Source: Telopea speciosissima
Taxonomy: Eukaryota; Streptophyta; Magnoliopsida; Proteales; Proteaceae
Assembly: GCF_018873765.1 (NCBI RefSeq)
Contig: NC_057920.1
Span: 8,135,307-8,199,306, forward strand
Length of the DNA: 64,000 bases
Reading direction: 5' to 3'
Made by a program: the position numbers and the translations under genes. Under the pieces are notes generated by a model. The model did no database searches. It saw only the letters and a list, made by a program, of their open reading frames with translations, and was not told the origin of the DNA. Positions 1 to 64,000 of the stretch are shown one piece after another (position 1 is the stretch's first letter; each line of letters starts with the position of its first letter).

Positions 1-391
1 GAAATCATTCATATCAAAGTGTTTCATATTTTTCTCTCCCCATGAAAAGGAAAAACATTTCGTCGTTTTTCTTTGGATGAATGAAACATTTCATGGTTTC
101 ATCTACCATACAACTCATGGAGGTTTGATTGATGCCCGTCTCTCGATATGTTGTTTACCTGAGACCAAATGGCTTTGCAAATTCTGGTCTACTGTGGGAC
201 CATATGCCAAAACACAGAATCATAGAACTCTCATTGGGATTTCTATGTTTCCTTTCCAAGAGGAGACCCAACATTTTTTTGAACAACCTACAATAGAGAG
301 TAGCAAAGAGGGGAGACAATGTCTTCTCTCTCTCTTCTGGCCCTCTCGAATTAAAATTTGATCCCTTTAATTTCTAAGTGGGTGAACGTAC

Positions 392-3300
392 TCTTTCAGG
401 CTCTGGGCAATCTCCATATTGAAAATTTGGTCGTTCTCACCCCATAGGAGATGTATCCTCTGCACAATTAACAAACAAACAGAAATATAGATAAACAAAT
501 AAATGAGATGAGGTAGCTAAGAATGTGAATAAAATTGGGATGGCTGATCCACAATAGAGGGGGCCTTCTATAGCAGGGTTTGCTTTTAGGTCCAATTTAA
601 CCATATAAATCCCATTGGATCCGATCCAATGGTTTGTGACTCTAGGGTGTAGTCATATTACAAGCATTAATGCATTAGATTCCATCAAAATTCCACAGTT
701 AAGCGTGCTTGAGTGAGAGTAGTACTAGGATGACTGACTTCTAGGGAAGTTCTTGTGTTGCACTCCCTTCCTTTTTTCCTAAATACCTTTTTCTAACTAA
801 AAAAACAAAGCCAATCCAAGAACAATGTGAATTGTGAAGTAGTAGAATTGCATATGTACTTGTGAAAGGTTGGGGATGGTGGAGTCCTTGCTGCTGCTGC
901 TGCTGACGACCAGAGTTTCTAGTAGTTCAGCTTTCTCCTTTCTGTTGTTGAACATCACCTGGCATCATGGAAAGCCAAGTGAATGTTCTTGTAAGTTACG
1001 ATGATAATGATGAAAGCAAGATTCTATTTGGATGGTCATAAGGGAGACATGCATGGATCTCAGTGGCCTTTCATATTTCTTATAGTTGAATCATGAATGA
1101 GGATTTGGGTTTAGGAGGATAGGCTCAGATCCCCTCTTTTTTTCAAACAAAACAAATCAATCAATTAAAAGAAGTCGAGGAAAAATTCCGACGACTTGGA
1201 AGAGTTTACAGAAGAAACAAGAATAGAGGGAGGGAAGAGAAACCACACACGAGAGAGTCACAACTTAACAGCACCATAGACAAGTAACTTAACAGCACCA
1301 GAGACAAGTAAATGAGTCTTAGAATTACAAATTCTAGGGGAAAAAAAAAAAAACGAAGGGAGAGGGTTTCCTAGTTTTGGGCGAATAAGGGAACCTTCTT
1401 TAGAATCTTCCGACGACTTGAAGAGTTTACAGAAGAAACAAGAAAAGAGGGAGGGAAGAGGAACCACACACGAGAGTCACAACTTAACAGTACCAGAGAC
1501 AAGTAAATGAGTCTTAGAATACAAATTCTAGGTTTAAAACTAAGGGGGATAGGGTTTCCCTACACTGCCCAAGTGCAGTTTTGGGCAAGTAAAAGAGCCT
1601 CCTTTGGCATCTGACAAAAGAAGGGGGCAGTGCAGTTTTGGGCAAGTAAAAGAGCCTCCTTTGGCATCTGACAAAAGAAGGGGGGGGGGGGAATCTCTGA
1701 CAAAAGACTCCCTCACATCAACAGTGATATGTGAAGGAGTGTGTAATTTCATTTTTGAGCTGGCGTAGTATAATTTTTTTTCTTCTCTAAAACGAAAATT
1801 AACAAAAGAAAAAGAAAGAAAGGTCTAAAATATAAATCTTCAATGATGGAAGAAATGGCTCACATCGAAAAAGTAAAATAAAATGGCTAAACAAGAGTTT
1901 TTTTTTGGGTTGGTGGGTAGCAAAAGGTATTGCCATCATTTATCCAAGTTTTATGTTGGAGTCTCCCTACATGAAGATAGTTTTTGTATACCAAGATGGA
2001 GAAAAAAGAATGTTAAATCATAAAAAAAAATGATTGATTTATGTTAGGTACTTGATCGATACACCAAAAGCTCTGAAGCTGATGGAAAACGTTAAATCAA
2101 ACTCTTTAACCTATCTCATACTAAGCTGACCCAATCTAACTCCCAAACACTAGAATGAACCCCATTAAACACATAACAATTTATTGGTTCATTAACTATA
2201 ATGTTCTATAATTCATATTCAATTGGGTTGATGAGTTGGTAGGAGTTAATGATGAAACTCATCTACCCGTTTCAATTATACGGTCATGATATGTGACTAT
2301 TGAATTGGGGATTGAGCTCCTCTTCAGCGTGGGACAATGTCCAGCGCACATCGTCCAGTTGGGGAAGCTTCGATCCACATGCCATTGCACCGAGATAAGT
2401 GCGACGGTGTGGATCAAAACTCCCCAATCGCTAGATGTGCGCTGGAGAGGAGTCGGATCCTTGAATTGGACGGAGAAAACAATGATGTTTTCTTGGGAGA
2501 AGAAAAGAATTATATTAATAAAGGAATTTACATCCAGTGAAAAATTTGGTCAGCAACATCTTTATAAATGAGATGTTGCAGAGGAGGTGGAAGGGAATCT
2601 GTACAGAAATTAATTTCTGTGGAGGACTGAACAATATTAATTGCCCACCAATCTGCACAATGGTTTCCTTCTCTATAACAAAAAGCTAGCAGCAATGGAG
2701 GGGGGAGGGGGGAGGGGGGAGGGGGGGTGGGATCCATTTATGGAGCTTGATACACAGTAGTGAAAGTGGTTTGAATTCCCCAAGTATTGAAGAAGTGGCT
2801 GTTGCATGTATGCATTATTCTGCACCTTCCCCACTTGGTAGGGACTGAATCTTAATGATGAAAATCACTTGTCCTATCATCAAACCATAAGGTCACACGG
2901 TGATGGATGGAGATCTCACGACGGAAATTGAGAATTTGTCAAAAGAAGTGTTTTTTTGTTTTCCTAATCCAATACCCATTCCACGTGACTACGTGAGAGA
3001 CATATCCATCATCTATGATGGCTATTTAAATTTTCTCTTTTTATTACACTGTACGTAGCACTAAGGATTTACACATAGAAATGGTCAAGAAACAAATACA
3101 AGTAGTTTGCTGTTAGGCTGCGTTGACAGCACATGCACGGGCATCTAAAGCATGGTTTTAGTGCACGGTATCAGAACGGCTGAGATCGGTTATATCAAAC
3201 AAAATTATCCTTGAATTTTCTTAAAAAATAAGTTTTTAAATCATTTTATCCCTTGTCCATACTATGCTATCGATATAGTATCAACACGGTATCAGTATCG

Positions 3301-4432
3301 ATGACTAGCAAAGCCAGTACATATCGCCCAATACGGGCAATACGATACCGATACGTAAAACCATGATCTAAAGGGATGGACAGGTGGTCATTTCACTGTC
3401 CCCTGTGAGAGGGCGTAGGGGCAGTCCCCCCCCCCCCCTCCCCATCTGAATCAGCTGTAAATTTAAAAAACATCACATTTTTTTTTGGCCGATACTATAC
3501 TTAACAATATCGAGCATGACCTACAACATAGATACCGATCCCTAAAACCATACGTGAGCATGGTTTGAGGAATCAGTATCATATCGTCCGTATCGTGCAA
3601 TACGTATTGGTTTTGCAAGTGATTGATCCCGATACGATTGATCTGTATCGATATCGATCCCCGATACCATATCGGTTGGATGGCCACGCTCTTATCATTT
3701 TCCCAAAACATAAACATAAACATAAATTAAGGAAGGAAATAGGAATTAAGGAAGTTAAAACCTGGAAGTAGTCCTTGTAGAAACGATGAGGTAAACGGAA
3801 GTTCTTGTACATGCCGAGATTAAGAAGGGTTTTCACACCTTCAACTGACGTGGGCAGTAACATCTCTGAAGACGACGAGAATCCCAACCGACCCGTTACC
3901 TTACGACTCATTGACTCCGTATAGGCTGAGACCGAACCTGAAACCACCAGAGACTTCACCATGTGTTGGTGTAGCTCCGCCATCTTGAACGCCACCATTC
4001 CACCGTAACTGAATCCCACCACCGTGCAGGTGTCCACTCCTAACTTCGTCAGTCCCTTCACAAGGCATTCGGCTTGAAACTCCGGTGACCGGTCAGTTTT
4101 GCTGGTCATCGAACCTCCGAAAAATAGAAGGTCTGGAACGTAGACAGCGTACTTCTTTAAGAGTGGTCCCACCTGAAACTGCCACGTCATTAGACCTTCA
4201 GCAGCAAAGCCATGTAACAATACCACTGCAGGCTTCTTTGCTTTCTTCTTCTTCTTCTGGTTCTTCTCCTCTTCCTCCTCCGGATCTACCTTCGCCTTCT
4301 CTTTCTTAGTGGTCTCAAATGGAGCCCAAAATTTCATGGTTGTCCCAGGCTCGATCTCCACCATCTGGGTTCTCAGACCAGCAAGCTTCATTAGCCCATG
4401 CAACAATGACTTCTCTATTGTCACAAAGTTCA

Positions 4433-4436
<4 letters not shown>
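392..4436 (-). CDS. Plant alpha/beta hydrolase (ABHD6/monoacylglycerol-lipase-like), 3' end outside window
   Basis: Serine hydrolase of the alpha/beta fold; substrate unknown, probably a lipid or other ester. Exon 1 is 3762-4436 (225 codons), exon 2 is 860-958 (33 codons), exon 3 is 392-459 (68 nt, ends in phase 2 at a GTACGT donor). All borders are GT/AG and the frame is kept throughout. Visible motifs: oxyanion loop HGF at residues 75-77, PDLLFFGGS near 101-109, nucleophile elbow GFSYGG with Ser143, and in exon 3 LLWGENDQIF, which carries the likely catalytic Asp. The catalytic His should lie in a last exon to the left of base 1; I do not find it in 1-391. A Lys/Glu-rich stretch at residues 44-68 is an unusual low-complexity insert, and exon 2 encodes a five-Ser run from an AGC repeat. 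Intron 1 is about 2.8 kb and full of repeats. Close to the plant family that includes Arabidopsis At4g36610 and At2g18360 (from memory). Confidence 0.85.
1186..1532. repeat. Direct duplication inside hydrolase intron 1
   Basis: A unit starting TTCCGACGACTTG and ending in AAATTCTAGG occurs at about 1186-1338 and again at about 1408-1532. The two copies are separated by about 70 bases and differ by small indels. The unit contains no ORF I recognise. Confidence 0.85.
1573..1686. repeat. Tandem repeat, 57-bp unit, two near-identical copies
   Basis: Units at 1573-1629 and 1630-1686, each starting GTGCAGTTTTGGGCAAG. They are followed by a run of G. The array lies within hydrolase intron 1. The near identity implies a recent duplication. 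Confidence 0.9.
2314..2454. repeat. Foldback (inverted-repeat) element in hydrolase intron 1
   Basis: The left arm (GAGCTCCTCTTCAGCG onwards) matches the reverse complement of the right arm (CGCTGGAGAGGAGTC); both arms also share the CAGCGCACAT and GATCCACA blocks. About 140 bases, no coding capacity; a MITE-like palindrome. Confidence 0.75.
2698..2731. repeat. G-rich simple repeat
   Basis: Repeated GGGGGGA units ending in a longer G run, within hydrolase intron 1. It could form a G-quadruplex, but nothing else supports a role. Confidence 0.8.
3151..3364. repeat. Foldback MITE with CATGGTTTTA...TAAAACCATG ends (copy 1)
   Basis: Starts CATGGTTTTAGTGCACGG and ends ACGTAAAACCATG; the interior is rich in CGATACCGATA-type palindromic words. 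The same end and interior style recurs at 3480-3690, 4943-5183 and 9497-9701, so this is a family. It lies in hydrolase intron 1. Confidence 0.7.
3480..3690. repeat. CATGGTTTTA-family MITE remnant (copy 2), just inside intron 1
   Basis: Contains CCTAAAACCATA near 3541 and CATGGTTTGAGG near 3559, back to back, with CGATA-rich interior. Probably the abutting ends of two related elements. It lies about 70 bases downstream of the exon 1 donor of the hydrolase. Confidence 0.6.

Positions 4437-4475
<39 letters not shown>
4436..4475. repeat. (GA)n microsatellite in 5' UTR of the hydrolase gene
   Basis: About 20 uninterrupted CT units on the plus strand, read as GA on the coding strand, touching the hydrolase start codon. 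GA/CT tracts are common in plant 5' UTRs and core promoters; length changes here would alter the leader directly before the ATG. Confidence 0.9.
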
Positions 4476-4479
<4 letters not shown>

Positions 4480-4662
4480 CTGAATCCGAATAAATAAACT
4501 CCACTAACTCTGACTTGCCCTTACTCAAAGCAAACTAAAGGGAATTGAGGTCCCTGGAGAGAGGAGCCAGATCCAAAGTCTTATGGCTTACTTATTTAGT
4601 GCTCTCCAATCCTGACACCTCAAGTCTTTTGTGATGTTGATTGGGCCAAACAATGAATTATT

Positions 4663-4833
4663 CTCCTCTCAGGTTTCTTGACCGGTCAGGTTCGCAGGTT
4701 CCTCTCATAGGGGGTGCAGAAATGACGACTTCACCCCACCCGGGCAATGTGTTCGGGCAGGGGCTGAGGTCGTCATTTTCACCCCCTATTAGAGGAACCT
4801 GCAAACCTGACCGGGCAGGGAACCTGAGAGGAG
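4663..4833. mobile_element. Foldback MITE with shared GC-rich core (CTCCTCTCAGG ends)
   Basis: Ends CTCCTCTCAGGTT and AACCTGAGAGGAG are perfect inverted repeats, followed inward by matching GGTTCCTCTCATAGGGGGT blocks. The centre carries AAATGACGACTTCACCCC on one arm and its palindromic partner on the other, the core shared by many elements in this window. It sits about 190 bases upstream of the hydrolase start. A second copy with the same ends is at 15540-15693. Confidence 0.8.
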
Positions 4834-4942
4834 CACGATCCGCTAACCATATTAATACTAATGATGAAAAATTAATTTCTTGGATTTCAAGAAAATAGTA
4901 AACTATTGTACGATCATCAACTGAGAAAGAATACAAAACTAT

Positions 4943-5183
4943 CATGGTTCTAAGTATCAGTATCGTATTGGGCAATATGTACTGGTTTTACTAGTCAACG
5001 ATATCGATACTGTATTAGTAGCACAGTACCGACAAGGGGTAAAATGGTTAGAAAACTCATTTTTTAAAGGAAATTCAGGAATAATTTTATCCAATATAGT
5101 CGATCCAGGTTGATACCATATCGATATTGTATCGGTTTTGCATATTGCCGATACCCGTTTCAATACCGTGCACTAAAACCATG
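4943..5183. repeat. CATGGTTTTA-family MITE (copy 3)
   Basis: Starts CATGGTTCTAAGTATCAG and ends GTGCACTAAAACCATG, with ATCGATATCG-rich interior. Same family as 3151-3364. Confidence 0.7.
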
Positions 5184-5351
5184 AAAGTCATTGCTAAATC
5201 TGTGATGTGATAATATTAGTGCATATTGAATAGAGAGATTGCACTAGAATGCCTTAATCCTGAATGGTTAGGCCATTTTTCATCTAAAAAATAATAAAAA
5301 AAGAATGGTTAGGCCATTGTATTTATGAGAATGGATCATCTGCATGTATTA

Positions 5352-5463
5352 ACAGGTGAACGTACATGTGAGAACCAACCACCTGTCCTATTTTTGCCAT
5401 TTACAAGGAGAGGAGGGGTTTTTATGGAAACAAAATTAAAATGTGATTGGCTCTCACTTGTAC
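5352..5463. repeat. Short foldback element
   Basis: CGTACATGTGAGAACCAACC at the left pairs with the reverse complement of GTGATTGGCTCTCACTTGTA at the right. A related word set recurs at 18300-18420 and 18540-18600. Confidence 0.6.
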
Positions 5464-6085
5464 GGATTTTAATCCTCTCCATTTCTAGATCCATTATTTC
5501 CTATTATTTCCCCCTCCAGAGTACGTGCGACACGTGGCAGTCTTCAATCCAATGGCTTTAAATCATTCTCTTATTTTTAAGTAATAAACTAACTATGGTT
5601 ACCCAAACCCAGAACCTAACCCGGGTCAAGATTAACCAAACCATACTAAATCCATGGTTAATTCAAACCGAAAAACACCCAACCCTAATCTCATCGTGTC
5701 TCTCTCTCCTATGCCCTCATTGCTCAACGAACAAAGAAGCTCAACGAACAGAGAACGAGAAGCTGCCGCTGTCGCTGTTCAAGTTTACTATTCATGCATC
5801 ACTATTCATGTGACACTATTCATAGCTACTGTTCACGTACTGCCGTATTTTCTCCAGTTTTCTTTGCACACAGGTTTCGCACTTTTTCCAACAAAAACAA
5901 TAGGCGCAGTAATCAGATTCAAAAAAAGAAATAAACAGTTTCAGAAAACTGAGAATTTAAGAAGTTGAACTAAACTAGGATTCTTGAAATCGTTGTGGTT
6001 TTGGAAACTAAACAGAATTGAAAACTTGGGGGGTATATTATTCGACATTGAGATACAGTGTAACAGGGAACCAATACTTGAGTTA
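5464..6085. other. Gene-free stretch
   Basis: AT-rich DNA with short open frames only. None shows a recognisable domain, and no repeat ends were found. Confidence 0.5.
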
Positions 6086-6380
6086 TGTTTGGTATACATT
6101 TGTGGAACGCATTCTAGGCCAATTTTGTATTCTCACGATATGCTGCTTTGACTATTGCTTGGATTTCGTCTCTTACTTATTGTCTTTTTTATTTTTTTTT
6201 ACTTCTTTAACTTTCTTTTTACTTCTCTTATTTCTATTACTTTCATAACTTCTATCGGATCCATGTAGCCGACCCCATTTAGTTGGGATAAGTTTATGGT
6301 TATTGTTGTTGATAAAAAACAACTATTTGTATCATCCGAGAATGCATAATTGATCTAGAATGCATACCAAACGCAGCCCT
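6086..6380. mobile_element. MITE split by a 3' tail of an RTE LINE
   Basis: The outer ends GTTTGGTATACATTTGTGG and GCATACCAAACGCAGCC form an inverted repeat matching the compact element at 39656-39807 (ends with ...GCATACCAAACACTGCC). Between the arms lies the 3' end of an RTE LINE, CCGACCCCATTTAGTTGGG followed by a short TTG tail (about 6254-6312), the same tail as the RTE LINE at 62160-62216. So an RTE tail inserted into a MITE. Confidence 0.7.
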
Positions 6381-7724
6381 GGTTATCCACTCATCCATAA
6401 AATTGTCTTTTTGAATTTATGATAAAATCCATTTGCTTGTAGCATTGCACAAATCTCACTCCAGTTTCATTTGGTTGCAAGGGCAATTAAGGGGAAGGGA
6501 AGTGAAACTTTCAGAAGTAAAAAAAACACTTTTGTAATCAATACTCCATGTGACTATATCACTAACTCTAAATCATTTAGTAATTGATTATTAAATTTCA
6601 TGTTACTTTGCATCAAATTCCCTTTAATTTAAAAAATAAAATAAAAATTACATGTAAAATGTGTCATTACTTAAATATGATAAGAAATTTAAGTAATTTA
6701 TACTATCACATCACATCAGTAAATAATTATACAAGTTTCTTTTTTAGATTTGAAAATTTTCACCCTAATTTTCCTTACAAATAAACGTAGCCTTCAATTC
6801 TCCGTACAATCGAAAACTACGTGAATAGAAATATTCTATTTGCATGGCGGTGGATCAACTGCACTACCTAACTCCTATCACGTCTCTCCGCCTCACCTTA
6901 ATTTTGGTGGTCCAAGAGAAGAGAGTCCCTTATGCTGAGTTGGTGACAAGCTCTCTGTCTGCAACTTTAGAAGTTGGCCTGATAAGGATATGTTCGATGA
7001 TTTTAAGTTTTACAGCCAATTTATTATGTAAAAACATTTTCTACCCCTACTAGACAAAGGGGTAATGGTTGCGTAATCAAAATTACAGATCCTCTATCCG
7101 AGATCTCATGGTTGGAGTTTAGATTAAAGGTTAATTAAGACCTGTAATTGGATATTAGATCAATCTTTATTGATTTTGGTTCGAATTAGATTGGAATCTG
7201 TCAAAATCCTATTCGAAGAAAAAAGACTAAAAATGAAAATCCAAGTGCATTCATGGCTGATTCTAAAAGGGATTAAAAAAAAATTAGACACAATCGAAGA
7301 TTAGGGTTTGGGGACCAGGAATGGTCGAAGACATACTTAATCCGAAAAGGATTTTATCCAAATGCATTTCAAGTAATTGTTGAAAAACCTGACCAGTTGA
7401 CCTTTTCGCTTTTCCAACGATAAGAACGTATTTAAGTAATTGTCGTTTTGTCGGACAATAATGAAAATGCTTGAGACGAATTAGAAAGGTCTTCCACCTT
7501 CTATATTAAAGAGAGTCTGTCTCTATGTCCTTGGTTGACGCATGAAACATAGAATTTGCTGAGAGGTGGATGGCGCTCTTAAAGTTATCATTTGTATTGA
7601 GCTTATTGACGTTAGACAACACTATCACTTTCTTATATTAGGGAAAGCTAGTTTTGGACATCTACTAATTTTAGATTCATCAATTTTATAAGAAAATAAA
7701 CAAATTTTGTCAAGGCAAAGGGTT
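6381..7724. other. Gene-free stretch
   Basis: AT-rich sequence. The open frame near 6844-7053 starts with ATG but has no recognisable domain. No clear repeat found. Confidence 0.5.
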
Positions 7725-8030
7725 TTGTACACGGCCGTGCATAGTGTATGATCATGCTTTCATCTGTTGGATGGACATGATTGTGTATAATGCACGGCCT
7801 CACGTCTCCATTCAACGGTTGTAGACATGATCATACACCATGCTATTGCAGGTAGTTGGAGGGACTAAGGTGAGAAATTTGTGAATTTTGGATTCAATAT
7901 TGTTAGGACTGGTTCACATGTTCATTTATATGTATTAAACACGGTGAATACTTTAGCCGTTGGATGGGTGGACGACAATTGAGTATATAATCCAATCGAA
8001 CGGCTGAAGTATTGACAGTAGTCATATACA
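7725..8030. repeat. Two adjacent foldback elements around a 'GTTGGATGG' word
   Basis: At 7725-7855, GTGTATGATCATG pairs with CATGATCATACAC further right. At 7905-8030, TACTTTAGCCGTTGGATGG pairs with CGAACGGCTGAAGTA. A third, weaker relative lies at 9135-9300. All three carry a GTTGGATGG or CAACGG word at the arms. Confidence 0.6.
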
Positions 8031-8154
8031 ACCGAGAATTAAACTTTTTACCATATTGTTAATTTGAATGCAATGAAATTTGTGCGAAGAGGATAGGAAT
8101 ATAATTTACCTTTGTGTCTTATACCAAAGCAACAAAAAAAGGATAACAGAACAC

Positions 8155-8281
8155 TATCCGGTCGTGCGCCTTGGGTGACTGAGATTTCCACCTTTACATG
8201 GGGCAAGGCGGTAATTTTCAGTCACCCAAGACACTTTGTGTGTATAAACGTGGGATCCATACAAGGCGCACGACCAGATAC
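8155..8281. mobile_element. Foldback MITE
   Basis: Left arm TATCCGGTCGTGCGCCTTGG pairs with right arm AAGGCGCACGACCAGATA, with a second pair GGGTGACTGA/CAGTCACCC. The interior GGCAAGGCGGTAATTTTCAG is one half of the core shared with other MITEs in this window. Confidence 0.7.
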
Positions 8282-8910
8282 TTTTCATTTACCCTTAAAA
8301 AAAAAAAAAGTTAATGAGGCTTGCTGACATGACTATATACAAAATTAAATCAGAAATGATGGTTTTTTTGTTAAAATTTTTTTATTTGATCGTTGAATAT
8401 GTATAGAGAATAATCTGGACTAATCATGTGTAAAATTATAATCTCAAACTCAATCAAAGGCTCTCTTAAATATTGGTATGTATTTCCGTGTGCATTCATG
8501 CATACCTATTGATAACTATTCGATACATTCTATTTTTTAATGTTTTATTTGTTACTTGATGGCAAATTTCATTTGAACTGAAACTTGATTTGTGAGCAGG
8601 ACTTTGGGGTTTACTTATCTTGAAAATTTCTGCACCATTTAAACTGCCAAGTGACATTATATAAGTGCCAACATACGTACTTGTCCTCAAAATTTCAGCC
8701 CCATGCAAAAAAAACACGATCCAAGATGATGAATTGAATGAAACCGCTACTGTAGCAAATCCTAAGCTCTGTTTGGTTGCAAGTAAAGGGCAAGAAGGTG
8801 TTTCCTTAAATAAAAAAAAAAAAAAGATGTGGTGGGGGTGGGAAGGGAAGGAAAGTGAAATCAGTTTTGAAAAAAATAAAAAGATTAAACACCTTATTAT
8901 TTTTTTGTTT

Positions 8911-8984
8911 TGCTTTCATTGAGAGTTGAACTCAAGACCTCCCGCTTACTAAACGGGTGCTCTAACCAACTGAGCTATGAAAGC
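8911..8984 (-). tRNA. tRNA-Thr (anticodon AGU)
   Basis: On the minus strand the 73-nt body plus an A discriminator folds as a full cloverleaf. The acceptor stem GCTTTCA pairs with TGAAAGC. The D arm is GCTCAGTTGGTTAGAGC, which also supplies box A. The anticodon stem-loop CCCGT-TTAGTAA-GCGGG has AGT as anticodon. The T arm TTGAG-TTCAACT-CTCAA supplies box B. There is no intron. All stems pair (one T-G at the base of the anticodon stem), so it looks functional. A T-rich stretch begins about 25-45 nt downstream on the minus strand and could serve as the pol III terminator. Confidence 0.95.
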
Positions 8985-9134
8985 TTCTTTACAATTCATT
9001 TTAATACAGCATTTAATGTCTTTGTTTTGTGAAATGAAAATATTCTTTCTTATTGAAAAAAAAATATATGTTATATTAAAAAAAAAAAAAAATAAATATT
9101 AAAAGGATTTTTGATACCAAAAGGTTAAAAAAAA

Positions 9135-9300
9135 AAGGGTTTTATGCACAACCGTATATGTTCACGTTCGTACCTTCAATTGTTGGATGGGGGGAGAGAG
9201 AAGATGTGTTATTATACTTTTGCCTCCCGCTTCTCACTTTTATCCAATTATTGAAAGGCACGACTGTACACATGCATGGCCTGACATATAAAATTGAGTC
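9135..9300. repeat. Weak foldback element
   Basis: GTTGGATGGGGGGAG at the left and a TTATCCAATTATTGAAAGG block at the right form an imperfect inverted repeat. Related to 7725-8030 by its GTTGGATGG word. Confidence 0.4.
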
Positions 9301-9432
9301 CATAAATAAAAGAGGCCTATTTGTTGGTTCATCATGACATGTTAACATTTTGCACCACCCTACATATTCAGTATGTGTAGAAGCGTTGGCCACAATTTAA
9401 AATGGGACCATCCCAGATTGAGCTATCATGGC

Positions 9433-9880
9433 ATTAAAAATGGACAAAAATTGGCTGCTGCCCAGGTTGCAGCTATGTTCCAACTGTCCCAATTATGGTT
9501 CATGATCTCGGTATCGATTGGATCGGGATCGCCTAAACTCGGGCAAATATGACACTTTTGTCCCTGTTTTCTTATAAAAAAAAATTATTATTTTTTTTAA
9601 AAATTTTGACCTTTGTCCATACAGTTGGATTGGATCGGTCTCGATCGATACTGATTTGATTTGGCCAAAATCGGCCAATCCAATCCAATACCTCAAACCA
9701 TGGCCTCAATTGTGGGCGCCGATTTGAAATCCAAGGGGGTATTTTGGAAAATACCAAAACCTAGCAGAGTATTCGTGAACCCAAAGGGAAAAAGGGGTCA
9801 TTCCAAGTTTGTGCCTACAATGGGGGCAGCAGGAACATGGCTACAGCCTGGGTTGTAGCCAAATTTTTTCCATTAAAAAT
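9433..9880. mobile_element. TIR element with a MITE nested inside
   Basis: The left end (AAAAATGGACAAAAATTGGC, then CTGCCCAGGTTGCAGC) pairs with the right end (GCTACAGCCTGGGTTGTAGC, then CATTAAAAA). Inside, 9497-9701 is another inverted-repeat unit, starting TGGTTCATGATCTCGGTATC and ending CAATACCTCAAACCATGG, of the CATGGTTTTA family. Confidence 0.65.
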
Positions 9881-10535
9881 TGCTACAAACTGCAACTCCA
9901 ATCAGCCAATCACAGCTAGCATTTTGCTAATGACTTCTCATATAAATGTGTTTGGACGTATGAAAAGTGTTAAAGTTTTTCTACACACATAGAGGACAGA
10001 TCAGTAGATCACCCATTAGCCTAAAGTTCACAAACCCCTATATGATTTTAGTATTTTCTCCAAAAACATCCTCGCGATGTCTTCTCCCAACCATCCCACA
10101 CCTGCAGTGGATGAAATCTCATACACTGTGGGTAGAAGAAAACTTGATCCTATGAAAGAAATATAAAATCTGCATTCGAAGGCATGAGAAGACAAGAAAT
10201 GAACTGAAAACCGCACATATTCTGTGCGAATTTTTTGACTCAATTTTTTTGGGTATTTGGAAGGTACCCTTGGACGGAAGATACATTGGTTTAAATTTTG
10301 AAATTCACCTCGAAGAATTTGATTTTTTTTTTTCTCATGCCACCTCTATCCAAATATTGGGGAGAAAAATTCCTTTACTTGTGAGAAAACGGACGAAATT
10401 TTGCTGCTACACTTTATGTTCCTGCTACAATATTAGCAGCCAAGGAAATGGGATCTTAAAGGGTATTTTAGAAAATACTAAAACCTAGGAAGGTATTTAT
10501 GAACCCAAAGGGGAAATGAATTATTCCATTTCTTG
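9715..10535. repeat. Direct repeat pair flanking AT-rich sequence
   Basis: A block with GGTATTTTGGAAAATACC, then AAAACCTAGCAGAGTATTCG, then GAACCCAAAGGG occurs near 9735-9800 and again, diverged, near 10455-10520 (AAAATACTAAAACCTAGG, then GAACCCAAAGGGG). Both are followed by CATTCCA or TTATTCCA and a GCAGC or TAGCAG word. Probably two copies of one old element. Confidence 0.6.
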
Positions 10536-10689
10536 GGTGTAGCAGTAAATTTTTTTTTTTTTTTTTTGGAGAAAACTGCCAGAGGAGAGAGGGGGGAGAG
10601 AATGTGTAGGAAAGAGTGGGGGAGAGAATGTGTAGGAAAGAGTGGGGGAGAGAGAGAGTGGAGCTAAGGGTGGGGAAGTAGAGAGAGAT

Positions 10690-11081
10690 GTTGGGACTTG
10701 GGTAGAACTCATCCTTAAAAGCTATTCTTAAAAGCTATTCTTAAAAGCTATTCATTAAGGAGAGGGTGCCTAAATCCCTATATGTCTCTACATTGAGTTA
10801 TTGACATCCGATGTGAGATTATCACTTTCGTGTGTAATCCCAACAATCTCCCTTTTAATGTGGGAGCATATATACGTGGGACTGTGATCTTCCTTCAGAT
10901 TTTCCTCCATCCTCGGAGGCACATTGGAGGTTCCATACCCTAGTTTTGATGCCACTTGTTGAGAAAATCACAATCTCTTTACCACCTTTGTGCATATTAA
11001 TGGAGAAACACAACAATAACCAAATGGGTATTATCCCCATTAACTTGGATACATGTGGGAAAATGGTTGATTTTCTCAACA
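10690..11081 (-). mobile_element. TRIM-like miniature LTR element
   Basis: Read on the minus strand. A 125-bp terminal repeat (11081-10957) begins TGTTGAGAAAATC and ends GATTTTCTCAACA. A primer-site-like AGTGGCATCAAAAC follows at once, then about 100 bases of noncoding interior ending in a purine tract AAAAGGGAGAT, then a second terminal repeat (about 10852-10690) beginning TGTTGGG and ending CCCAACA. The two terminal repeats are only weakly alike, so the element is old or composite. It has no coding region. No target duplication seen. A fossil. Confidence 0.45.
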
Positions 11082-11170
11082 TTTTGTTTGGCTACCTAGA
11101 AGAAAAGTTAAAATATCAAAATGTTTTTTCTAAAACCGTGCCGTTTGTTTGATAAAAAAAAATTGGGGCG

Positions 11171-11293
11171 TTGTACCCTGTGCCACAGCTCAGCCTGCGC
11201 CCAGGCACATGGGGTGTGTGCAATGACCACCCTGCCCCCGAGCATAGGCTGCCCATGTGCCTGGGCGCAAGCTGCACTACGACACAGAGATCA
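11171..11293. mobile_element. Foldback MITE with shared GC-rich core
   Basis: GCGCCCAGGCACATGGG pairs with CCCATGTGCCTGGGCGC, and the outer TGTGCCACAGCT block pairs with AGCTGCACTACGACACA imperfectly. The centre has GCAATGACCACCCTGCCCCC, the core word found in other MITEs here. Confidence 0.8.
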
Positions 11294-13190
11294 TTCTCCC
11301 AAAAAATTTTTACAAGACAACAGGAATTACTTGAAGGGTAAAAGACAGTTGGATTGGTTTAAAATTTTTTTTGGGAAAAGGATGTGGCCACTCTCACACT
11401 CTTTCTCCTCCTAAAATTCTTTCTTTCTTGATCATGTGGGCTCTATTATATACGAATCGTGAGACACCTTTCTCTTGCACCCATTTGCTTGGCATAGAGA
11501 TGCTATTACATGCATGCGGCATGTAGATCTCTTGCACAAATTATAACAATACACTATAAAAACAACGTACCCCATGCATGAGGCTCCTGCCACTGCAGTG
11601 TCTGGAGAGGGTCATAATGTACCCAAGCTTATCTTTTCGCAGAGAAGTTGTTTCCTGATTAAAACCTGCGGCCATTAGGTTGCAATGGAGCAACCTTACA
11701 GTTGCGCCGAGCTCTGCCCTAAAAAAACTATAAATTATATCTAGTAAAATCTAAATTTTAAAAGAAATCTTTCATTCTGAAATTTCGAATGCTTTTAGAG
11801 AAACTTGTGGTATACTGGTTGATGATATAATTGCCACCCATTGAGAATAACAATGGCATCATATGGCTGGAATTTCCTCATTCAGTTAGGCTTAAATTTG
11901 CTTCCTTATGATTAAGTGCAATCAGAGAAAGGACAAATGGCTAAGAAATGTAAAACAGATTATATAGATATAAAGTCAATATTTCACAAAATTTTTCCAT
12001 TTAAGCAAACAGAGCCTAAATATAAAGAGAAAACAATATAATGTTTGGTTGTTTGGAGCATGGTACTAAATCTCGTTTTGTTTCGGTGTTTTGGTCTGAT
12101 CGAAATTTCCGAGATATCAAAATTTCGATGAAATTTCATCGAAATATGGTATTTTTCTGTGGGTGTAAAATGCCAAAATGACTGAGATTTTTGAAAATTT
12201 CGAAACAAGATTACCAAAATTACGGAGATTTCCGAAACGAGATGACCGAAATTTTCAAAATATTCGAAATATTGCACGTGACACTTTTAGTGACTTTTTC
12301 AATATCTCGCGATATATCGTGAGTCCACGATATTACGTCGATATCTCACGAGATATCGTCGAAATATGGTATTTTTTCATTTCGGATTGGTATTGTATCT
12401 CGGACAGCTCGAGATATACAAAATTTGACGAAATATCGCCGCAATTTCACGAGATTTTCAACTATGGTTTGGAGCCCTTTCAAACAAAATCTCTCAAGAG
12501 GATTGTACTCTCCATAGCTTGGCTATGGCCAAGATCACCAAATTCAAAACCCGTAAATGTGCAATCCTATACAAGGAGCTAAGCCCATCTAGTGCTTTCC
12601 TATATGAAAGAACTTGAGCCCATCAAGCTAAGCTCAATATTCCAGCCTAAAATGTACTTAGTAACTAAGCCCAACAAAACAGAAACAAGACTTGTCAATC
12701 ACAGCCCACGATAGAGCATCCATTGTTGGTCCACATGTCAAATTTCATGGCCTATCTTAATTAGGTGATTTACTATCTGTTCATTTTTTCTCACGCGTTA
12801 GAGTTATCAAATCAATAGATGATCGTAAACGAATTCTAAGATAAACAATTTTGAAATCCAACTAACATGACCCGTGTCATACTCTAATTCAATCATTTTT
12901 CCTCTCATGCATGTCCATACACCCACTAATGGTCCACGAACCCTCTTGGAAGGCCCGGTGGAACACCAAAATTGAATTGTAATGTTGCCAAGAAGAGGAA
13001 ATGCAGATGAAGGAAAATCAATCTCGAATCAGGCACTGAAAAGGTGTTCAACCAAGGGCAAATCCCATTGTAAATGAGCACCGAAAAATCGTAACCCATC
13101 AGCAAGGGGCACGATTTACGCATCGGTCTTGCGGCTATTGCTTTGAATTACTCGAAGTGAGCAATCCATAGTACAAAATAAGATGCACCA
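11294..13190. other. Gene-free stretch with a large palindrome-rich element near 12060-12470
   Basis: Between about 12060 and 12470 the sequence is dense in GAAATTTCG, TCGATATCTCACGAGATATC and similar self-complementary words. It begins with a GGTACTAAATCTCG word and ends near CAACTATGGTTTGG. This is a degenerate relative of the CATGGTTTTA palindromic family. No coding region was recognised on either side. Confidence 0.5.
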
Positions 13191-13346
13191 GTGGCAAACA
13201 CCTCGAGACTACACCATTGTACGAAAAATAAAAGATAAAAGTGTAATTTTAATGCTTTATTTTACCACGTGGCAAACACCTCGAGACTACACCATTGTAC
13301 GAAAAATAAAAGATAAAAGTGTAATTTTAGTACTTTATTTTACCAC
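13191..13346. repeat. Tandem repeat, 78-bp unit, two copies
   Basis: Units at 13191-13268 and 13269-13346, each beginning GTGGCAAACACCTCGAGAC and ending TTTATTTTACCAC, with about two differences. It is followed by a partial third start (GTGACAAACTC). The array lies about 380 bases downstream of the HAN-like gene stop codon, possibly in or near its 3' flank. Confidence 0.9.
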
Positions 13347-13729
13347 GTGACAAACTCTGATTGAATTGAAACATTACATGTCACCATGGGACCTTGGATC
13401 TATATGTCCACCAAATTACATATCATCTCTTAGCATCCAATCTACAAATCCCCAGTCTAAGCAAGAAACAAGTCTAGAGAGTTTAGAGATTTGATGAGAG
13501 ATGAACAGGTGACCTATAAAGAAGAATTGCAACAAGCTAGAGAGATTACATAGATTCCTTAAGAAGTCATAAGTGAAAAGGGTTAAAGACAACATTACAC
13601 AATTATCGCGATTTAGTTCCATCTTTGAAGGCAAAGAGAGAGGAAACAACAAAAAGTGCAAAATATAAAAGAAAAAGTATACGATAATCATCTATAATCA
13701 TAACCATCTGTTGCTTCAAATCAAATCAA

Positions 13730-14515
13730 TCATGTGAAGTCATGAACAAAACTAGGCCTGTCGGGAACATTGAGACGCCACGAAAGGAAAGGAATACCGG
13801 TGGAGGCGGTGGAATTTCGATCATCATCGTCGACGAATCTGAATTCATTACCCAGACCTGCCGGTGACATGGAAGCCACCTTCTGTGTTTCCTCATGGTG
13901 ACCCCATGAGTTTTGATGATGTTGACTCATCAAGAACTGCGACTCCATCGTTCCCCCTGTAGCAGCACTTGTGTTGTTAACTGTTGTGGTTGCTCTCCTC
14001 TCTTCTTTCTTATAACGGATTCCACAAGCATTGCACAACGACTGTATCAAAGTACAAATTATCTTTAGTTCTGATACCACTTGTTAGGAATTTGGGTAGA
14101 ATTTATTTTAAAATTTTTTAAATAGTACCTTGGGGCCTCTGGGGCCGTTTCTCCAGAGAGGAGTAGAAGCTGTGTTACAGTTTGCGCATTTCCGAGACAA
14201 GAGAGGGTCACCATTGAAGCTATTGCCATTGCCACCACGGCTGTTCTTGTGGGTGTTTGTTGATGAAGGTGGGTTGTTGGTCTGGAAAATATCCCAACAC
14301 AGAGATTTTCGATGATTGGAGATGGATTTTTCTTCTGTTTGGCGAGTAGATGGAGTACCCAAAGAAAGGGTGCAATCCACAGATGATGAAGAAGGTGAGG
14401 TTATAGTGTAAGATTCTGGTTCATCGATAGGTATTATATGGTTAGGCATGGAGAACAGAACAGAGAAACAATTCCCTTGAGGATGGAAAAACCCACATGA
14501 ACATTGACCCATCAT
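13730..14515 (-). CDS. HANABA TARANU-like GATA transcription factor (class B)
   Basis: Nuclear DNA-binding regulator. Exon 1 is 14129-14515 (129 codons), exon 2 is 13730-14041, joined across an 87-bp GT/AG intron in phase 0, giving 232 residues. The zinc finger is CX2CX18CX2C with Cys110, Cys113, Cys132 and Cys135 (CANCNTASTPLWRNGPRGPK, then SLCNACGIRYKKEERR); the intron falls between its two halves. The N-terminal CSCGFF...FSMPN block (residues 5-25), the VDCTLSLGTPSTR block (46-58) and the C-terminal IPFLSWRLNVPDRP block mark it as HAN/GATA18-19-like rather than a short GATA15-17 type. HAN proteins act at meristem and organ boundaries in flowers and embryos (family knowledge). The upstream sequence is rich in GA microsatellites. 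Arabidopsis HAN is somewhat longer; nothing essential looks missing. Confidence 0.93.
14068..14128 (-). repeat. LTR terminus plus primer-site remnant inside the HAN intron
   Basis: On the minus strand most of the 87-bp intron reads TTCTACCCAAATTCCTAACA followed by AGTGGTATCAGAAC. The first part matches the terminal-repeat end at 10690-10712 (TTCTACCCAAGTCCCAACA) and the second is a tRNA primer-site-like word. So the intron contains a fragment of the same TRIM-like family. Fossil, fragment only. Confidence 0.55.
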
Positions 14516-14789
14516 ATTGGTTGCTATGAGAGCTACTACTCAAACTCTTTCAGGTGGGTTTTGAGTTTTGCATACAATAGTGTAAAAAAGGAAATGGGAG
14601 AGGAGAGAAGTGAGGAACTGAACTGAAGAAGAGAAGAAATATAATTGGAGGGTTGCACAGCAATGGAAAGAAAGCAATAGTAATAATGTAATCTGATATT
14701 CTGAGATTTGTGAAAGAAGAGAAATAGAAAGAAGAGCAGTAGTCTGGGAGAGAGAGACTGAGGGGGGAGTGTTGTCTCTTAGCTTTAAA

Positions 14790-15100
14790 AGCACATATAA
14801 ATGGCAAAAGACCAGTCAACACCTTCAGTTCATGTACATTGTCGTGAAGCACAAATCATAAATGAATATGAGAGAGAGAGAGAGAGGTAGTAAGTGAAGT
14901 GGGTCAGTGTGGAAGTGGTGGGGGAGAGGAGGAGTTGGTATTTCTCTTGTGTTTGATAGTTTGATGGGAAACTAGAAGAAGTAGAGTCACACTTGCAGAG
15001 ACTCGTAGCAGTGGTTCTCTCTATTTATATACAAAACCATCATAGTATAGATAGAGAATCCGATAGAGAAAGAGAGCGAGAGAGAGAGAGAGAGGCGAAG
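14790..15100 (-). promoter_or_regulatory. Probable core promoter and leader of the HAN-like gene
   Basis: Two TATA-like sites on the coding strand: TATATAAATAG at 15021-15031 and TTTATATGTG near 14790-14800. Use of the first would give a leader of roughly 470 nt, the second about 250 nt. GA microsatellites lie at about 14868-14886 and 15068-15095. Which site is used cannot be told from sequence. Confidence 0.45.
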
Positions 15101-15481
15101 TAAACAATGAGAGAGGGAGTCAGAGAAGCAGATGGGGTTCGGTCATTGATTGGGTAGTCAAAAGAGGGCACGTGACATGGGGGGTGGTGAAGAAGATGGG
15201 ATCATCATCATCTGGTCTGGGGGTTCTCCGATCACGAGGAGGAGGGAGTTGGTATGAGTTTCTCACTCTCAAGTCTCAAATTCAATCTCTTTTTCTATAA
15301 TCAAAACAAAACCAATACGACATCAAAAGTCCTCTCTCTCTGTCTGCATCCGTATCTGTGGCTTCTGCCAACCCACTGTCATCCTCCCAAGGTAAAGGGG
15401 AACCCTGCATCCATCTCTATGTGGGATGCCCTGAATCTCTCTCTCTCACTCTCTTTCATCATGTCCACGTCTACGTCTACG

Positions 15482-15506
15482 TCTCTCTCTCTCTCTCTCT
15501 CTCTCT
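15482..15506. repeat. (CT)n microsatellite with a preceding GTCTAC hexamer repeat
   Basis: About 12 CT units preceded by three ACGTCT-type hexamers from about 15466. It lies some 970 bases upstream of the HAN-like start codon. Confidence 0.8.
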
Positions 15507-15539
15507 TTCTCACGAGAGAAGCATTCGACCCGGACTTAA

Positions 15540-15693
15540 CTCCTCTCAGGTTCGTAGGTTACTCTCACAGGGAGGGCAGAAATGACGACCTCATCCCACC
15601 CGGATAGTGTGTTTGGACAGGGGATGAGGTCGTCATTTCTGATCCTCTATGAGAGGAACCTATGAACTTGACCGGGCAAGAACCTGAGAGGAG
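15540..15693. mobile_element. Foldback MITE with shared GC-rich core (second copy of the 4663 type)
   Basis: Ends CTCCTCTCAGG and AACCTGAGAGGAG match the element at 4663-4833. The centre again carries AAATGACGACCTCATCCC and its palindromic partner. The two copies share arms and core but differ by numerous substitutions. Confidence 0.8.
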
Positions 15694-15794
15694 AAAAATT
15701 CATTCGGACCCGACCCAAACCTTCTCTTTAATTGTAGAATTGCGGGACAAAAAACCCCCATAGCGTGTAGAATAGTTATATGTATGGACATGAT

Positions 15795-16510
15795 TGTAAA
15801 TCTTGTCGAGATTTCAACGAGATCTTGAATATCTTGAGTTTTTTGAGACGAGATTATATAAGAAATTTAAAATTTGCAGTATTTTGAAAATTTCGATTGA
15901 AATTTTGGTGAAATCTTGAAAATCTCGAATATCTTTTGAGAAGAAACTATTCTTGTTTCTTCTCGAATACTATGATGTGGTATTCATATGTCATGTAGAA
16001 GGAATACAATGCAAGTTAGTTCTGTCGGACTATGAGTGGATTTGATCAAGTACGTCATAATTCATATCAATAGACAATCACAGACTCACAATATTGTATT
16101 ATTGGGACGGGGAAGACTATAGTGTCTATGACATAAATATTGTTCATTATACTTTGTAATTTTTACATATTATGTGTATTCATCTATTATAGCATAATTT
16201 ACTTGTTTTATTTGCCCATTATATCTCATAACACTCAAACAATGTATATAGACAAATATTACATAAGGATTTGATGTTTACTATGAACCAAGGGTGCAAA
16301 TCCAAAGCACAAACTTGGGTGTTTTTTTTTTTAATTTTTTTATAACAATATGAAGATTTAAATATGTTTATTAAGCCTAAAACATGTTTCTCTTAAAGTT
16401 TCGGAGCCAGCTATGAGCATTTACACACCGAAACAAAAAATAAAAGTATTATCTCGTCGAGATCTCGAGAATCTCGACCTAGTCGAGACGAGTTTTTGAA
16501 CCTTGGCCAA
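15795..16510. repeat. Element with long diverged TCGAGATCTCG-rich ends
   Basis: The left part (15795-15975) has TCTTGTCGAGATTTCAACGA and TGAGACGAGATTATA. The right part (16440-16510) has CTCGTCGAGATCTCGAGAA and TCGAGACGAGTTTTTGAA in the opposite sense. The middle is AT-rich without an ORF. Probably one foldback element with a spacer, related in style to 12060-12470. Confidence 0.5.
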
Positions 16511-17675
16511 GACAGGGGCAGGCCAGGGTTGAGATCTTGGGTTGAGCCCGACCCTGTCTTCTTCTCCTTAGACTAACCCAACCCTTGCATCTCTAGTCCC
16601 CCCTCCTAGAAAGAGTTGGACCATAAATTCATATTCATCTTCCACCCTACCGCCATGCATAATGCTGAAGATTGTGGTTTTTAATCATGTTGAATTCTGA
16701 TATGAAATCTCAAAAACCTAAGATGTTCTATAAGTATTTCTAGTCCCAAGGGTGGGCATAAGGTGCATAGATCTTTTTAATAAAGGTTTGAGTGTCAATA
16801 TATATATATTTTAATTTGTAATAGATTATATGTTTATTTGAGTTAGCGAGTTATAGTCAACCAACCAACTTGACTGCTTAGTTAGTTCAACAGGTCTAGA
16901 TCAGTATTCCTCATGCCTAAGATTGTTCACTGTTAGGGCTAATAAAGGTCAGACCGACTCTGCGCACAGGTCAAAGTTAGATTTTTCAGGTAGAATTAGA
17001 ATCAAAGCAGGCCTAGATCCAATTAAGGGGACTCAGGGGTTAAACTAAGGTTTTAAAAAATCCAGCACTAACAAGACCCTATTGCACTCTTATGTTATAT
17101 AGTTTCCCTAATTTAGCATAACGCAATTTAAAACCAAAAAATCAATTAATATCTATGGTGCTACCGGTGGGATTAGGTTCGTAGCACTTGAGTAATTATA
17201 GCAAGTTAGCAGGAGATCTGTATACGGAATTTAAAAAAAGTATCTATTTATAGTAAGTAGGTATACCGTACAGAAGAATCACGTGAGGCAGGAGGATTTG
17301 ATGCTGATCTGATGGGTTTGTTATGGTCAGCTCGTCATGATCAAATAGTTGAGGGATCTGTAAGTCTGACCCAAGGTCCTCTCCACAGTTCACAAGAAGC
17401 CTAGCTTTGATAGCATTGGTATGGTAGAAGATCCGCTTAGCTTTTTGATTGGAAGTTGGAACAGAGACAAGAGACAAGAGAGAGAGAGAGATTAAAGTAC
17501 TCACAACACACACACACACACACACAGGCCAAGCAAGCATAGGGTTCAGATACAACGCAATCATCAGTCCAACAGACCTTCCCAAACTTATAATTATTAG
17601 TGTAGCTAGAAAAGAAGTTTTAATAAATATCCCTTCTCTCGAGTAGTCAAAGATGTCATTGAGTAGTGAACTGAA

Positions 17676-17708
<33 letters not shown>

Positions 17709-18224
17709 ACGAAGAAGAAAAAAACAATAAAGTGTTCTTCTTCGGACCCCATCATCGCCCATTCCCTTCTTTCCCTTCCCTTCCCATCTGATTCGATCAA
17801 ATGAAAAGATTCAAAATCTGTGAAAAAGAATCAGATAGTTCTAGAGATTGGCGCCCCTCGTCGGACAATAAGCAGAGGACGACCACCGCTTTCCAAAAGA
17901 TTCTCTCTCTTCTCTCTCTCCTCTCTCTTAGTCTCATTCTCGCTTTGTAAACTACGAACAAACGACGAGGATCCATCCAAGACAAACATGACAGACAAAC
18001 CCTCTCGATCTCCACCATTAAAATAAGTATTTTATTTTGTTTAAGGGGGGGATGGGGGTATTATTATGTACGAATAATGACGATTACTCGTGCTGTCAGT
18101 CTTATAAAAATACTTTCTCTTTGTAGATCTTCATCCTAATAAAATCCTAAATAAATCCATCCCTCTTATGCTCTCTGCCTTCTATGATCCCAATTCCCAC
18201 CTATTATTATATATTTATGTCCTT
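16511..18224. other. Gene-free stretch with microsatellites
   Basis: Holds a fragment of the GGGCTTGGGC/CCCGACC-rich repeat (about 16510-16600), an (AC)n tract at about 17507-17526 and a (GAAA)n tract at about 17676-17709. A minus-strand open frame at 17244-17762 is mostly low complexity; its C-terminal half is not low complexity but I recognise nothing in it. GA-rich DNA at 17690-17950 resembles a plant leader or promoter, but no convincing gene follows. Confidence 0.4.
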
Positions 18225-18646
18225 AAATTCCACTTAACCACTTTGTTTTATCTCTCTCTCTCTCTCTCAATAGAGGAAGGACCGACTCCAATGTAGGGAT
18301 TCCTAAGAATTGATCATCTCCACATACATGTGAGAGGCAATCACATGTCTCATTTTTGACCTTTAAAGGGGAGGAGGACATGGAGTCCAGCTCATGTTCA
18401 CATACATGAACGTACGAGAACAACTTTTAATTGTTCAGATAGAATCCACTCTATGGTACCCACATGGAGTGGATTGTCATATGGAGTGGATTCCAACTAA
18501 ACAACTAGGACCTGTTCTTGTACATTCACGTACGTGAACGTGAGCCCAACTCGGAGGACATGTAGTTGATTGTCTCTCAGATGTACGTTCACATACACAT
18601 ACATGTAAAGGAACTGGATTCAGGACTCCTTGGATGCATGTATATA
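18225..18646. repeat. Cluster of short inverted repeats with ACATACATG / CACGTACGTGAACG words
   Basis: AGAATCCACTC near 18440 pairs with GAGTGGATTCC near 18500, next to a near-perfect TTGTTCAG/CTAAACAA pair. Further CACGTACGTGAACGTGAG and TACGTTCACATACACATACA words at 18520-18605 relate to the element at 5352-5463. Confidence 0.45.
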
Positions 18647-19154
18647 AGGGTGTCAATTGATCAGTTTAGATTGGTTTTGATATGGTTTTATTGGTTTTGG
18701 TGTGAGAATGAGTGAGTTCAAAACATGATCCAATAAGGGTGCCCTAGTTTTGGGATCAGGATATGTCCGGACGGTAGGCGTGCGACCTCATAGAGGCAGT
18801 GGGCAAATGACCATCCTACCCATTGCCCAAGTGGGGTCCATGTGGGATCCATGCCCCCGCCTCTCTGAGACTCCGTGAGGCCGCACGGGCAAGCCATAGT
18901 AGAGGATCCAAATGCCTAATTTTGATTCGATTTCAGTTTCTTAATCTTGTTTGAAAATTTTTTAAATAAATATTCGATCATATCAGGTTATATTGGATTT
19001 GGTCCGATTTTTTATTTTTATTTAAAGACTTATTGATTTTGATGCAGTTCGATTTGATTTGAGTGGCACAAAACCCCAATTCAAAACATGATCCAAAAAG
19101 CTTATATCAATTTCGATTTGATTTCATCGACTCAAACTAGGTTTTGACACCCCT
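18647..19154. mobile_element. TIR element with a nested MITE
   Basis: The left end AGGGTGTCAATTGATCAG pairs with right end TAGGTTTTGACACCCCT, with matching GATTGGTTTTGAT/TCGATTTGATTTC blocks. Inside, about 18740-18905 is a GC-rich foldback (TTTGGGATCAGG at left, GTAGAGGATCCAAA at right) with core AAATGACCATCCTACCC. The 17-bp word TTCAAAACATGATCCAA occurs at 18718 and again at 19080. Confidence 0.65.
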
Positions 19155-19525
19155 ACATGCATTCATGCATGCATGCTTCACTCATCATGATGATATGTGG
19201 CATCTTGGATTCGGTGGGACCCACTTCACCAGTTTCCAAAGCAGCCGATCATGTCTCCTTAGACCAACGACAACTAAAGTATAAGATGAAGAAGAAAAAA
19301 TTGAGTCGTAGACCAAAGTCCCACATGTTCATAGTTTTGCATGTATATGTGAAAGATTACAAAATAAACCTTGGAATAATACAAATAAGTAGGTCATTGT
19401 AGGTAAGAACTAGGAAGAATTAAAGGAACCCCACCTATTTCCCTTACTCCTCCTTTTTAAAGTGGGAACAAACCAAACCTTACTTCCATACATTCCTCAA
19501 AAGCTACAAACCATAAGAAGGAATG

Positions 19526-19562
<37 letters not shown>

Positions 19563-20019
19563 GATCTATCTTCTATGGTGGGGTCAGGTAATGGTATCAA
19601 AGTAAGATTTTTTTTAAAATGAAAAGAAGGGTCTATAAGCAACTATTGTATATAGTAGAAGAGGGCTCTAAGAGGAAGTGGAGTTTAAAAAGTTAGGAAA
19701 AGCTCCTAAGAAGCAGTCTCTATATATGAACGATTTAAGTTGTTGTCAACATCATGACATCTAAGTAGTATAACATCTCGATTGTCTCCTTCTAAAATCA
19801 AGAAAGGGGGACTAAGTGTCTTAACCAACTCCAACCAAATTAAAGAAATTCTCTTCCCCATTCATTTTTTGATTTTCTCTTTGACCTTCTCCACTTTTTA
19901 AAGTTCTAGTCCAATGGAATGACTACCTCGATGTTCCTCCCCCATGAAAGTGGAACTTAAAAAGAAAAAGACCCCAAGAAGAAGGAAAAAGGTGCATACT
20001 ATATACGTATATGTTGAAC
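19155..20019. other. Gene-free stretch
   Basis: Contains a (CT)n tract at 19529-19557. Short open frames only, no recognised coding region. Confidence 0.5.
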
Positions 20020-20790
20020 CTATGGTTTTAAAACATGGTATTGTATCTGTATGGGATGCTCCCTAAACCAATACCAAATTGATAAAATATTAGTGCAACA
20101 TTCAAAAAAGTGGTTTTTTTAGATTGAATCGGCCCGATATATATGGTTTGATATGCTCGAACCGTATTGAATGAGACGTAAGCCCGCTATCCATGTTAGG
20201 ATCAAGTACAAACATAGTTAGCAAAAAGGGTAATGGTAAAAAAATAGAAACATACGGTATGGGTTTTAAACGTGTAGATTTTGAAAAAAAAAACCAACAG
20301 TAAACTCATATAAATTGAAAAATTATTACCTGAATACCTGCATCTAATTTTTCAAAACAACTATAATATCCAACATTAATTCATATGTATTCTAAACACA
20401 TTATAAGTTCAAAGACATATCATGCAAAATAAAATTCCAAATTCAAACATCATAAAAAGATCATCTCTAAAATCTTGTTGAACAATGTGGCTTGGTTATG
20501 GAGTTGTTCATGTTGTCAATACAGCCAATACACTCCCAGAGTGACGAATGTTCAGTTGGAGTTGTGAGTAATCACTTTAGAAATCCTTTCAATGGATACA
20601 TTAGTTTGTAGCTCAATTTTGGGACTTGTACATTGAACATGAGTTAAAGATGTTAGCATGAGAAGTGTAGTCCTTCGAGTCAACTTAACGTTGGCGAAAG
20701 AATCAAGTCGATTGGAGTTCGGTAGAGAGAGATATGGTTAGTTAAGTAAACCATTATTCAACAAGTCTAAGGTCTTAAAATACATAAAAT
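20020..20790. repeat. Dispersed repeat, inverted relative to 28200-28900
   Basis: Begins near CTATGGTTTTAAAACATGG. Shares with 28200-28900, in reverse order and orientation, the blocks AACAACTATAATAT, TTAGTTTGTAGCTCAATTT and CATTGAACATGAGTT. No coding region seen; probably a non-autonomous element of unknown class. Confidence 0.6.
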
Positions 20791-21349
20791 TTAAAATAAA
20801 AAAAAAAAAAACAAAAATGTATTTTGAATGCTTTTAAAATAGAAATGCTTGTCATTTACCTTTTTCTGTATAATTTACGAATTTCCAATGATCTTAATGT
20901 GGACTGGGGCCACGTGTCTCTGAATCATATCATGTGGGGGACTTGATTGCAGCTGATCTAGACCGTCCAGGAAACTATGGATCCAGTGTATTGATCACCT
21001 CAGGGGCTCAGACTGCCGTTACTTGAGCACTACCCTTGTGGCCCATACAGGATTTGTTGGCTTATCTGGGCCCAATAGGTATTGCAAAAGAATACTAACA
21101 GTGAATCGCATGACAGAAGCCCATCACAGGCCCATAGTTTGTATTAGGTCCACAATAGTTCCAGACATTGGATCACCATCCACCCATTTGTGGCCCCACT
21201 TGTACTTTATAGAAAGATGAAGGAAATTTGTTAACATCCATCAGATAATCGCTGTGGAGCTTTGGAAAATGCATGCTTACACAGATTTAAATTTTCTTTG
21301 GTACTCGCATGCTTATATATAATTGGAACGGTTCTAGGCCCATGGGCCT
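20791..21349. other. Gene-free stretch
   Basis: Short open frames only. No repeat ends or recognisable coding signal found. Confidence 0.45.
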
Positions 21350-21880
21350 AATGTACCTTCGGCTTTATAAAGGAAGGGGAACCGTTCTCTGCATAGTAGT
21401 GCAGGGGCCATGCATGTGTGGCAGCCAATGAGAGCGCATTGGGGGCAGAAATTCCGCCATTCATGGTTCTCATGTTAACTTTAAAAAGGCCCGTGGTATC
21501 CACGATGCCTGTATTGCTTGGATTTCTTTTCCTAACATGAGTCTCTTTTTTACTAACGACTCTTTATGTATCATTTCGTAACGACACATGTTCTTTTTTT
21601 CCACAAATGTCCTTCTAATCACTCTTAATGGTAGCATAGAGGGGCATTTATGGAAATAAAAATAGACATACATATGTGAAGCCTTCACGTGCGGGGAGCT
21701 GATCCGGACTCCATTTTTACATGTATTTATAGTAGCTAAAAGTGAGTGTGGCTCAGGTCCTCGTACGAGGATGGTCCTTGGGACCATACTGCCCACCCAC
21801 CTGGAATCTATTGTTCCCCCTGTGGGTCCTCTAGATTCCAGGTGGGTGGGTGTGGAGTCCCAAGGACCGTGAACTGAACT
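21350..21880. repeat. Foldback fragment and a strong inverted repeat
   Basis: The 21395-21465 part (GTGTGGCAGCCAATGAGAG, CATTGGGGGCAGAAATTCC) matches the element at 37085-37220. At 21757-21876, GGTCCTTGGGACC and CCCACCCACCTGGAATCTA pair with TAGATTCCAGGTGGGTGGG and CCCAAGGACC, a near-perfect hairpin of about 120 bases. Confidence 0.7.
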
Positions 21881-23198
21881 CGCTAAAGGTCAGACACTTG
21901 GCTATATGTAGAGAAACTTTGTACCAATAATGGGCCTTTAGTTCTGGGCCCAAAATTGGTCTACTCTCAAGTCTCAAGGCAGTTAATCTAGGGAATGATT
22001 CTTCCAGGCCCAACTGACAAGCCCAAGGCTAGATTTGATCATTTGGGCAGTGAGGGCTTGGGACCAAGTTGACTAAGTACAAGGTCGGGCTGCTTAGATT
22101 GGGCTTGGGCTGAGGCCTCGGTTTGGGCTTGGCCTAATCCGCCCCTAAATAAAAATATAAAAATAGATATAATTATATGGGTAGTTATCTCTGTAACAAT
22201 AGAAGATGATGTTTCCGAACATAAAAAAGATAAATCTAAACTATTCTTTTTTACGGCTTTTTCAATCTAAATCATCTGTTCCCACTTAGAGTTGGGAGAG
22301 CACATATTAATGTCTAAAGTATGGGTACACATGCATGGACATACACACGATCTGTGTCTCTACAAAAGAGGGCATTTGATTGAATTAGACTCATGAAATT
22401 TGATATGTGGCTAATCTAGGCCATGTCCTTTATCCAACAATCGAGATTGACATAGGATTTGCCCACATCACAAAATAGATGTCTAGTTACATTAAAAAAT
22501 TATCCTCTTGATTTAATAGAGTAGAAAATGCCTTCCCTTGAGCTAATTAAAATAATAATAATAAAATAAATAATTAAATCAGACCAAGACAGAAGACAAA
22601 AGCCTCCATCGATTACATGGGCAGTTGTAATTTAGCTACATTGAAGATCTACGTGGTCAATTGGAAACATTGATTTGATAGATCACTTTTGGTTGGTCAA
22701 ATTAATATCAAATTATATAGTACAAATTCAACTATATGGTTCACTTTGTATTAGATTAATCCTGTGCATTTTGAACCGTTGTATTAATATATTCTTTTTA
22801 TCTATATTTTAATTTTGGAAACAACTTGTTGTCTTAAAAATAGTAAATTAACAAGTTGTTACATTCTTTTAATTGCCTCTTATCTCTTATTCTCATAAAT
22901 CTTTTAATGCATAGTTTAATTTACTTTTATGTGAAATGATAGGATTAAGCTTCGTTGAAAGTTTTTAAAAAAAAAAATTGTTGCACTAAAAGACAAAAAA
23001 AAAATGGTTAGAATCTTCTTCTAACCAACCTTTTAAAAAAACACTTACGATTTTCTATTAGATTTTTAGTCAAGCTTTGACTATGATTACTGCCACGTGT
23101 CAATGTCTATTTAGACTAAAATCTTACACATAGATGAGGGTTGGTGAACCACACTTGAGGCTAAAATTTGAGGATTAAATATGAGATCTATATCTTCT
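21881..23198. other. Gene-free stretch
   Basis: AT-rich. It includes a short piece of the GGGCTTGGGC-type repeat at about 22041-22145 (see 38650-39170). No coding region recognised. Confidence 0.45.
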
Positions 23199-23321
23199 GC
23201 AATTTTATGCCTGGTCCAGTTGCCCCTAATAGGGAGCGCAATGACCATTCCACCCCTGCCCAGGTGGCGTCTACCCCCTCTTATTACAGACATTAGGGAA
23301 TTGGACCAGGCAAGGAATTGC
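23199..23321. mobile_element. Foldback MITE, GCAATT...GGTCCAG arms, shared core
   Basis: GCCTGGTCCAGTTGCCCCTA at left pairs with AGGGAATTGGACCAGGC at right. The core CGCAATGACCATTCCACCCC lies left of centre. The same arms recur at 26379-26521 and 26691-26839. Confidence 0.8.
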
Positions 23322-23366
23322 CCCAAGCTGAACGAGCGTCCAAGTATCCCTATTGTGGTTGTGATG

Positions 23367-24560
23367 GGTTGATGCAGACCATACACGAAAATGAAAATGC
23401 TAACCTTACAAAGTTGTGAGTCACATTCTGATAAGTTTTGCCCAAATAATTAGCTATTTATGTAGGCCTCCATGAGATTAGCAAAGGTTTCTTGTTATAA
23501 GTCGATACCTGTTGTGCAAAGATGAGGAAAATCTAAGGTGGAGTAGGTTGTGACTTTGATGGGTTGATGCATTCCATATACCAAAATGAAATGATAATTT
23601 TACAAAGTTGGGAGTCACATTCGGATATGTTTTGCCCAAATAATTGTTTAAGATTTTGATTATACTATACTATTTATTGTGTAAATCTCCATGAGATTGT
23701 CAAATGTTTCTTGTTCTAAGTTGGTTCCCAATATGCAAAATATCAAAAGGAGAAAAAATAGGGGTGGAGTTGGTGAGGAATATGACAGTCTTGACACTGA
23801 TAGAATAACATAGACAATAAGGACATGAAGATCTATTAAGCATGTAACAATCTAATTACAGGGACAGGTTTTGATATATACGTGGATCCATAGTCGAATA
23901 ATAATGACTGCACGAATGTTGTCACTCCACTGCAATGGCCATTACTCTTGTCTATCCTCTTCTCTATTCATTTTAGGGTTTAGATGTTGTATACTTAATG
24001 GGTCAATGCCAGCTATTTGTAGAGTGAGGATATGGACCAACCTTGCAAAATAAATGTAAAGTTTTCTTTCCCATTAAAAGATATGTTAGTTACGTTTAAA
24101 ATGTGCAATATTTTTATATCAATTAAGGTGTGTCAATTTTAGTCTAATATTTCATATGTGATCACTTTCCGGCCACTATTAGACTGAACTAACAGTTAAT
24201 ACTTATCAATCCGATTTTGAAAAATCTAAAAGGATAATTATGCTAACCCAACGAAAAAGAAATCTGACAGATATAGCCATACTCGAAAATGAAAATGATA
24301 ACCTTACAAAGTTATGAGTCACATTCTAATAAATTTTGCCCAAATAATTAGTTAAGATTTAGTATACCACAGTAGCTGTTGTGTAAAACTTCCATGAGAT
24401 TGGCAAAGGTTTCTTGTTATAAGTTCCTGTTGTGCAAAAGATTTAAAAAAAAAGAGGCAACTCTAGGGTGGGAGTAGGTTGTGGCTATGATGATAGCTGG
24501 TTTGTAAATAATCTCCACTAGAGTGGTAGAGGTTTCTTGTTATAAATTGGATCCTCACAA
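23367..24560. repeat. Three copies of a ~200-bp dispersed repeat
   Basis: Copies begin near 23367, 23563 and 24275. Each carries ACCATAC..AAAATGA, CTTACAAAGTTGTGAGTCAC, TTTGCCCAAATAATTA, then CCATGAGATT and GGTTTCTTGTTATAAGT. The first two are head-to-tail with a period near 197 bases. An inverted copy lies at 34860-35010. Noncoding, class unknown. Confidence 0.75.
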
Positions 24561-26378
24561 AGTTGAATCACATAACCAAAGAGGTATCAAAAACTGGTTT
24601 TTATGTCCCTATCTCCTTATTTAATAGGGTTTCTTTGTATTGGAGTTTTGACTAGTCGCTCACAAATCTTGTGAGGTTGGAAATAAGGCCAAATCTATAT
24701 TATTTTCTTTCAATGGCACACTTGAAAGAAAAAGACATTAATTTCATGCTCTTAAATTCTAAAATTAGATTTTAGGCGTAGGGGTGGGTGTAGTGGAAAT
24801 TTTTTTTCTTTCCCCTCATGATTCTACTGATTATAGAATTCAAATTTTCGTGGAAACAAATGGATTCTTTGAAGAGGAAAGTGAAACTAGCAAGAGTGTT
24901 GCTCTTATCCTGTTGGCATGTTCTTCCTTACATAAATTGATTGTATGCAGAATTGGGGATCGAATTGATTAGTGCTGATTCTGATTTAAATTTATTTGAT
25001 TCTGTCGATTTCAAGTCATTTTGGAGTATAAACAAGATTAGTCTTTGAATTGGGAATCGGCCTTGGAATCAATTGGATTGAATTGAAAAGATGAAGAAAA
25101 TGACTTGGAATCGGGCGATTCATCGATTTGACTCCCAATTCTTTTTAAATCATGTTGTGTGTTTTTCTCAATCTTTATGAGAAGGCAATTTTCCTTTAAA
25201 CCCTATTTGTTTCATTGTAAAATTTTATCTATAAATGATATTTTCAGTAAAATATTTCTTATGTAAAATTTTCTTATTTTTCAATATCTTAAAACAACCA
25301 GTAGAAAATAAATATTGAGATGAAACATAGGGTATAGTTTCATAATATTTAAAAGGGTTTTCTTTACCGTCACTGTGTCTAGTGAAGTAACGCTTCACTA
25401 TTTGCTACATGACACTACATGGGTCATGGGTTAGTCCATGTGATAGAGAACCAAGCAAGTATCTCATTGACACAGTTTCAAATTAAAATGAGTAGAAAAT
25501 AAACCCTAAAAGGGTCCTTTATCATATGGACTAGCCCATGTATTGTTGTGTGGAAAATAAAGTGTTATACTTTACTAGACATAATGGGGCCTAAAAGGGT
25601 CCTCATTTCAAAATGGGTTTGAAGACTAGGCATAGTTGGGATCAGGGTTTAAAACCCGATAATTAGGATCAACTGATTTTGATCTCATTTGGTTCTAATC
25701 CGATCTCCGAATGAATTCGATCCACGAGAACATAAGAATAGTGGCAGTGGTGGTGGTGGTGTAAAAGAAGATAATGATTTGGGAAAAATGAGGGCATTTT
25801 AGTCTTTTTAAATTTTAGCAAATAGATCAGAGCAATTAGGTCTTTTCAAATTTTAAAAAAGATAGAAGAAAATGTAGTTTGATCATTTTATAGCATTTAA
25901 TACATGGTGTGGACTTAAATGACATTAAGAGGTAAAATAGAGGTGGTACATGGAATATTAAGGAATGGTACGTGAATTTATCAGAAGCTTAGGGGTACGA
26001 GGAATATTGGGTGCATTATAGGGAGACACATGGACTTTACCCTAACATTAATTATAGGAGAAATGAGGATGGATGGGGCATTGTGGGTTAGTGGTTGACA
26101 TTTCTTAGACGCTATGGTCGATGGTCCCCCATGGTCATGTAACCACGAAATAATGGATGGATGGATTTGTTAGGAGACTAGGAATTAACGAGTTAACGTG
26201 CCCACAACCTTTCCACAATAAATGAAGATGGCGTGAGAGAGTTGCTAAACCCGAATTGCAGTTTTGGTTCCTTCTAATAAGGAAAGCCAAAAGATATCCC
26301 CAACCCGACAAAAAAAGGTTCGTATGCCACTCCGTTCATGAAGGAAAGGCACATGTAACTTTCGGAAAATTATCTCCT
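24561..26378. other. Gene-free stretch with two foldback-like elements
   Basis: 24950-25145 is built of GAATTGGGGATCGAATTGA-like words, with the reverse complement (TCGATTTGACTCCCAATTC) at the other end. 25360-25610 has an inverted pair (TCTAGTGAAGTAACGCTTCA against AAGTGTTATACTTTACTAGA; ACATGGGTCATGGGTTAGTC against GACTAGCCCATGT). No genes seen. Confidence 0.5.
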
Positions 26379-26521
26379 GAAATACGCTGCTTGGTCCAAT
26401 TTTCTAGTGACTGTAATAAAAAAGGGTGGATCCCACCTAGGTAGTGTTCGGGCAAGAATGGAATGGTTATTATGCTCCCTTATTAAGGGCACTAGGGGAG
26501 TTGGACTGGGTAGGGAATTGC
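26379..26521. mobile_element. Foldback MITE, same arms as 23199
   Basis: CTTGGTCCAATTTTCTAGTG at left pairs with CACTAGGGGAGTTGGACTGG at right. Diverged core (AATAACCATTCCATTC when read from the right). Confidence 0.7.
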
Positions 26522-26690
26522 AGAAGATGAAGATCCGATCTCCCACCCCATGGGCCCTCAGTGTATAGCGTCTAGTTGATAACTTTGATAGTCAATGACG
26601 AAAAAGTAAAAATAAAATAAAAAATTCCCTTATTTGAAAGTTAAAACTAAGAAGGTATTTTATAGTGAAGGTTACGAATCTTTATCCCCT

Positions 26691-26839
26691 GCAATTCCCT
26701 GGCCAGTCCAATTCCCCTAGTGCCTCTAATAGGGGGGGGGGGGGAATGACCATTCCGCCCCTATCAAACACTTTGCCCGAGTGGGGTCCACCCCCCTCTT
26801 ATTACAGGCACTAGGGAATTGGACCAGGCAAGGAAATTG
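26691..26839. mobile_element. Foldback MITE, same arms as 23199
   Basis: GCAATTCCCTGGCCAGTCCA and CCCCTAGTGCCTCTAATAGG at left; CTATTACAGGCACTAGGGAA-type block and TTGGACCAGGCAAGGAA at right. Core GGAATGACCATTCCGCCCC. Only about 170 bases from the copy at 26379. Confidence 0.8.
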
Positions 26840-26878
26840 TATGAGATAATTTTTCGGAGAGGATGAGGACAGACGAAT

Positions 26879-27148
26879 AGGGATGTAAACGAATCAGATT
26901 CGACTCGGATAGTGCTATCTTCGCATCCGCATCCGATTAGCTATATCAGACGGATTCGAATAGTGCTAAACGGATATGGACACAGATACAGATTGTATAT
27001 TTTATCCGTTTACATGTAAATATAGCTTTTCGGATAGCTATAGTCTATCCGTATCCGCATCCGTTTAGCTTTCGGACGAATTTGGATAATGCTAAACAAA
27101 TACGGACACAGATACGAAAACGAATTTCCGCTATTCATTTACACCCCT
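26879..27148. mobile_element. TIR element, AGGGATGTAAACGAAT...ATTCATTTACACCCCT
   Basis: Terminal inverted repeats of about 20 bases, with an interior of many GGATACGGACACAGATAC and CCGTATCCGCATCCG words. Such elements are widespread in plants as non-autonomous DNA transposons (hAT-like; inference). No target duplication clear. Confidence 0.7.
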
Positions 27149-28199
27149 ACCAACGGAGAGTCAAACATGAAACACCAGATGGACCTCTAGCATCTTGCCC
27201 TACTAGAGCTATAGTTGGTAGTGCCCATTGAGCCATAAACCCATTTCCAAGGATTTTCATTTTTGAGTTATGTATATATACACATGGTGCACTGGATAGT
27301 TCACCGCACTTGAGAGGATAAATTCCATGTACCGACATCATCTTTGGTCACAATTCTCCTACACCCTATATCCACGAAACAAATGCGGAAAATGCTATGG
27401 TAATAGAAATTTTATCTCATAAATATAATAGTATGAAAAGCTTAGCTCCATTACTTAATGGGCTTTTATTGGTTACTGTAACAGTGAACTATATACTAAC
27501 ATCCAAGATTAATGACATACCCCCATTGCACATCATATGTGATCTTTGATATAAATTTTTTTCACTACAAAATATTCAAGACAGCGATTTCTAATGATAT
27601 GGGTCAGGAAGGGTGTCAAAAAAGCAACATTTTATAACAATGAAAGGTGATATTTTCAAAAATCATATAACAAATCTAAGCCATTCATTTTGATATATAT
27701 ATATATATATATTTTATTTTTTTTTTAATCTAAATTTTTTGTTCCCTCTTAGAGTTAATTGGGAAAGTACAATATAATGTTTAGAGTACTGGTACAAATA
27801 TCCATGAATGGGAAAGTACAAAAGGAGGTATTTGATTGAAGAGCATAGGTTGGGCATGCTGCCCGCTCGAGGTACATTAATAGTCTTGATTAATTGGCAA
27901 AGTGGTCATTTCCATGGTGGGAAGAGACAGACATTGAGTGAAGTATCCACCCTTTTCCCTTAATTAAAATAGATTCTAAAATTGACACAATTCTTATGTC
28001 ATTTCTATCCAATAGTTGAAATAGACGTATCATCTGTCAACGACTCCACATGAAAGAATAGATACCTTGTGACAATAAAAATTATTTTAAACTGATAGAG
28101 GATAAAAAATGACCAGACCAATTGCTATCAATTGTGATTTTGATTTTATATTCCTAATAATTATCTGAAGAGAAAAAATCTGACCGAAACTTGACTAAA
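27149..28199. other. Gene-free stretch
   Basis: Contains an (AT)n tract at about 27693-27711 and a partial foldback word near 27900 (GTGGTCATTTCC, the core of the GC-rich MITEs). No coding region recognised. Confidence 0.45.
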
Positions 28200-28900
28200 C
28201 TATGGTTCTAAGTATTGGTATCGTATTATCAGTATATATACTTTTGTTAGCAAAAACAAGTTTAGAACTGGAGCACCGTTTTAAAACACATTCTCAAATT
28301 TTTTTAGCATTTTTTAAGACCTTGGCCTTTTTTTTTTTTTTTTTTGGTGAAAAGACCTTGGCTTTGTTGAACACAATGGCTTCTTAACTAACTAGTCTCT
28401 CTCAATGGTTTCTTAAACCGACCATCTCTCTCTCTCTCTCTCACTCTCTCACTCTCTCTCCGATCCACTTGATTTTTTTGCCTATGTAAAGTTGAATCAA
28501 ATGACTGCATTTCTTATGAAATCACCTTCAACTCATGTTCAATGCACAAACCCCGAAATTGAGCTTCAAACTAATGCATCTATTGAAAAGGATTTGTGTT
28601 GACAACAATTAACAACATCATAGCTAAGTCACATTGATCAACAGGATTTTGAACTTTTTTTTTTGTCTTTGTTATGGTGTATGATTTTGGAATTGATGTT
28701 AGATGATATATTTTGGATGATATCTCTTGAAACTTATAGTACGTTGTGGAATATATATATATATATATGCAGTAATGTTAAATATTATAGTTGTTTTGAA
28801 CATTATATAATAATTCCTCAATTTATATAATAAGTATACTAACAATTTTTTTTTTATTCCTTGTTACCCATACCATTCATTTCTATTCCAAACCGACAAC
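28200..28900. repeat. Dispersed repeat, inverted copy of 20020-20790
   Basis: Begins CTATGGTTCTAAGTATTGG; contains TCAACTCATGTTCAATGCAC, AATTGAGCTTCAAACTAATG and ATATTATAGTTGTTTTGAAC, which are the reverse complements of blocks in 20020-20790. Holds (CT)n near 28425 and (AT)n near 28754. Confidence 0.6.
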
Positions 28901-29296
28901 ACCCTTAGGGTCATTGACCTTTAGTGTCTTTAATTTCCATGAACAATCAAAATTCTCCAACCATGCTCGAATTAATGTAGCCTCCCTTATCGTTAACTTC
29001 AATTCCATTTTCTTTCCCACCCTCCCTTTATTCCCCAACAACCATCGGGCCTCTCTATTTTTGCATTATAATATTCTCTTTCTAAATATAAATTAAATTG
29101 AACTTTAGAATGACTTATAAAGCATATTTACGGCCACCAAATGTACTTTTCGCATCTAAGTTTGACCATCAATTGTATTGAATGTTTTAAAAACAAACAG
29201 AAGCTTCCACCATTTAATGACATGTATGTCCTATGAGTTGTGAGGAACCTAAAAGGCTAAAACCTAACCTATCATGTTGAATAAAAACTTTATTTC
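28901..29296. other. Gene-free stretch
   Basis: AT-rich, with short open frames. It may include a diverged upstream part of the LINE that becomes recognisable at 29297, but I cannot show this. Confidence 0.35.
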
Positions 29297-30135
29297 ATGT
29301 ACAATACTCTTATATGGGGTGGGTCTAAAGCAATTTGGATCCTCTATTATCTCCTGCCGTCCTGCATTCTGTTACGCAAACACAATAAGGCGCATAATTA
29401 TCGCCTTATCCCTATCCGAGCGTCTTGCCTTGATAAGGGTAAGATAGTAATTGCGCATCTCATTATGTCTATTCAGCACAACGCAGAACGGGCAGGCGGT
29501 AGTAGAGGATTTGAATCTGGGTCTAAAGATGGCCATATTACAGTGAAATCGATCTATCATATTTTATGTGAAAGAAGAAAAATTCAAACCATCATTTGAC
29601 ATTTTCAACTACTTGGAAGCAAATCTAGAAATGTCATTCTATCACTAAAGATTCACAAATTTTTTGTGATGTATTTGCGTGGATGGATTAGCAACGATTG
29701 AGACCCTACCTCGACGTCTCATTCTTATGGACCCATCATGTTTTCGGTGTGGTGTAATGATTGAGAGTGCTGATTATATTATTTTATCTTGCCCATTTTT
29801 GCTCGAGTTGTTAGGTTTGAATCATAAAAAAAGATTTGATTACATATCTCATTGGTGAGCGTACAGTGTCACCTCCCATATGGGGGAGACCCACCCAAGT
29901 GGAATCTTCAACCCATTTGACACGTGACCCTCACCACGGGTGCCACCCCACATGGATAGAGGATCCGGACTCGAGTTCTATAACCCCTAGTCTTCATTAC
30001 ATCGTCCATATATATATAGATATATATACCACATGTTTAGAGTCATGTAATTTCTCGTTTATTCCAAGGGAAGGAAATAGTTTAGCGGATACCCTAGCTA
30101 GAAGGGTCATGTCCTTGACGTGTAAGACTAATTGA
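29297..30135 (+). mobile_element. 3' fragment of an L1-like LINE (zf-RVT and RNase H remnants)
   Basis: Translated pieces match the C-terminal part of plant LINE ORF2. LIWGGSK, then DGHITVKSIYHIL, leads into a zinc-binding block with CFRCGVMIESADYIILSCPF (about 29725-29810). SCNFSFIPREGNSLADTLAR follows at about 30040-30110, the end of an RNase H-like domain. The reading frame is broken by stops and shifts between blocks, so it is dead. A MITE at 29331-29518 splits the WGGSK codons. Confidence 0.7.
29331..29518. mobile_element. Foldback MITE with 10-bp target duplication inside a LINE
   Basis: Flanked by identical GGGTCTAAAG at 29321-29330 and 29519-29528. Ends CAATTTGGATCCTCTATTAT and TAGTAGAGGATTTGAATCT are inverted repeats; further in, CTCCTGCCGTCCTGC pairs with GGGCAGGCGG. 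The core ATTATCGCCTTATCCCTATC and its partner lie at the centre. The duplicated target encodes the WGGSK residues of the LINE on both sides, so the borders are certain. A 9-10-bp duplication with long inverted arms points to a Mutator-like origin. Confidence 0.85.
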
Positions 30136-30840
30136 CTCATTTCGATTCTATAAGAGTATGGTGCTCCTACTCTATGATCACCAATGTTCTTCCATCTCCA
30201 ACCAAATCAGCCTAGCTCTGGTAGCATATTAAAGACCTGCTTTATATTTCAGACTTGTATAGTAACGTTAAGTTTATAGATCAGGGGGAACCTTGTTGTA
30301 TAACTGTAACTTCTAATCTGACTCGTCATGCACTAACTAACAAAACTGTATATACTTCCTTATATTAATACATATTTTCTTGTTTTATCACCACATAAAA
30401 AAAAAAAAACTCAAAAGCCATGGCTTCTACATGTTCTCATCAATAAATTGCCTTCTACCAAAAAAAGAAAAAATTATTAATGCTTTCATATATGTAGGTT
30501 ACACACCAGCTGTTCCAATTAATAGAGTAGCTGGGGGGGTTCATCCCCAAGCACTGAAAGAATACATTATTAATTTAATTTATCTATATTTATTGAGACA
30601 AAAGAAAATAATGGGCCCATTACTTGGATTTGATCAAGTTGATGGATCATTTTGTTCTTAATTCTTCTCCAATTTAAGATTGTACGTAACCATATCTAGC
30701 TATATTAATTCTTCTTCAATTTATAGTAGCTTTTTAGGTGTTCGGTCATATCCCAATCTTCCAAAACCCTTTAATTTATAATGGGTAACAGGAATTCTTA
30801 TAATCAAGTCTTCTTCCCGTTTTGTTGGGGTGGCTCGTTC
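30136..30840. other. Gene-free stretch upstream of the KCS gene
   Basis: AT-rich. The open frame 30380-30661 has no recognisable domain. It may hold distal promoter elements of the KCS gene. Confidence 0.45.
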
Positions 30841-31109
30841 TCTATTTATAAGAGACTCGGGCTCTTCTCCCTTCTCCTTCTCTTCATGGCTTTATTGAGC
30901 TGGTGATCCAGAGAAGTAGAAAGTGTTTGGAGGACAAAAAAATAAATAAATAATAAGAAATCAAAAACAGCCTTTTGGTCTGTCTGGGTTGTTGATGTTG
31001 TTGTATCTACCTCTTCCAAACCCTCCTCACTTTCCCTCTTCTTCCACTTTCCATTTCTTTTTAAGCCAATTAAGTGTTCTTTAGAAGCAATTCCATCTTT
31101 GTGTCGCTA
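30841..31109 (+). promoter_or_regulatory. Core promoter, leader and uORF of the KCS gene
   Basis: A TATA-like TCTATTTATAAGAG lies at 30841-30854, which would put transcription start near 30875 and give a leader of about 230 nt. The first ATG in that leader (30886) opens a seven-codon-long reading frame ending in TGA at 30906, a possible short uORF. An in-frame TAA at 31071 separates the leader from the main frame. Confidence 0.5.
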
Positions 31110-32582
31110 ATGGCAATGGAAAAGGGAGAAAAAGTAGCAGAGAAGAAGAGCTTGAAATCGAGTTACCATTACTTGATGACCCATCTCTTCACCTTCTGTT
31201 TCGTCCCTCTCATGGCTGTGATCGTTATCAAAGCTTCACGGTTAAGCCCAGATGAAATTCTTCAACTATGGTTACAGCTTCAGAGCCACAAGGTGAGTGT
31301 GATGGTGTGTGTGACTTTATTGGTATTCGGGTCAACGGTTTACTTCCTGACCCGACCGAGACCCGTTTACCTCGTCGACTTCGCCTGTTATCGTCCACCA
31401 TCTCACCTCAAAGTTCAGTTCGACAGGTTTATGAAGCACTCAACATTGATGGGTCACTTCAACGAGTCATCACTCGGGTTCCAGCGTAAGATTCTGGAAC
31501 GATCCGGACTCGGTGAGGAGACTTATGTCCCTGAAGCTATGCAATACATCCCTCCACGGCCGTCCATGGAGGCGGCGAGAGAGGAGGCGGAACAGGTGAT
31601 GTTTGGTGCTCTTGACATTCTATTTAAGAACACAAACTTAAACCCAAATCACATCGGAGTCCTCGTTGTGAATTGTAGTCTTTTCAACCCAACTCCTTCT
31701 CTCGCTGCCATGATTGTAAATAAGTACAAGTTGAGGGGTAATATTAAAAGTTACAATCTTGGTGGAATGGGTTGTAGTGCAGGAGTGATCGCTATCGATC
31801 TGGCAAAGGACATGCTACAGGTCCACAGGAACACCTACGCCGTTGTAGTGAGCACTGAGAACATAACCCAAAACTGGTACTTCGGCAACGACAAATCGAT
31901 GTTGATACCCAATTGTCTCTTCCGTATGGGCGGCGCCGCTGTTTTATTGTCTAACAAGGGCGGTGACCGGCGGAGGGCAAAGTATAAGCTTCTACACACG
32001 GTGAGGACCCACCGTGGTGCTGACGATACGGCTTTCCATTGTGTGTATCAAAAGCAGGATGGCGTAGGGAAAACCGGCGTGTCGTTGTCTAAGGATCTAA
32101 TGGCTATTGCCGGTGGAGCATTGAAGGCTAACATTACCACGCTGGGCCCACTGGTTCTACCAATCAGTGAACAGCTTCTCTTTTTCTTCACTCTTGTGGC
32201 TAAGAAGTTATTTAATGCGAAGGTGAAACCATATATTCCGGATTTCAAGCTGGCCTTCAACCACTTCTGCATTCACGCGGGAGGGAGAGGTGTGATTGAT
32301 GAGCTGGAGAGGAACCTGCAACTACTGCCTTTACACGTGGAGGCTTCTAGGATGACTTTGCATCGATTTGGGAACACGTCATCAAGTTCTATTTGGTATG
32401 AGCTGGCGTACACAGAGGCTAAAGGTAGGATGAAGAAGGGAAACCGTGTTTGGCAGATTGCGTTTGGGAGTGGGTTCAAGTGTAACAGTTCAGTGTGGGA
32501 AGCGATGAAGCATGTGAAGCCTTCTCCAAACAGTCCTTGGGAAGATTGCATCGACAAGTATCCCGTCCAAATACTGGCTTAA
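31110..32582 (+). CDS. 3-ketoacyl-CoA synthase, KCS4-like
   Basis: Condensing enzyme of the fatty acid elongase: joins malonyl-CoA to a long-chain acyl-CoA in the endoplasmic reticulum, feeding very-long-chain fatty acids to waxes, cutin-associated lipids, sphingolipids or storage lipids. Intronless, 490 residues from the ATG at 31110; another in-frame ATG lies two codons later. The open frame extends upstream only to a TAA at 31071 without an earlier ATG. Two N-terminal membrane segments lie at about residues 26-42 and 62-80. The FAE1/type III domain carries Cys222 (GGMGCSAGV), His389 (FCIHAGGRG) and Asn422 (RFGNTSSSS), the family's catalytic triad. [19 protein letters not shown] and the C-terminal [12 protein letters not shown] are like Arabidopsis KCS4. 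It looks intact. A decayed relative lies convergently at 35246-36755. Confidence 0.95.
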
Positions 32583-32944
32583 TTAGCCCAAATCAAGAAC
32601 AAAATACCCAAAAACGTCCATTAGAGAGATAAAGATGCTTGATTAATTTCTAATTATGATCATTATTCTTCTGATGCTTATATATCTTGTGTTACATGTT
32701 CTCTGTTTTATCTTTTAGGATTGCAATTATATCAGTGTATCAACTATTAATTAAGGGAAATGTGTATTATTTCAGGGTGGCTCATAATAATATGGAAAAA
32801 GCTTTCCACCAACCAACCAATATCATTATTGGGTCGAAATTATCCTCAACTATTCTGCCTTCCAAATCCTATCGACATCACGCGATGGAGGGATTCTTCT
32901 TCACCGTGGGTGGAGGGAAACTAACCCCTAATAATATTATTGGT
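32583..32944. other. KCS 3' flank, gene-free
   Basis: AT-rich 3' flank of the KCS gene. No separate coding region or repeat ends recognised. Confidence 0.4.
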
Positions 32945-33265
32945 TGGGCAAGGGATTGTTTGGTCGTGTGAGAATGCACATAGTGGGGTTTGCTTGAATG
33001 AGATTTTTTTATTTCACTAGGGGGTTGAACGGTAAATTCATGCGATCTTGTGTCTGGGCATAGGAATCACATGACTAGTTAGCATTCTTTTTCCCATATT
33101 GTTTATGGGAGAAAGAACACTGCTTGGTCGTGTGGAGCTTGTACTCAGACATAGGAGCGTGCGAATTAGCACCCTACCCCCCTCCCCCGTGAAATAAAAA
33201 ATCACATCCATACTAATGCTCCTATGTACTCTCATTGGCCAATGTGCCGGTGCAAGGGCCACGCG
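32945..33265. repeat. Inverted-repeat element with TTGGTCGTGTG words
   Basis: GGGCAAGGGATTGTTTGGTC near 32945 faces GGCCACGCGACCAACTAG near 33258. A third TTGGTCGTGTGG lies at 33124. The same arm type (GACCAAGTGGAGATCTC) ends the element at 34543-34717. Confidence 0.55.
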
Positions 33266-33285
33266 ACCAACTAGCCTTCTCTTGC

Positions 33286-33475
33286 GGATCCAGATCTTCT
33301 ACGGTGCGAGCTGCCCGTCCTGCCATGCTGCGCAGGTACAAGGCAACGCATATTGACCGCCTTACCCCTGCCCAAGCGCCTTGCCCGAGCGGGGGTAAGG
33401 CGGTCATTGCGCACTGCCCTGTGTCTGGTCAGCACAGGCAGGACAGGGCAACGCGCCGTAGAAGATCTGTATTGA
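33286..33475. mobile_element. GC-rich foldback MITE with 8-9-bp target duplication
   Basis: TCTCTTGC flanks both sides (33278-33285 and 33476-33483; the ninth base differs). Arms CAGATCTTCTACGG and CCGTAGAAGATCTG, then GCCCGTCCTGCC against GGCAGGACAGGGC. The core ATTGACCGCCTTACCCCTGC and its partner GGGGGTAAGGCGGTCATTGC form a near-perfect central palindrome. Confidence 0.8.
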
Positions 33476-33938
33476 TCTCTTGCCTGTTGTTTATTTATTT
33501 CTATCTTATCTGTAAGTTATATGTGCTTTATTAAGATTGAACAAAGATCAATGATCATGTTTGTTCACCAAACCACAAAAAGATTAGAGAAAAGGATTAA
33601 GAAGAATAAAAAATAATATATCAATTGCTTCCTTGGATCTGTAACCTTGTAAGGGAACAATTTAGGGGATCTATGAACCAATATAAATCTAAATTGAATT
33701 TCTTTTTTCTTTTCTGTTGGTCTCAAACTATATCCTTCTCTATCCAGGGAGTGCAGCATACAAGCACCGGAGGGCACAGGTAGAAATGGGAAGGAATGAG
33801 CCAGGGAGCTGGCACATATTTTGCTCATCAAAGGGTTCGTTTCTCACAAGGTGAAAGCAGATAAATTCACAATTAAGAGGTTAAGAATTCAACTCTCATT
33901 GAGTCCTAGCTATAAAAAAAAAAAAAAGGCAAAAAAAA

Positions 33939-34314
33939 AGGGTAAATTATACGTCACCCCCTGGTTTTCAAACGAAACTCAAATCATCTCCTGATTTTTT
34001 GAAAATACTCATCCGTCCCCCTCTATAGTAACGATGTTAGTTTGCTGTTAGTTATTGGTGTGAAATGACTATTTTACCCTTATACTAAAACATTAGAATT
34101 AAATTTACAATACTACCCTTCCTTCATCTTCAAGGATAGTTTAGGGATTTAAATTAATTTAACTGGCTGACATCATCACTTAACAGCTTAAACTAACGGT
34201 AAGGACTAATTTGTTATATTGGGGTCTAATACAGGGAGTGATTTGAGTATTTTCAAAAATCAGGGGGTGATTTAGGTTTCATTTGAAAACCAAGGGGTGA
34301 TGTGTAATTTATCC
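33939..34314. mobile_element. Mutator-like MITE (GGGTAAATTATACGTCACCC ends)
   Basis: Long terminal inverted repeats: GGTAAATTATACGTCACCCC and TTTTCAAACGAAACTCAAAT at left, with counterparts at right ending TGATGTGTAATTTATCC. No ORF. Both flanks are poly-A, so the target duplication cannot be read. The end style resembles the Pack-MULE at 59710 (GGGCAAATTTCACGGACACC). Confidence 0.75.
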
Positions 34315-34542
34315 AAAAACAAAAAGGAAAAACAAGTGAAGCCAAATAAACGTTATTCTGGTTTTTGTTGAAAACAAGCTAAAGATTCTACTAGTTGGGG
34401 TAAGTAGATGTAGACCATCGATGTTTATATATGTATATAGAGGGTTTTATACGGTGTCAGAATACGTTTTTATATCAATAGAAGGAAAGGGTGACAAATC
34501 GTCCAACAGAGATGAGCATTTATTGAGGAAAGAGAACGTAAA

Positions 34543-34717
34543 TCCCATGAGTTATATATGGGAAAAGATCTCCACTTGGTGGTGTTTCTTACACCCTCTC
34601 ATAAGACACCATGAGATGACGCTTCTGTCCCCCTGGGTAGATACCAAGCGTGCTCATCCATTGGTGCAGACACTTGTACAGAGACCATGCGACCAAGTGG
34701 AGATCTCTTGCCCATAT
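34543..34717. mobile_element. Foldback MITE, AGATCTCCACTTGGT arms
   Basis: GGGAAAAGATCTCCACTTGG at left pairs with CCAAGTGGAGATCTCTTGCCC at right; ATATATGGG and CCCATATAT extend the pair. The interior has ATGACGCTTCTGTCCCCC, a diverged core. Confidence 0.75.
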
Positions 34718-34859
34718 ATATATATTTATCGCATAAAAAAAAATAGAGAAACATCGAAAAACATTTTGGAAACTTTTTGTCATAGGCATGGGGTATATGT
34801 TATTACCCATGGAGATTTACACAGCACAGGTATAGCATACTTAACATCTTAAATAATTA

Positions 34860-35110
34860 TTTGCCAAAAACTTATCAGAATTTGACTCACAACTTTGTAA
34901 GGTTAGAGTTTTTATTTTCATGTATGGTCGCATCAACCATAGTCATAACTCCTAACGTACTCCATCCTAATTTTCGTCCTTTTTATCTTTTACACGCCAG
35001 GAACCAACTTAGAATAATAAGAGTGCTTTGTCTCTTTGCCATTCTTCTCATGGAATTTAATTTACATAACAACTAGTATCATATACTCAAAATCTTAAAT
35101 TAATAAGCAA
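34860..35110. repeat. Inverted copy of the 23367-24560 repeat
   Basis: On the minus strand it has ACCATACATGAAAATAAAAA, CTTACAAAGTTGTGAGTCA and TCTGATAAGTTTT, in the same order as the copies at 23.4-24.5 kb. A shorter second piece continues to about 35160. Confidence 0.7.
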
Positions 35111-35245
35111 AACTTATCAGAATGGTTCTCCCTAGTAAGCTTATAGGTTAGAAAAATTAGACCTACTAGAGCATAAATGTCGGGTGACCCAGTAATCTTC
35201 TCCATCAGGGTGGCCACAGTGAGATGCCATTTGACAACTGACACA

Positions 35246-36755
35246 CCCGGTGACCCTTCCTCATCCTTCCCGTTATCTTCTTCTTCTTCTTTTTTTTTTT
35301 TTTTTTTTTTTTGGACTATCCTAGTCAAAGGTCCATAGACCAACTACAAACTAAGGGGAAGGTTAAGACAAGTCCACAATCTACAACTAAGGGGGGGGGG
35401 AGGGGGAAGAAAGGTGTCTTTTTTTGGGTACAATATAGAATCCAGGAGATTCGATCCCTTGACCTCCTGAAGGGGCATGCACCAACTTGTAATACCACCA
35501 ACCAACTTAGCTAGCAGTTGTTTTGCCCCTTTATCTCTATATACGCTAGCTCATACCATATAGAACTTGACAACGTATTCCCAAAACGGTGGACTGCCAT
35601 TCGTGATGGCTCCTCATGGACGGCCAGCAACTTCAGTGTCTTCCCTACCTCATTGATCACCGTCCTTCCACCCGCATGTACACAAAAGTGATCAAACGCC
35701 AACTTGAAATCAGGCATGTAAAGCCTCACCTTACCCGCTCCCAACACCATCCTCTGCACGCACACGGCAATGTAGTGGAGTTGCTCCCTGATTGGTAGAA
35801 CAAGTGGGCCCAGTGTTGTCATATTGACCTTGATGGCCTCTCCAGCTATCCCCACCAGATCCTTCGATAACGAGATCCCAACCTTACCGACCTCATCCTG
35901 CTGCTGATGTATACAATAAAATGACTTGTAGTCGGGGCCGTTTTGTGTCCTCACGATGTGAAGCAACTTGTACTTCGCCCGCCGCCTGTCGAGGTGATTG
36001 TTGGACAAAAGAATGGCGGCGCCGCCAGCATGGAATAAACAGTTGGGTACTAACATCGATTTATTGTTGCCTAAATAGCAGTTTTGGGTTATGTTCTCGG
36101 TACTAATTACGATAGCATAAGTGGTGGTGCGGTGAACGGAGAGCAAGTGTTTAGCGAGCCCTATTGAGATTACTCCGGCACTGCAACCCATTCCACCAAG
36201 ATTGAAGTTTTTTATGTTTTTCTTTAATTTATATTTGTTAATGATAATGGATGAAATAGAAGGGATGGGATTGAACAAGCTACACAGTTAACGACGAGAA
36301 TTCCAATGTCGTTAGGGTTGATGACCTCCTCTGCCTCTTCCCTTGCGGCGGCTAAGGACATGGAGGGAGGAATTTCACCCATTCCTAAGGGAAGGTAGGT
36401 CTCATCACCTAGGCCGGAGCGTTCGAGAATTTTGCACTAGAACTTGAGTGAAGACTCGGTTAATCCATCAAATTTGCTGGAGTGATCCATGAATTGATGG
36501 AATCGGACTTTTTGATGCGGTGGTGCGCGGTAGCAGCAGTAGTCCATCAGATAGATGATAAGTGGGGATGAACGGGTTGCAATGTAAAGAAAGGAGACCA
36601 AAATCACGACGATTGCATAGATGAATAGGTTGGAAAGGTTGTATTGAAGGAGGAGAAGCCAAAGCTGGTTTATATTCTCCATTGGAGAGATCATGATCAC
36701 CATTGTATCCAATACAAAGATGAAGGAAATGAAATGGGTAATCTATTAAATTAGG
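35246..36755 (-). pseudogene. Decayed KCS gene, tail-to-tail with the intact KCS
   Basis: Reads as KCS from about 36755 (ITHFISFIFV membrane segment) through [45 protein letters not shown] and RFGNTLSSS to YIEIKG. Damage: stop codons just before the first membrane segment and again after TESSLKF (36437-36439); about 13 codons missing after EEAEEV; a 2-base insertion after VVNC near 36282; and a SINE inserted after the IKG codons. A short remnant GRMRKGHRV continues beyond the SINE (35246-35277), after which homology to KCS stops, so the C-terminal ~40 residues are lost. The catalytic Cys, His and Asn codons are still present. ENITQNCY has Cys where KCS has Trp. Convergent with the intact gene about 2.9 kb away, so likely an old inverted duplicate. 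Confidence 0.9.
35279..35526 (-). mobile_element. tRNA-derived SINE inserted in the KCS pseudogene
   Basis: On the minus strand it starts near GCAAAACAACTGCTAGC. It has a box A-like TAGCTAAGTTGGTTGGTGG and a box B-like GGATCGAATCTCC about 45 bases later, and ends in an A-rich tail (plus-strand T run about 35290-35312). It is flanked by a near-identical 9-base target copy, CCCTTTATC at 35527-35535 and CCCGTTATC at 35269-35277. KCS codons resume right after the second copy. A partial second copy of the SINE is at 39333-39453. Confidence 0.8.
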
Positions 36756-37084
36756 CAGAGGAGTTTCAGATATCTCAAATATTTCGGGAGCAAAATCTGT
36801 TTCATTTAATTCTTGCTTGATGAAACGATCAAACAAGTTTAATTTGGATACGTGACGCAAAGTAACTTATGATCACGCGTCTGTTCTTCAATGTTCGGTT
36901 AATTTGTTGGTGGGGCATAAGGTCGAACATCTAATATGCGTTCCCTGGGTTTGTAAGTAAAGGGAAATGAAAGTAAATCGGTTTTGAAATTAATAAGGAA
37001 AATTTTGTAATCATGGTTGTGTAATATACTTATTCTTATTATATTTAGTAATTATATTTTTTTTCATATATTTTAAAGGAAAAT
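36756..37084. other. Gene-free stretch
   Basis: AT-rich 5' flank of the KCS pseudogene. A ribosome-facing or coding signal was not found. Confidence 0.4.
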
Positions 37085-37220
37085 CGTTTTCTGCATGGAT
37101 CACAGGAGTCACACACGTGTGGCAGCCAATGAGAGTGCAAGTATGAGCACATTGGGGGTAGAAATTCCGTCATTCATGGGGGTGGGGTAGTCATTTTTGC
37201 CCCCAATTTGTCTGGGCATG
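37085..37220. mobile_element. MITE-like element related to 21395-21465
   Basis: GTGTGGCAGCCAATGAGAG and ACATTGGGGGTAGAAATTCC match the 21.4-kb copy. TTGGGGGTAGAAATTCC at left faces GTCATTTTTGCCCCCAA at right. Confidence 0.6.
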
Positions 37221-37387
37221 ACCCATGTAAAGGCTTTTCTCTTATATTTATTTTATTTTTTAGAATTGAAGAACTTTGGTTCCATAATAAAGTAAAACTT
37301 AATAACCATATTTGAAGTGCTTTGGAATAAGACAGTTCTCTTAACCTATGATGAAAAGAGGATTAAGATCCTCTTATGTTCGGGAGG

Positions 37388-37497
37388 GTTTTCAATACGC
37401 ATCCAATAGATAGGCTCGCATGATCCACAAGCCAGCACATATCCAATGTTGATCGTGCCAACCCATCCGTTGGATGCGTATTGAAAACCCTCCCGCA
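37388..37497. repeat. Near-perfect hairpin element
   Basis: GGGAGGGTTTTCAATACGC and ATCCAATAGATAG at left pair with CCGTTGGATGCGTATTGAAAA and CCCTCCC at right. Stem of about 35 bases with a short loop. Confidence 0.85.
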
Positions 37498-37574
37498 TTG
37501 GAGAGGAGCCACGCCCGAAACGAGATTTTTTTCATCCACGGATGTGATTCTTTAATTAGATGGGAAAAATCAGG

Positions 37575-38095
37575 CATTTCGGACCTTCAACAAAAACAGG
37601 GGACAAGAATTAATGATGACATTCAATCTACCCAATGTCCAATCATAACACAAAATCATCATTTTCAGCTTTTGTGACTATATAATCATGTAAAGTAAAT
37701 GATGCTTTTGTGACAATATAATCGTGTAAAGTAATGATCGCACTCTATTTACACCGGAAAATTGGGTGTTTCACCGGAAAATTGGGTGTTTCGGACCTTC
37801 AACAAAAACAGGGGACAAGAATTAATGATGACATTCAATCTATCATAACACAAAATCATCATTTTCAGCTTTTGTGACTATATAATCATGTAAGGTAATG
37901 ATGCTTTTGTGACAATATAATCGTATAAAGTAATGATCGCACTCTATTTACACCGGAAAATTGGGTGTTTCGGACCTTCAACAAAAACAGGGGACAAGAA
38001 TTAATGATGACATTCAATCTACCCGATGTCCAATCATAATACAAAATCATCATTTTCAGTTTTGGGTTACTATATAATCATATAAAATAATGATT
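37575..38095. repeat. Tandem repeat, ~180-212-bp unit, nearly three copies
   Basis: GGACCTTCAACAAAAACAGG starts units at 37581, 37793 and 37972. Each unit has AATTAATGATGACATTCAA, ATCATCATTTTCAG and a TGTGACTATATAATC/TGTGACAATATAATC pair. The last unit is partial and ends near 38095. Copy 1 carries an extra CACCGGAAAATTGGGTGTTT repeat at its end. Confidence 0.9.
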
Positions 38096-38649
38096 GTAAT
38101 AGTTTCAAAAGCAGTTTTCTGTACTAGCCACACGCCCATATATCTATTTCTTTCCTCCTTGAAAATAAGGAGCAGAGGTGTCTTTTCATACGGAGAGGAG
38201 AGAGATAGATTCATGGGAGTGCTGGCGTAGACGACACTTTCGAACAAAGATCTTTTTTCCATTTTAGTATTAATACTAACTTCCCTTCATTTCTTCTTCC
38301 CTTGTTTCCTTTGCAACCAAAAGAGTGCCATAAGTTTTATGGTAAGATTATAAACTTATTGCAAACAAATTTAGTTACAACAAGATTTTTCCTTTTTTCA
38401 ATATAAATCGAAACTTGACCTTTTTTTTAATGTATGTATCTTGTTGTCACCATGCAATTAGGTGAACTAAGAAGTTATAACCTTATTTTTTGTCCATTAT
38501 CTTATTTCCAAAAGTTATTTAATGTAAAGATAATCTTGTCATTTTATATGAAAAATGACATTTTTTGAAAATTACATAATGACAAGTCATTTTCAAGTTA
38601 TTTTGAAAACTTTTTTCCAAAACTATCAAATTTGACCATAGATAGCATT
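38096..38649. other. Gene-free stretch
   Basis: AT-rich. Short open frames without recognisable domains, no repeat ends found. Confidence 0.45.
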
Positions 38650-39170
38650 CTGTATTAGGGTGCCAGTTTGGCCCTGACAATCTAAGCCCGCCCTAAGCCT
38701 GAATAAGGTCTGAGTTGAAATATCACGGATCTAAGGGCAGGTTAGAATTGGAAATTTCTGATCATGAGTCAGGGCCGGGCCGGGCCAAGGTTGAGGCCTT
38801 AGGTTGAGCCTGGACCGGCCAAACCCGACCTTGTCTTCTTCTTCGTATCATCCTTCTTATCCTTATTCTTCTTTCTTCTTTTTTTTTTTTTTTTCCCCCC
38901 CTTTCTTCTTGGTCTTCCTCTTCTTTCTTCTTCTTCTTCTTTTTCTTCCCAGCCTAGCCAGCCCATGCATCTCCCTTCCTCCCATGGTCAGGGCCAATTA
39001 GGGTCAGCCCGCCCGACCCGACCTTGAGGACAAATCAGGGTTGGATTTTTCTGACCCTGTGTCTGGGCTGGGCTGGGCTGGGCCAGGCCTAGGCCTAGCT
39101 AAGGAAACTCAAGATTGGGCCAGGGTTTTAGAAGGCCCGGCCCAACCCGACCTGTTGCAACCCTAATTTC
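38650..39170. mobile_element. GGGC-rich non-autonomous element (inverted GGGTTGCAAC / CCAACCCGACC ends)
   Basis: TTAGGGTGCCAGTTTGGCCC at left faces GGCCCAACCCGACCTGTTGC and AACCCTAAT at right. The interior is full of GGCTGGGC and CCCGACC words with a CTT-rich middle (38830-38945). Smaller pieces of the same family are at 16510-16600 and 22041-22145. Confidence 0.6.
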
Positions 39171-39332
39171 ATATCATTCAAAGCATATGGGCTATGAAGG
39201 CAAGCTCTTGTTGATGGGCTGTTCAGAAAAACCTTAGACTAATTGAGGTGGCCCTTTTACCAAAAAAAAAAATTTTGAGGTGGCCCAAAAATTCTTATCC
39301 ATCCAACAATTGGAATATGATGCTAATAGGAC

Positions 39333-39453
39333 AATTTTTGGTCTACCCTACTCAAGGGCTCATAGGCCAACTACAAACTAAGGGGTAAGGCTAAGACAAG
39401 CCCACAATCTATAACTTAGGGGAAGGGGGGAGGAAGGAGAGAAAGGTGCCTTA
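39333..39453 (-). mobile_element. Truncated second copy of the tRNA-derived SINE
   Basis: Shares CCAACTACAAACTAAGGGG, GTTAAGACAAG/GCTAAGACAAG and AAAGGTG blocks with the SINE at 35279-35526, in the same orientation. It lacks the head with boxes A and B. Confidence 0.7.
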
Positions 39454-39655
39454 ATTTACTACACGAGCTCTTTAATTATCTATAACCACCACATGGTAAT
39501 TTTGAGAGTGCCCAAATTTATTGGAGATATTATTCATGTGATCAATTAGTCATGTCAAAATTTCAGATTAATCTGATTTTTCTACATGGTGCTGTTATAT
39601 TTTTTTAAATTACCAATTCTTTGTGAAACTCTATGAATAATAGGGAAATTTATGT

Positions 39656-39807
39656 TGTTTTGGTTTGCATTCTAAATCGATTTCACATTCTCGGATGATA
39701 AAAACAGGTGATTTTGCATTCTTGAATGGTAAAACACCTATTTTTATCATTCGAAAATGTGAAATCGATTTAGAATGCATTCCAAGAATGCATACCAAAC
39801 ACTGCCT
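39656..39807. mobile_element. Intact copy of the GTTTGGTATGCATTCT MITE
   Basis: TTTGGTTTGCATTCTAAATC and GATTTCACATTCTCGGATGA at left pair with TCATTCGAAAATGTGAAATC and GATTTAGAATGCATTCC at right, ending GCATACCAAACACTGCC. It is the uninterrupted form of the element at 6086-6380. Confidence 0.8.
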
Positions 39808-40334
39808 TAATTCAAGGCAAAAGAATGCTAATCGATCATGTACTGATTTTTATTGTGTAACATAAATTCTTGTTATAGATTCATATTCAACGATGGATCT
39901 CCAATGTACCCTATGATATTGAAATCGGGTGTAGAGGTGTCAGAAATGTTTTTATTAAAGTGTTTCCCAAATGCATTTCTACTTCTTTTGTGATTAAGAA
40001 ACAAATTGTGCCGTTATCTAACCCGCTATCATCTTATAGAAGTGCTCCCCTTGATCAGAAAAACAAAGAAATGAAAAACAAAAAAAAACACTCTCAAACC
40101 GGAAACACTCCTGCGAAGCATACAAGTATTGCCAAACATGGTCTACGATGCCCACATAATTTAGAACATAAGATCACTAACCATGGTCCACCTACATTTC
40201 CCATGTGGCAATTCTAGGTGTTAGGATAGTTAGGGTATATTTTTGATTGGGTCACTTGGGTATCCAAAGAATTGTTCAGATTTTCCTTGATGGAAGATTA
40301 AATTGTGTTTTATGGGTGTTTTTTTCCCTAGGTT
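39808..40334. other. Gene-free stretch
   Basis: The open frame at 39960-40217 is lysine-rich with no recognisable domain. No repeat ends found. Confidence 0.4.
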
Positions 40335-40555
40335 GCCATGGTTAGAATAGTTATCCCCTCCAATTTGCTGTTCATTTCAATTCCTCCAATTCCTCACATA
40401 GGAACAGAAATGACCACCCTACCTCCTGCCCGAACACAATACCCAAGGTGGGATAGGATGGTCATTTCCACTCTTATAGTTCTATGTGAGGAATTGAAGG
40501 AGATTGGAGCGGGCAGCGAATTGGAGGGGATGATTATTCACTATGGTTACTGATG
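40335..40555. mobile_element. Foldback MITE with shared GC-rich core
   Basis: TATCCCCTCCAATTTGCTG at left pairs with CAGCGAATTGGAGGGGATGA at right, then CAATTCCTCACATAGGAAC pairs with TTCTATGTGAGGAATTG. Core AAATGACCACCCTACCTCC and partner GGATAGGATGGTCATTTCC. Confidence 0.85.
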
Positions 40556-40735
40556 TCCTATTTCTGTACCCATATTGGTCTGTTTTCAAGGTGGGTTGTA
40601 GTGGTTGAGTTTTCAGTTGGCTTGCTGAGTTATGGTATCTTTGTTAAAGGGTTTACATGCTACTGGATCTGGACTTCCTTTTTGTGAATATTTTGGAATC
40701 CATAATGGTGAGATGATTTTGGAATAATACTATGC

Positions 40736-40945
40736 AGTTTCATAAGTTATAATGGCATATCTGTAAATAACATGTAATTTCATAAGCCATAATGGCATTT
40801 CTGTAAATATTAGTTAGTTTCATAAGCCATAACGGTAATTTTATAAATACTTAATAAGTTAATAGTTTCATATTCTGTAATGATATTTCTGTAAATATTG
40901 TGTAGTTTCATTTCATTAGCTATAATGGCATTTTTGTAATTAGAA
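40736..40945. repeat. Degenerate tandem repeat, ~45-bp unit, about five copies
   Basis: Each unit has TTTCATAAGCCATAATGGCA or a variant, then TTTCTGTAAATA. Copies start near 40738, 40784, 40820, 40866 and 40906. Confidence 0.8.
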
Positions 40946-40974
40946 TGTGTATGGCTTAACTTCCTCTACGGTCT

Positions 40975-41130
40975 GCTGCCCGTAGCGGCCATAGCAGCAC
41001 ACTAATGAGGCGCGGTGCAATGACCGCCTTACCCCCACTCGGGCAAGGCACCGGGTAGGGGTAAGGCGGTCATTGCACCGTGCCTCATCAAGGTGCTGCT
41101 CTGGCCGCTACGGGCAGGTAGGCCGTAGAC
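40975..41130. mobile_element. GC-rich foldback MITE with shared core, upstream of ARL2
   Basis: CCTCTACGGTCTGCTGCCCG and TAGCGGCC pair with GGCCGCTACGGGCAGG and CCGTAGACC. The core GCAATGACCGCCTTACCCCC and partner GGGGTAAGGCGGTCATTGCA are near-perfect complements. Confidence 0.85.
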
Positions 41131-41131
41131 C

Positions 41132-41277
41132 AGGATCCTCTACAATACTGACGGGGCGGCAGTACACATCCGACGGCACAACAGAGCTCACATGGCACAC
41201 ATAGCACACATAGCCTTTGCATATACCGTCCGATGTGCACTGCTGCCCCGCCGATATTGTAGAGGATTTTTATCCAC
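41132..41277. mobile_element. Foldback MITE abutting the previous one (GGATCCTCTACAATA ends)
   Basis: GGATCCTCTACAATACTGAC and GGGGCGGCAGTACACATC pair with GATGTGCACTGCTGCCCCGC and ATATTGTAGAGGATTT. The ends share CCTCTAC with its neighbours, but the centre lacks the ATGACC core, with a CACATAGCACACATAG spacer instead. Confidence 0.8.
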
Positions 41278-41321
41278 GATCTGGATTGTTTTATAAAACC
41301 CCTTCCATATAAGAAAAAAAA

Positions 41322-41535
41322 AATCCTCTCTAATTCCCTAAAAGTGCAGTGTGATGCAGTTCAGAGCTGAGAGCTCAACACTTGGCAGACGCGACATCCA
41401 ATGATGTCGAGAGCTCGAGAAGAAAGAAAAAAAAACTGACTCAATCAACGACCTTCAGATGTTGTGACTGCCAGGTGTCAACCTCTCTACCCCGAACTGC
41501 ATTACACTCGACGGTCTAGGAATTGGAGAAGATTT
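41322..41535. mobile_element. Foldback MITE ~300 bases upstream of the ARL2 start codon
   Basis: GTGTGATGCAGTTCAGAGC and CACTTGGCAGACGCGACATC at left pair with ATGTTGTGACTGCCAGGTG and CCGAACTGCATTACACTCGA at right. It lies between a TTTATAAAA word (about 41291) and the coding start. Confidence 0.75.
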
Positions 41536-41539
41536 TAAT

Positions 41540-41836
41540 CTTTCCTGTTCTTGGACTTTTTATGTTTCGAAGTTGATTCCGGAATAAGTTTATCAAATAT
41601 CATTTTTCATTCTATCAAAATAGAATCAAGAAATATCAATTCTGCCTAAGATTGACTCCCAAGACACGAGAGTGCAACCAAATAAAACCTTAACTTTTTA
41701 TCAAAAAAACAGCAACAGGAAGATTTGTAACCTGTTATTGCGAACTGGAAATTCAAACGAAGAAAAGCATCAGTGGATCCATCTGTCATAAGGATTCGCT
41801 GTGATCTAAACTGGTATCAGCGGCTCAAAAATAGTA
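41540..41836 (+). promoter_or_regulatory. Probable leader region of the ARL2 locus
   Basis: About 300 bases between a MITE and the ATG, AT-rich with a short AG-rich end. No clear TATA box close to the start; upstream MITEs at 40975-41535 occupy the likely promoter. Confidence 0.3.
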
Positions 41837-41913
41837 ATGGGGCTTCTTAGCATCATCAGGAAAATCAAAAGGAAAGAGAAAGAGATGAGGATTCTTATGG
41901 TGTATGTTCTTAA

Positions 41914-42131
41914 TGTAAGGGTATTTATGTAATATCCCTTTATATGTTCTAATATAATCCTACTTGTATTAATGCCCAGACTGTGAGGGGCAATCTAGTA
42001 ATTAGTTCATCTGACCTAAACCCTAGTTTCCCTATATATACTAGCTGGAGGCAGCAGTCTGGGTATTCCAAACTAGATATTCAAGGTGTAATGCTTTAAG
42101 CAACCTTGTGCTTAAAACCCTAACCCTAACA
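41914..42131 (+). repeat. 5' LTR of the copia element
   Basis: 218 bases, from TGTAAGGGTATTTATG to ACCCTAACCCTAACA. It contains CCCTATATATACTA as a likely TATA box near its middle. Confidence 0.95.
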
Positions 42132-45100
42132 ATCTTAAAGCATTAGGATTTTTGTTTCTCTGCGATCAAGATCGGCTTTGGATTTTGGATTCATGTTAGC
42201 CTTCGTCACAACTCTGGTTTTCTGATCGGCTTTGAAGTTTTACTCGATCGATTTTTTGGTTATTAGATTCACGAAACTGATTCACGGTTACTGTTTTCTT
42301 TTTCGTCAACGGCACCGATCAAAGCTTCTACTTTATACGGTATCACGCTTCTGTTCAATTCTTATTTGATCAATATTTGGATTTTACTATTCTGTGAAAG
42401 AGACAAACCATGGTGTTCCTTTTTTTATTTGATTGTTGATTGAAAAAGAAAAAAACAAAATCAAAAGGACAAGTGTTTTAGTATTGGCAAAATCATTATT
42501 CAAAGCACTTATTTGATTAGAGAAAGTCAAAAGCAACTTTTGTGAAGGTTTTTTATTCGTTGGATTGAAAAAAAAAAAAGAAAAGAAGATCCTCTACGAA
42601 CTCTCCTTTCACTGTTTTGACTTCAAGTTGCCTGTCCGTGAGCAATACAGCTTATCTTTTCAATTCCCTTTTCATTCTCTTGGCTTCGGTCAGCTATCCG
42701 TGACCAGCAGCCATCATCAGTTGCCAACGATCGCATCAGCAGTCGTCATCAAACAACAGCCAGTGATCCGTGCCTGCCAGCACTAGGGTGCACATCACGA
42801 TTGTCGATGCCACTGCATCGCCGATATCTTTTTCCTCCGTCTAATAAATCCAGTATTCTCCATCTCAGGTGTGACTGTTCCTTGAGCATTTATTTTTATT
42901 TGAATTTTTTGCTTTGGCATATAAACAAATCACTTAACAATGGAGAAACACGTTGTTCCAATTGAGATGATCAAATTGGAAAGCTTTAGTGGCTCTGAGT
43001 TTAGTTCTTGGAAAAGGAGGACTCAGTTTGGACTGAAGTACCTCAATATTTTCTATACATTAGTAAATAAATTTTCTGATTGTACGGATCTAACTGAAGC
43101 CCAATGGATAAGTGATGAGGACTTTTGCAAAGACTACCTATTAAACTGCCTGTTAGATAGGCTGGCAGAGACCTATAGTAAATATGAGACTGCAAAAGAG
43201 ATTTGGGAAAACCTAGAAGCCCAATTCAAAAAAGAGGAGGACCTATCAAAAACTCACTTGGTTGACAAGTTTATGGACTTCAAGTTTCAAGAAGATAAGG
43301 AGATACTTCCACAAGTAACAGACTTTGAGAACTTGAGAATAAAATTGAACCAAGAAAACATCCCTATTGTTGATGCAGTCTTAATGGGTGCAATTATCTT
43401 TAAGTTACCCTCTACCTGGCATTCCTTTAAAACTGAGATGCATAGGAATAAAACACAAGTGGGGCTGGATGATCTCAAACGGTTCATTAGAATCGAAGAT
43501 GAGAACAGAGCCAGGAATAACTTAGCGATGGTGAAACAACAACAGGCATCTGCCAATTTGATTTCACAATCCAAGAAAAATCCTAGGCAGCCCAAGCCAC
43601 CTAAGAAAGAACCCCAACAGTCGGAGGCCAAAAAGACTAACTTTAAAAAGAATGACAAGTGCCGCAACTGTGGAAAAGTGGGGTCACTATGCATCTGAGT
43701 GTAGGGGTCCTAAAAAAGGGAACACTAACACACCACAGAAGGAAGTTCACATGCTGGTGGACAAGACTAAGCCTACTAACTTTGTTGCCATGGTTGGCAA
43801 GGGTAAGGGGTTAGCTAGTACATCTTTAGATTGGTGGTTAGACTCTGGAGCGACTTGTCATGTTTGCAATAGCAAGAACCTGTTCACTGATGTTGTTCAA
43901 GTAGCAGAGACTGTCACTGTTGCAAATGGAGACGTCGTGGAAGTGCTTCAACAAGGGACAGCGAACCTGGTTCTATCATCAGGTAAAATATTAACTTTGA
44001 AAAATGTTAAAATCTTTCTTGGTTTTGAAAATAATTTAATTTCAATTGCAATCTTGCTTGATGTTGGCATGTCTATTACTTTTAGTAGTAGTGGAGTAAC
44101 ACTGTCTATTAACTCTTTTTATTCTGGATGTGCGTATAATCTGAATGGTATGTTTAGGTTGAGTTTAGCTAATGAGACAATAAACCAGATTAACCATACT
44201 TCACTTGATCCCAAAATACTACACTGTAGGTTAGGACATGTGAACTATAGGAAAATGCTCAAATTAAATAAAACTCACAATTTACCATTAGACACTTCAA
44301 TTAGATTTAACAGATGTGAAGTCTGTGCTCAAACCAAAATAACTAGAAAACCTTTCAGACCGGTTTCTAGGAGTACTCAATTTCTGGAACTTATACATTC
44401 TGACATTTGTGACTTTAAAAGCTACACAACTAGAGTAGATCAGAAGTATTTGATAACATTTATAGACGATTTTTCTAGATATTGTCATTTATACCTGTTA
44501 AAATCTAAAGATGAAGCATTTTAAAATTTTAAAATTTTCAATAATAGGGTAGAAAATCAGTTGAACTTGAAAATTAAAAGATTTAGAAGTGATAAGGGAG
44601 GAGAATACAAATTGACAGAGTTCAAGGAATTCTGTGCCTCTGTAGGCATAATCCTTGAAACTACTGCTCCTTACTCACCTCAATCAAATGGCATAGCTGA
44701 AAGAAAGAACAGGACGTTAATAGAGATGTTAAACTCCATGTTATTGACAGCTGGCATGCCCTCTTGCTATTGGGGAGAAGCAGTGTTGACTGCAAATCAC
44801 ATTCTAAATAGACTACCACATTCAAAACTGACTTCTACACCTTATGAACTATGGCATAACCATCCCTGTAGATATGACACTCTTAAGGTTTGGGGCTGTA
44901 TAGCTTATGTTAGGATACATGACCCTAGGAGACCTAAGGTAGGGATTAGAACAAACACTTGCGTGTATCTAGGTTGTGCAGAAGACAGTGCTGCAGACCG
45001 ATTTTTGGATCTATCAACCAATGTGGTGATAGAATCTAGGGATACCATATTCTTTGAAGATAAATTCCTTAAAGATAAAGGCCTGACCTTACCTGGTTTG

Positions 45101-47661
45101 ACTGAAATGGTTACAAAATCACCTTTGAAATCTGAACCAATTGTTTCTGACACTACTCTCACAATGCTCCCTGAATCAGAACCTAGGAGAGTATCTATTA
45201 GAGATAGGGTAGCCAAGAATTTTAGTGAGGATTTTGTGACCTACCATCTAGAGACCGATCCATCCACCTATAAGGAAGCGATGAGATCTAGGGACTCACT
45301 GCTATGAAAAGAAGCCATTGATGAGGAAATGAGCTCTTTAATGTAGAATGAGACCTAGCACCTTGTTGATCTGCCTAGAGGAGCCAAGACAATAGGGTGG
45401 AAGTGGGTACTGAAGAAGAAACTTAATTCGGATGGGTCTATAGTCAGGTATAAAGCACGGTTAGTAGCTAAGGGCTATACCCAGGTGAGAGGGATAGATT
45501 ATTTTGACATCTACTCCCCGGTCTGCCATTTGGCAATGATAAGGATTCTTCTTGCCATAGCATATATTGAGCACTATGTTGTGGATCAAATGGATGTAAA
45601 AACAGCTTTCCTAAATGGAGACCTAACAGAAGAAATCTACATGAACCAACTTGAAGGATTTGTCATGGAAGGCTCTGGAAAAAGAGTTTGTAAATTAAAC
45701 AAATATCTCTATGATCTTAAACAAGCACCTAAATTGTAGCATGAGAAGTTTGACAAGACAGTAAAGAGCCTTGGTTTTCAAATCAGTAACTCGGATAAGT
45801 GTCTTTATTTTTTGTCTAAGTCAAACAAGATCATGATTATTTGCTTGTATGTAGACGACATGTTGATTCTAAGTTCTGATCTCTCTGTAGTGAGTGACAT
45901 TAAAGAAACCTTGTCCAAAGAATTCGACATGAAAAATCTTAGTGTGGTAGACACCATTCTTGGGATGAGAGTAAGCTTTAGTGAGCAAAGGATCACCCTT
46001 AGTCAGACTCAATATTATATTGAGAAGCTACTTTCTAGTTGGGGATACAGTGATTATAAATCGATTGAGACACCCTATGACTATAACAAACGGTTGAAAC
46101 CTAACAAAGGTAACACCGTGAATCAGTTAGATTATTCTAAACTGATTGGTAGTCTCATGTATGCAATGAGTTGCACTAGGCCAGACATAGCCTTTACGGT
46201 AGGCATGCTGAATCGTTTCACTAGTAATCCTGGAAAAGAGCATTGGGATGCCCTATCGAGGCTAATGAGATACCTTAAGGGTACTCAAGGTTATGCTATA
46301 TGTTATACTGGACATCATCCAACTTTGGAAGGATATTCTGATGTATTTTGGTGCTTAGATTTGGGAGACAGCAGATCCACTAGTGGTTATGTATTTACAC
46401 TAAGAGGAGTAGCTGTAGCATGAAAATCCAAGAGACAGACTGGTATTGCTCTGTCATCTATGGAATCAAAACTTTATGCTCTAGCTTCTACGGGAGATGA
46501 AGCAGAGTGGATAAAGGATCTGATCATGGATATTCCATTGAGGAGTTTTAAGTTAAACTCCATATCTATATTCTGTGATAATCAAACAACAAAGACGATT
46601 GTGAATAACTCACTCTTCAATGGTAAGAGGAGACACATCAGGCTGAAACAAGTCATGCTGAATTATAGAACAGAACAAGGGATTATCACTTTGATTGATG
46701 TGAGATCGAAGGATAATATGGCAGATGCCTTTACAAAGGAATTGAACAAAGATCGAACATTCAAAACTATGGGGGAGATGGGGTTAAAGACCATTTAGTC
46801 AGGTTTTAACCTAACCCAGTATTATTTTGAATTATTCGAATCTCATCTAGCCTTGGTAAGCATTCAGGACAGTTTACATGTTTCAGATAACTTAGTTAGG
46901 TTACTAAGTATGGGGGTTTGTGAAACCATTCCAAACTTGATGGTATAGCAAATTTTCATGTGAAGTTTTCTTACTTTGTTATTCCACAAAGGAATATGAA
47001 AAATGTCTGATATGTTTCAATGATATTGTGCTAGTCTTTATGTCATTCCAAATTTGATGACATGTCTTTCATAGTATGGTGTACCATTCCAAATTTGATG
47101 ATACAACATAAATCTATGATTGATATGAAGAACACAGTATTCCAAATGGAAACATGGTAGGGTCCTTATTATAGAGACTATATAGGATCGAGTTCTTGTA
47201 AAGAAACTTGATGATGATGCTTATTATTTTTTATTTACCTTCAGCCATATACGGAATGTACTAAGTTCTTATTGTTGAACTAGATACTATTGTACAAATG
47301 ATTGAATTCATGATATCTTATGAAATTCATATTTGACAAATTACAGAGAATGACAAAGATAGAGGAGAACGGTTGAATCTGGATCTCGATGAGGATGACT
47401 TACTTGATGAGTAAAGTCACATGGATTGCAAGGACTTTTCCTTTTGATTATTTCTTTTGGTTTAGCCACTTGCATGTGGAACTTTGGATTTATTGTTGGG
47501 TCTAGTTTTTTATCTAAAACCCTAGTTTTATTTCTTGAAGTTTACTTATTGCTTATTTGATTTATTGGATTATTGATATTCAATTTATATTGATTCAATT
47601 ACTGATTGAACAATGGTTCCTATACATGTGTAATGGATATATGTAGAACATAGGAGGAGAT

Positions 47662-47879
47662 TGTAAGGGTATTTATGTAATATCCCTTCATATGTTCTAA
47701 TATAATCCTACTTGTATTAATGCCTAGGCTATGAGGGGCAATCTAGTAATTAGTCCATCTGACCTAAACCCTAGTTTCCCTATATATACTAACTGGAGGC
47801 AGCAGTCTGGGTATTCCAAACTAGATACTCATGGTGTAATGCTTTAAGCAACCTTGTGCTTAAAACTCTAACCCTAACA
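47662..47879 (+). repeat. 3' LTR of the copia element
   Basis: 218 bases, same ends as the 5' LTR, preceded by the purine tract TAGGAGGAGAT and followed by the CTTAA target copy. Confidence 0.95.
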
Positions 47880-48717
47880 CTTAATGCCTCCTTCTTCTTC
47901 GCTACTTACCACAAACTACTGCTAACCTTGCTCCTCACCATTTTGCTTCTCAATTTCTGTTCTCGTTGTTCCACTCGGTTATTCTTGCAAGGGGTCTCGA
48001 TAATTCCGGGAAGACCACTATTGTGCTGAGAATTAATGGGGAGGACACAAGCGTTATCAGTCCCACATTGGGCTTCAATATTAAGACCATCAAATATGGC
48101 AAGTAAGTTTCTATATCTGACATTCAAAGAAGGAAATGATTGCACAATGTTTTAATATAAATGTCTGCATTGGGTTTCTCTTTCTGTTTATAGTCTCCTT
48201 CATGGATCGACCTGTCTGCTTCATTTAGGCTTGGTTGGTGGGTTTCTTTTACGCCCTCAGAGGCAATTTGTCATATAGGTGATGGTGATATAGTGTCTAA
48301 GTTGTTATGATGAACCCTGAATGATTCCCTGTCTGATATGATGGTAGACACATCTGAGGGGAACTGAAGATCAAATAATACCATTGGTTTATTTATTAAA
48401 TTCTTGAGCCAACACCTTGAGGATAGTTCAACAACTTATTTCTTATATTCAGCGGCGGCATTTTATAGCTTTCCTAGTTTAACGACCCAGCTGCCATACT
48501 TCTAATATCTTCTGCAAGCCCTGAACTGTAACTTGTTAGGCATAGAAGACATTGATATCTCATTTGATATTTTTCTTTGCCAGGTATATACTTAAACATA
48601 TGGGATGTTGGTGGCCAAAAAACGATAAGATCTTATTGGGGAAACTATTTTGAACAGACTGATGGTTTGGTTTGGGTTGTTTGCAAAATGGAGCTGGATA
48701 ATCTTTTGAAAGAAGAG

Positions 48718-51328
48718 GTATTTACAGTTTAATCCACATTGCCATGGGTTTGGAGTAGTTAAGTTATTTTCGCAATCATGTTTCTCATCCTTCAAAATTT
48801 ATCCTTACCTTATTCTTTTTACTCATGGGAAAGTTTTTGACTGATCTGAGATCAAATGAGACCAATCATTTTCATTGGATCAGGCCACTCTTGCTGCCAG
48901 GTCTTCCCCTTGGATCCTTCTTGATAAGTGCAAGGGCTGACTGTTTGTTCAACATTCATCCTATTTTTGTGCCTTTAGTGCGCTTTGTTCAGCTCAAGCA
49001 TAAAGAAATTCATATCTATATACTTTGAAAACCAAACTCTGTAATGGTGGCTTAACCCTTTATAGACCAATCTGTATAAACCATCACATAAAACTCCTCT
49101 CATAGTAGCCAGAGGAGAAAAGCTATAGTGTGTCACATTAACTATCTCATTGATAATGACACCAACTATGTGTGCTGATTGTTTGGCCAAATATATGGCT
49201 ACATTTTAAAACTTTCTATTGTGCAATTTAGAGCCCTGCCCATTTGATTGGTGGATCATCAATTGAATATGTAGTTCATTGAATGGTGGGTCTAGTATAC
49301 AGTCAAATGTGTCATGTCTGTTGAGGATTATGGACCTCAGTTCTATTAGTCACATATTCTTTTCAATAAGAATTATTTAATGGTTAGGTTATGATATTTA
49401 GTGTGGTTCTCTTTCCTCAATGTGGAAAATTTTGTTTATGCCTTTACATGGACTGCTTCCTAAGAAATGATATTTAGCATCTCTAATTCTATGTTATGCT
49501 ACTGATACTAAAGGCAGTTGTGTTATTTGTACTTGCATGCTAAATCTGAAGGAGGAAAAAAAATATAGTAGTGTTAATGTGTGAATGCAGCCTATTTAGA
49601 GTTTTTCTTGTTTTTTTGCACTATCCATTAGGAGTCCTTGAGCAGTTTGAGATGAAGCCTCAAAGTCGACTTCATATATCTTGAAAATTGATAAACTGTA
49701 TCTGTTGATCCATGCAATCTCATACTGCTAGTTTCTGAAGGTTTCCTGGTAGTCTTTGGCAGTTACTCTCAGGAGTTTAGTGACAGGTTATCTTAGTTGT
49801 AATCCTTATGCTGAGCATGGTAACGTTTCTATAATTGCTGATTCATTTTCTCACTAATCATCAAAAAATTACTTAATTTCCTATGTTTCAGTAATTAATT
49901 GTCAAGAATTTGGATTTTAATATTCATTTAACTATTTTGATTTGAAAATTACAGATATACAATATTAAATGCTTGATCAACATTGCCTCTGAAGTCATAG
50001 TATTATCAATTCCTCTTAAAGTACAAAGAGTTAGATTTTAGTTTTTCTTTGAAAATCTTAATACGACCTGGCTGTCAATGGTGAAAAGTATTTTCTGACT
50101 AAAGATATTTGTGGAGGAATGTCACTGTTACTTTCCAGTGGTTAAGCAGAGTCTCACCATTTCTCACCTGGTCAAGCATATGAATCTTACTGTGCAACTT
50201 TGGATAGAGTGATTGGGAATAAATTACGACATGAAACATATATATATAGAAAAAGATTAAGACATGAAACTTGAGTATCAAAATATCAATTTGAATTTCT
50301 GCTAGCAAGATTGACCACGGAAGTTATTCACTTAGGTGGTTGATTGGAAAGCTATGGAAAGATGAAATTTTTTAAAATGGTGATTATTCTATTTAGGAAA
50401 GCATATAATTGGATACCTAGTTTTTTTTTTTTTTCGGTAACAATTGGTTACCTAGTTGAGTTCTATGAGTAAGTAGAGGAGTGGTGGTCCCAATTCCTTA
50501 ACTAATACTTGGAAATACAGGTCTTAGAACTTTGCTTAATGTTGGCACTACATGAATCTCATTTTGCCATTCCATCTCTATATTGGACCATATCTTCCTT
50601 TGAATCATAAGCACATAAACTGGAAAAGAATAGAAAAAAATGCCAATAAAGAAAAACAATTTGGATTTGCAATTTATGAGTACTACATCAAAAAGTTTTG
50701 AATTTTATGAATGGTGTTTCCTTCTGTTGCTCACTAGGCTGCCTTGAAGAGTCCATTACTGACCAACTTGCCAGAATTATTCTTAAAAAAAGAAAGAGAA
50801 GGTTGTGGTGGATATTTCATTTTCTTTGGTCATTTTTTGTGTGCTTTTGACAGAGATTATCTGGAGATCAGGCTACAATTTAGCGGAGGGGAGGATTGTG
50901 TGGGTCACTGTCACAGATCTGAGCATCCATACTGATCATATTACATGCATTCTATGTATATTACAAGTATTATTAGGTTATTTCTTGCTGTTTTATTGTA
51001 TAGACTAGACATCAAGGATGCTGTATCGCGGTAGCATCATTGTATATTTGTGTATATTTAAGAACCTTATTTCTTTTGAATGGAGATCTGATGTTCTTTC
51101 TCCCTTTGGCAAGTTATCTTGTGTCACATGCATGGGAACCTCAGGAATACTGTTAGTTTCCTTCTACATTCATCTGTAAATACTTTTACACTAAATAGAT
51201 GTGTGCATGCGTGCCTACGTACCCATAGATGTTAGTATTTCAGCAAATTGGGAGCTCTGTAAATTCATTACTGCAGCAAACATACTGAATTCCTCATCTG
51301 GACTCTTCGGCATACTGGGGATGTTTGT
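48718..51328. other. Large ARL2 intron region, mostly featureless
   Basis: AT-rich intronic sequence. A possible decayed exon start is at 50849. No other coding block or clear repeat recognised. Confidence 0.45.
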
Positions 51329-51343
51329 AACCGAAGGCATATT

Positions 51344-51782
51344 TTTTTTTGGTAAATAAGTATATTACCGAACCCCAGGAGGGGGCAGGGAAAAGAGAGC
51401 CAATATACAAGAAGGAGAGAGAAAAGAAGAAAAGAAAGGGGGCGAAGGAGGGGGGGGGGGGCGATCAACCGAGCCTACGCACAGGAGGAAGGCCGCAAAA
51501 GGTGAACATCAAGACCCCAAAAAATCAAAATATGCCTATTCCTAGGGGTGTCCAAAGAATGTCTCTGACGGATGCAGCTGAGCTTAGAGGACACATCGAA
51601 TGAGATGGCTTTCCAAATCATATCATAAGATCTAGAGTTGGAAGTCTATCTCCTGAGGTTCCTTTCCAGCCAAATATGGTGGATAGCAGCGCTATAAACA
51701 AGCTTCCCAATAGTGTCACAAATGGAGTTTCCAGGAAAAGATTTGAGCAGCCAGAGCCATTCACAGTCAAAAATCATGATCC
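51344..51782 (-). mobile_element. 5'-truncated L1-like LINE with 15-bp target duplication
   Basis: AACCGAAGGCATATT occurs at 51329-51343 and 51783-51797, exact. On the minus strand the insert translates in pieces as plant LINE ORF2 C-terminus (DTIGKLVYSAAIHHIWLERN, then SYDMIWKAISFDVSSKL) and ends in a short A tail (plus-strand T run at 51341-51350). It lacks the reverse transcriptase core. The 15-bp duplication and the short tail fit target-primed reverse transcription. Confidence 0.9.
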
Positions 51783-51797
51783 AACCGAAGGCATATT

Positions 51798-52324
51798 GAA
51801 AGGCAGGGGAACTTTAATTGACAGGTGCTTAGATCCATATGCTTGTAGTGATGTTTTTTGGGATAGAACAATGAGATTGATATTTATTGTAGCTGATTTG
51901 ATGTCAATTCTATACTCAGGAAAAACTTTTCTCACTTCAACATAAATGTTTCTCAAGAAACCTGTTTTTTTTTTTTTCTTTCTTTTTTTTGCAATGTTTC
52001 TCTGTTTCCAGTTAGGGGCATTTCACCCAAAATAAGCTTAACATCCAAAGAGGCTGTTTCCCATTTCTACTTTACATTTTCTTTCCTGGAATTGTTCCCT
52101 TTCTGATAGCTCATGGTCAGTAATATTTGGCTGAAATTCTAATGCATTTGAATCTTCAGTAGGAGGGCACATCTTCTAACAAAAACATTCACATTGTTTG
52201 TTCTTTACAATTTTGTTTACTATCTTCCCCTATTTGTGTCTTCCATTGCTGTTGCTTCATATTTCCATGTTGGATATGTGACCAGGTTGATTAACTGATC
52301 TGTCTCCTGCCTCCTTCCTTGCAG
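51798..52324. other. ARL2 intron, end part
   Basis: T-rich intronic sequence ending in a good acceptor (CCTTCCTTGCAG). Nothing else recognised. Confidence 0.5.
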
Positions 52325-52462
52325 GTGCTCAATTTGGATGCTATGGACAAAACCCAGCACTGGAAAATTGTGGGTTGTAGTGCATACAGAGGACAAGGGT
52401 TGCTAGAGGGATTTGATCGGTTGATTCAAGATATTGCTTCTCGAATCTATGTCCTTGACTAG

Positions 52463-53246
52463 AGATGCTAAAGCATTTGCAATAATGGCATCTTTGGTGT
52501 TTTGAGTTCAAGCCAATTTTCATTGTTCATGTCATCTTCGTAAATCATCTGAAGATATTTAAATTTTTTATTTTTTTTGGAATAGCTCATCTATAGTGAA
52601 AACTACTATGATTTGCTTGTTCTTGAAAATATTTTATCACCTAGACATGGTAGAGAACTGAGAATTGTAGTTTGTTCCAATTTAATGACTGGTCTGTTTG
52701 ATTTTTACAAAATAATGGATTGTAGTGTACAAAGTACAAGCATTGAGAAATAATTGTTGTGTAATTATGGCATAGTGTTCAATCTGCAAGCATTTCTGAT
52801 CATGCCTAGTCTTAAATCTCATTGCTTGCACTTTGAACATACCTGGTGTTAAATCTCATATCAACAAAATAAGGGATTGTAGTGTTCAAACTGCAAGCAT
52901 CTCTGATCATGCCTGATTGCCTGGTGTTAAATCTCATACCAGCAATTACTGGTGGCCCACCTCATAAGATTTCCTGTTCCACAATCCAGATACAGCCCTT
53001 AAATTTTGTGTTTGTCTTCCTTCTTCCTGAAATAATATGGTAATGGCACTGTTTTAGAATGATGAACAGTAGAAAGCATTCATACTGAGTTTTTGTCCCA
53101 GTACACGAGGCTCCAGTTACTACAGGAGGGAGCTAAAATCCATCCATTTGTGGAAGTAAAAGGATAGCTCAGAGTTTTTGTCCACAGGTTCAACTCCAAC
53201 ATATATACTGATAAATCTGGAGTGATGTCAGGGGCAACTGCAACAG
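52463..53246. other. Intergenic between ARL2 and the Maf-like gene
   Basis: Convergent 3' flanks of the two loci. A short dispersed motif AATCTCAT..GCA..CTGCAAGCAT occurs about three times between 52740 and 52940. No gene. Confidence 0.5.
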
Positions 53247-56200
53247 CTACAGGGCCTCTTGTAGGAGATTCTCCGTTAGAGCCTTCGGGAGACCCATCAC
53301 GCTGTCTCTCGTCCCTACCTGCACCGAACCAAGGGATGCGTAAGACTGAAGAACTTGATGAAAAACAAGTTCAGATCCACACCCTTGTATCCAGCTAGAG
53401 TTCAGGAAATATTTGACAGCTTCAAGAGTCATGGCAACCGCTAGTCAATTAAACTGAACAGCCTAGTAAGCTATCATAAGTAAATAGCTTAGTCAGCCAA
53501 TTCCCTCACCCCCACCCCCACTCCCCCTTCATGATTTTGATCAGAAGGAAATGGGTTCTTAGGTCTACTGCATTTGGTAGGTTAGTTCCCAGGCCTTTGA
53601 GTCACCTAATAAAGAAATACAGGTGACCACATAATCTTCCATGTGGCAATCTAGTCGGCATCTTAAAGAACTCCATTTGTTGCTCATGACATCTCCACTA
53701 AGTAGTAAATTCAACTGCATAAGAACAAGAACACAAAAAAAGGACGGAAAACATACCACTGCTTCAACCAAGGGTATTATCAGTGGATGTTCCACAACAA
53801 GGCCCCCTGCAACATTGAGCACAATTCCCTCCTCGATCTGAAAGGAGTGGGGGAACCAGCATGATTAGTAGAAATATTAAAAAACGGAAAAGCAGTAGTA
53901 ACCATAGCAAATTCTTTTTTCTTTCCAACTTTTACCAGATTATCCATGACCTCGTCTGGAATTTCATGGAAATAAATCTGCAGTGTAAAACAAAATATTA
54001 TTATTCATACAAAATCTCAGTGGATGTACTGCTCAAGAAAATGCATAAAAATGAAAAAAAAAATGGATTTCCAACTCAGACTAATCGGCATAAATCTGAA
54101 GAAAAGAGTCAATGCGCCAAGTAACAAAGCTTCAGAAACAACTTAACAAGCTTTCACATGAATTCATGGTATTTTGCCTGACCATGCAATGGTAAGGATG
54201 GTTCTTATTTTCGGATCAAATGTAGTATTAAACTGGGATATGTGGGATCTATTGACTAGCATGATATTTCATGTCTCCTAGTTTATATTATTTTCTTAAA
54301 GAATACAAAAGAACCAGATTTCCGATGTAGTAAATTAGATCAAGCAACTGTAGATTTACTATACTTTTGCTCCCTTTCCTACATATGCACAAGTAGTTTA
54401 AAATAAGAGATTGTAACAAAAAATGAATGAGAGAGCATTACCTCTGCTTTGTCCCATCCTCCTTTTCTGGTTCCTGTCTTAAGGTTGGTAACAAGTACAG
54501 ATCCAACTGTCGCAGCATGCCCACCAGAATAGTCTATATATCATGTGTGTGATTGTCAGGCCCAGCTAATCTTTGTAATGGGAAAGATGTAAGAGGGAAG
54601 AAACCACTAAACAAACCTTTGATGAATTGACGTGCTTCTTCCTTGCTGGATGGCTTTTCTCTAATTTTGCCTTCATAGACCACCACCTCCACACCAATAA
54701 AATTTAGAAGTTTGTTTTACCCAGTAAGCTCCCTTTTCAGACAAACACATACATATACACACACACACATGGAGAGGAGAGGGGGGGGGGGGGGGACGAA
54801 GCGATGATATGTTCCACCACTGGTAGGCCATCAATGTTCAAGGACACCCATTTTGCTGTGAAAGGCAAGGCAGTCCAAGCCTGGTTAACATGAGATGTCT
54901 CATAAAATTACATTACAAGTGGGATACTTATATTGTAATGTTCAGAAGTCATCCTCTAAAGCAACTGTTAACAAGGTGTAGTGTATGGCAGGGGGTATTT
55001 TAGACTTTATTGGTTCTTACTTTTATGTAGTACACTTTAGTCATGTAGTACACTTAAGTGATGGGGTGTTTATTGTAATTACACCCCACTTATGGTTATT
55101 TATAAAGGAAAGTGCTACTGGTAGGGTTTACTATTCATTGAACCTACCAGATAGCTTTTCTTCTCTCTCTCTCTCTCTCTTCTCTATCTTCTTCTCCTTC
55201 TCACTGTTGCTTGTTATATTTATCTTATCTCTGTTACTTGGTATCAAACCCAAGGCTTATTTCTGTTATGTATGTCTCAAATTCTTGTACCCGTTTCGAA
55301 GTTTGCCCCACTCCGACATTTTTTATGGCGACCCGAAAGGGACTTTTTGTGAGGTCTGTGATGGTAGTGGTGCGGTACGACCCGATCCGATGGATCGACC
55401 TGACTTGGAGGGAATTTATATGTTTTATCGTCTTGTTGTGTAAAAAAAAAATGAAACAAGCGAGATTTGGGTATTTTTCGAGTTAGGATTTTTGGGAGAG
55501 TTCTTGCCGTGACTTTTGGTGTTCTTGAGAGATCTCCACTGTACTTTACTTCCATTACATAGTGAATCATCTTCAGCTTCGCCTGTGGATGTAGCACATC
55601 ATTGGGGTGTGAACCACGTTAAATCTTTGTGCACATCATAGGTGTTTTTTTTCGTGTTTCTTGGTGTTTGCGTTAACAATTTCCAATAAAATAAGCCCTT
55701 TAGGTCTGCATCAGATTCAGTGCACAATGAAGGGGATGGCAAAAAGAATATGGCAATGACTATTTCCATGTTGTGAAGTGTCTTTTTTTGCATGCATGGA
55801 TGTGAAGTACTGGCTTTAGACAACTATCAGTTATGGAATATGGATTAATGAAAAAAGAGGACTGGAAGAATACTTGGTCAGCGGTAATTAAAAGTGTTGC
55901 CTCAGCATCATTCTCTTTATATTCTGAAGTTTGTAGCCTTGAAGTAATAGCATCTGCCTGAGAATAAATTAACATTTGACTAAGGTAAGAGCTCCAAATC
56001 AACCCTTCATTATTCCACATTTCCACTACTAACAAATCCATGATAGAAATAGTTAATATAAGAAAGATGTTGGAAGAAGAAAAACAAAACCAAGCAACCA
56101 AGGACAATCAAAATGCATCTCTGAATCAAATTACTAGACACTGAAAAGCATGCAAGGTTAACACAGTACCAGACTCACGCAAGTTAAGTAGCTTGCATAT

Positions 56201-59200
56201 TTTGAGAGCAAAGACAACCCAAGAAGCAGGGATGAAGATTATATTTCAATTATTCAGTATTAAAACCATGATATTAATTCACTAGAAAAGTCATTCCAGG
56301 TAATCACTTCCTTCCACCTATTCTATTAATGTTTTAATAATGGTACAGTCGATGTTTCAACTTTCAAAATAAAAGAAAATCTAAGGGCAGACTGTAAAGG
56401 GCGATGTGCATCATAGCCACTGTTAGAGGTTTCAATGTTGAACAGGACAGTGGATGCGAACATTTGAATCAAGCTACCTAATTTTGGGGACTGTAACTTT
56501 GATGTAATTCCACTCATAATGCATGGGATCACTTAACATTTCTGGTTACAAAGGGTCCAACTATTGAGTTTGGGTTAAATATAGACATGACCAAGACGAA
56601 TTGCACTAAAAAGACAGAAAACCAACACAAAACTGGTTTCTGGCCACTGCTTCAACTACTTGAACAATTAAAAAGTGTTTATAAATACATTCTAATTTTT
56701 TTTATCAGGAATGAAGGTATAAATATATTTACAAATTTAAAGACAAGGAAAAAAATTTAATTGAAAGATAACATGAATGTAGAAAAACATCCAGATCGAC
56801 ACTCCTAAAAAAGAAGATTGCATAAGCCTGACACATTCAGGCGCAGCTCTTCTCTGTTCTTCATTTAAATAATTTTTTTCTGGCTTGGTTTATGAATCAA
56901 GGAAACACGATCATGAAGCCTATACATAGGTCTTACATACTCTGAAACTTACATCCATGTGACACACCCCAGACACAACTTAGAATCATAAGCCCATCAT
57001 CTTTAACTCTGCTGCATAGATGTACTATCCAAATCCAAGCTCGAATACAAAAACACAAGAAAAATTGTAAAGTTTATTAAGGGTGTGCATCAGTTATACT
57101 AAATAAGGGAAAGAAAAAACATCAGACAACCCATGAGAAACTTTAATGCACTGATCTACTATGTTCCAACACTGTGAATCCGACATGGTGTTTGAGCTGT
57201 GGTGATCACAGAAACCAATAAAGGCATGTTCATGTTCCACAGTTCGAACCACATGTAATGTAGGATCCATGGCACCACAACCAGCTCACATCCAACTCTC
57301 TTTCCAGAACTATGATTTATCCTTGATACATAGATGGAAATGATAGATATCGGATTGTCTGCCAATGTCATAATAAAGAATGACAAAGAATTAGGGTATG
57401 CTGTGTCAGAAATGAGCAGAAGTGTTTGGTCAGCTTTGTTTTCTTGATAACCAATGGTTTAAGCTTTGCTATGATGGCATCTGCCTGGAAAGAAATTTCC
57501 ACCCGATTGAAAGTAAAGACTTCAATCAAACTCCTTAATTATGATGCTACAACCAGAAACACAAGATAGAAAAACCAAATTACATCTGACTACTGATGAT
57601 GGATGAACCACCAGGGAAGGGGAGATAATGACTAACTGCCAAATAGCAAGGAAAACTTTTAAAATTGGGAGCTAAAATCCACAGCACATCTGACACATGA
57701 GAATGGAACTTGGCAGTACAAATAAGTGAAGGAAACAATCAAAATATATGACATTATTGTAATTAACTGAAAATTTCGTATTTTAAAGAGAACAGGCATG
57801 AACTAGAGAGCAGAAATCCCCAAGAATGAATATCTCATATATAACAAAACTACATTTTTAACACAAAAGGACCTTAGACAAATTTCTCCCTTGACATGGT
57901 TATTGTTTGCTCACATGGAACCAAGACCGTAAAAATTAGTTAGGCTTATATATAAAGATAAGAGCAGTTTCTATGTCAAATGTCTACATTGACGCTGCAA
58001 AATTTTGAAAAATGAAATATCTTTGTTGCACAGTAAGACAGGTGCATATGCAGGAAAACACATGCACATATACACAATGGCCAAATATGCAGCCTGTTTT
58101 AATGTCCCATAATTTATGTCATCGTTGCTACCTAAAAATCAGGTTTATCCTACCACTGTTTGATTGTCTGAAAGCTCCTGGGTTTGGGTGGCCTTGACAG
58201 TATTGTGATCTTCTAAAGACCCATTCAACGTATACTAAAGAACTTTCTCACAGTCATGATAGCTCAGAGGTCCACACTTTATGGTTTAGATTCTAACTTC
58301 TTTTCTTCCATGATCCAAATGTAGATATGATGCATCCATCAGGACACATGCAAGTGAGTTGCATCGGAATTTCCAGGAATGAATAGTAAATAAATAATAT
58401 GTTCAGACTTAAAAGGACTTAGAGCATTCAACTCCATTTCAGATTTGGTAAATATGAAGAGATGGAAACATTAATTCAAGCAGATCATTTTATCCCAAGT
58501 TCAAGAAGGGAGTTGCTCGGTGCGAGGTAGAAGTGGAGCTGCCAACATGAAGTTGTGGGTTCTAGTCTAAGGGAAGCCACTTTGTGCGAAAAGTGCCCAA
58601 GTTTAGGGCTAACCCAATCCACTCCTCACAAGACTCTGTGATAAGCAGGACCTCCACCGGGTATGGCCCTAATTAGTAGTAGCTAGTTCAAGGCATTTAT
58701 TATTGAAGCATATTTTTCATTTAAGAAAGGGAAACGTCATTCCTCTAGAGAGACTTGGTGGTGGGATGATGAGATTCAAACAGCCATTACGACTAAGAAA
58801 GCTAGTTTTAAGACATGGCAAAGGACTAAGGATGTAGAGGATCTACAAAAGTATAAATTTGTCAGAAATGAAACTAAGAAGATTGTGGGAAAAGCAAGGG
58901 CGAAGAAATATGAAGATTTGTATAAAAATTTGAGCACAAATGAAGGGGAACAAGCTATTTATAAGATAATTAAAGTGAGGGAAAGGAAGAGTAGAGATCT
59001 CGACCATGTTAGATGTATTAAAAGTGAAGATGGTAAAGTACTAATAAGGGATGAAGACATTAAGAAGAGATGGGAAGGTTATTTCTGCAACCTACTAAAT
59101 GAAGACACTTCGAGTAATAGTGCTCCAGAAGACTGCATTACCCATCAAGACACCTCATGTTGTAGATATATACGAAGAATTAGGGTGTCTGAAGTAAAAG

Positions 59201-62200
59201 AAGATTTAGGAGGATGAAAATAGACAAGGCACAAGGCCCAAATGAGATCCCAATAGAAGTATGGAAGAGCTTAGGAATATGTGGTTTATCTTGGCTAACA
59301 AAGCTGTTTAATAAGATTATGAGCACGAGGAAAAAGTCAGATGAATGGCGTAGAAGCATCATGGTTCCGGTTTACAAAAATAAAGGTGATATTCACAGCT
59401 GCAATAACTATAGAGGCATAAAACTAATGAGCCATACTATGAAATTATGGGAGAGGGTTATTGAAACCCATTTGAGACAAGGAACTACTATTATGGAGAA
59501 CCAGTTTAGATATATGCAAGGAAGATCCACGACGGAAGCTATTTACCTAATTAGGAGACTTATGGAAAGATTTAGAGAATGCAAGAAGGATCTCCATATG
59601 GTCTTTATTGACATAGAAAAAACTTTTGACAGAGTCCCTAAAGAGTTAATCTAGAAAGTACTAGAGAAAAGAAGTGTTTCAAGTAAATAAGTGGACATAA
59701 TTAAAGATAGGGCAAATTTCACGGACACCCCCTATAACTATTCGAAATGATAAGGACACCCTAAATTTTGTCAAAATGTCACAGACACCCCTGACGTTAA
59801 GCACAGTTAGTACCCAAAGGTGAAATATCCATTTTACCCCTTAGTTATTTAAATAAAAAAGCTGTCATTTCATCTTCTTCCCTCTTCTTCCATATTCTTA
59901 CCGTTTTGGAGAACTGCTGCAAATCCATTTTGGGCTAACAACCATCAATCCAATAGACCTTGTAAACGGCGAGGTGAGCCCAAGGAGCCATCCCAGCAGC
60001 GATGCCACTCGCGTAACCCAAAGTGGAGGCAAACCAACAATCAATTAAGTACAGTCACTGATAAGTTGAAATCTCTAGTAAAAATCTCAAACTTAAGCTT
60101 CCAGTGAATAAAGAAAGAACAAATGCAAATCAAACCTGAACAACAACCCAAAACCTTAAATTTTTAGAACTTAAAAAAAAACTCAGGGGAGGAGAAATTT
60201 CATCACATTACCACAATCCACCAAATGATGGAGAATTAAAATGAAAAATCAAGCCAAAATGATCAAAAGTAAAGTTTAGCAAGTAAATTACCTTGAATCT
60301 TGTAATGAGTCTTTCTCGTGGTAGGGTTGATAATCGAAATAGACTTCCCTGAAGATGATTTTTTCCACTCACCATCGGAGTAGTACTTGAAGACATCACC
60401 GTTTAAGATACCTAAAAACACTTCAGTCCCCCATCATTCTCGATGGTTCAAAGAAGAAAACAGAAATTGATGTCGGAGAACCTAATGAAGTGGATGAATG
60501 GAGATTATCGGAGGGAAACTGAAGCGACCCACAGCAAGAAGCGAGTGGATCTCTGCTCTTTAAGAATCAGCTCTTCACTATGATTGAAGAAGGCCTTAAC
60601 TAGAAAATCTCTGAAGCACGTCCGTTTCAGCGACGGCAAGACGTTTCCATGATTCAACTTCCACTACAGAAAATTTACTGGAAAGGGAAGGTGAGGGAGG
60701 AATCAAAAAGATTTTGCAGATGGATTTGAGGGAAGATTCGTACCAGGAACTGAGGGGATCGCATGGTTTGGAGATGGTGGACTTGTTCAGGAATGACGGC
60801 GAATACGTCGATGACATCTTGGTGCCACACCATCTTCGTCCCAAGCTCCAGCATGGGAAGCTTTCAAGTCAGAAGACTCCGGGGATTGGGAAACATTTGG
60901 AACAAATTTTTTTTTTACGGTGTGGATGTTCTTCCCTCTCACGCCTCAGAGCATGAAAATCGGTCAATAATGGCATCTATTGCAGGTGGAGGAATTCTCT
61001 GTTCTTGCTTCTTCCATCTTCAGCCAAGCGAAAACGATGAAGAAAATCTGGTTTGTATTTGGGATATTGGGGATTTAACCTTAAGGGTATAATAAGAAGT
61101 TCACCCTATGGTAAGGGTAATTTCGCCATTATAAAAGAGTTAACAGCCACTTAACTACACAGACCTAACGGAGTGGACTAAGTTGAAATAAAAATATAAA
61201 ATAAGGGTAGACTGTGATATTTTTTCAAAATTTAGGGTGTCCTTGTCATTTCGAATACTTAGAGGGGGTGTCCGTGAAATTTACCCTTAAAGATATATAT
61301 GATGGTGCGGCGACAAATGTAAGAACTATGGGGGGCCAAGGTAGTGAATTCCAAATTATAACTGGGTACATCAAGGACCAGCTTTAAACCCTTATTTGTT
61401 TGTGCTTATCATGGATGATTTAACCAGAGAAATTCAAGATGAGGTTTCTTGGTGTATGCTTTTTGCGGACGATATTGTTGTGGTAGATGAGAAAATAGCA
61501 GGGATTAATACCAAGTCAGAGTTACGGAGATCAGCCTTGGAATCAAAAGGTTTTAAGATAAGTAGAAATAAGACGGAGTATATGATGTGTAACTTTGGTT
61601 ACACTAGGATGGATAGACGGATAATGAGGTAGTGAAAATTGATGAGAGTGAGATTCCGCAAAGTAATTGTTTTAGGTATCTTGGCTTAATCATAAAAAAA
61701 GAAGGTGATATAGAGGATGATGTTTCACATAGAATTAAAATAGGATATACCGAATAATAGATTCCAAACAGCTATGATGTATGGTGCGGAATGTTGAGTA
61801 GTTAAGAAGCATCATCTAGATAAACTCAATGTAGCGGAGATGGGGATGTTGAGATGGATGAGTGGCAAAACTAGGAAGGATAAAGTAAGGGTAACGAATG
61901 ATCATATTAGAGCTGGTTTGGGAGTAGCTTCGATACATGATAAGCTACGAGAAAGTAGTTTGAGGTGGCACGGCCATGTTCAACGGAGGCCTTTGAATGC
62001 CCTAGTACGGAGGAGTGATTCGATTCAGATTGAAGGAACTAAAAGAGCTAGGGGCAGACCTAAAATGACCCTAGGAGAAGTGGTGAGGAAAGACATGCAG
62101 AGCTTAGGCCTTGTATCAAGTATGACCTTGAATAGAGCTGATTGGAGGGCAAGGATCCATGTATCCGACACCATTTAGTTGGGATAAGGCTTAGTTGTTG

Positions 62201-62624
62201 TTGTTGTTGTTGTTGTAAAGAGAGGTGACCAAAGAATAACCAAAAGGGAAATTCCCAAGAGTCACAAAAATGCCTCGAATATGTATGAAGGGAAACTAAC
62301 TTGAAGTACATGGGCTGATCTAACTTAATCCATAAGTTCCAATGCTATGAAAATAAAGTACAATGAAACCCTAGTTATATATTCATATAAAAAAGTTTAT
62401 ACCTTTGCCTCAGCTAGTGCCATCACCAATTCTTCTGGCTTTTCCTTCCGAATACTTTTCTCATCTATGTCTGCAGTCTAGAGAATAAGCCAAGTTAAAA
62501 TTTCCAAGTTTCTAGAGTCAACAGTAGATGGATAAGATTTGGTGTACAATACCATGACTTTGAACTCATATCCCATCTCAGCTAGAATTTGTCGACGAGC
62601 CAGAGATGATGATCCCAATATTAT
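53247..62624 (-). CDS. Maf-like nucleotide pyrophosphatase, first exon not found
   Basis: Maf/YhdE/HAM1-type house-cleaning enzyme that hydrolyses non-canonical or modified nucleoside triphosphates. Exons in gene order: 62553-62624 ([20 protein letters not shown]), 62403-62477 ([18 protein letters not shown]), 55874-55957 (ADAITSRL to TLLITADQ), 54617-54686 ([20 protein letters not shown]), 54442-54533 ([20 protein letters not shown]), 53936-53977 ([14 protein letters not shown]), 53757-53837 ([19 protein letters not shown]) and 53247-53318 ([23 protein letters not shown], stop). All junctions are GT/AG in consistent phase and total 195 codons; plant homologues are about 205 long, so only a short N-terminal exon is missing, probably to the right. 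The SSS-ARR substrate loop, the Asp of ITADQ and REKPSS are present. No damage seen. The intron between exons 2 and 3 is about 6.4 kb and swollen by a LINE and a Pack-MULE. Confidence 0.92.
54965..55678 (+). mobile_element. Solo LTR-like copia remnant in a Maf intron (fossil)
   Basis: Runs from TGTTAACAAGGTG to GCGTTAACA, about 714 bases. It has a TATA-like GTTATTTATAAAGG, a (CT)n tract at about 55160, and near the 3' end ATGTAGCACATC and GAACCACGTTAAATC, words typical of copia LTR 3' parts. No flanking coding parts and no clear target duplication. A second, partial copy is at 63519-63991. Confidence 0.7.
55679..58504. other. Maf intron sequence with a decayed exon copy
   Basis: Contains the third Maf exon at 55874-55957. 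The rest is AT-rich; apart from the decayed exon at 57402-57484 nothing else was recognised. Confidence 0.5.
57402..57484 (-). pseudogene. Decayed duplicate of Maf exon 3
   Basis: A CTTTCCAG acceptor precedes [11 protein letters not shown], which aligns with [10 protein letters not shown] of the real exon at 55874-55957. Further on, in a shifted frame, TLLLISD matches TLLITAD. The frame is broken between these blocks and no donor is obvious at the end. It lies about 1.5 kb upstream of the real exon in the same orientation. Confidence 0.65.
58505..58680 (+). mobile_element. Possible tRNA-derived SINE
   Basis: GTTGCTCGGTGCGAGG resembles a box A and GTGGGTTCTAGTC about 40 bases later resembles a box B. 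The 3' part is CTCCACCGGGTATGGCCC. There is no clear poly-A tail or target duplication, so this is tentative. Confidence 0.4.
59938..60030 (-). pseudogene. Captured subtilase gene fragment
   Basis: The minus strand reads [16 protein letters not shown] then [15 protein letters not shown] and a stop. This matches the plant subtilisin-like protease block between the catalytic His and the protease-associated region (typical form GYASGTARGMAPxARVAVYKVCW). 31 codons only, with no catalytic residue inside. Confidence 0.8.
60292..60434 (-). pseudogene. Captured first exon of GAPN (NADP-dependent, non-phosphorylating GAPDH)
   Basis: The minus strand reads [20 protein letters not shown], then [20 protein letters not shown] and KIQ, followed by a GTAATT donor in phase 1. 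Plant GAPN (ALDH11 family) begins with [20 protein letters not shown]... and NPTTR..YKVQ (from memory). The initiation codon region is disrupted by a one-base loss. Intronic sequence follows the donor, so the piece was captured from genomic DNA. Confidence 0.9.
60550..61060. other. Unidentified interior of the Pack-MULE
   Basis: GC-richer than the flanks, with open frames on both strands (plus 60714-60956, minus 60596-60844). Part may be the GAPN leader and promoter. A third captured gene is possible; I cannot identify one. Confidence 0.35.
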
Positions 62625-63518
62625 CTGTATCATAATGAATAATATCAAGTGTCGAATGGATTATATAAAATTATAAATCACGCGATGAAATGACAGGAAC
62701 TTTTCCTTCATCCAAAAACTCATGTAATCAAATTGAATAAGTTTGTAAAAACATATTGAATATGTTTTATAATTATAGGTATGGTGTATAGATAGCAAAC
62801 AACCCCTGATCACCCAGTGCATTAATCGTGGCCTGCTGATTACTATGAAGTAACCCTGTCAGTTTGTTTGATAAAGTATCTTCATTCTAGAGAAAGATAT
62901 AATATCAACATCCAGATTCATGACTCTAAGGGAACTAGAACCACCAGTAAGCTCTCCATCTTGACAATCAAGAGAACAATCTTAGTCAAACAGCAGGGTC
63001 ATTTTGATCAGGCTGGCAAGAGGCCCAACATTGGACATATGGAATGACAACCAACCTAACAAAAGGCTACCTTGTCCTTACTAAACAGGGTCCCCCCCCC
63101 CCCGGCACAAAAAAAAGGGGGGGGGGGCACCAAGCCTATTTTGTTCAAAACATATATTTGAAGACTGAACGAAAGGCAGAGGACTTTGCACCACAAAGAG
63201 AAAGGAAAAGTAGAGCTATACAAATTCATAAAAGTCTCTCAACAACATATATCTAAAAACTGATATATAGCACAAAAATGCTTAGCAAAAGTTTTTGTCA
63301 ATTGTCATACAAAGAAAATGTTATCATATAGTGGTTTGAGTGAGCCTAAAGTAATCCATCTATGAATAAATAAACCTTTCCTTTTCGGTGCTACATGAAT
63401 AAACAAACCAAGTGAACTAAATACCTGATTACAATTTCTAATACTCAAGGGACATAACCCAGAAAAAAAAAATCTCACGAAAATAAAATAACAAAATCAT
63501 GGAATGAATTTTCAACCT
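62625..63518. other. Region upstream of the first recognised Maf exon
   Basis: AT-rich, with a C-run/G-run pair near 63090-63127. The missing Maf N-terminal exon was looked for (a donor after FK with an ATG close by) and not found. Confidence 0.4.
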
Positions 63519-63991
63519 TCAAGGTTGTTATCCGTGTCTTGAATTCTTGTACCCGTTTTGAAGATTGACCCGCTTCGACATTTTTGGTGGCGACCTGAAT
63601 GGGATTTTTTCTGCGGTCTATTGGCCCAAGCCCTCCGCTACCATCACTGATCTCGTTTGGAGGTGCAGGGGCGAAGCCCCTGTGGGGCAGTACGACTCGA
63701 CCCGATGAATCGACCCGCTTGGAGTATTTATATGTTTTCGTGTCTTATTGAGTAACCAAGTGAAACAAGTGAGATTTGGGATTTTTGAGTTACGGTTTCT
63801 GGTGAGAGTTCTTGCTGCCGTTTTGGTGTTCTTGAGAGATCTCCACTGTAATCTTCTTCCATTACATATTGAATCATCCTCAGCTTTGCCTATGGGCATA
63901 GCACATCACATTGGTGTATGAACCACGTTAAATCTGTGTGTCATCTTTGCTCTGTTTTGTTTTCTCGTGTTTTGGGGTGTTTGTTTTAACA
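63519..63991 (+). mobile_element. Partial copia LTR, same family as 54965-55678 (fossil)
   Basis: Shares TTCTTGTACCCGTTT, CTTGAGAGATCTCCACTGTA, GAACCACGTTAAATCTGTG and the end GTTTTAACA with the LTR at 54965-55678, in the same orientation. The 5' third is absent. It carries an extra GC-rich piece near 63655-63690. Whether more of the element lies right of the window cannot be seen. Confidence 0.75.
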
Positions 63992-64000
63992 AAGGTGTTG

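Follow-up and report, generated by a model that had tools for sequence, protein, structure and literature searches.

A Multicopy Pack-MULE of Telopea speciosissima with a Mosaic of Host Fragments and a Legible Assembly History

Rice Pack-MULEs can capture sequence from two or more genes. In the available parts of PMC3310237 and PMC8277862, the Pack-MULEs of rice, tomato, Arabidopsis, and maize appear as elements with long TIRs, a TSD of 9–11 bp, host gene fragments, and several copies, inside which no transposase was found. The counts given in the accessible text of PMC3310237 are 2,853 for rice, 46 for Arabidopsis, 220 for tomato, and 276 for maize, and the accessible portion of the review PMC13317346 reports over 3,000 for rice, some with chimeric transcripts; the first-pass annotation of the element described here had held those that fuse parts of two genes to be known mainly from rice, which these counts bear out in part. 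In the tomato PM-ZIBP family, one captured fragment was amplified while the terminal regions differ, and the TIRs are tandem (PMC3310237, in part). The animal Pack-TIRs, discussed in terms of gap filling or FoSTeST, have short pieces with 1–36 bp microhomology at the breakpoints and are multicopy far from their parents (PMC8277862, in part). The way in which Pack-MULEs take up gene pieces is under debate, with gap filling, fork switching, and neighbouring ends as the candidates in the consulted parts of PMC13317346 and PMC8277862.

The element presented here lies in a window of 64,000 nucleotides (the whole stretch of DNA analysed). It agrees with the plant Pack-MULEs in its long TIRs, TSD, host gene fragments, and several copies, and in that no transposase was found inside. 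Its family differs from them in that a single genome still contains several relatives with parts of the mosaic, and in that a block was probably captured second-hand in inverted form and ends were probably exchanged. It resembles the animal Pack-TIRs in its short pieces, microhomology, and multiple copies far from the parents; unlike them, it is a plant MULE with several source loci and with one gene represented by four pieces. As in PM-ZIBP, a captured fragment was amplified and the terminal regions differ, whereas the ends in the window family are replaced rather than tandem. Second-hand capture between Pack-MULEs was not recognised in literature titles and abstracts, a scope that several core papers fall outside, and no priority is claimed. 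The window element belongs to a known kind, but its assembly history is unusually legible: donors, partial relatives, and recombinants stand side by side in one genome and some changes are polarised by the donors, so that the sequence of steps is readable and need not be guessed.

The element spans 59710–61286, where the first-pass annotation had placed it correctly to about a base, and is a 1,577 bp non-autonomous Mutator-like element sited within a LINE. Its features are as follows:

59701–59709, no strand: left TSD TTAAAGATA, an exact match to 61287–61295, with an empty site in LINE copies
59710–59889, plus strand: left TIR (about 90 bp) and subterminal region, from the inverted-arm match and the left-end comparison
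59936–60031, minus strand: subtilase piece 1, coding (L042 3500–3595, 92%)
60031–60465, minus strand: GAPN fragment with part of intron 1, splice donor, exon 1, and 5'UTR (nearest donor L043 5029–4519)
60460–60518, minus strand: subtilase piece 2, 316–376 bp upstream of the donor ATG (L042 4672–4732, 92%)
60519–60555, no strand: segment F, shared with the element L046
60556–60673, no strand: piece of an unnamed C11 locus (L047 3195–3312, 88%)
60674–60717, no strand: MULE subterminal segment H, followed directly by the right end in L044, L045, and L046
60718–60746, minus strand: subtilase piece 3, coding (L042 4146–4174, 28 of 29 bases identical)
60743–60826, minus strand: subtilase piece 4, coding (L042 3936–4019, 89%), with a CCAG overlap with piece 3
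60828–60917, plus strand: ANTH/AP180-like fragment (L048, 93% over 89 bp; L049, 89% over 70 columns)
60949–61286, no strand: right end module with TIR (61197–61286), 92–95% identical in the mosaic-free elements L057–L061
61287–61295, no strand: right TSD TTAAAGATA, an exact match to the left one, with the empty site

The TIRs are about 90 bp long, and the arms 59709–59799 and 61197–61287 are complementary at 86% over 91 nt, which together with the exact 9 bp TSD bears out the long inverted ends and exact duplication described earlier. Among 200,000 random 9-mer pairs from the nearby flanks, 2 were equal. When the flanks were joined with a single copy of the duplication, the query matched LINE copies across the join in 40 of the 40 scored (out of 2,928 candidates), at 87–90% identity. 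Inspection by eye suggests that the flanks are two parts of a LINE reverse-transcriptase region. The TIRs, TSD, and empty site rule out a Helitron or a segmental duplication. The 21-mer TIR pattern GGGNAAATTTCACGGACACCC occurs at 390 genome sites (178 + 212) and its reversed control at 0, so the ends of the window element belong to a large family.

The longest ATG ORF of the element has 109 codons. The five longest (59–109 aa, out of six ORFs of at least 40 aa) gave no Pfam match above the cut-off and one below it (E 0.3); within these ORFs there is no transposase gene, in line with the lack of transposase already remarked on. No autonomous element with the TIRs of this element was found in an unsystematic comparison of TIR sites with transposase loci that covered 150 scored of 827 candidate MULE transposase domains and 100 of the 390 TIR sites. 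With its long TIRs, a TSD in the range of 9–11 bp, an empty site, host gene fragments traceable to donor loci, and copies at different sites, the element is a Pack-MULE, as had been proposed.

The cargo consists of fragments of three identified genes and of a fourth locus. The first-pass annotation had recognised two host fragments, GAPN and subtilase, in the same orientation. Both fragments are real and both lie on the minus strand, but two was too few and the ANTH fragment lies on the plus strand; what had been seen did not extend to subtilase pieces 2 to 4, the ANTH fragment, the piece from C11, or the further copies of the element. The parent genes, for which a genome search had been recommended, were found for GAPN and subtilase on chromosomes other than that of the window.

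The GAPN donor, L043 at C2:58.62 Mb, matches the fragment at 85% over 418 columns and at 89% over 44, including exon 1, the splice donor, and the intron start that had been read from the sequence; the window fragment is without about 54 bp of the donor intron. A second locus, L051 on C11, is a weaker match (82%). A retroposed origin of this piece is ruled out by the retained intron sequence. Exon 1 of the donor alone has no Pfam match, and its next exon matches Pfam Aldedh at 1.7e-16 (the first exons of the donor being those examined). Searched against PDB, the 37-residue GAPN piece gave aldehyde dehydrogenases in 17 of 20 matches with E of 1 or less (best 0.0057); two antibody chains and one agarase, at E 0.6–0.9, made up the rest. 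Judged from plant sequences, the gene is presumably GAPN and not another aldehyde dehydrogenase.

All four subtilase pieces match L042 at C7:66.61 Mb, the 832-codon ORF of which has Peptidase_S8 (8.5e-49), fn3_6, Inhibitor_I9, and PA domains; the block noticed originally is piece 1. The translated subtilase piece matched subtilisin-like proteases in 3 of 3 PDB matches (best 0.0003), so that the protein search recovered the expected families from both intervals. A Pfam scan of 59700–60029 with stops as X gave nothing, but the frame read was the wrong one. In the element, the pieces are arranged by L042 position as 3500, 4672, 4146, and 3936, an order that leaves a single collinear capture followed by deletions unsupported. 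The 29 bp piece 3 is weak alone (genome-wide E 7.4e-4) and partly similar to the MULE subterminal sequence of the same spot; a chance match is unlikely because the piece comes from the same gene as the others and shares the CCAG overlap with piece 4. A second subtilase-like locus, L050 on C9, was rejected as the donor of pieces 3 and 4, since its identity (82–93%) is never better than that of L042, though for piece 4 in the C2 copy the two hardly differ (90.4 vs. 90.5%); it has no match to pieces 1 and 2.

Of the two ANTH loci, the closer match L048 looks degenerate, and L049 has an open ORF with an ANTH domain at 3.1e-29. The C11 locus L047 is left unnamed because a 317-codon ORF near its captured part has no Pfam match. 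No source was identified for 59890–59935, 60519–60555, and 60918–60948. The donor-type loci L042, L043, and L047–L051 have no element-end match at E 0.01; the right ends of some elements match L049 weakly (73–75%) at 5641–5721, about 2.2 kb from the ANTH part, and this donor may have a MULE nearby. A TIR-core scan of five donor loci found none, which is a weak control, since the true copy L003 was missed as well. At about 3599–5255 of L047, L046 matches in opposite orientations, which suggests a different MULE beside the C11 donor; the ORF enclosed there presumably resembles isochorismatase.

All mosaic pieces are present in five elements: the window element and the copies on C2, C1, C11, and the unplaced contig C346. 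Their K2P distances are 0.047 between the window and C2 copies, 0.084–0.093 among the C1, C11, and C346 copies, and 0.101–0.125 between these groups. In the window and in C2 (there within an A-rich stretch), the TSD is exact over 9 bp; that of C346 has one mismatch in 9 bp and that of C11 one in 8 bp, and none was found for the C1 copy. The location of five copies at different sites points to mobilisation by transposition. The C1, C11, and C346 copies retain a longer subtilase piece 1 (L042 3456 to 3595 or 3596).

The partial relatives allow parts of the assembly to be ordered. In L044 and L045, longer pieces of the C11 locus are followed by H and directly by the right end, and L046, the left end of which was not located, has subtilase piece 2, F, the C11 piece (26 bp in BLAST), and H, again with the right end directly after. 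Because H is joined directly to the right end in these three elements, subtilase pieces 3 and 4, like the ANTH module, were probably added to the mosaic later, and the subtilase gene would have been sampled at least twice. Precise secondary loss from L046 is the less likely alternative, given the same contiguity in L044 and L045. The 90 bp ANTH piece probably arrived with the right module, since ANTH is followed by this module both in L052 (539 bp of ANTH) and in L053 (about 88–104 bp); the left end of the ANTH-bearing L052 element was not located, and L053 is without a TSD. The element L054 retains the donor intron 5166–5242, which is absent from the five whole-mosaic copies, and the present subtilase–GAPN junction, with its 1 bp overlap at 60031, may for this reason be a deletion scar. 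The other junction overlaps are CCAG at 60743–60746 and, at 60460–60465, an exact AGAA within 6 bp that have one mismatch to the GAPN donor.

Exchange between elements is indicated by L055 and L056, which have exact 9 bp TSDs within AT-only runs and in which the block 60424–60824 is inverted relative to their own ends. This chimeric block of about 400 bp joins pieces of three donors. It is 97.7% identical between L055 and L056, so one event may explain both, and it is 96.5–97.5% identical to the window/C2 pair and 93.1–95.4% to C1, C11, and C346. At the sites specific to the pair (vs. C1, C11, and C346), L055 and L056 have the window/C2 state in 6 of 6; judged by the donors this state is derived at 60451, 60569, and 60737, the 1 bp insertion at 60428 is missing from the donor, and 60528 and 60698 are unpolarised. 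Since L055 and L056 share these changes, the block was most likely acquired second-hand from the window/C2 lineage once that lineage had separated from the other copies. The same shared states would also result from the reverse event, in which an L055-like element converted the window/C2 pair.

The ends of the five copies are discordant with their core. Of the 57 fixed differences that separate the pair from C1, C11, and C346, 40 lie at or before 59935 (hand count), and against C1 and C346 alone 44 of 66 differences fall within 202 of 1,490 columns (hypergeometric p 1e-24, which assumes independent sites), the left block taking in 59890–59935, where the two groups may be non-homologous. The right end has few pair-specific sites, 4 of them within the 26 columns at 61233–61258. 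In the right-module tree (13 rows, omitting L044–L046, L055, and L056, which are 69–78% identical to the window there), the window and C2 copies group with the mosaic-free L057–L061 (100/97), apart from C1, C11, C346, and L054. The left-end tree (14 rows) places C1, C11, and C346 together with L054 and L052a (100/100); it separates the window side from the C1/C11/C346 side at 94/93, just below the 95 mark. Judging from these trees, the window/C2 ends belong to a different subfamily than those of C1, C11, and C346, and modules evidently move between elements.

The explanation that we favour, and regard as probable, is that of a multicopy Pack-MULE with passive cargo, the mosaic of which arose stepwise through template-switching capture and through exchange of blocks and ends. 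A Mutator-type transposase supplied from elsewhere would move the element. Its pieces would have been captured at the DNA level by template-switching repair of breaks, a mechanism suggested by the short non-collinear pieces, the three small overlaps, and the captured intron. Blocks already captured, together with ends, would then have been exchanged among elements of the same large family, for which the shared pair-specific changes and the discordance of ends and core argue. The cargo would consist of remnants from three or more host genes and from one other locus that are not maintained as a gene. As blocks can pass second-hand, gene captures counted per element overstate the direct captures from genes.

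More tentatively, and less probably than the above, chimeras may arise mainly through inter-element capture and end swaps, with the fragments already carried steering later repair to the same donor. If so, blocks captured from host genes pass as modules from backbone to backbone, and the steering would explain the at least twofold sampling of the subtilase gene.

It is rather unlikely that the pieces were acquired without template switching, through mis-paired ends of neighbouring elements and subsequent internal deletions. This is the model published for Arabidopsis Pack-CACTA elements (review PMC13317346, in part), and a small element in L052, which carries subtilase piece 1 and GAPN intron immediately left of an ANTH-bearing right end, is consistent with it; deletions alone are, however, insufficient to place 29–96 bp subtilase pieces in the observed donor order. 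Less probable still is a plain Pack-MULE, each element of which took its pieces directly from genes: the donor loci exist and match at 85–97% per piece, but independent capture would not yield the pair-specific states, including the 1 bp insertion, that L055 and L056 share in a block of three donors, and the discordant ends also count against it. An expressed young chimeric gene under selection, formed from GAPN exon 1 and the subtilase block, is scarcely credible, since the retained splice donor and 5'UTR and a GAPN start open for 57 codons in C1 and 56 in C346 (2 of the 5 copies, both reading into the intron) are set against a frameshift at this start shared by the window and C2, a stop in C11, a mean pairwise divergence (p) of 0.053 in exon and intron alike, and variable exon sites of 7, 3, and 2 by codon position (37 positions each), a comparison of few sites and low power. 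Neither the exon–intron comparison nor the codon positions of the five copies, at this low power, give a sign of selection on the cargo; the GAPN/subtilase/ANTH cargo looks passive, and a functional form of the chimeric transcript that the first-pass annotation thought conceivable finds no support.

Several other features of the relatives were recorded. The small L052 element (1889–2538) has 650 bp and an exact TSD, AAAAATTTT; its TIRs enclose subtilase piece 1 and GAPN intron, and it resembles a deletion derivative. In L054, a Ty3-type gag-protease fragment (RVP_2, 3.2e-33, 4184–4594) lies between the subtilase and GAPN pieces, the regions concerned being 4184–4594 and 3526–4134. In L046, the subtilase upstream sequence begins directly after the apparent end of another MULE, GAAAATTTCCC, an edge that might show the way in which this piece was first acquired. 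L057 (2218–2613), L060 (1280–1675), and L061 (1145–1531), which carry the right module of the window, have a common open frame of 129–132 codons; it may represent the beginning of a host gene, and the L057 frame has no Pfam match. Finally, the locus L068 (C2:18536900–18541500), inspected as a locus with one of its ORFs scanned by Pfam, has a similar TIR pair 4.4 kb apart around an ORF at 327–824 with a C2 domain (Pfam C2, 8.5e-16), and is perhaps another Pack-MULE of the window element's family.
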